A model generated the notes under the pieces. It saw nothing but the letters and a program-made list of their open reading frames with translations. It made no database searches and was not told where the DNA came from. Shown here piece after piece: positions 1 through 27,426 of a DNA stretch of 27,426 nucleotides. Position 1 is the stretch's first letter; every line of letters starts with the position of its first letter. The stretch is from an uncultured Nitrososphaera sp. (GTDB taxonomy: Archaea; Thermoproteota; Nitrososphaeria; Nitrososphaerales; Nitrososphaeraceae): assembly GCA_946480575.1 (NCBI GenBank), contig CAMLKF010000023.1, positions 1 to 27,426 of the forward strand. The letters run 5' to 3'. A program made the translations under genes and the position numbers.

Positions 1-98
1 TAGCCGCCGCTACAAGCGGCGCGGCAACTGTGGAAGCAAAGAATGAGGAGACTGAAAGCGATCCCAAAGAAGAGGAGCCTGAGGGCGTCGCCGTATAG
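1..98 (+). CDS. C-terminal end of an unidentified protein (cut by window edge)
   Basis: An open frame enters from the left edge and ends at TAG (96-98), giving about 31 residues. They are Ala-rich, then strongly acidic (several Glu and Asp, ending in EGVAV). Acidic low-complexity tails are common on archaeal proteins and do not identify a family, so no function is assigned. It lies 86 nt upstream of cdvC on the same strand. CdvB or another Cdv partner would be a natural neighbour, but nothing here shows that. Confidence 0.5.
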   Translation, partial: AAATSGAATVEAKNEETESDPKEEEPEGVAV

Positions 99-184
99 GT
101 GCAAATTATTTTGTCAGCTGAGCAACATAGATTTACACACAGGTAATTCTAACCTAGAACCCAATTCTGGCTTGAACTGTAGTT

Positions 185-1438
185 ATGAGTCTCGCACCAC
201 AGGAACTAGAAAATAGCGCTAGCAAGTATGCAGCCGAGGCAATCAGGCTTGATTCCCAAGGCTCGCGTGGAATGGCAATACAGGCTTACCAGCGCGCGAT
301 CGAAGTGCTGGTCAAGCTGGTCCAGATCTACCCAGATTACAAGCTAAACAAGGTCTACATGGAAAGGGCAAACGCGTACCAGAACCGCATCAAGGCTCTC
401 CAGATGTCTCACGGCCTTGAGGAGCAGAGGCCCGCGCCCATACAGATAGACAATTCAAAGCAAGAGCCTTCAAACGGCCATGACAGCAGCAAGCCATCGA
501 CAACGTCTTCTTCTTCTTCTTCTTTTTCAAGCAGCAAGCCAGCCAAAGTCGAGCAACTCAAGGCAGACTTTGATGACCTTGTCATGAAGGAAAAGCCCAA
601 CGTGAGCTGGAACGAGGTAATTGGCCTTGAAGACGCCAAGAGGGCTATACGCGAGTCTATCGTTTATCCAATGAAAAGGGCAGACCTGTTCCCGCTTGGC
701 TGGCCGCGTGGAATCCTGCTCTACGGCCCGCCAGGGTGCGGCAAGACATTGCTGGCTGCAGCAGCCGCGGCAGAAATCGACGGCTATTTCATCAACGTCG
801 ACGCCGCTTCGATGATGAGCAAGTGGCTGGGTGAGGCTGAAAAGAACATCTCGAAATTATTCAAGATGGCGCGCACCCTCAACGAAAGCGAACGCGTTCC
901 TGTGCTGCTATTCATAGACGAAATCGACTCGCTGCTTGGCACCCGCAACAGCGAAGTAGGAGGCGAGGTGAGAGTAAAGAATCAGTTCCTGACAGAGATG
1001 GACGGCATCAACAGCAGAAGCAAAGAGTCGCAATTATACGTCATCGGCGCGACCAACAAGCCCTGGAGCCTTGAGGCGGGATTCCTGCGCAGATTCCAAA
1101 AGAGAATCTACGTCACACTGCCTGACAACGCGTCAAGGACCAACCTCTTTATGCAATACACAGGACCTCTGAATGTCGACGGTTCGCTTAGGGTGGAGGA
1201 GCTGGCAAAGGTAAGCGAAGGCTACAGCGCAAGCGATGTCAAGGACATCTGCCAGTCAGTCCAGCTAAGAGTGGTAAACGAGCTGTTTGAAAGCGGCAGG
1301 GCGATGGAGGTTGGCACGAACCCAAGACCAATAAACATGTCAGACTTTAAGGAAATACTAAAGATACGCAAGCCTTCAGTCAGCGTCGACATGATAAGGG
1401 CTTATATGCGGTGGAGCGACCAGTTCAAGGCGCTCTAA
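185..1438 (+). CDS. cdvC: CdvC, Vps4-like AAA+ ATPase of the archaeal cell-division (ESCRT) system
   Basis: A 417-aa Vps4/CdvC-type ATPase. By family knowledge it remodels or disassembles ESCRT-III-like CdvB filaments at midcell during division. Residues ~8-80 form a helical MIT domain, which binds the CdvB tail. A low-complexity Ser-rich linker follows (~100-118, encoded by a TCT run), then a single AAA+ module: Walker A GPPGCGKT at 181-188, Walker B LLFIDE at 241-246, a second-region-of-homology stretch GFLRRFQKRI, and a C-terminal Vps4-type helix (IRAYMRWSDQF). Length and domain order match the family. ATG at 185 is the first Met and directly precedes the MIT domain. No strong TATA box is visible close upstream, so co-transcription with the preceding gene is possible. 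A T-rich stretch follows the stop. The identification is firm. Confidence 0.95.
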   Translation: MSLAPQELENSASKYAAEAIRLDSQGSRGMAIQAYQRAIEVLVKLVQIYPDYKLNKVYMERANAYQNRIKALQMSHGLEEQRPAPIQIDNSKQEPSNGHDSSKPSTTSSSSSSFSSSKPAKVEQLKADFDDLVMKEKPNVSWNEVIGLEDAKRAIRESIVYPMKRADLFPLGWPRGILLYGPPGCGKTLLAAAAAAEIDGYFINVDAASMMSKWLGEAEKNISKLFKMARTLNESERVPVLLFIDEIDSLLGTRNSEVGGEVRVKNQFLTEMDGINSRSKESQLYVIGATNKPWSLEAGFLRRFQKRIYVTLPDNASRTNLFMQYTGPLNVDGSLRVEELAKVSEGYSASDVKDICQSVQLRVVNELFESGRAMEVGTNPRPINMSDFKEILKIRKPSVSVDMIRAYMRWSDQFKAL

Positions 1439-1472
1439 TTTTCCTTCTCTTTCTCCTAAAGAGGGTTTTTTC
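1439..1472 (+). terminator. T-rich transcript end after cdvC
   Basis: Pyrimidine-rich stretches including runs of T directly after the cdvC stop (TTTTCC..., then GGGTTTTTTCCC). Archaeal RNA polymerase terminates at T-runs without needing a hairpin. This one lies just before the TATA box of the next gene, as expected for a boundary. Confidence 0.4.
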
Positions 1473-1478
1473 CCATAC

Positions 1479-1487
1479 TTTATATAT
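1479..1487 (+). promoter_or_regulatory. TATA box of the H+-pyrophosphatase gene
   Basis: TTTATATAT centred about 32 nt upstream of the ATG at 1515, with no Shine-Dalgarno sequence between. This spacing predicts a leader of only a few nucleotides. Confidence 0.6.
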
Positions 1488-1514
1488 CTAGTCTAGGGCA
1501 CGGTTGTTCGTTAA

Positions 1515-3608
1515 ATGGCATTTGAAGACATTCTTCCTATTGGCGCGTCTATAGCGTCGATGGGGATTGCGGCAGGACTTGCCGCGTGGGTCGCAAAGCA
1601 GCACACCGGAACCGAAAAGATGTTGACCATTTCGTCGGCCGTCAGGGCCGGCGCTCAGGCTTTCTTGAGGCGCGAGTTCAAGATAGTGATACCCGCGGCA
1701 GTAGCACTCGCAATAATAATTGCATTTACTTCAGGATTTTCAAACGGCATAGCCTTTGCAGTTGGAGCGGCGCTATCTGGCATTACGGGCCTCATCTCCC
1801 TCAAGATAACTGTCAAAGCGGCAGTAAGGGCGGCCCAAGCAACATCGAAAGGATTGGGTCCGGCGTTTGCCACCGCGTTCCGCGGCGGAGCCACGGTCGG
1901 GCTTTCAGTGCCGGCGATGGCTCTTATTGTTATTACAGTATTGTATTTCGTGTTTCCCGACCCGCTCATGATAGCCGGAGTGGGAATCGGCGCAAGCCTG
2001 ATAGCGCTTTTCATCAGAGCCGGAGGAGGCATTTTCACAAAGGCGGCAGACCTTGGGGCCGACTTGGTAGGCAAGGTCGAGGCGGGCATCCCCGAGGACG
2101 ACCCGCGCAACCCTGCCACAATAGCGGACAACGTGGGCGACAACGTGGGTGACGCAGCAGGCATGGGCTCTGACGTCTACGAGTCGTACATCGTCACGAT
2201 ACTTGCTGCTATGCTGCTGGGCGCTCTTATTGTTCCTGCGTCCCTGCAGGCGATTGGCGGCGACAGGTTTGGGCTCACCACACTTCCAGTCATTGGCATC
2301 GAAGTCAATCCTCTTGTCCTGTACCCGATGCTCATTGGAGCGTCCGGGCTCATTGCGTCGATAATTGGAGCCATGACGATCACTTCAAGAAAAATCTCTG
2401 ACCCAATGAAGCCGCTCAACATCGCGTTCATGGTCAGCGCGGCGATAGCCATTGCGCTCAACTTTTTCTTCACCACGACGTTTCTTGGTTACAACATGCT
2501 GTCCTACGCGCTATTTACGACCACGGTTGTAGGCGTGATACTCGTGCCGGTCATACAGAGGATCACCGACTATTACACCAACTACAAGTACAAGCCGGTG
2601 AAAGAGATAGCTGACTCGACAAAGTGGGGCTATGCCTCAAACACGCTCACCGGCATAATCATGGGCATGCAGTCCGCCGGCCCGTTCATGCTTGCAATCG
2701 TGGTCGTGCTAGGCGTTTCCTACGGCATCACCTTTGGAATAACTCAGGACCCGCTCATGGGAATCTATGGCACCGCGATGGCTGCAATGGCGATGCTCAG
2801 CCTTGCAGGCATTGTGCTCTGCATCGACGCGTTTGGGCCAATAAGCGACAATGCCGGCGGCATCGTGGAGATGACTGGCATGGGCGACGAGAACCGCACG
2901 ATAACTGACAAGATTGATGCAGTCGGCAACACCACCAAAGCGATAACGAAGGGTTTTGCAATCGCAAGCGCGGGACTTGCGGCGCTTGCAATGATTCAGG
3001 CGTTCCAACACGAAGCTGACAAATTGTTCCCTGCCATGGCGTTTGAATACTCGCTGTCAGACGTCGGGCTTATAATCGGCCTGCTCGTCGGCGGCCTCAT
3101 TCCGTTCTTTGTCACGAGCCAGCTTATCGGCGGCGTCAGCAGGTCTGCGGCCAAGATGGTGGACGAGGTTAGAAGACAGTTCAAGGAAAAGCCCGGCATT
3201 ATGGATGGCACAGACACGCCGGACTATGCACGGTGCGTCGACATTGCCACTGGCGCAAGCCTCAAAGAGCTGTGGAAGCCGGCAGTCGTTACAGTTGCCG
3301 CGCCGATCATTACCGGAGTGCTGCTTGGGCCGACCGCAGTGGCAGGAGTGCTCATGGGGGCTGTTGTAAGCGGCCTGTTCCTTGCATACCACCTGGCAAA
3401 CAGTGGAGGCGCGTGGGACAACGCTAAGAAGTACATTGAGATGCAGGGCAAGAAAAAGACAGAAGCTCATGCAGTCGCAGTCGTGGGCGATCTGATAGGC
3501 GACCCGTACAAGGACACTGCCGGGCCAGCATTGAACACAGTGATCAAGCTGCTCAACACTGTGGCTATAGTGTTCGTGCCAGTGTTTATCGCAATACTGG
3601 CGCTCTAG
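1515..3608 (+). CDS. hppA: Membrane-bound H+-translocating pyrophosphatase, K+-independent type
   Basis: A 697-aa polytopic membrane protein. It hydrolyses pyrophosphate and pumps protons, conserving energy from PPi made in biosynthesis. The hallmark region is intact: DLGADLVGKVEAG from D179, then EDDPRNP from E194, then the repeated DNVGDNVGD that binds Mg-PPi. Near the C-terminal half, GNTTKAITKG places Lys at 475 and Thr at 478. In the characterised family, Lys in place of Ala (with Thr three positions on) marks K+-independent H+ pumps, so this protein should need no potassium. Length and the roughly 16 hydrophobic segments fit the family. It begins at ATG 1515 behind a clear TATA box and appears monocistronic. 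The family is certain; the ion specificity is inferred from the signature. Confidence 0.97.
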   Translation: MAFEDILPIGASIASMGIAAGLAAWVAKQHTGTEKMLTISSAVRAGAQAFLRREFKIVIPAAVALAIIIAFTSGFSNGIAFAVGAALSGITGLISLKITVKAAVRAAQATSKGLGPAFATAFRGGATVGLSVPAMALIVITVLYFVFPDPLMIAGVGIGASLIALFIRAGGGIFTKAADLGADLVGKVEAGIPEDDPRNPATIADNVGDNVGDAAGMGSDVYESYIVTILAAMLLGALIVPASLQAIGGDRFGLTTLPVIGIEVNPLVLYPMLIGASGLIASIIGAMTITSRKISDPMKPLNIAFMVSAAIAIALNFFFTTTFLGYNMLSYALFTTTVVGVILVPVIQRITDYYTNYKYKPVKEIADSTKWGYASNTLTGIIMGMQSAGPFMLAIVVVLGVSYGITFGITQDPLMGIYGTAMAAMAMLSLAGIVLCIDAFGPISDNAGGIVEMTGMGDENRTITDKIDAVGNTTKAITKGFAIASAGLAALAMIQAFQHEADKLFPAMAFEYSLSDVGLIIGLLVGGLIPFFVTSQLIGGVSRSAAKMVDEVRRQFKEKPGIMDGTDTPDYARCVDIATGASLKELWKPAVVTVAAPIITGVLLGPTAVAGVLMGAVVSGLFLAYHLANSGGAWDNAKKYIEMQGKKKTEAHAVAVVGDLIGDPYKDTAGPALNTVIKLLNTVAIVFVPVFIAILAL

Positions 3609-3719
3609 TCCCAGTTCAAATTCCACTGGCTCCATTATTTTTAAGGGGGATATGTAGAAGAGAGGCGGCATTTGGGTCCCTATTGATATCACTAAAGGTT
3701 AAAGCAACACACACTATAG

Positions 3720-4646
3720 TTAAGGAGTTGATGAAGGTTTTATTATTAATATACCTCTCATGCCTTCCTCTGAGTGAATTGTACATAGATAGTTAAAGAT
3801 TCCCTCCTTGTCGAAGCGATACTGCCAAGATTGGTTTGGTTGAATAAAGCCGCTGTCTATTGCCACTGCAGATGTTTCTGCATTAGTATTACTACTATTC
3901 TCGGTTGAATTTTCAGGAATTATACCAGTGGTGTTAGCAGCATTTGATGCTATAGTTTGGTTGAATACACCGACCACGTTGTGAGGAAGATTTGAGGGGT
4001 TAGACCACCTGACAACAGAACCAGCATCATATATTATTACTGCATTTGGAACAAACATATTCACATCCGCACGTACAAGATTCGGTTTTGTCGTATCATT
4101 TATAGCTCTATCAGCCTGCTGTAAAATCTGCGTGACTTGGCGTTTATCTACATCAACTAGGATATTCCAGATTTGTTGATGCGACTCGATTTTTTCGTTT
4201 GCAATCTTGTCAAATGCCTTCGGCTCCGAATAAAGTGCCCCGTTAACCATTTGCCAGTTAGCTGTAATTATTACTTGACCTGCTGAGCTATGAAGGAGCT
4301 CCCCACTCTGCCTGTCAATCATAACTGTGGGCTGAACTGCAGCAATCGTAACAGCGGCTTCTTTGGCTTTGGATTCATCAAGTATCTGCTTTACTCTTGC
4401 ATCACTTTGCGCAATGTCAATACCGCGCTGAGCAACATCATTGACTGCATAGACGAAAACATTTTCCTGCAGAGTAGGTTCTTGTAATACCTTCATGTCA
4501 GACTGTATCGTGACATCCGTGAGAGGATTAAATTCTCTTGCTCTTTCTTCAGGAAGAACCCCGGAGCTAATAAGGACAGCCCCAATCACTATAAAGATAC
4601 CAATTATAACGAATAATGGAATTAATGATCTGAGATTTTTTCGCAA
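3720..4646 (-). CDS. Membrane-anchored cupredoxin (plastocyanin-like blue copper protein)
   Basis: 308 aa. Residues ~9-28 are a hydrophobic anchor; the rest would face outside. The C-terminal domain (~190-302) carries type-1 copper ligands: H222 in SNLPHNVV, then C288, H291 and M296 in CTIHSEEGM (Cys-x2-His-x4-Met). Such proteins are candidate electron carriers in the copper-based respiration of ammonia-oxidising archaea; the partner is unknown. Residues ~40-185 resemble no domain I recognise. Five N-x-S/T sequons lie between 229 and 273, consistent with glycosylation by an AglB-type enzyme. The start is TTG: an in-frame TGA lies three codons upstream and the next Met (51) is past the anchor. 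The gene is visibly more AT-rich than its neighbours. Confidence 0.85.
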   Translation of the reverse strand: MRKNLRSLIPLFVIIGIFIVIGAVLISSGVLPEERAREFNPLTDVTIQSDMKVLQEPTLQENVFVYAVNDVAQRGIDIAQSDARVKQILDESKAKEAAVTIAAVQPTVMIDRQSGELLHSSAGQVIITANWQMVNGALYSEPKAFDKIANEKIESHQQIWNILVDVDKRQVTQILQQADRAINDTTKPNLVRADVNMFVPNAVIIYDAGSVVRWSNPSNLPHNVVGVFNQTIASNAANTTGIIPENSTENSSNTNAETSAVAIDSGFIQPNQSWQYRFDKEGIFNYLCTIHSEEGMRGILIIKPSSTP

Positions 4647-4674
4647 TAGTCGTCATCTTTTATGTCGCTTGAAA

Positions 4675-4684
4675 TGATATAACC
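4675..4684 (-). promoter_or_regulatory. TATA box of the cupredoxin gene
   Basis: On the minus strand GGTTATATCA, centred about 33 nt upstream of the TTG at 4646. Its spacing supports the TTG as start with a very short leader. The stretch 4685-4837 beyond it shows no gene on either strand. Confidence 0.5.
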
Positions 4685-4837
4685 CTATCATAAAGGAGAA
4701 AGGTTAAAGCTAGAGATCGAATTCCAAGTGACACATGCTCTACCTGCTGCGGCCCTCGTCTGATGGATCAGCTAGAGCGAGATAGTATGTTATAAACGAG
4801 TTTAAGTTCACTAATACAACAACCTGATCACGCCGCT

Positions 4838-5116
4838 TTAAGATAAATTTGAATCAAGCACTGTCCTGCTCTCAGAACATAACTGCAACGACTTTTTTCC
4901 CTTCTGAGTAATTGTGAATTTTTTGGTGTCTGGATTATAGTTTAGCAAATTTTTATCCTGCAACATCACTAGATAATGAATTGTCTGCGTATTATTCATC
5001 ATTGTGATATACGCAATTTTAGAACGTGAAAGCGGGTTCTTCTTTATTTCTTCTCGTACCAGAGTGTTGTGACTTGTTAATGCAGAGCTTTTTTCTTTAG
5101 TCTGGCGACATGGCAA
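4838..5116 (-). CDS. Small winged-helix transcriptional regulator
   Basis: About 92 aa from the TTG at 5116; the same frame is open up to an ATG at 5173 (111 aa). The C-terminal ~60 residues show a winged-helix pattern: a helix beginning SRSKIAYITMMNN, a recognition-like helix TIHYLVMLQDKNLL, then the wing DTKKFTITQKGKKSL. This matches the small one-domain regulators abundant in Nitrososphaerota. The TTG start is preferred because the frame's 5' end would otherwise run through the ileS promoter, and because a symmetrical TATA element (5136-5147) lies about 26 nt upstream. It is divergent from ileS, so it could regulate that shared promoter, but its target is unknown. Confidence 0.65.
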   Translation of the reverse strand: MPCRQTKEKSSALTSHNTLVREEIKKNPLSRSKIAYITMMNNTQTIHYLVMLQDKNLLNYNPDTKKFTITQKGKKSLQLCSESRTVLDSNLS

Positions 5117-5135
5117 CCCACTTAGACGCTTGACC

Positions 5136-5147
5136 AAAAATATAAAC
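5136..5147. promoter_or_regulatory. Shared, near-symmetrical TATA element of the regulator and ileS
   Basis: AAAAATATAAAC reads as AATATAAA towards ileS (centre about 34 nt before its ATG) and as TTTATATT towards the winged-helix gene (about 26 nt before its TTG). The two proposed starts are only 60 nt apart with this element in the middle, and no other TATA-like sequence is present between them. Confidence 0.5.
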
Positions 5148-5175
5148 ACAGGCCGCGCTATCGACATTCGCATAG

Positions 5176-8100
5176 ATGGAGTTTAACACTAAATTCGACG
5201 CCAAGGCGATCGAAAACGAGGTCCACAATTACCTCGATAACCTCGATTTAAGGGCTCATTTAGAGAACGAGATGGCAGGAAAAGAGCTCGTCGGCTACAT
5301 AGAGGGGCCGCCTACCATGAACGGCGAGCCCCACGCCGGCCACCTACGCGGCAGGATAATCAAGGACTTATGGTATCGTTTCAATACGCTCCAAAAAAAG
5401 AAAGTCATTTTCCGCGCAGGCTGGGACACGCAAGGCCTGCCTGTGGAACTTTCGGCGGAAAAGGAGCTTGGGCTCACCGGCAGCAAGGCCGAAAACATTA
5501 GCAAGGTAGGAATTGAAAAAATAGTCGAAACCTGCAAAAAATTGATTCACGCCAACAACGAAAAGTGGGTCGCCGCCGACAAGCTGCTCGGCATGTCGTT
5601 CGACTACGAAAAGGCGTACTGGACTTTCCGCGATGAATACATCGAGCGAGAATGGCAGTACCTGAAAAAGGCGTGGGAGAGCAGCGTGCTTCGCGAGTGG
5701 TTCAGGGTAGTCGCATACTGCCCGTCGTGCCAGACGTCGCTCAGCAATGCCGAAGTGAACCAGGGCTACGAAAACGTAGAGGACCCTTCGTTCTACTACA
5801 AGGTCAAGCTAATGGACGAGGACACATACCTGATAGTCTGGACCACTATGCCTTTTACAATAGTCACAGACGAAATGGTTGGCGCCAACCCAAAGGCCGA
5901 CTACAGCTATGTCCGCGTCAACCACAATGAAAGATGGATAGTCGGCGCGGACAGGATGAACGACCTGATGGAGGAGCTGCGAATTGAAGATTATGCGGTT
6001 GAAAAAACCATCAAGGGGAGCGAGCTTGACGGCAGGCACTACATTCATCCATTATTGCACATGATACCTGCCCTTGCCGAGCTAGCGAGAGCAGGCTCCA
6101 TCCACTTCGTAGTCGCAGAAGATTTCGTAGACACTGTCACTGGCAGCGGGCTTGTGCACTTGTCGCCGGCAAACGGCGAAGATGACTTCGAGATAGCAAG
6201 CAAGCGCAACATCCCGATATTCGTGCCAATAGACGACAGGGTGATTTTTACCGAAAAAGCTGGCGCCTTCAAGGATCTTTTCGTGAGGGACGCTGACATG
6301 AAGGTCATCGAGGCGATGAAAGAGGCAAACGCGTCAGTCAAGATCGGGAAGATAAAGCACCAGTACCCGACATGCTGGCGCTCGCACCACAAGGTTGTCT
6401 GGCTTGCCCGCCGGGAATATTTCTACATCATTGAAAAACTTGGCGACAGGCCGCTGGAAGCAGCGCAGAACGTCAAGTACTTTTTCGAGCCTCCAAAGAA
6501 CAGGTTCGTCGAGATTATCAGGGAGCAGCACCCTTGGTGCATTTCCCGCGAGCGGGTCTGGGGCACGCCGCTGCCGATATGGTCATGCATCAAGTGCGGT
6601 CACAAGGAGCCGCTGTTCTCAAGGAGCGAGATAGTGAAAAAGGCGACTGAACTCCCTGACGGCCCGGACTTTGAGCTTCACCAGCCTTGGATCGACAGAA
6701 TCAAAATAAAGTGCGGCAAGTGCGGCGCAATGATGCAGAGAGAGCCGTTCGTGCTGGACACTTGGCACAACAGCGGCGCCGCCCCGTATGCTTCGCTCAC
6801 TGACCAGGAATACAGCGACCTCATCCCGGCTGCTTTTTTGACCGAGGGCATCGATCAGACAAGGGGCTGGGCATACACTCTGCTCATGGAAAATGTCATC
6901 ATGAACCAGGCGGGCGTAGCGCCGTTCCAGTCTTTCCTGTTTCAGGGGCACGTGCTTGACGAAAAGGGCAACAAGATGAGCAAGAGCCTCGGCAATGTCA
7001 TAGAAGCCCAGGCTTTGCTGAGCGAAAACCCTGTCGACCTCGTGAGGCTGTATTTCATGTGGAAGTCGTCGCCCATCGAGTCGCTCAACTTTAGCCTTGC
7101 AGAGATGAAGGCCCGGCCATACCAGATTCTGAGCACGCTCCACAACCTACATATCTACTTTAAGCAGAACAGCGCGTTTGATAGGTTCGATCAAGATAGG
7201 CACACTCTCCAGTGGGTCATCGAGAACAACCTGCTCAGCCCCACCGAAGTGTGGCTTCTATCCAAGCTGCAGGCACTGGTTTCTGAAGTCACAGAATCGT
7301 TTGACAGGTGCCGGTTCCACGAAGGTGCCAAGGCAATTGATGAGTTCATAATCAACCACCTGAGCCAGACGTACATCCCGCTCACCAGGAACATAATCTG
7401 GGACGACAGCGCCGAGAACTTGGACAGGCGCCTTGCCGTCTATTCGGTGATAGGGCACGTGCTGCTGCAGCTGGACGTAATGCTCCACCCGCTGTCGCCT
7501 TTCATAACCGAATACCTCTACCTTACCTGCTTTGGAAGGAAAAAGAGCATCCTGCTTGAAAGCTGGCCGCAGCGCGACAAAAAATTAGTAAACAGCAAAG
7601 TCGAAGCAGCGTTTGACAAGATAAAGGAAATCGTGTCGCTTGCCAATGCTGCGAGGAACCTTGCCGGCCTCAAGAGACGCTGGCCCGTCAAGGAGATTTT
7701 GATATGCGGGCCGGGCCTGAAGGACACGCTTGGCATGGAAGAAAAAGAAGAAGAGGGCATTGCCGACGCGCTCAAGGGTCTGCTCAACGTCGAGCAGTAC
7801 CGGCTCATCGAAATCCCTGCCGGCTCACAGCTGGAAAAGGTGGCCGGCTTGCTTGACAGGAAGATGCCCGTCGCAGTAAATATATCGCTTGTGAGAAAGA
7901 ATGTCGCACCAAGGGTCAAGGTAGACATCGGCAAGGTTGTCCAGGCGTTTGAGAGCACCGACAGGATGGAGCTTCTCCGCTCATTGCAAAAATCCGGCAG
8001 CTATTCGCTTGCGTACGACGGCAACAACAAGTCTGTCGACCTTGCTCCTTCCGACGTCGAAATCACGTACAAGGCTGCCGAAGGGTACTCCTCGTCAGAG

Positions 8101-8412
8101 AGGAGCGACCTCGTCGTCTTTATCTCGACCAAGCGCGATAAAGATCTGATAGCCAAGGGCATGCTGAGGGACCTTGCTAGAAACCTACAGCAGCTGCGCA
8201 AAGAGCGGCAGTACAACCCGACAGACATACTCAACGCCGCATACGTGGCCGGCCTTAATGACGAAGAGATAGGCGCGCTTGCCGCGATGAAGAATGAATT
8301 GACGTACCTTGTGCGCGTCAGAGCGGCGGTTCCGTCAAAAGAGCCGCTTGACAAAGTGAACTACAAGGCAGTCGAGATCGATGGTAGAGAATTCCAGATA
8401 TCCGTGGAATAG
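5176..8412 (+). CDS. ileS: Isoleucyl-tRNA synthetase
   Basis: 1078 aa, a class Ia synthetase charging tRNA-Ile in the cytoplasm. The N-terminal catalytic signature is PPTMNGEPHAGHL, with the HIGH-type motif HAGH at 53-56. The KMSKS loop is at 600-604 (GNKMSKSLGNV). Between them are the editing-domain signature WTTMPFTIV and Cys pairs (CPSC, CIKCGHKE, CGKCG) typical of zinc-binding knuckles. GIDQTRGWAYTL identifies the Ile/Val/Leu group, and overall length and insertions fit the archaeal/eukaryotic-type IleRS rather than ValRS. ATG 5176 follows the TATA element at the expected distance. No neighbouring gene is functionally related. Confidence 0.96.
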   Translation: MEFNTKFDAKAIENEVHNYLDNLDLRAHLENEMAGKELVGYIEGPPTMNGEPHAGHLRGRIIKDLWYRFNTLQKKKVIFRAGWDTQGLPVELSAEKELGLTGSKAENISKVGIEKIVETCKKLIHANNEKWVAADKLLGMSFDYEKAYWTFRDEYIEREWQYLKKAWESSVLREWFRVVAYCPSCQTSLSNAEVNQGYENVEDPSFYYKVKLMDEDTYLIVWTTMPFTIVTDEMVGANPKADYSYVRVNHNERWIVGADRMNDLMEELRIEDYAVEKTIKGSELDGRHYIHPLLHMIPALAELARAGSIHFVVAEDFVDTVTGSGLVHLSPANGEDDFEIASKRNIPIFVPIDDRVIFTEKAGAFKDLFVRDADMKVIEAMKEANASVKIGKIKHQYPTCWRSHHKVVWLARREYFYIIEKLGDRPLEAAQNVKYFFEPPKNRFVEIIREQHPWCISRERVWGTPLPIWSCIKCGHKEPLFSRSEIVKKATELPDGPDFELHQPWIDRIKIKCGKCGAMMQREPFVLDTWHNSGAAPYASLTDQEYSDLIPAAFLTEGIDQTRGWAYTLLMENVIMNQAGVAPFQSFLFQGHVLDEKGNKMSKSLGNVIEAQALLSENPVDLVRLYFMWKSSPIESLNFSLAEMKARPYQILSTLHNLHIYFKQNSAFDRFDQDRHTLQWVIENNLLSPTEVWLLSKLQALVSEVTESFDRCRFHEGAKAIDEFIINHLSQTYIPLTRNIIWDDSAENLDRRLAVYSVIGHVLLQLDVMLHPLSPFITEYLYLTCFGRKKSILLESWPQRDKKLVNSKVEAAFDKIKEIVSLANAARNLAGLKRRWPVKEILICGPGLKDTLGMEEKEEEGIADALKGLLNVEQYRLIEIPAGSQLEKVAGLLDRKMPVAVNISLVRKNVAPRVKVDIGKVVQAFESTDRMELLRSLQKSGSYSLAYDGNNKSVDLAPSDVEITYKAAEGYSSSERSDLVVFISTKRDKDLIAKGMLRDLARNLQQLRKERQYNPTDILNAAYVAGLNDEEIGALAAMKNELTYLVRVRAAVPSKEPLDKVNYKAVEIDGREFQISVE

Positions 8413-8465
8413 CTAGAATTTACCAAATGGTGTGCATTTTTGCTGCTATAATGTAATATTGTTCT

Positions 8466-8510
8466 ATTTGCTGCTTGCCTTACGACATAGGGAAGCAGCA
8501 AGCAGCAAAT
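8466..8510 (+). terminator. 13-bp inverted repeat after ileS (possible terminator or 3' structure)
   Basis: ATTTGCTGCTTGC (8466-8478) pairs perfectly with GCAAGCAGCAAAT (8498-8510) around a 19-nt loop. It begins 53 nt after the ileS stop. No U-run follows directly, so it is not a bacterial-type terminator. It may stabilise the ileS mRNA end or separate it from the next gene. Confidence 0.35.
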
Positions 8511-8610
8511 GTTTGCAGCCTACTGTAAAGTAAGTAAAAGTTGCTCTTTTGCAGGTCAACAATTGTTGCCATACTATTCTAAATACATATTTTCTCTGGA
8601 TATCCTGAGA

Positions 8611-8949
8611 TTGACCAATGAGCAGGTAATAACCTTCGACGGTTGGGTTCTGAACAGGCTGAGGGACCGGCTGCGGAGGGCTTCGATAATAGCCAGCAGG
8701 ACTGGTAGGCCCGTGGTGTTGTACAGACACATCATCGAGGAGATGGACTATTCTGCAGAGGAAGAGATAGCCACAGTCAATGAGCAATATGTGGTGGTGC
8801 AGGTGATAACCCACGGTGGATTTATCCCTCCAAGCTTCCAGCAGCAGTACGTGTTCACGTTTTGGCAGTTCTCCGATTGGATAATGAAGGGCAGCGAAGA
8901 GCTTCTGGCACTGTGCCTCGACAGCCTGGACCAGAAAATGGTGGGCTAA
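8611..8949 (+). CDS. Conserved-looking hypothetical protein
   Basis: 112 aa from the TTG at 8611. The frame is open back to an ATG at 8509 (146 aa), but that ATG lies inside the arm of the inverted repeat at 8498-8510 and the extra N-terminus is compositionally odd (Ser, Cys and Tyr rich). A TATA-like AAATACATAT lies about 27 nt before the TTG. The N-terminal half is basic and helical (VLNRLRDRLRRASIIASRTG), and the C-terminal half is mixed, with a Trp/Phe-rich patch (YVFTFWQFSDWIMKG) and an acidic helix. I recognise no domain or catalytic motif. It is followed by another small unknown gene on the same strand. Confidence 0.6.
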   Translation: MTNEQVITFDGWVLNRLRDRLRRASIIASRTGRPVVLYRHIIEEMDYSAEEEIATVNEQYVVVQVITHGGFIPPSFQQQYVFTFWQFSDWIMKGSEELLALCLDSLDQKMVG

Positions 8950-8954
8950 CTAGG

Positions 8955-8963
8955 TCTAAATAG
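8955..8963 (+). promoter_or_regulatory. TATA box of the 48-aa gene
   Basis: TCTAAATAG centred about 32 nt upstream of the ATG at 8991, directly after the preceding stop codon. It argues that the very small downstream frame is a real, separately transcribed gene. Confidence 0.45.
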
Positions 8964-8990
8964 ATCTAGTTTTTCATTATAATACTTGAA

Positions 8991-9137
8991 ATGGCCAAGT
9001 TTGATGGAATAAAGGGGCAGGAGTTGCTAGACGTCGAGGAAACCAAGGGCGAGCTTACGCTAATCTTCAAGGACAACAGGTACCTGTTTGTCAAGATCCA
9101 GAACGGTCAGCTTGTAGTGAATTCAGTGCCGGAATAG
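8991..9137 (+). CDS. Very small hypothetical protein (48 aa)
   Basis: ATG 8991 to TAG 9135-9137. The peptide starts MAKFDGIKGQELLDVEET and continues with alternating hydrophobic and charged residues (LTLIFKDNRYLFVKIQNGQLVV), a pattern predicting four short beta strands. Codon use (GAG, AAG, GTC, CTT) resembles neighbouring real genes. Support comes from the TATA box at the right distance and a tight convergent end, 6 nt from the phosphatase stop. No function can be named. Confidence 0.6.
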   Translation: MAKFDGIKGQELLDVEETKGELTLIFKDNRYLFVKIQNGQLVVNSVPE

Positions 9138-9143
9138 CAGCTA

Positions 9144-9665
9144 TTACTTCTTGCTTTTCAGGTACTTTTCATACATTGACACCGCGGTTTCCTGTACTAC
9201 TGACTGGATGGAGCCGGGTCTCATGCTCCTTATCTTTTCAATTGCCTCCTCTGCCGTTATGCCTTGCTTCTTGACAAGGTATGCGGCAAGTACTGAGCCA
9301 GTTCTTCCCTTGCCTGCAGCGCAGTGAACCATCACCGGCTTGCCTGACCTGATCTGCTGATCAATGAAATCGACTGCCTCGTCGAGCTCTTCAATGGTGG
9401 GGGCGCCAAAATCCTCAACTTTCAGATGAAGGTAGCAGACGTAGTCATCATCATCGTCGCCTCCGTCAAACCACTCTGGCGGCAACGGCACTTCCCTTAC
9501 CGTGACGATGGATTTTATGCCCTGCTCTGTCACCCACTTAAATTCGCCTTCGGTGACTGGCAGCCCGCACCCGGCCAGCTTGCCCTCAATGACCCAGCTA
9601 AAGTTGGTGGGTCTGTCAGATACCCTGCCCCGAATCCATCTGTAGGTGTCGCCGATCCGTGTCAA
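9144..9665 (-). CDS. Dual-specificity protein phosphatase, DUSP23/VHZ-like
   Basis: 173 aa. The Cys-based phosphatase signature HCAAGKGRTG is at 114-123, with nucleophile C115 and phosphate-binding R121. D85 in VEDFGAP is the likely general acid. The N-terminal NFSWVIEGKLAGCGLP and C-terminal MRPGSIQS..QETAV closely follow the atypical small DUSP23 (VHZ) layout found in eukaryotes and archaea. It should dephosphorylate Tyr and/or Ser/Thr residues; the substrate is unknown. An Asp-rich loop (residues 70-74) is encoded by a short triplet run. The start is TTG 9665: an in-frame stop lies seven codons upstream and no Met occurs before the core. It shares a TATA element with the divergent zinc-ribbon gene. 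Confidence 0.88.
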   Translation of the reverse strand: MTRIGDTYRWIRGRVSDRPTNFSWVIEGKLAGCGLPVTEGEFKWVTEQGIKSIVTVREVPLPPEWFDGGDDDDDYVCYLHLKVEDFGAPTIEELDEAVDFIDQQIRSGKPVMVHCAAGKGRTGSVLAAYLVKKQGITAEEAIEKIRSMRPGSIQSVVQETAVSMYEKYLKSKK

Positions 9666-9686
9666 ACAACAGTGTACGGGCAGCTA

Positions 9687-9698
9687 CAATTTATTAAC
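9687..9698. promoter_or_regulatory. Shared TATA element of the phosphatase and the 60-aa zinc-ribbon gene
   Basis: CAATTTATTAAC reads as TTTATTAA towards the + gene (centre about 35 nt before ATG 9728) and as TTAATAAA towards the - gene (about 28 nt before TTG 9665). The starts are 62 nt apart with this element central, the same geometry as at 5116/5176. Confidence 0.5.
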
Positions 9699-9727
9699 GA
9701 TATGCATGTATGCAGTCATAATAGCAT

Positions 9728-9910
9728 ATGCTCGAGGCAAAGTGCCCCCAGTGCGGCAAGCGGGCTGAGGTTAACAATGACATGTCAAAGGTGGAATGCA
9801 GGCACTGCGGATTTTCTGCGTCCTATGACGATTATATCGAGATAATGAAGGGCAAGGCAGTGGACATCGCCGACAACTTTCAGATGAACTGGGATCGGAA
9901 TCCGTTCTAG
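9728..9910 (+). CDS. Small zinc-ribbon protein (60 aa)
   Basis: Two Cys pairs, CPQC near residue 6 and CRHC near residue 24, form a single zinc ribbon over the N-terminal half. The C-terminal half (~30-60) is an acidic/aromatic extension ending NFQMNWDRNPF. Single-ribbon proteins of this size often bind nucleic acid or a protein partner; nothing here tells which. It begins at ATG 9728 with the shared TATA element upstream. It ends 5 nt before the stop of a second, convergent zinc-ribbon gene. Confidence 0.75.
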   Translation: MLEAKCPQCGKRAEVNNDMSKVECRHCGFSASYDDYIEIMKGKAVDIADNFQMNWDRNPF

Positions 9911-9915
9911 TCTGT

Positions 9916-10047
9916 CTACCAAGTCAAACCTTTTTCGCTGCAATCCATATGGCCGCCGCAGTTTGGGCATACTAGGTGGCATGCCTGCATGTGCTTCATT
10001 TTAAACCCACAGCGCGGGCATTCAATGATTTCTTGCTCGACTTCCAA
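9916..10047 (-). CDS. Very small zinc-ribbon protein (43 aa)
   Basis: Easily missed because it is short and starts with TTG. TTG 10045-10047 is preceded immediately by an in-frame TAA and ends at TAG 9916-9918. The peptide begins MEVEQEIIECPRCGFKMKHM and continues with CHLVCPNCGG and a conserved-looking end MDCSEKGLTW. Cys pairs CPRC and CPNC, plus extra Cys and His, predict a zinc ribbon filling nearly the whole protein. A TATA-like GTTAAAAG (10073-10080) sits about 30 nt upstream of the TTG, as for other leaderless genes here. Proteins ending in a CSEKG-type motif are, to my recollection, frequent in Nitrososphaerota, but no function is known to me. Confidence 0.7.
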   Translation of the reverse strand: MEVEQEIIECPRCGFKMKHMQACHLVCPNCGGHMDCSEKGLTW

Positions 10048-10137
10048 TTACAATTAGGCTTGGCAATGGGCGCTTTTAACCCTTTCATGATCGAGTATAA
10101 AAGAACTAATAATAATTATTTTTTGATGTTCCACTGG

Positions 10138-10198
10138 ATACGCACGCATGCGCGCATACATGCGTGCGTGTGTATATGCACATATATATACACACACA
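10138..10198. repeat. 61-nt strict purine/pyrimidine alternation (Z-DNA-prone) with two tandem hairpins
   Basis: Every base from 10138 to 10198 alternates purine and pyrimidine without a break (purines at even positions). It contains CG/CA/TG-rich steps and then a TA/CA-rich half. Two perfect inverted repeats lie inside: ACGCACGCATG (10140-10150) with its complement at 10159-10169, and GTGTGTATAT (10168-10177) with its complement at 10186-10195. Both have 8-nt loops. The tract lies in the 197-nt spacer between the 43-aa zinc-ribbon gene and S6e, just upstream of the S6e TATA box. Confidence 0.9.
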
Positions 10199-10208
10199 GG
10201 TGCCCAAA

Positions 10209-10220
10209 GGTTAATTAAAC
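10209..10220 (+). promoter_or_regulatory. TATA box of the S6e gene
   Basis: GGTTAATTAAAC, centred about 30 nt upstream of the TTG start at 10245, beginning about 10 nt after the alternating tract ends. Confidence 0.55.
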
Positions 10221-10244
10221 GTTGAAGGCGCCTGATTTTCTGCT

Positions 10245-10658
10245 TTGGCCCAGTTCAAACTGGTCATCTCGGACACAAGAGGGAAGAGCATCACGCAGGA
10301 GCTCAAGGATAGAGCTGCCCAGCCGCTTGTAGGCTCGAGGATAGGGACCGTCATCGACGCCTCAGTCATTGGAGTTGCAGGCGGCAAGCTAAAGATAACA
10401 GGCGGCAGTGACAAGGCAGGAACACCAATGCGCGCGGACGTGCACGGCGGCGTAAAAAAGTATATCCTGCTCTCTACCGGCGTTGGCAACAGGAGCGAGG
10501 CCAGAATAAGAAAGCTGGTCAGGGGCAACATGGTCACCGAGGAAATCTACCAGCTGAACTGCATGCTCGTTGAAGGCACGCTGCCTGAAAAGCAGGCAGC
10601 CGAAGCTGCGGCTCCGGAAGCAGCAGCGGCAGCAGAGCCGGCAAAGAAAAAGAAGTAG
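10245..10658 (+). CDS. rps6e: 30S ribosomal protein S6e
   Basis: 137 aa. Family landmarks are in order: FKLVISDTRGKS near the start, a KLKITGGSDKAGTPMRADV core (ITGGSDK at 51-57), the ILLSTGVGNRSEARIRK segment, and KLVRGN (90-95) followed by the YQLNCMLVE strand. Residues ~115-137 are an Ala/Glu/Lys-rich tail ending in four lysines, a common archaeal extension. The start must be TTG: an in-frame TGA lies four codons upstream and no other start codon precedes the core. It stands upstream of aIF2-gamma, a gene order widespread in archaea, though aIF2-gamma also has its own TATA box. Confidence 0.93.
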   Translation: MAQFKLVISDTRGKSITQELKDRAAQPLVGSRIGTVIDASVIGVAGGKLKITGGSDKAGTPMRADVHGGVKKYILLSTGVGNRSEARIRKLVRGNMVTEEIYQLNCMLVEGTLPEKQAAEAAAPEAAAAAEPAKKKK

Positions 10659-10673
10659 TAATTTTTTCCGTAC

Positions 10674-10683
10674 CCTTATATCT
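10674..10683 (+). promoter_or_regulatory. TATA box of the aIF2-gamma gene
   Basis: CCTTATATCT centred about 29 nt upstream of the TTG at 10708, in the 49-nt gap after S6e. It suggests a separate promoter for the initiation-factor gene. Confidence 0.55.
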
Positions 10684-10707
10684 CTGTGAATTTCACGATA
10701 GTAGAGA

Positions 10708-11970
10708 TTGCACTGGAAAGAGACCCTGCCGGAATGGTACATCAAGGAATATGGCTACCAGCCCTGCGTCAACATCGGCACCTCGGGCCATGTCGACCAC
10801 GGCAAGACCACACTTGTAGAGGCCATCACCGGCGTCTGGACCAGCGCCCACAGCGAAGAGCTGAGGCGGGGCATCACGATAAAAGTTGGCTACGCCGACG
10901 CGGCGTTTTACAAGTGTCCCAAATGCCCTGCGCCCGTCTGCTACAGCACCCAGCCAAAGTGCAACAACTGCGGTGGCAAGAGCGCGCTTCTCCGGGTGGT
11001 GAGTTTCGTCGACTCGCCAGGGCACGAAAGCCTGATGGCAAACATGCTTTCCGGCGCCGCGCTCATGGACGGAGCTATTCTGGTCATGGCGGCAAACGAA
11101 AAGGTGCCGCAGCCGCAGACAAGGGAGCACCTGCTTGCGCTCTCGGTCTTGGGCATACAGCAGATAGTGCTGGTGCAGAACAAGGTGGACCTCACCGAGT
11201 ACCAGGAGGCGCTTGACAATTACCGCCAGATAAAGGATTTCGTCAACGGCAGCGTCGCTGAAAAGGCGCCAGTTGTGCCAGTGTCGGCCCAGCACAAGCT
11301 CAACATCGACGCCTTGATAGAGGCGATTGAAAACAACATCAAGACGCCATCGCGGGCAAAGAATGACGCCCCAATAATGCACGTCTTGCGCTCATTTGAC
11401 GTCAACAAGCCCGGCACGCCGATAAAGCAGGTCAAGGGCGGCATCATCGGCGGTGCCCTTACTCAGGGCGAGTTCAACCTCGGAGACGAGATTGAGATCC
11501 GCCCCGGCCTTCTGGATGAAAAGAAGAACAGGTACGAGCCCATCACGTCGCACATTTCCACCCTTGGCACCGGCGCCGGCCTTGTCGAAGCGGTGAAGCC
11601 TGGCGGCCTCGTGGCAATCGGGACAAAGCTGGATCCGACGTTCACAAAGAGCGACTCGCTAATCGGCTCAGTCATTGGCAGGCCCGGCACCCTTCCAAAG
11701 GACGTCGAGGACGTGAAAGTAGAGACACACCTTTTCGACACAGCGGTTGGCACTGCCGACATGGTAAAGGTAGAGCCTGTCAGGGTGAAAGAGGCACTGC
11801 GCGTTAACATCGGCACGGCCGCCGCCATCGGTATGGTGACAAACGTGCGGGACAGCAAGGTAGAGGTAAAGCTGAAAAAGCCGGTGTGCCTCATACCAAA
11901 GAGCAGGGTCGCGATAAGCAGAAGGATAGCCGAGAGATGGCGCCTCATCGGGTCAGGAATAGCCGTCTAG
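10708..11970 (+). CDS. eif2g: Translation initiation factor aIF2 subunit gamma
   Basis: 420 aa, the GTP-binding subunit of heterotrimeric aIF2 that delivers initiator Met-tRNA to the ribosome. The G domain shows GHVDHGKT (27-34), the effector stretch RRGITIKVGY, a zinc knuckle with CPKC (70-73) and CNNC (85-88), DSPGH (102-106) and NKVD (158-161). Domains II and III follow, with GGIIGGALTQGEFNLGDEIEIRPG typical of gamma subunits. The zinc knuckle and RGITIK distinguish it from EF-Tu and SelB. The start is TTG: an in-frame TAG lies one codon further upstream and the next Met lies beyond the G1 loop. It is followed after 1 nt by the PIN-domain gene, so the two are co-transcribed. Confidence 0.96.
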   Translation: MHWKETLPEWYIKEYGYQPCVNIGTSGHVDHGKTTLVEAITGVWTSAHSEELRRGITIKVGYADAAFYKCPKCPAPVCYSTQPKCNNCGGKSALLRVVSFVDSPGHESLMANMLSGAALMDGAILVMAANEKVPQPQTREHLLALSVLGIQQIVLVQNKVDLTEYQEALDNYRQIKDFVNGSVAEKAPVVPVSAQHKLNIDALIEAIENNIKTPSRAKNDAPIMHVLRSFDVNKPGTPIKQVKGGIIGGALTQGEFNLGDEIEIRPGLLDEKKNRYEPITSHISTLGTGAGLVEAVKPGGLVAIGTKLDPTFTKSDSLIGSVIGRPGTLPKDVEDVKVETHLFDTAVGTADMVKVEPVRVKEALRVNIGTAAAIGMVTNVRDSKVEVKLKKPVCLIPKSRVAISRRIAERWRLIGSGIAV

Positions 11971-11971
11971 C

Positions 11972-12376
11972 ATGCAAGTTCTGTGCGACACCAGCTTTTT
12001 GATGGTACTTGTCTCAAAGCCCATAAAGCGGGTGGGCAAGATAGAGGCGCAGTTTGACAGGCTCGACTTTCTGGTGCCTGACATCGTTGTCGGCGAGCTG
12101 GAGCGGCTGGCTCAGAAGGCCGGCCCAAAGAGATCAACTCTTGCAAAAACCGCACTGGAACTGTCAATGGCGAAATTCAGGACAGTCGCAGTCGCGCCCG
12201 CCCGGCACGTCGACGACTCGATAATTGAATACGCCGTCAAGAACAAGTGCGCTGTCGCAACGATTGACACCAACCTCCGCAGGAGGCTGATAGCAAGCGA
12301 ACTCCTGGTGCTCACCCTTAGTAAAGACAGGCTGATTGTCGCAAACCCGAACCTCAGGCCCCGGGATCAGATTTAA
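11972..12376 (+). CDS. PIN-domain protein, Fcf1/Utp24-like putative rRNA-processing nuclease
   Basis: 134 aa. Acidic PIN-fold residues are D6 (VLCDTSFLM), E42 (GELERL), D81/D82 and D99 (ATIDTNLRRRL), which would bind the catalytic metal. Archaeal proteins of this length located next to aIF2-gamma belong to the Fcf1/Utp24-type group implicated in pre-rRNA cleavage, rather than to VapC toxins; no antitoxin gene is adjacent. The start ATG 11972 is 1 nt after the aIF2-gamma stop, so translation is coupled and the gene sits in a translation-related operon. The nuclease role is family-based and the substrate is inferred. Confidence 0.82.
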   Translation: MQVLCDTSFLMVLVSKPIKRVGKIEAQFDRLDFLVPDIVVGELERLAQKAGPKRSTLAKTALELSMAKFRTVAVAPARHVDDSIIEYAVKNKCAVATIDTNLRRRLIASELLVLTLSKDRLIVANPNLRPRDQI

Positions 12377-12380
12377 ATAA
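12371..12380 (+). promoter_or_regulatory. TATA box of the metallo-hydrolase gene
   Basis: ATTTAAATAA overlaps the end of the PIN gene and is centred about 27 nt upstream of ATG 12402. It favours that ATG over a TTG six codons further upstream. Confidence 0.5.
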
Positions 12381-12401
12381 ATTTTGAGAGCCGGGAATTG
12401 T

Positions 12402-13058
12402 ATGCTAGACTTTAACGGAGTCAAATTTCACTGGCTTGGCCACGACGGCTACAGGATAATAGCTGGCGATAAGACGATCTACATAGACCCATACCAGCTT
12501 TCAAAGGCCCAGCAAAACAGAAACGACGCCGACATCCTTTTGATTTCGCACAATCACTTTGACCATCTGAGCATGGACGACATAAAGAACGTCCTTGGCA
12601 AAAAAACAAGCATAGTGGCAGCCAAAGAGTGTATCGACCAGCTCAAGGGAGCCGGCGCGGCCGAAATAAAGGAAGTTGCGCCTGGCGACAGGATGACAGT
12701 TCAGGGCGTGTCAATTGAGGCCGTGGCAGCATACAACATCAACAAAAAGTTCCACCCAAAGGCGGACCGCAAGGTCGGGTTCGTCATCACTGCGGGCAAC
12801 ATGCGCATCTACCACACCGGCGACACCGACGACATACCAGAGATGAGCTCAGTCAAGCCGGATATCGCGCTCGTGCCGGTATCCGGGACGTACGTCATGA
12901 CGGCAGAAGAGGCGGCCGGGGCAGTGAATGAAAAGATAAAGCCCAGCAAGCTAGCGATCCCGATGCACTACGGCGCGATCGTCGGGAACGATCAGGATGC
13001 GGCCAGATTCAAGCAACTTGTGAGCGTGTGCCCCGTGCAGGTCTTGGACAGGGAATAG
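12402..13058 (+). CDS. Metallo-beta-lactamase-fold hydrolase, UlaG/UPF0173-like
   Basis: 218 aa. The metal-binding signature HNHFDH is at 50-55, with further ligands D141 in HTGDTD and H189 in PMHYG. This is the short single-domain MBL layout of the UPF0173/UlaG-like group. No exosite or RNA-binding extension is present, so an RNase role is not supported. The natural substrate is unknown; an ester or lactone hydrolase is the family expectation. An in-frame TTG at 12384 would add six residues, but it overlaps the TATA box and is unlikely. The gene is convergent with nadE and has no functional link visible to its neighbours. Confidence 0.85.
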   Translation: MLDFNGVKFHWLGHDGYRIIAGDKTIYIDPYQLSKAQQNRNDADILLISHNHFDHLSMDDIKNVLGKKTSIVAAKECIDQLKGAGAAEIKEVAPGDRMTVQGVSIEAVAAYNINKKFHPKADRKVGFVITAGNMRIYHTGDTDDIPEMSSVKPDIALVPVSGTYVMTAEEAAGAVNEKIKPSKLAIPMHYGAIVGNDQDAARFKQLVSVCPVQVLDRE

Positions 13059-13098
13059 GCAGGCGCATCTGCAGGCAGCATCTCGACAATTTTTGATA

Positions 13099-13917
13099 TC
13101 ATTTTTTTGCGTTAGTAACATATGCAATTTCAGGCGTCCTGCGCTTGTGGGCACTTCCGTCCACCATTTCTTTAATTCTGGCAACCTGCTCCACCGGGAT
13201 GTGCAATTTCTTTGCAATCTCTTTCTGATTCTTTATCTTCCTGTCAATCAAAAGGTAGAGTATGGAATCTACCATTTCATAATCCATACCGATCTCCTCC
13301 TCTGCTAGGTGGTTATTCCACAGCTGGGGGCTGCTCTTCTTTTCTACTATGGTGCTCGGCACGCCTAAAAAGCGCGCAAGTGTCCTCACTTGCGTCTTGT
13401 AAAGGTCTGCAATTGGCAGGATGTCCACGCCTCCATCGCCGTATTTAGTGAAATATCCGATGTAGTATTCGCTCTTGTCTCCGGTGCCCGCTACAAGATA
13501 GTTCTGCAGAAACGCATGGTAATGCAGGATGGACATGCGCACGCGGGCTGCAAGGTTTCCCCTTGCCTTCCTGTCGTCGTCTGGCAGGGCCTCTGCAAAC
13601 TTGGCTGTTATTGGATCCAGATCTATGATTTTATGCTTTACACCTGCCGCCTCGGCAATCTCTATAGCATGATTGACATCCTCTTTTGAGGTCACGGTGC
13701 CCGGCATTACCAGCCCAAAAACATTCCGAGGGCCCAGCGCGTTTACGCTTAATTTAAGCACGACAGAGGAATCTAGGCCTCCGCTCAGCCCGATGACTAG
13801 CCCTTTGGCAGGACTCTTTTTTGCAACGTAATTGGAAATAAAGCGTTCTATCATCCTTGATATCAGGCCATAATCCTGATCTTGCAATTTATGCAATAAC
13901 ACGTTCTGCAAATGCAA
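13099..13917 (-). CDS. nadE: NH3-dependent NAD+ synthetase
   Basis: 272 aa. It converts nicotinate adenine dinucleotide, ATP and ammonia to NAD+. The ATP-pyrophosphatase loop SGGLDSS is at 45-51. Other family landmarks are GNLAARVRM, the GTGDKSEYYIGYFTKYGDGG substrate region and ADLYKTQVR. There is no glutaminase domain, so it uses free ammonia, which suits an ammonia-handling cell. The C-terminal ~45 residues carry a helix-turn-helix-like stretch (QKEIAKKLHIPVEQVARI) seen in many NadE proteins. The start is taken as TTG 13917, about 25 nt after a TATA-like box; Met 22 (13854) is an alternative. Confidence 0.94.
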   Translation of the reverse strand: MHLQNVLLHKLQDQDYGLISRMIERFISNYVAKKSPAKGLVIGLSGGLDSSVVLKLSVNALGPRNVFGLVMPGTVTSKEDVNHAIEIAEAAGVKHKIIDLDPITAKFAEALPDDDRKARGNLAARVRMSILHYHAFLQNYLVAGTGDKSEYYIGYFTKYGDGGVDILPIADLYKTQVRTLARFLGVPSTIVEKKSSPQLWNNHLAEEEIGMDYEMVDSILYLLIDRKIKNQKEIAKKLHIPVEQVARIKEMVDGSAHKRRTPEIAYVTNAKK

Positions 13918-13937
13918 CTGTAAGCAGGTATGGTTCT

Positions 13938-13946
13938 CTATTAATA
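13938..13946 (-). promoter_or_regulatory. TATA box of nadE
   Basis: On the minus strand TATTAATAG, centred about 25 nt upstream of the TTG at 13917. It lies next to an ATG at 13949 on the other strand, so that ATG is unlikely to be the aglB start. Confidence 0.45.
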
Positions 13947-14032
13947 ATATGCGTCTCCAATTGATGTTTTTTCACACAAACGCTGGAGAATCCTATATCC
14001 CACCTCCTCAATTATCTCTGGATGCGCCTATA

Positions 14033-16441
14033 ATGTGGCAGTACCTTAAAAAAAGGGTAAAAAGCACCCAAAGGTCGATGTTGGAAGGTACCAGACCGTT
14101 ATTTTCGGCCGGATCGTTTGAATTCCAGACGAGGCACCTATTGGTAATTGCAGTTCTCGCTCTTGCCTTTACATCCGCGCTAATCATGAGGTCTTACCCG
14201 GCCAAGTATGGCTTTTACCTTAACGAGTTCGACCCCTATTTTGACTACAGGGCCACCCAATACATCATAGATAATGGCCTTGACGCATACTGGCAGTGGC
14301 ACGATACCATGTCGTGGTATCCTGAGGGAAGAAACGTCCCCGAGACTTCGCAGTCGGTGCTTCATATAACGGCTGCCTACATGTACTTGGCATTTGGCGG
14401 AGGCATGTCGCTGCTTGACTTTACGATCATTTTTCCTGCAGTCATGGGCTCGCTGACGGTGGTTGTGATATTCGCCCTTGTGAGGGTGCTTGGTGGAACC
14501 ACAGCAGGCTTGTTCTCGGCGCTTTTGCTGGCGTTCAGCCCATCCATCATCCAGAGAGGGAACCTTGGCTGGTTCAAGTCCGAGCCCCTGGGTCTGTTCT
14601 TTGGCTTATTGGGCATGTACCTGTTCATCTCTGCGATTAGGCACAAAGAGATCAAGTACGCAATCCCCAAGGCGATAGCCGGCGGCATTGTACTGGGCTT
14701 GGCAAACGGCTCGTGGGGAGGCATCCAGTACTTTAGCATCCCAATCGCCATCTTCCTCATAGCGCTGCCATTCTTCAGGAGAGACCTGACCATTCCGATG
14801 TACGTGGCAATAGCGTTCACGGCGTTTACGCTGATAAGCGCGGCTGCCTTTCCTAGGCCCGGAATGGATTTTGTGCTCGGGCTGCCAGGCATTGCAATGA
14901 TGGGCGGCACTGCCTTTCTGATCATCGCCACCTTCATGAGGAGGATCGGCAGGCCGAGGCAGCAGCTGCGCAATACTGTCTACCTCCTGATTGCGTTCAT
15001 TGCAGTGGCAGTAGGCCTAGTTGTCGCAGGCGCATATATTGCCCCTACCTTTAGGTACCTCAATGCTATCAACCCATTCGTGAGCTCACACAACCCTCTG
15101 GTGGAATCAGTTGCAGAGCACTTTACCCCGACCGTTGCGGACTATTTCGTCGACTTTTCAATCCTTCTAATGTTCGCGGGGCTAGGCGCGTGGCTGGCGT
15201 TTAAGCGCAGGGACGACGCCGCGATATTTGCGCTCATTATAGGGCTGACCGGCGTCTACGTCAGCGCGACCTTTGCCAGGCTTCTTGTATTTGCGTCAAT
15301 AGGCATAATCGTCTTGGCCGGGCTTGGCCTGTACGAAGTCACCCGCAGCGTGCTTGCATACAGGGCCGAGGCAGCGGCAAAACAGCAATACCGGCAGCAA
15401 CATCAGCAATACGCAGTCACCAGAGAGGAGAGGAGAAAGCTAGAGCACGCCGGCGGCAGGGCAGGGCACTCAGTCGCCGGGCAGGCGGTAAAGATATCGT
15501 ACGTTGTATTCATTATCATCATGCTCTCGATCCCGATGTTCTTCCCTTCAAACTCGAGCTGGGTGAGCTCGGCAGACGTCCCTGCAGCCATCGCAAACGG
15601 CGGAACAGGCTTCCGCCTGCAGACCGACGACTGGCTCGATGCAATGGAGTGGATATCAAATAAAACTGAAGAAGACGCCGCCATTGCGTCGTGGTGGGAC
15701 TATGGCTATTGGATAACGACGCTTGGCGGCAGGGCTACTCTGGCCGACAACGCGACTATCAACCAAACCCGCATCGCGACCATTGCCAAGATGCTAATCT
15801 CTGACGAGCAGTCAGGTATCAAGATAGCCCAAGATCTCAAGGCGGACTATATCCTGGTGTACGTAGTTGGGCAGGTAGGGTTCTTCGGCCAGGCCAATAT
15901 GACAGGGGGCACGCAGGAGCCGATTCCAATCTATACCCTCGGACAGGGCGGCGACGAGAGCAAAAAGCAGTGGTTCATGAGGATCGGAGGATTTGACGAG
16001 AGGAGGTACGTCGAAAGCGATGGGTTCACCCCGACGCCAGAGTTCTGGAACTCGACGCTCCTTGGCAAGCTCTTCCCGTTCGAGCCACTGTACTACGCCC
16101 AGTTTGGACCGGAAGGGACGCCATCTCGGGTAGAGCCGAAATGGGAGCCGGGGCTCGTGGGTCTCTATGCGCAGAACGTCAAGTATCCGGCAAATGGCAC
16201 CAGCAATCAGCCGTTGGAACTGGTGTACGCGTCGCCAAGCTATAATGAACAAGAAAACATCATGTTCGGCATATTCATCTATAAGGTGAACCACGACTAC
16301 GTTCCAAGGCCGCAGAGCGACCCATATTCACCGCAGGAGCCTGCTGTTGCAGATGACAATGCTACTGCTCCAGAAGAGCAGCCCCCTATGGCAACAATGC
16401 CAACACCAACTGCAAACATGACGACGTCAAGCAGCAGATAG
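14033..16441 (+). CDS. aglB: AglB/STT3-type oligosaccharyltransferase catalytic subunit
   Basis: 802 aa from ATG 14033; the frame is open to an ATG at 13949. The enzyme transfers lipid-linked glycans to Asn of N-x-S/T sequons outside the membrane. The first-loop acidic motif NEFDPYFDYR carries D67, and the catalytic C-terminal signature WWDYG is at 554-558. Between them are about 13 hydrophobic segments. The final ~35 residues form a Pro/Thr/Ala/Ser-rich low-complexity tail. The shorter start is favoured by a TATA-like CCTATATCC at 13992-14000, and because no promoter precedes 13949. The tail runs to within a few bases of a cyclophilin remnant in another frame. The nearby cupredoxin carries five sequons and would be a plausible substrate. 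Confidence 0.93.
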   Translation: MWQYLKKRVKSTQRSMLEGTRPLFSAGSFEFQTRHLLVIAVLALAFTSALIMRSYPAKYGFYLNEFDPYFDYRATQYIIDNGLDAYWQWHDTMSWYPEGRNVPETSQSVLHITAAYMYLAFGGGMSLLDFTIIFPAVMGSLTVVVIFALVRVLGGTTAGLFSALLLAFSPSIIQRGNLGWFKSEPLGLFFGLLGMYLFISAIRHKEIKYAIPKAIAGGIVLGLANGSWGGIQYFSIPIAIFLIALPFFRRDLTIPMYVAIAFTAFTLISAAAFPRPGMDFVLGLPGIAMMGGTAFLIIATFMRRIGRPRQQLRNTVYLLIAFIAVAVGLVVAGAYIAPTFRYLNAINPFVSSHNPLVESVAEHFTPTVADYFVDFSILLMFAGLGAWLAFKRRDDAAIFALIIGLTGVYVSATFARLLVFASIGIIVLAGLGLYEVTRSVLAYRAEAAAKQQYRQQHQQYAVTREERRKLEHAGGRAGHSVAGQAVKISYVVFIIIMLSIPMFFPSNSSWVSSADVPAAIANGGTGFRLQTDDWLDAMEWISNKTEEDAAIASWWDYGYWITTLGGRATLADNATINQTRIATIAKMLISDEQSGIKIAQDLKADYILVYVVGQVGFFGQANMTGGTQEPIPIYTLGQGGDESKKQWFMRIGGFDERRYVESDGFTPTPEFWNSTLLGKLFPFEPLYYAQFGPEGTPSRVEPKWEPGLVGLYAQNVKYPANGTSNQPLELVYASPSYNEQENIMFGIFIYKVNHDYVPRPQSDPYSPQEPAVADDNATAPEEQPPMATMPTPTANMTTSSSR

Positions 16442-16445
16442 CAGA

Positions 16446-16580
16446 GTCATTGAAACCGCGCAAGGAACAATCAAGATGAAGTTCTTCCCTAACGCGGCTC
16501 CAAACCACGTCGACAACTTTATCAATCTGGTCAACGGCGGCTTTTACGACTGGACGCTTGGGAACTGCTTTTTGAGATAG
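16446..16580 (+). pseudogene. Remnant of a cyclophilin-type peptidyl-prolyl isomerase gene
   Basis: A frame beginning 4 nt after the aglB stop translates as VIETAQGTIKMKFFPNAAPN followed by HVDNFINLVNGGFYD. This matches the first ~35 residues of cyclophilins (family pattern: I-E-T-x-x-G-T-I-x-x-x-L-F-P-x-x-A-P-x-x-V-x-N-F-x-x-L, then GFYD). The match stops at GFYD (16550) where the family continues with G-T-x-F-H-R-V-I. Nine unrelated residues and a TAG follow. There is no start codon before VIET and about three quarters of the domain is missing, including all catalytic residues. It is therefore a broken gene fragment. Confidence 0.75.
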
Positions 16581-16678
16581 GACATCAGCAGCTCCTGCGA
16601 ATCGCTGTCCACCCGCGTGACAAGCGAATTGTCGTGCTTGAGCGAAAAGGAAAGCGACTTGCCGAAACTCTCCTTCAA
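16544..16678 (-). pseudogene. Short antiparallel frame, probably the tail of a disrupted gene
   Basis: 44 codons from TTG 16678 to TAA 16544-16546. The peptide looks protein-like: KSLSFSLKHDNSLVTRVDSD then SQELLMSYLKKQF. Upstream in the same frame a TAG occurs at 16691-16693. A neighbouring frame starting with ATG 16728 reads a hydrophobic, basic segment up to a stop overlapping this start, so a frameshift could join them. No promoter is clear and I recognise no family. Its end coincides with the point where the cyclophilin similarity breaks off. The rest of 16581-16796 holds no other gene I can support. Confidence 0.3.
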
Positions 16679-16796
16679 TAACTTTGCGGCCTACCGGCCA
16701 GCAGCAAGCGAATGCGAAAGAACATCATGCAATAATAATTCCAAGCGCGGCAGTCCGTATGATAAAAAAGGTAATAATATAACCCTTTTTCTGCGC

Positions 16797-17051
16797 TTAT
16801 AGCGGGACCATCGTGTCTATGAGCCTAGCGTTTGTGACCTTGCCGTCATTTTCCTGTATTATCAGGTCCACGGTGTACTGCAGCTTGCCCTGCAGGAACG
16901 TTACCTGTACGTCCCACGAGTCGTGCTTGTGCTCGCTTGGAAATGGGGATAGCACTCTTATCTTGAAATCGCGGATGTCGGTTCCATAAAGCGCCTCCGT
17001 GGCCTTTCTCGAGGCTTTTTCAATCTCGACTTTTGTTTTTATTGGGGCCAT
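16797..17051 (-). CDS. Hypothetical protein (84 aa)
   Basis: Begins MAPIKTKVEIEKASRKATEA, a charged helix. Strand-like segments follow (DFKIRVLSPFP, WDVQVTFLQG, YTVDLIIQEN, KVTNARLID), so a small alpha/beta fold is likely. The layout is loosely reminiscent of the GvpO-type fold, but I see no diagnostic motif and assign no function. ATG 17051 lies about 25 nt after a TATA-like TTTTATAGAT (17071-17080), supporting a leaderless gene. GC content and codon use are like the housekeeping genes, unlike the AT-rich genes that follow at 17124-17810. Confidence 0.7.
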   Translation of the reverse strand: MAPIKTKVEIEKASRKATEALYGTDIRDFKIRVLSPFPSEHKHDSWDVQVTFLQGKLQYTVDLIIQENDGKVTNARLIDTMVPL

Positions 17052-17123
17052 ATTTATTCATATATTTAGTATCTATAAAAAGATAGTGGTTTTCGACTGT
17101 CGAACTAGAGTACGTTGTACAGC

Positions 17124-17414
17124 CTAGCAAGTGACAGCCAATATCCCTAATGCAATGGCAACAGCATAGTTTAGGTAGAGTTGCGGTATCTGTATAATGA
17201 ATGTGCTGACTAAAATGTATGCTATTATAACGATAATTAAAGATAGGAAATGTGCACCAGCGATTATCCCAGAACTTACAATACTGCCAAGCAGCGGGCT
17301 TCTTTTATTACGTATAGAATACAGCACTGCCACGGTCCAACCGTGCGAAGGACTTATCCCATGGAGCAATCCAAATACGATTACCCCTAGTAGGGTCGCA
17401 TCCTGTGTTGTCAT
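17124..17414 (-). pseudogene. Truncated NicO/RcnA-like nickel-cobalt permease
   Basis: 96 aa from ATG 17414 with three hydrophobic segments. The first contains FGLLHGISPSHGW, a His-Gly...His-Gly motif like that in the first helix of NicO/RcnA/UreJ-type metal permeases. The other two are an Ala/Gly-His helix (GIIAGAHFLSLIIVI) and YLNYAVAIALGILAV. Family members normally have about 200 or more residues and six segments; here the frame ends at TAG (17124-17126) just after the third. The next 15 codons in frame are hydrophilic and run into the promoter of the 84-aa gene, so the second half is absent. Nickel import would suit the nearby urease. It may be a decayed gene or a half-size protein. Confidence 0.55.
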
Positions 17415-17516
17415 CAAGATCACTTGTGTTGTTAAAATAACTAATGTGGTCTCTAGTATTCATGGTTAATTAACGCATATCTTATTATTGTTGTAGAGGG
17501 AAAAATTGGGATTCTG

Positions 17517-17810
17517 TTATGCCCGCCTTTGGGTCTCCATTGCATCTTCAATTTCCTTAAGCCATATGCCGCCTTTTTCTGTAATCACCCATAATTGACG
17601 TTCATCCTTTTCAACCCAGTTCATATCTTGCAGGAATTTAAGGAATCGTTTGACCAGCTGTTCATCATCATTACCAGATGCGGCTACTATTATCTGTTCC
17701 AAGCTGCTGGTTTGAGTCAACCTTTTTAATATGTAAATTGTTTGCTGTAACGAAGACAAATAGCTTTTGCTGGAAAATCGGTCGTTTGTTTGACCTGTAT
17801 TTCCCATCAT
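17517..17810 (-). CDS. Small winged-helix regulator (97 aa)
   Basis: After a polar N-terminus (~1-18) come three helices (SSLQQTIYILKRLTQ, SLEQIIVAASG, EQLVKRFLKFLQDMNWV) and a two-strand wing (ERQLWVITEKGGIWLKEIED). This is the layout of one-domain archaeal winged-helix DNA-binding proteins. The TEKGGIWL end corresponds to the common T-x-K-G-x-x-x-L wing motif. It stands upstream of, and in the same direction as, the truncated nickel-permease gene with a ~100-nt gap, so it may once have regulated it. No ligand-binding domain is present. ATG 17810 and ATG 17807 are both possible starts. Confidence 0.7.
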   Translation of the reverse strand: MMGNTGQTNDRFSSKSYLSSLQQTIYILKRLTQTSSLEQIIVAASGNDDEQLVKRFLKFLQDMNWVEKDERQLWVITEKGGIWLKEIEDAMETQRRA

Positions 17811-18112
17811 TGCTTACATCATCGCGGTTTGAGAAGAGATCATAGCTCTTAAGTTAAACGGTAATATGGTATAGTAAATTTATCATATGTATACAAATAC
17901 AATCAAAAGTGGTACAGGATTTCTCTTGAGGTAGAGGAAACAGGTGTTTTCGAAAATAATTTAGAACAGTGATGGGCATCCGTATTTATTTATATGTATT
18001 CAGAATCGAATGACATAAAAAACTCTCCTCCATTCAGCCACCCAACCTTTTGTCATGCCCAGATAGATAGATAACCTAAATAGATTCTGGTTATGATGCA
18101 GATGGGTGGAGG
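17811..18112. other. AT-rich intergenic region without a supported gene
   Basis: About 300 nt separating divergent genes. It holds several AT-rich elements that could serve as TATA boxes (ATTTATTTATATG near 17985-17997; CCTAAATAG at 18075-18083, about 34 nt before ATG 18113) and an AGATAGATAGAT repeat at 18061-18072. I see no open frame longer than a few codons that looks coding, and no tRNA-like cloverleaf. Confidence 0.6.
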
Positions 18113-18316
18113 ATGGAATCAAATAATAATAATAATAATAATGTCCAACTATCGTTTGCCGAAGATTCAATCACATTAAACATGTCATTATTTGATGGCG
18201 TGCTTACAACAAAGACCTTTGATGGTCCTGATTGCTATTTGCATTTGCTTAATTTTCTAAAGCAATCGTTTGCTGATAAGAATATGATCCATGCAACGAT
18301 AATTGTCAGTCGTTGA
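18113..18316 (+). CDS. Small hypothetical protein with an N-terminal Asn run (67 aa)
   Basis: ATG 18113 to TGA 18314-18316. Residues 4-10 are seven consecutive Asn encoded by an AAT triplet run (18122-18142). The rest is amphipathic: SFAEDSITLNMSLFDG, then YLHLLNFLKQSFADK, and a hydrophobic end IHATIIVSR. I recognise no domain. A TATA-like CCTAAATAG precedes it at about 34 nt. The AT-rich composition resembles the neighbouring accessory genes. It may form an operon with the small zinc-finger gene about 100 nt downstream. Confidence 0.5.
   Translation: MESNNNNNNNVQLSFAEDSITLNMSLFDGVLTTKTFDGPDCYLHLLNFLKQSFADKNMIHATIIVSR
18122..18142 (+). repeat. (AAT)7 microsatellite inside a coding frame
   Basis: Seven tandem AAT units encode the Asn run near the N-terminus of the 67-aa protein. 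The length could vary by slippage without breaking the frame. Confidence 0.9.
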
Positions 18317-18422
18317 AAGCGCGTAGATGCAGACCATTCTGCGACAAGCGCGACCAAGATCAGGAGCCGGCTTGTGTAAATGTTTATTTAAGAAAAGACT
18401 GCTAATTCCACTAGAAGAGCAA

Positions 18423-18575
18423 ATGAATGCGTTCGATAAGCATCGTAAGAGCGTTACTGCTTGGTGCGAAGACTGCGAAAGTGTTTTTGATACAAAATGG
18501 GACGCTGACCTACACAGAGAAGAAAAAAGTCACAAGGTAAAAATCACGGAATTCTGGATAACTGGAAGAAGATAA
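18423..18575 (+). CDS. Small C2H2-like zinc-finger protein (50 aa)
   Basis: The finger is WCEDCESVFDTKWDADLHRE followed by EKSH: Cys-x2-Cys-x12-His-x5-His, a classical C2H2-like spacing, preceded by a basic helix (FDKHRKSV). It likely binds DNA or a protein partner; no target is visible. The frame is open back to ATG 18327, which would give 82 aa. However, a TATA-like TTTATTTAAG (18382-18391) lies inside that extension about 36 nt before ATG 18423, and the extension is basic and low-quality, so the shorter start is preferred. It is convergent with ureD, 11 nt apart. Confidence 0.6.
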   Translation: MNAFDKHRKSVTAWCEDCESVFDTKWDADLHREEKSHKVKITEFWITGRR

Positions 18576-18586
18576 GAATATACAAG

Positions 18587-19522
18587 TTATCCTTTTCGGA
18601 TGCCGCTGAAAGGTGCGCCAAGGGCGATCTTTCTAACGGTTCTTACAACTTCATATATTGCTGCTCTCAGATCACTTGCAGTGCTTCCAAGCATTCTAAC
18701 CATGACTCCACAGTTGTTGGGCAAGATTGTTGCTCCCGAGTATACGTTAGATATAGCCTGAAGGTTGGAGCTTATCTCGTTGTTAATTTCCTGCGCCTTG
18801 CCGCTGTTTGTAAGCACGTACATGCTTCCAACTACTTCGTAACCCTCCAGCACCCCGAACAGCTTCATGTTTCGCTTCTTTGGCTCTAGCATCGCCACGT
18901 CTATGAGCCTCAGGTCATCTTTCTGGTTTTTCGCTACAGCCTTCATGTAGCATATGTCATAATCAAAGTGCTCTCCGCTGGCTACCCGGCCGGGCGTTAT
19001 CATCTCAGAGTAGAGCAGAGTTGCATTGTCGTGGACGCGCAGGCTGGCTTCTTGGTAGAACCGGGAGTCACGGTAGGGAATAACCTGATCCGGTATGTAT
19101 TCAAAGTAGCAGCCTTCGCCGACATCTATGTTCACTATCTGGGTGGCATAGTTTTTTTCCATCCTGTATATCCTAGTCGCACCCTGCGTTGTTATGTGAG
19201 CAAATGCATGATTTTTCAATGTGATGTCTATTCTATATCTATCGCCCTGCAGTATTCCGCCTGAAGGCGAGATGATGTACATATATGCCATGGAAGGCAG
19301 CGCCTCTTCAAGGTACAGGGCTCGCTGGGCGTAAAGTGGAACGCGCGAATATTGCTCCTTCACAGAGGTCTTGCCGCTATCTTTATCCTTCTCAAACTTC
19401 AGGACAAGCGCGCCCAGCTTGCCTGCTTTTCCTACCCCCAGCTGGTCCAGATCCGAGCCGTATGCCAGCACCTCTGGAGGAATGTCTCTTGGGATGTAGT
19501 ACTCCAGCTTGTCATTTTTCAT
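18587..19522 (-). CDS. ureD: Urease accessory protein UreD (UreH)
   Basis: 311 aa from ATG 19522. UreD is the scaffold that docks onto the UreABC apoenzyme and recruits UreF and UreG for nickel delivery. Family landmarks are SPSGGILQGDRYRIDI near residue 85, ITTQGATRIYRM, the YFEYIPDQVIPYRDSRFYQ segment and LLYSEMITPGRVASGE. The frame is open to 19579, which would overlap ureG; the ATG at 19522 lies 7 nt after the ureG stop and gives a normal N-terminus. It is the last gene of the urease block in transcription order. Confidence 0.93.
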   Translation of the reverse strand: MKNDKLEYYIPRDIPPEVLAYGSDLDQLGVGKAGKLGALVLKFEKDKDSGKTSVKEQYSRVPLYAQRALYLEEALPSMAYMYIISPSGGILQGDRYRIDITLKNHAFAHITTQGATRIYRMEKNYATQIVNIDVGEGCYFEYIPDQVIPYRDSRFYQEASLRVHDNATLLYSEMITPGRVASGEHFDYDICYMKAVAKNQKDDLRLIDVAMLEPKKRNMKLFGVLEGYEVVGSMYVLTNSGKAQEINNEISSNLQAISNVYSGATILPNNCGVMVRMLGSTASDLRAAIYEVVRTVRKIALGAPFSGIRKG

Positions 19523-19529
19523 ACCATTT

Positions 19530-20198
19530 TCAGCGCTTAGCAATAGTGGTTGTTTTTGGTGGCGATTCAAACAAGACATCCCTTATGATGTGTTCCGTCA
19601 CCTTTGCAATGCCTTGGCCGGTCTTGCAGTTGACAAAAACGTACGGCTTGCCGCCTCTGACTGCTTTGGCGTCTCTTTCCATGATGGCAAGGTCTGCGCC
19701 GACGTAAGGGGCAATGTCGATCTTGTTTATTGCCAAAAGGTCGCACGTCTCTATGCCAAGGCCTCTCTTTCTTGGATACTTGTCGCCGCCTGACACGTCT
19801 ATTATGTATACGAAGTAGTCTGCCAATGCAGGGCTAAAGGTGGTGGTAATGTTGTCGCCTCCGCTTTCAATTATAATCAGGTCAAGGTAGTCGTGCTTTG
19901 ACTCCATCTCCTCAATGACAGAGATATTCATGGACGGATCCTCGCGCACAGCCGTGTGTGGACAACCACCTGTTGCAAGACCAATAACGAGATCCTCTGG
20001 GATCAGTCCCTGCTCCTTTGCCAAGTTGCGTCTCATCCTCTCAGCGTCTTCCTTTGAAACGACATCGTTTGAAATGATGCCCGCCTTGTAACCTTTAGCA
20101 GCCAAAAGGGGAACGATCATTTCAATGAGCATCGTCTTGCCCGATCCTACTGGTCCTCCAACCCCTAATCTTGGAATTCGTTTTGTACTCATATGCAT
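19530..20198 (-). CDS. ureG: Urease accessory GTPase UreG
   Basis: 222 aa. This SIMIBI-class GTPase powers nickel insertion into urease. The P-loop GPVGSGKT is at 15-22. The metal-binding CPH motif is at 79-81 (TGGCPHTAVRED), flanked by the ESGGDN switch-like motif, and the NKID base-recognition motif is present. The His-rich N-terminal extension found in some bacteria is absent. ATG at 20198 and ATG at 20192 are both possible. A TATA-like stretch (CTATGTATATGC, 20216-20227) precedes it at leaderless distance in the 45-nt gap after ureF, so ureGD may have an internal promoter. Confidence 0.96.
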   Translation of the reverse strand: MHMSTKRIPRLGVGGPVGSGKTMLIEMIVPLLAAKGYKAGIISNDVVSKEDAERMRRNLAKEQGLIPEDLVIGLATGGCPHTAVREDPSMNISVIEEMESKHDYLDLIIIESGGDNITTTFSPALADYFVYIIDVSGGDKYPRKRGLGIETCDLLAINKIDIAPYVGADLAIMERDAKAVRGGKPYVFVNCKTGQGIAKVTEHIIRDVLFESPPKTTTIAKR

Positions 20199-20215
20199 CT
20201 TTTATTACTCTTTAT

Positions 20216-20227
20216 CTATGTATATGC
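20216..20227 (-). promoter_or_regulatory. Possible internal TATA box before ureG
   Basis: An AT-rich CATATACATAG-type element on the minus strand, centred 24-30 nt upstream of the two candidate ureG ATGs. It would allow ureGD expression separately from the upstream genes. Confidence 0.35.
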
Positions 20228-20243
20228 TTTTACCATCCTTTGA

Positions 20244-20972
20244 TTATGTAATAAACATTTTAGAGCTCATTTTCTCATGAGATATCTCTATCAAGTCGAT
20301 CTGTGGAGCAAACTGCCAGATACCTTCAAGCGGCCTGTCGATATTTGTGTTGACTACTTTGATCATAGTGGGCTTGAGCTCGTCAATTACTTTTTGGCCA
20401 TCAAAATGCTGGAGCATCCCAAGTCTTAGCGCGGCGCCAACTATGCTTATCGAAAATGAGTAGAGCATCATGAGGCCCGCCCTTCTCTTTGGAATTGAAA
20501 ATACGTTAGCGGCTACTGCCAGCGCCACAGGGTACGGGCCAAAAGCCCGACCACCCTTTATCGCGTCCTCGTATTCGCCAAGAATTTTGCTATCATCATC
20601 ATTCACAAATGAACGTATGCAGCGCAACAGCTGCGTGCCGGACCTAGTCGACGCGTTTCTGATTTCTTGGATAAGCTTCATTGAAAATATTGTCCTGTCC
20701 ACTTCAAGTAACTTTTGCAGGTCAGATTTTGCCGCACATTCATAGGCATTTCCAAGTGCAGTGCAATCTGCCGGTCCTATCTGATATTCAAGAAAAGCCA
20801 CTACAAGGTCGCGCAGCTCTCCAGCCTTCATTTTTTTGCCACTGTAAAATATTGCCTCCAGCCCGCTGGACATGGAATACATGCCTGTCGGGAAGAAAGA
20901 GTCAGAAAGCTGCAGCATGCTGAGATCAGCTGTTGTTGCTGTTGTTGCGTCCGTATCTTTGTCAGTGCTCAT
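20244..20972 (-). CDS. ureF: Urease accessory protein UreF
   Basis: 242 aa, all-helical. By family knowledge it acts with UreD as the gatekeeper/GTPase-activating partner of UreG. The conserved N-terminal signature SDSFFPTGMYSMSSGLEA is clear, followed by EYQIGPADCTALGNAYE, GRAFGPYPVALAVAANVF and the C-terminal NTNIDRPLEGIWQFAPQIDL. The chosen ATG 20972 overlaps the end of ureE by 11 nt, indicating translational coupling; a longer frame to 20999 would add nine residues. An Asp/Thr/Ala-rich stretch (~3-14) precedes the core. Confidence 0.93.
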   Translation of the reverse strand: MSTDKDTDATTATTADLSMLQLSDSFFPTGMYSMSSGLEAIFYSGKKMKAGELRDLVVAFLEYQIGPADCTALGNAYECAAKSDLQKLLEVDRTIFSMKLIQEIRNASTRSGTQLLRCIRSFVNDDDSKILGEYEDAIKGGRAFGPYPVALAVAANVFSIPKRRAGLMMLYSFSISIVGAALRLGMLQHFDGQKVIDELKPTMIKVVNTNIDRPLEGIWQFAPQIDLIEISHEKMSSKMFIT

Positions 20973-21483
20973 GCACATCCATCCCTTCTTCCGGCTCAAA
21001 GACCATCTTTGTACTGCTTATCTTCAGGTGATCCATCACCGGCCCGAACATCTTTTTGAACATTTCAATTTCAGAGTCCGCCTGTATTGGAAAGTAGATC
21101 TTTCTCCCCTCCAGCCTGATTGGCCTGTGCAGGTTGCCAATAGCGTGTCCAACCTTGACTGGCAACTCTACGACATCATCTTCATGTATATTGTCCTTGA
21201 TCTCTACCAGCGCGACATTTTCCGGCTCGAGCTCTACAGTTATCATCTTGTCACCAGTAAGCAAAAGGATGTCGCCATGCCGAAGCTTTGTGCCTGATGG
21301 CAAGGTAAGGCCGACATCGGTTCCCTTGTTTGAGGTCTTGCGCATCCTAACGCGCTGTGATTCGATCCTGTTTATCCTTATGGCTTCGCAGAGTGAGCGC
21401 GACAGCATCTCGTCATACTTTTTCTTGAAGTGCTGATCCCGATAGATATTTCCAATTACTGAATCGATAGTGATCATCATCAT
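20962..21483 (-). CDS. ureE: Urease accessory nickel chaperone UreE
   Basis: 173 aa. UreE dimers carry nickel to the UreG/UreDF complex. The N-terminal half (~1-75) is the peptide-binding-like domain, with RVRMRKTSNKGTDVGLTL. The C-terminal half has the diagnostic GHAIGNLHRP at 112-121, with metal-binding H113. The long poly-His tail of some bacterial UreE is reduced here to a terminal HEH. Three consecutive ATGs (21477-21483) make the exact start uncertain by two residues. Its start lies 2 nt after the stop of the 124-aa gene upstream, so the two are co-translated. Confidence 0.94.
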   Translation of the reverse strand: MMMITIDSVIGNIYRDQHFKKKYDEMLSRSLCEAIRINRIESQRVRMRKTSNKGTDVGLTLPSGTKLRHGDILLLTGDKMITVELEPENVALVEIKDNIHEDDVVELPVKVGHAIGNLHRPIRLEGRKIYFPIQADSEIEMFKKMFGPVMDHLKISSTKMVFEPEEGMDVHEH

Positions 21484-21484
21484 G

Positions 21485-21859
21485 TTATGCTTCTTCCTTT
21501 GCTGCTTTTCTAAGTTCTTGATTCTTCTTCACTGCTTTTATCATATTTGTCAACCTCTGGGTATAGTCGACCTGGCCGTAGTGGCTGTATGCAGACCTCT
21601 GCACAGCGGCAAAGATAAGACCGTCATTGTCCATTTTTACTTTAGCACCATTTTCAAACTTGTCCGCAATGACGCAGACTGTCACCCTGTGGTCCGGGTA
21701 ATCAAGATTAAGGTGCGATGCCGGGTCTACAAGGCCGGACATAGATTCGATCTTGCCCCCAGCTATGGTCACATGCCTTATCTTTGTCGGGTCAATCACG
21801 TTCGACTCATCGTCAACGTTTGCTTCCTCGACACAGTGCCGGATCATCAGAAAAATCAT
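21485..21859 (-). CDS. Unknown protein encoded between thermosome and ureE
   Basis: 124 aa from ATG 21859; ATG 21847 is a possible alternative. The N-terminal part is acidic (CVEEANVDDESNVIDPTKI), the middle shows beta-strand patterns (HVTIAGGKIESMSG, RVTVCVIADKF, KVKMDNDGLIFAAVQ) and the C-terminal ~35 residues form a basic helix ending KKNQELRKAAKEEA. I recognise no family and no metal-binding cluster. The gene starts 1 nt after the thermosome stop and ends 2 nt before ureE, so it must be on the same transcript as both. Position suggests a role in urease assembly or chaperonin function, which is inference only. Confidence 0.75.
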   Translation of the reverse strand: MIFLMIRHCVEEANVDDESNVIDPTKIRHVTIAGGKIESMSGLVDPASHLNLDYPDHRVTVCVIADKFENGAKVKMDNDGLIFAAVQRSAYSHYGQVDYTQRLTNMIKAVKKNQELRKAAKEEA

Positions 21860-21860
21860 C

Positions 21861-23420
21861 TCACCTTTTTGACTCTGAAAGCGCCTGCTGGCTCAGGTCC
21901 TCCGCCGCAAGGTTCCTGTCTATCCTCAGGACGGATTTGGCAATTTCGCCAGCTGCCTGCAGAGCCATAGTCTTGACCATCAGCGGGTCTATCACTCCCA
22001 TCTTCCACATGTCGACCGGATCGCCGGTATTGATGTCTATGCCGTATCCCGGCGGAGACGCCTTTGCTGCCATCACCTTTTCAAGGCCGTTAAAGCCGGC
22101 GTTGGTGAGTATCTGGCGCATGATGCTCTCAAGGGCAGCGGTCACGACTTCAAGCCCCACCTGCTCCAGCCCTTTGAGCCGGAGGCCCTTTACCTTGTCG
22201 ATTATGTGCAGTTCTGCTGCGCCGCCGCCTGGCACGATTCCTTTGTTCAGAGCAGCCTCTGCTGCGTTGACGCCATCAATTGCAGCCCTCCAACGCTCAA
22301 GCGACGTCTCTTTAGTTGTTCCGGACACTAATATCGTAACCATGTTGCGGCCCGATCCCCCTTCAAGGTAGATCATGCTGTTATCCTCATCTTCATAGAC
22401 GCGCTCAACATTGCCAAGTATGTCCGGCCTCTTGAGGTCTTCCATCACCCGCACAGGCTTTGCGCCAGTGTAGCGCGACAGGTGCTCGATCTCTTCGGTC
22501 GATATCCTTACCGCAAAGACCCTTCTTGCGACCAGCATGTCCTCCACTGCCTGATCCACTTCTGGCGAAGCGATGAGGATAGTATTGGCGCCCGTCGCCA
22601 GCATAGCATCAACTATTTCCCTCGATTTTGAGATCCTGTCGTTTTCCATCAATAGTATCTCCTGGTACTTGTTGTTCTCCTTTATCCAGGATTCTTTGAT
22701 AGGTTTAAGGTCGAGCTTTGTTATCATAACGCGGGCTTTCTTTGCTTCAAGTGGAAGTTCAGGATCGACCCTTTTTCTTTCAAGCACTATGCCGTTGACA
22801 ACCTGATCTTCCATGCTGGTCTTGCGTATGATCATTATAGCTTTGTTAAAGTCGTACTCGCCGTTGGTGTACTTTGCATTTTCCCCGACCGTTCTCAATG
22901 CAGTGATGACAAGGCTTGCGAGCCTCTCCCCATCCAGCTTAGACGCCAGTGAAGTCCTGATGATGTGTTCGAGCTCGACATCGTTTATTGAAATGCGCTT
23001 TGCCCCCTTCTCCAGGAGCTGGCAGGCATTCCTTACTCCGCTTTCAATTCCTTCCACGACCTTTGTCGGGTGAACTCCAAGCTCTTTTATCAACCGCTTC
23101 CCCTCCTTTATCATCTCGGCCGACATGACTACCGCGGTTGTCGTCCCATCCCCGACCAGCTGCTCCTGCCGCTCGGCTATCTCGACTATCATTCTTGCAA
23201 CAGGGTGAATGGCCCGGAGAGAAAGAAGTATTGTCACTCCATCATTTGACACATGCCTGTTCATGGCCTGGTCTATTAGCAGCTTGTCAAGCCCCTTGGG
23301 CCCGAGCGTTGTTCGCACAGTGTCAGCTACGGCCATCACAGCATTAGAATTTGACTCTAGCGCATTGAATTCAACATTCTCGGCCATAGGCCGCCACACG
23401 CCAAAATTAGGGTTCGACAT
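21861..23420 (-). CDS. Divergent thermosome (group II chaperonin) subunit
   Basis: 519 aa. Chaperonin ATP-binding landmarks are present: LGPKGLDK (39-46), NDG (59-61), GDGTTT (90-95) and the late VPGGGAAE. The catalytic Asp is probably kept in AAIDGV at the right distance before PGGG. It is shorter than usual thermosome subunits (about 540-570), lacks the Gly/Met-rich C-terminal tail and has unusual core substitutions (SNDGVTILLSLRAIHPVARM), so it looks like a specialised paralogue. ATG 23420 follows a TATA-like CTTTATCT (23446-23453) by about 30 nt; Met 12 is an alternative start. It sits between ureC and the accessory genes and is closely coupled to the downstream genes. Confidence 0.92.
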   Translation of the reverse strand: MSNPNFGVWRPMAENVEFNALESNSNAVMAVADTVRTTLGPKGLDKLLIDQAMNRHVSNDGVTILLSLRAIHPVARMIVEIAERQEQLVGDGTTTAVVMSAEMIKEGKRLIKELGVHPTKVVEGIESGVRNACQLLEKGAKRISINDVELEHIIRTSLASKLDGERLASLVITALRTVGENAKYTNGEYDFNKAIMIIRKTSMEDQVVNGIVLERKRVDPELPLEAKKARVMITKLDLKPIKESWIKENNKYQEILLMENDRISKSREIVDAMLATGANTILIASPEVDQAVEDMLVARRVFAVRISTEEIEHLSRYTGAKPVRVMEDLKRPDILGNVERVYEDEDNSMIYLEGGSGRNMVTILVSGTTKETSLERWRAAIDGVNAAEAALNKGIVPGGGAAELHIIDKVKGLRLKGLEQVGLEVVTAALESIMRQILTNAGFNGLEKVMAAKASPPGYGIDINTGDPVDMWKMGVIDPLMVKTMALQAAGEIAKSVLRIDRNLAAEDLSQQALSESKR

Positions 23421-23445
23421 ATAGATAGTGGTTCAGAAAAGATGA

Positions 23446-23453
23446 AGATAAAG
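23446..23453 (-). promoter_or_regulatory. TATA box of the thermosome - ureEFGD segment
   Basis: CTTTATCT on the minus strand, about 30 nt before ATG 23420, in the 98-nt gap after ureC. It suggests that the accessory genes can be transcribed from the chaperonin promoter. Confidence 0.45.
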
Positions 23454-23518
23454 ATATTTCAATGGCCCGAGCGAAAAAGAAAGGGTTTAGGCAAAAGCAG
23501 GGCTCGTCCAAGCCTATG

Positions 23519-25246
23519 CTATGCCATAAAGTACCTTTGCGCCAACGATAGCTCGTTTGCTGGATCTACTGTGGCAATCTTGCCGTCCAGCTTTACCTCA
23601 TAGGTCTCAGGATCGATATCGATCTTGGGGGTGGCGTCGTTCCACATCATGTCCTCCTTGCTGATGTTCCTGCAGTTCTTAACCGGCAGCACAATCTTTT
23701 CAAGCCCGAGCTTCTCCGGGACTCCGAGCTCGATTGCGCGCTTAGACGTGAAGGTATACGATGTCCTCTTGACAGCTTTGCCCATGGCTCCAAACATCGG
23801 CCGGTAGTACACCGGCTCCGGCGTTGGAAGCGACGCGTTAGGGTCTCCCATTATTGACCAGGCAATGAACCCTCCCTTCATTACCATCTTTGGCTTTGCA
23901 GGGAAGAAGGATATTGGATACATCGCAATGTCGGCGTACTTGCCCACTTCAAGCGACCCAAGGTAGTCTGATACTCCGTGCGTGATTGCGCAGTTGATAG
24001 TCGTCTTTGCAATGTACCTCTTTGCCCTAAAGTTGTCATTGTCGCCTGTATCCTGCGGAAGCTTGCCCCTCATCTTCTTCATCTTGTCTGCCGTCTGCCA
24101 TGCCCTTATTACCACTTCGCCGATCCTGCCCATTGCTTGGCTGTCTGAAGAATACATGCTTAACACGCCTTCGTCATGCAGCACGTCCTCCGCTGCTATC
24201 GTCTCTGCCCTGATCCTTGACTCTGCAAACGCAACGTCTTCTGCGACTGCCGGGTTCAGGTGGTGACAGAACATGAGCATGTCGAGGTGCTCGTCAACCG
24301 TGTTCTTGGTGTATGGCCTAGTAGGGTTTGTTGAAGAGGGAAGTGCGAACTTTTCGCCTGCTATCTTCATGATGTCTGGCGCATGCCCTCCCCCTGCACC
24401 TTCTGTGTGGTACGTGTGCACAACCCTGCCGTCGATCGCATTTATTGTGTCTTCGACGTACGCGCATTCATTGATCGAGTCTGTATGGATGGCCACCTGT
24501 GTATCAGTAAGATCCGCTGCCTTTAAAGATGCATCGAGCACTGCGGCGGTTGTTCCCCAGTCTTCATGATCCTTGAGACCGCACGCTCCCGCCTCTATCT
24601 GCTCCAAGCTTGGTGCAAGCGATGGATGCGAGTCGTTGCCCTTACCCAAAAAGCCCCAGTTCATTGGGGTGTCTTCTACGGACTCCAGCATTCTGCTTAT
24701 GTTGAATACGCCAGGGGTACAGGTTGTTGCATTGGTGCCGTCTGCCGGCCCTGTTCCACCACCTATCATGTTGCATATGCCGCCGCTGATGCCGTCAAGG
24801 TACTGTTGCGGGGAGATCATGTGTATGTGCGTATCAAAGTGGCCTGGCGTGCATATCGTGTGCTCTCCAGCTGTGGCCTCGGTGCATGCAGAAACTATCA
24901 TGTGCGGGTTTACCTTGTCCATCGTGTATGGGTTGCCTGCCTTGCCAATGCCAGCTATCTTGCCATCTTTGATGCCAATGTCAGCTTTTACTATGCCAAG
25001 CACCGGATCGAGTATCACCGCATTTGTGATCAAAAAGTCCAAGGCTCCGTTCTTGTTGGTAACGCCCGGCGTTTGAGCTAGGCCGTCCCTTAGCGTCTTA
25101 CCGCCACCAAACACACATTCGTCTCCCGGCGTAATTAGGTCTTTTTCTATCTGGATGAACAGATCGGTATCTCCACACCTCACTTTGTCCCCTGTCGTTG
25201 GACCAAAGAGGTCGCTGTATTGCTTGCGGGTTAACTTGAGAACCAT
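23519..25246 (-). CDS. ureC: Urease alpha subunit UreC (catalytic)
   Basis: 575 aa from ATG 25246. It is the nickel hydrolase converting urea to ammonia and carbamate. All active-site elements are visible: nickel ligands H140 and H142 ([11 protein letters not shown]), the carbamylated lysine K225 ([12 protein letters not shown]), H254 (AIHTDSINE), H280 ([13 protein letters not shown]), the flap CHHL at 327-330 and D368 (SSDSQAMGR). The length matches the normal ~570. The frame is open to 25282, which would overlap ureB; the ATG at 25246 gives the usual [20 protein letters not shown] start and leaves a 16-nt gap to ureB. The subunits are separate (A, B, C), not fused as in Helicobacter. Confidence 0.98.
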
Positions 25247-25262
25247 TTTCTTTCTCTTCCTC

Positions 25263-25631
25263 CTATGCTCCACTAAAGCCAAGCTTCTTGGCTTTTTCGA
25301 CAGCTGCGCGCATTATCACACTTGAATCCATGCTGCCCATAGTCAGGCCATTGAATCCATAGCTGATCCTTTTTCCGCCTAATTCGCATAGCTCCACTTC
25401 TTTGGTGTCTCCTGGCTCAAACCTTACTGAAGTTCCTGCAGGGATGTTCAGCCTGTATCCAAACGTCTTTTCTCTCGGGAAATCAAGCACCCTGTTGACT
25501 TCAAAAAAGTGCGTGTGCGAACCTATTTGGCAGGGTCTATCACCTCTGTTTTTCACTGTTATCTTGATCGTCTTTCTATCCGGATTGCACATCACCGGGT
25601 CTGATGCTAGAACATATTCTCCGGGGATCAT
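25263..25631 (-). CDS. ureB: Urease beta subunit UreB
   Basis: 122 aa. The structural subunit signature IPGEYVLA, the [10 protein letters not shown] segment and [20 protein letters not shown] are all clear. It assembles with UreA and UreC into the holoenzyme. ATG 25631 overlaps the TGA of a 22-codon frame lying between ureA and ureB. A Shine-Dalgarno-like GGAGGT (25645-25650) stands 13 nt upstream, unusual in a window where most genes appear leaderless, and fitting an internal operon gene. Confidence 0.97.
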
Positions 25632-25696
25632 TGTTTTTCTACTGACCTCCTTCCTTTTTCCTTTTTTTTTAAAACTTGGGTTTTCTTTTTTGCCAT
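25628..25696 (-). CDS. Possible 22-aa Lys/Arg-rich leader peptide between ureA and ureB
   Basis: ATG 25694-25696 to TGA 25628-25630. The predicted peptide starts MAKKKTQVLKKKEKG and is about half Lys/Arg. Its TGA overlaps the ureB ATG by two bases, and its start lies 11 nt after the ureA stop. The coding strand has a run of nine A and the ureB ribosome-binding site inside it. It could be a coupling or attenuation peptide, or merely an A-rich spacer; there is no family evidence. Confidence 0.25.
   Translation of the reverse strand: MAKKKTQVLKKKEKGRRSVEKQ
25645..25650 (-). promoter_or_regulatory. Shine-Dalgarno-like site for ureB
   Basis: GGAGGT on the minus strand, 13 nt before the ureB ATG. 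It is one of the few good anti-16S matches near a start in this window, which suits an internal gene of an operon. Confidence 0.5.
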
Positions 25697-25707
25697 ATTA
25701 TTCTCAC

Positions 25708-26010
25708 CTATTGGACGGGATCATGCACGGTGACTAGTTTGGTTCCGTCAGGAAAAGTGGCTTCTACCTGAACTGTATGGATAAGCTCGGGAACACCGGG
25801 CATAACGTCATTCTTACTTAATACCGACCTTGCAGACTGCATAAGATCGGCAACGCCTTTGCCTTCTCGTGCTCCTTCAACCACGTAACTGGCTATGTAT
25901 GCCACAGTTTCCGGGTAGTTCAGTTTTACGCCCCGTTTTTTCCGGCCTTCAGCTATCTGAGCTGCTGTCCAGATCCACATTTTTTCCATTTCTCTTGGTG
26001 CAAGCATCAT
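25708..26010 (-). CDS. ureA: Urease gamma subunit UreA
   Basis: 100 aa, the expected length. Landmarks are [37 protein letters not shown] and the conserved end [27 protein letters not shown]. It is the first structural urease gene in the order A-B-C. ATG 26010 and ATG 26007 are both possible. A TATA-like ATTTAAAATA (26051-26060) lies about 46 nt upstream, predicting a leader of about 20 nt, and GAGGT is present in that leader. An 18-bp palindrome lies further upstream (26126-26143). Confidence 0.97.
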
Positions 26011-26050
26011 TTTTGCATGATACCTCTTGTGTGTTCATGATTGGGTGAAC

Positions 26051-26060
26051 TATTTTAAAT
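26051..26060 (-). promoter_or_regulatory. TATA box of the ureABC operon
   Basis: ATTTAAAATA on the minus strand, about 46 nt before the ureA start. A second TATA-like GATAAAATATC occurs at about 26112-26122 next to the palindrome and could be an alternative promoter. Confidence 0.45.
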
Positions 26061-26125
26061 TTAGAAAATGAAAACAATTCAATAGGAATTTTTGATGTCT
26101 CAATTCTTGGTGATATTTTATCGCT

Positions 26126-26143
26126 TTAGCCGACGTCGGCTAA
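26126..26143. promoter_or_regulatory. 18-bp perfect palindrome upstream of ureA (candidate operator)
   Basis: TTAGCCGACGTCGGCTAA is its own reverse complement. It lies in the 147-nt gap between the end of the 201-aa gene and ureA, about 70 bp upstream of the ureA TATA box. There is no central loop and no T-run on either side, so a dimeric regulator site is more likely than a terminator. The factor is unknown. Confidence 0.5.
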
Positions 26144-26157
26144 TAATTGTCTCATCG

Positions 26158-26763
26158 TTACTGGCCTTCGTCATAGTAAGGTCTACACTTGGTGGGAAGG
26201 ACCACACTCACCCAGGAAAAGACCTGTTCGTAGGTGCCATTCTTGTTCACTGGCAGGACAAAGTCATGTATTTTTCCCGAGCTTGCCACTCTGATTGAAA
26301 GGAAATTTGAGAGAATCGCCCTGCCAAACATGTTTGCAACCATTGTCTCCATCCCTTTTCTGAGCACCAGATCTTCAACGTCCGAATACGGGATGTGATA
26401 GCAAAAGCCTTCTTTTTTTACAAGATCGTCTGGCGTCATGGCAGCCTGCTTTCTTATTTTCGAAGTGTCAAGGTCCTTTAGCAAAACAAGGTAAGGATAC
26501 GGTGCAAGGCCGGCGACGTACCCAAGATCAGCAAATTTCGTTAGCAGACCTTTTTTGCTGACTATGACCCGGCTTGTCGTGAAATCCAAAAAATAGTTTC
26601 TTGACCAGCCACCTTTTTCCTCAGAGCTTAACCGCAATATGATTTCTTCAGTGTTGTTTTTGTTGCACCAGTCGATAAACATCCTGACCTTTTCAGAGTC
26701 AGATCTATCGCGTAGCCTTTTCTTTGACTCACGGAGGAATTTTTCAAACAAAGGGGGATTCAT
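26158..26763 (-). CDS. Unknown protein between urea transporter and ureA (201 aa)
   Basis: From ATG 26763; a GTG at 26772 would add three residues. A basic, charged N-terminal helix (FEKFLRESKKRLRDRSDSEK) is followed by alternating strands (EEIILRLSSEEKG, NYFLDFTTSRVIVSKKG), a hydrophobic middle (LGYVAGLAPYPYLVLLKDLD) and a C-terminal half with IPYSDVEDLVLRKG and KIHDFVLPVNKNG. There are no clear membrane segments or catalytic motifs. The pattern of a strand-rich protein containing IPYSDVEDLVL is reminiscent of PH-like domains, but this is only an impression. It is co-directional with the urea transporter (83 nt gap) and ureA; a TATA-like AAAAATAGAAA lies near 26790-26800. Confidence 0.65.
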   Translation of the reverse strand: MNPPLFEKFLRESKKRLRDRSDSEKVRMFIDWCNKNNTEEIILRLSSEEKGGWSRNYFLDFTTSRVIVSKKGLLTKFADLGYVAGLAPYPYLVLLKDLDTSKIRKQAAMTPDDLVKKEGFCYHIPYSDVEDLVLRKGMETMVANMFGRAILSNFLSIRVASSGKIHDFVLPVNKNGTYEQVFSWVSVVLPTKCRPYYDEGQ

Positions 26764-26846
26764 CGCATGCACCGCGCCTCTCTCGCTCTTTTTCTATTTT
26801 TGCAAATAATGGGGTGGCCGGACGCCGCCAGCAACTACTACTGTTG

Positions 26847-27426
26847 TTAAGGCCTTGACCACCCTATCCCGGCAGGGATGTTCAGGAATCCGGAGGTTGC
26901 TAGTAGAAAGATCCAAGCAGTGAACACGAACGGACCAGTGAGGGCAGGCAGTCCCCATTGCCCAAAGAATCGCTGGAGGGCGGGCATCAGGAACGAGCAG
27001 CCAATGGTGGCAAACACTGCCATCATGAACGACTGCGGCGTAAGAGGCACAAAGCTTGTCAGCGCTATCATCACCAGCACTTGGTTAAAGCCATGCAGTC
27101 CAATCCTTATTTCAGCAGTGGGCAGCTTTGTAAGTATGCCCATTGCAGCTCCAATTCCTGACCCCAACAGTGCCATCAAGCCAGCCAAGTAGAGAGGCGA
27201 GAACTCGTCCCATTGCGCCGTGTAGCCGTTAGTCCACCAAGCCCTGTCCTGCACCCCCGATATGAAGGGAGCAAGCTCGAACGCAAGCGTAAGGCCTACC
27301 ACCCAGAATATGCCTGTCTTCCAGTTCTGCACGAAAGTGACTTGGGAGACACCATTGAGAGTTGCTATCATGAACTCCTTTGCAGTCCACTTAAACTGCA
27401 CTAGTTCTTCTTGTATTGGGTTTCCA
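26847..27426 (-). CDS. Urea transporter, UT family (5' end outside the window)
   Basis: The frame is open to the right edge; 192 residues of the C-terminal part are present and the stop is TAA 26847-26849. About five hydrophobic segments are visible. UT-family landmarks are FMIATLNGVSQVTFVQNWKTG, the LHGFNQVLVMIAL segment of the second repeat, and the LTGPFVFTAWIFLLA pore-helix motif near the end. UT proteins are channel-like urea facilitators and normally have two such repeats; the first lies beyond the window. Its position upstream of ureABC in the same direction supports urea uptake as the first step of the pathway. GTG at 27401 is internal, not the start. Confidence 0.9.
   Translation of the reverse strand, partial: GNPIQEELVQFKWTAKEFMIATLNGVSQVTFVQNWKTGIFWVVGLTLAFELAPFISGVQDRAWWTNGYTAQWDEFSPLYLAGLMALLGSGIGAAMGILTKLPTAEIRIGLHGFNQVLVMIALTSFVPLTPQSFMMAVFATIGCSFLMPALQRFFGQWGLPALTGPFVFTAWIFLLATSGFLNIPAGIGWSRP

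What the first reader, a model, noticed from the sequence alone, without database searches (positions are those of the whole stretch)
21485..23420. Divergent chaperonin and an unknown gene embedded in the urease locus
Between ureC and ureE the sequence holds a group II chaperonin subunit and a 124-aa gene of no recognised family. Spacing is 1 nt (chaperonin to unknown) and 2 nt (unknown to ureE), so all are on one transcript with ureEF and probably ureGD. The chaperonin keeps its ATPase motifs but is short (519 aa) and lacks the usual Gly/Met-rich tail, as a specialised paralogue would. Inference: a dedicated folding module for urease or its accessory proteins, with the unknown protein as a candidate new accessory factor.
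Basis: partly seen in the sequence, partly recalled or inferred. Interest (0 to 1): 0.75.

Follow-up and report, generated by a model that had tools for sequence, protein, structure and literature searches.

The report
Urease-bound chaperonin and new partner gene
In soil and hot-spring ammonia-oxidising archaea, one kind of urease is encoded together with its own unusual protein-folding cage and a small protein of unknown fold, and the pair is missing where the urease is of another kind, so both probably help to build that urease.

Summary
Real and conserved. Minus-strand order: UT, a 204-aa gene, ureABC, chaperonin, 124-aa gene, ureEFGD. In 250 sampled genomes of the class the chaperonin family occurs in 27, each time beside ureC; the 124-aa family in 26, each time beside that chaperonin. 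One draft genome outside that sample breaks the adjacency. Both follow one urease type: the chaperonin is in all 26 genomes with that UreC plus one with a ureC fragment; neither gene was found in 70 with only another type or 153 without a UreC match. Two genomes pair related accessory genes with the other UreABC: both lack the chaperonin, one keeps a broken stub of the small gene. One genome has ureC, small gene, ureE and no chaperonin between: the small gene belongs to urease, not to the chaperonin. The chaperonin-urease link is published (PMC5797428). New here: the 124-aa family (seven nearly invariant His/Cys; confident model, no structural match found), the dependence on urease type, a promoter-like site before the chaperonin. 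The chaperonin is not clearly Group II. Best guess: assembly factors dedicated to this UreABC.

The parts
21861..23420 (-). Urease-linked chaperonin subunit, 519 aa, own clade outside the thermosomes sampled; intact ATPase motifs, lid segment, short tail without Gly/Met
21485..21859 (-). 124-aa protein (start perhaps at 21844) of a family with no Pfam, NCBIfam, PDB or fold match found; H8, C9, H29, H49, H57, C62, H93 are 98.7-100% conserved in 233 aligned sequences (C9 is Val in the distant G453 member)
23421..23518 (-). 98-nt gap between ureC and the chaperonin; TATA-like TTTATC at 23452-23447, 32 nt before the chaperonin start; terminator-like hairpin at 23514-23501
23519..25282 (-). ureC, type A (listed ORF starts at TTG; an in-frame ATG lies 12 codons in)
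25263..25631 (-). ureB
25708..26010 (-). ureA
20962..21483 (-). ureE
20244..20999 (-). ureF
19530..20198 (-). ureG
18587..19579 (-). ureD
26847..27401 (-). C-terminal part of a UT-family urea transporter, matching profile positions 193-291 of 292

Best explanation
The chaperonin and the 124-aa protein are two assembly factors dedicated to the type A UreABC of these archaea. Shown by comparison: both sit in the urease operon in every locus of the class sample where they are found, and neither was found where type A UreABC is absent. Inferred: the chaperonin forms a lidded ATP-driven ring that folds or holds newly made UreC (or UreBC) until it is ready for nickel insertion by UreE-F-G-D. Inferred: the small protein binds UreC of its own lineage at the step between folding and nickel loading, through a conserved His/Cys set that probably binds a metal. 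It is probably an older part of the urease operon than the chaperonin and is not the chaperonin's cap.
For: Chaperonin in 27 of 250 genomes, 27 of 27 beside ureC; small gene in 26 of 250, 26 of 26 beside the chaperonin; the one missing small gene is in a genome whose contig ends inside the chaperonin gene. All 26 genomes with type A UreC (82-94% identity to the window) have the chaperonin, plus one with only the last 27 ureC codons on its contig; none of 70 genomes with only type B UreC (72% or less) and none of 153 without a UreC match at E 1e-100 has either gene at the thresholds used. UreC types A and B are each one clade (100 and 98). G066 and G230 carry accessory genes near or within the type A lineage with type B UreABC and no chaperonin of this family; G066 keeps only a broken 3' part of the small gene. 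G453 has ureC, small gene, ureE with 5 nt between ureC and the small gene. Seven His/Cys are 98.7-100% conserved over 233 sequences; six of them are kept in G453. ATP motifs kept in 16 of 16 aligned.
Against: No experiment. The type A lineage is one clade, so the counts are not independent events; the exchanges are two genomes. G230's exact place in the accessory tree is weakly supported (25), though it lies within a group supported at 98. G453 may have exchanged its urease operon, and its draft genome may miss genes. Adjacency is not absolute: in G496, a fragmented draft with two partial ureABC copies, the chaperonin is split over two contigs without ureC, and the small gene and ureE stand opposite to ureABC; this may be a rearrangement or a faulty assembly. 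Type B urease does without the pair, so urease assembly as such does not need it.
Confidence: 0.55

Rival explanations
1. The 124-aa protein is an extra structural or stabilising subunit of the finished urease, not a transient factor; the chaperonin serves this enlarged enzyme.
For: In G453 it lies 5 nt after ureC, where a subunit gene would be; it is absent or broken in the two genomes with type A-like accessory genes but the other UreABC.
Against: No urease with such a subunit is known to me (recalled); in most type A loci it lies behind the promoter-like site with the accessory genes, not with ureABC.
Confidence: 0.2
2. The 124-aa protein is a co-chaperonin (cap or client adaptor) of the neighbouring chaperonin.
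For: Adjacent in 26 of 26 loci of the class sample; similar length to GroES (recalled).
Against: The chaperonin keeps a lid segment of near-normal length (48 residues against 50-51 in Group II and 46 in Group III). The small gene occurs without a chaperonin of this family in G453. No fold match.
Confidence: 0.12
3. The chaperonin is a general or stress chaperonin that is only inherited together with the urease operon.
For: A single clade inherited as one block would look the same; the 17 genomes searched for the family hold two to eight chaperonin matches each, pieces included. In G496 it stands apart from ureABC.
Against: It has its own long-branched clade (99), stays next to ureC in 27 of 27 of the class sample, and was not found where UreABC is of the other type, even with related accessory genes.
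Confidence: 0.13

Closest known systems
Hsp60 homologue of archaeal urease loci (PMC5797428, passages)
   Same: Evidently the same gene and position: reported as conserved in urease loci of Nitrosocaldus cavascurensis and Nitrososphaerales, not found in Nitrosopumilales, proposed to stabilise urease. Genome G061 (1,577,284 bp) fits the 1.58 Mbp given there.
   Different: The passages read do not mention the 124-aa gene, the dependence on UreABC type, the operon without chaperonin, or the promoter-like site. That paper groups it with the thermosome in arCOG01257.
Group III chaperonins (Ch-CPN, PMC5635000 passages; ancestor ACIII, PMC12696368 passages)
   Same: Best solved-structure match is 9RWQ, the ACIII ancestor (300.9 bits; ACII 239.2); same one-residue-shorter segment before GGG. 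PMC5635000 mentions Ch-CPN-like genes in deep Thaumarchaeota, perhaps these.
   Different: Joint clade weak (87/44). The natural member Ch-CPN scores less (195.7 bits) than many thermosomes. Loop at the nucleotide-sensing position is 22 residues (Group III 19, Group II mostly 25) and keeps the SK motif. Not in a DnaK operon.
Group II thermosome
   Same: Built-in lid, ATP motifs, archaeal host.
   Different: Outside the Group II clade in the tree (99/97), though the AU test does not reject joining it (p 0.459); under all three curated thermosome cut-offs.
Helicobacter Hsp60 and urease (PMC6370633, abstract start in a search listing)
   Same: A chaperonin thought to help urease stability and assembly.
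   Different: That is the bacterium's own Hsp60 (Group I, recalled); here a separate paralogue is encoded inside the urease operon.

Membership tests
Group II chaperonin (thermosome) | Lies inside the Group II clade | tested here: inconclusive
   Group II excludes it with 99/97; AU test does not reject joining, p 0.459; long branch
Group II chaperonin (thermosome) | Passes the curated thermosome cut-offs | tested here: not met
   298.2 of 671.1, 294.3 of 450, 290.6 of 400 bits
Group II chaperonin (thermosome) | Built-in lid | tested here: met
   Lid segment of 48 residues against 50-51 in Group II rows; by alignment only, no structure
Group II chaperonin (thermosome) | Long nucleotide-sensing loop with Lys | tested here: inconclusive
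   22 residues against mostly 25 (range 24-32), SK kept in 16 of 16 aligned
Group III chaperonin | Clade with Ch-CPN and ACIII | tested here: inconclusive
   87/44, only two Group III rows, long branches meet
Group III chaperonin | Nucleotide-sensing loop absent | tested here: not met
   22 residues against 19
Group III chaperonin | Encoded in a DnaK operon | tested here: not met
   Beside ureC in 27 of 27 of the class sample
Group I chaperonin (GroEL) | Passes GroEL models | tested here: not met
   Best 156.4 of 352 bits
Urease maturation module (124-aa gene) | Linked to urease wherever found | tested here: met
   26 of 26 in the class sample beside the chaperonin, which is itself beside ureC; also next to ureC in G453 and next to ureE in G496
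Urease maturation module (124-aa gene) | Changes urease activity or nickel content | not testable with these tools
   Needs experiment
GroES-type co-chaperonin (124-aa gene) | GroES fold or family | tested here: not met
Known urease accessory families UreD, UreE, UreF, UreG (124-aa gene) | Pfam family match | tested here: not met
   123 members scanned at E 0.5 or less: 21 families, none a urease family, best E 0.0026

The most novel reading that the evidence does not exclude
The 124-aa family is a previously undescribed class of urease maturation (or structural) factor with a new fold and a metal site, older than the chaperonin; together with a deep-branching chaperonin that has taken UreC as its single client it forms a private folding line for one enzyme, lost when the enzyme is exchanged.
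Probability: 0.3. Interest if true: 0.8.

Novelty: new variant of a known kind. Interest (0 to 1): 0.6.

Why it matters
Most chaperonins serve many clients; a chaperonin tied by genome evidence to a single enzyme, with a natural control (related accessory genes, other UreABC, no intact pair), makes client specialisation directly testable. If the small protein acts on UreC, it adds a part to a pathway thought complete with UreD-E-F-G, in organisms that matter for soil nitrogen turnover. Attempts to make active type A archaeal urease in E. coli may need both genes.

Tried and rejected
Cap for a lidless ring: rejected, the chaperonin keeps a lid segment and the small gene occurs without it. Recent copy of the host's own thermosome: rejected, the urease-linked chaperonins form one clade (28 of 28 rows, 99) outside all thermosome rows of that tree, which stand together at 91. 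Pair needed for any urease, or for this accessory set: rejected by 70 type B genomes and by G066 and G230.

Second urease-chaperonin link: 19 of 68 type B ureC loci have another thermosome in the fetched stretch. I first took this as a parallel urease link. But of 20 regions around its His-tailed thermosome away from the stretches already fetched (58 genomes hold such a tail), an arginase-family gene was beside it in 11: 9 of 9 genomes without type B urease (7 with type A urease, one with a ureC fragment, one without) and 2 of 11 type B genomes; a sodium:solute-symporter-like hit was in 16 of 20. So that link may belong to another cluster and I do not use it as support.

Rfam hit for the 5' ureB sRNA (45.9 bits, cut-off 40) lies antisense to ureC and may only reflect conserved coding sequence; not used. 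Plasmid search for close chaperonin relatives: best listed 33%. PDB profile search with the 124-aa alignment: no hit at E 10. The fold searches cover PDB and viral models only, no cellular AlphaFold library.

The class sample is 250 drawn from a larger group. The TATA-like pattern and its interval were chosen after looking; shuffles were of single bases; several of the 28 gaps are near relatives.

Full report
What is in the window. On the minus strand, reading downstream: the C-terminal part of a UT urea transporter, a 204-aa gene without a Pfam match above cut-off, ureA, ureB, ureC, a chaperonin (519 aa), a 124-aa gene, ureE, ureF, ureG, ureD. The gaps before and after the 124-aa gene are one base each. 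Conservation of the small protein begins at IRHC (the starts of relatives there were picked by my script), so the ATG five codons further in (21844) may be the real start. No whole genome is held for the window. Its UreC is 94% identical to that of genome G103.

Linkage. Thirteen loci were fetched by chaperonin similarity (L001-L013, named draft genomes). Where the contig shows the stretch before the chaperonin, ureC is there in 10 of 11; where it shows the stretch after, the 124-aa gene is there in 11 of 11. In 250 genomes drawn from the class, at 80% completeness or more, the 124-aa family is found in 26 (E 0.01 or less) and the chaperonin family in 27 (E 1e-120 or less). All 27 chaperonin loci show ureC beside it. 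All 26 small-gene loci show the chaperonin beside it, and 25 show ureE on the other side; in the 26th the contig ends. The one chaperonin genome without a small-gene match, G240, has a contig that ends inside the chaperonin gene. In 299 genomes of the phylum, a profile of the small protein gives 7 matches: five type A genomes, G453, and a weak one (E 0.0089) that is the stub in G066. The chaperonin query gives 20 at E 1e-70 or less: the same five at 74-87% identity and 15 at 34-39%, which group with thermosomes.

An exception. L011 has 2.46 kb before the chaperonin without ureC; its contig ends inside the gene. Its genome, G496 (3.8 Mb, small contigs), holds type A ureC (86%), a second ureABC piece, the small gene with ureE, and the chaperonin in two pieces on two contigs; small gene and ureE stand opposite to ureABC. 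The small gene's match starts at residue 21. This is either a real rearrangement or a faulty assembly. All three parts are still present.

Two urease types. A search with the window's UreC finds 96 of 250 genomes at E 1e-100 or less. There is a gap in identity: 26 genomes at 82-94% (type A, one of them a partial gene) and the other 70 at 72% or less (type B); two genomes, G126 and G130, hold both and are counted as type A. A tree of 99 UreC rows gives type A as one clade (26 rows, SH-aLRT 100), type B as one clade (68 rows, 98) and G453 outside both (91). All 26 type A genomes have the chaperonin. The 27th chaperonin genome, G247, has only the last 27 codons of ureC at a contig end, 96% identical. 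None of the 70 genomes with type B only, and none of the 153 without a UreC match, has the chaperonin or the small gene at the thresholds. These counts are not independent events, since type A is one clade.

Three informative genomes. (1) G453: urea transporter, ureA, ureB, ureC, small gene (43% identical to the window's), ureE, F, G, D, with 5 nt between ureC and the small gene and no chaperonin there; no chaperonin of this family at E 1e-70 or less. It has four chaperonin matches, two of them pieces; its two full-length thermosomes branch outside the ammonia-oxidisers' own. (2) G066: ureE-F-G-D without ureABC on a 93-kb contig; before ureE lies only a 3' part of the small gene with a stop inside. 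Its UreC is type B, on another contig. In a tree of joined UreE-F-G-D from 67 loci, its accessory proteins fall with nine of the ten type A rows (95). (3) G230: type B ureABC, an unrelated 481-aa frame, then ureE-F-G-D. Its accessory proteins lie within the group that holds all ten type A rows and G066 (98), but its exact place there is unsure (25). Neither G066 nor G230 has the chaperonin. The simplest reading is that the pair serves type A UreABC itself, not the accessory proteins, and that the small gene is the older companion. The opposite reading for G453, an exchange of the whole operon, is not excluded.

The chaperonin. ATP motifs are kept in 16 of 16 rows aligned (16 of the 28 urease-linked rows in hand). 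The 28 urease-linked rows form one clade (99) on a long stem, outside all thermosomes sampled (these together 91), with GroEL as root. With two Group III rows added, Group II excludes it (99/97) and it joins Group III weakly (87/44); an AU test does not reject joining it to Group II (p 0.459). Its best solved-structure match, 9RWQ, is labelled ACII in the database but is ACIII, the Group III ancestor, in the paper (PMC12696368, passages): 300.9 bits, against 239.2 for ACII. The natural Group III protein 5X9U scores only 195.7, below many thermosomes. Its loop at the nucleotide-sensing position is 22 residues: 25 in most Group II rows (range 24-32), 19 in Group III. Its lid segment is 48 (50-51 and 46). 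PMC5635000 (passages) mentions Ch-CPN-like genes in deep Thaumarchaeota. So 'Group II' should read 'deep-branching, between II and III'. The tail is 22 residues, conserved, without His or Gly in all 28 rows and with one Met in two of them.

Transcription. Between ureC and the chaperonin there are 67 to 156 nt in nearly all loci measured (420 in L108). In 27 of 28 gaps the pattern TTTAT[CT] lies 26-48 nt before the chaperonin start, against a mean of 4.1 and a maximum of 9 in 500 shuffles. In the window it starts 32 nt before the ATG, and a terminator-like hairpin follows ureC (such sites were not in clear excess of shuffles there: 10 found, mean 8.4). So the chaperonin, small gene and ureE-F(-G-D) probably form their own unit. 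In part of the loci the small gene and ureE are 47-154 nt apart, so a further start there is possible. PMC7785015 (passages) reports that the N. [quoted passage not shown] gene-level data were not read.

What is known. PMC5797428 (passages) reports the chaperonin in urease loci of Nitrosocaldus and Nitrososphaerales, not in Nitrosopumilales, and proposes urease stabilisation. I found no mention of the 124-aa gene in the passages read or in the listings of the searches on urease with chaperonin, thermosome or Hsp60 in these archaea; the library lacks most subscription journals, and figures and supplements were not read.

Mechanism. Committed reading: type A UreC is folded or held by its own chaperonin ring, and the small His/Cys protein acts on UreC of this lineage between folding and nickel loading. 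Shown by comparison: linkage, dependence on UreABC type, independence of the small gene from the chaperonin. Inferred: the client, the order of steps, metal binding.

Noticed in passing
L177:3255-4988, L184:6264-7979, L186:2507-4252 and others (related genomes, not the window): A different thermosome paralogue with a conserved His-rich tail (8-10 His in the last 50-53 residues in 17 of 18 rows; the 18th has its tail cut off by the contig end) forms one clade (100). The tail is found in 58 of 250 genomes at E 1e-6, 57 of them with urease or a urease fragment. In several loci it lies near an arginase-family gene, a sodium:solute symporter, and in some a NicO nickel transporter or NikR-like gene. 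It looks like a metal-binding chaperonin for a nickel-enzyme cluster.
   Followed up: partly
L177:1719-2153, L184:945-1340, L185:9189-9521, L186:4356-4751: A small urease-gamma-like protein beside the arginase-family gene, apart from the real ureA; L177's copy matches Urease_gamma at 39.4 bits.
   Followed up: no
window 26158-26772 (-): 204-aa gene between UT and ureA with no Pfam match above cut-off; found upstream of ureA in 8 of the 9 loci among L001-L013 that hold ureA (the ninth contig begins at ureA), not seen in the G061 locus L182.
   Followed up: no
window 24793-25095 (+): Rfam match to the 5' ureB small RNA (45.9 bits, cut-off 40) antisense to ureC; may be a real antisense RNA or only conserved coding sequence.
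   Followed up: no
L006, L004: Records titled Nitrospirae bacterium (L006) and Nitrosopumilales (L004) carry this urease cluster at 77-88% identity in ureA, ureC and the chaperonin; probably mis-assigned metagenome bins.
   Followed up: no
L286 (G453:C10): Chaperonin-like frame, far diverged (26.5% to a thermosome), with the GDGTT motif altered; cut off by the contig end.
   Followed up: no
L325, L326, L327, L328 (G496): A type A urease locus in pieces: ureABC opposite to small gene and ureE, a second ureABC piece, chaperonin split over two contigs; rearrangement or mixed assembly.
   Followed up: partly
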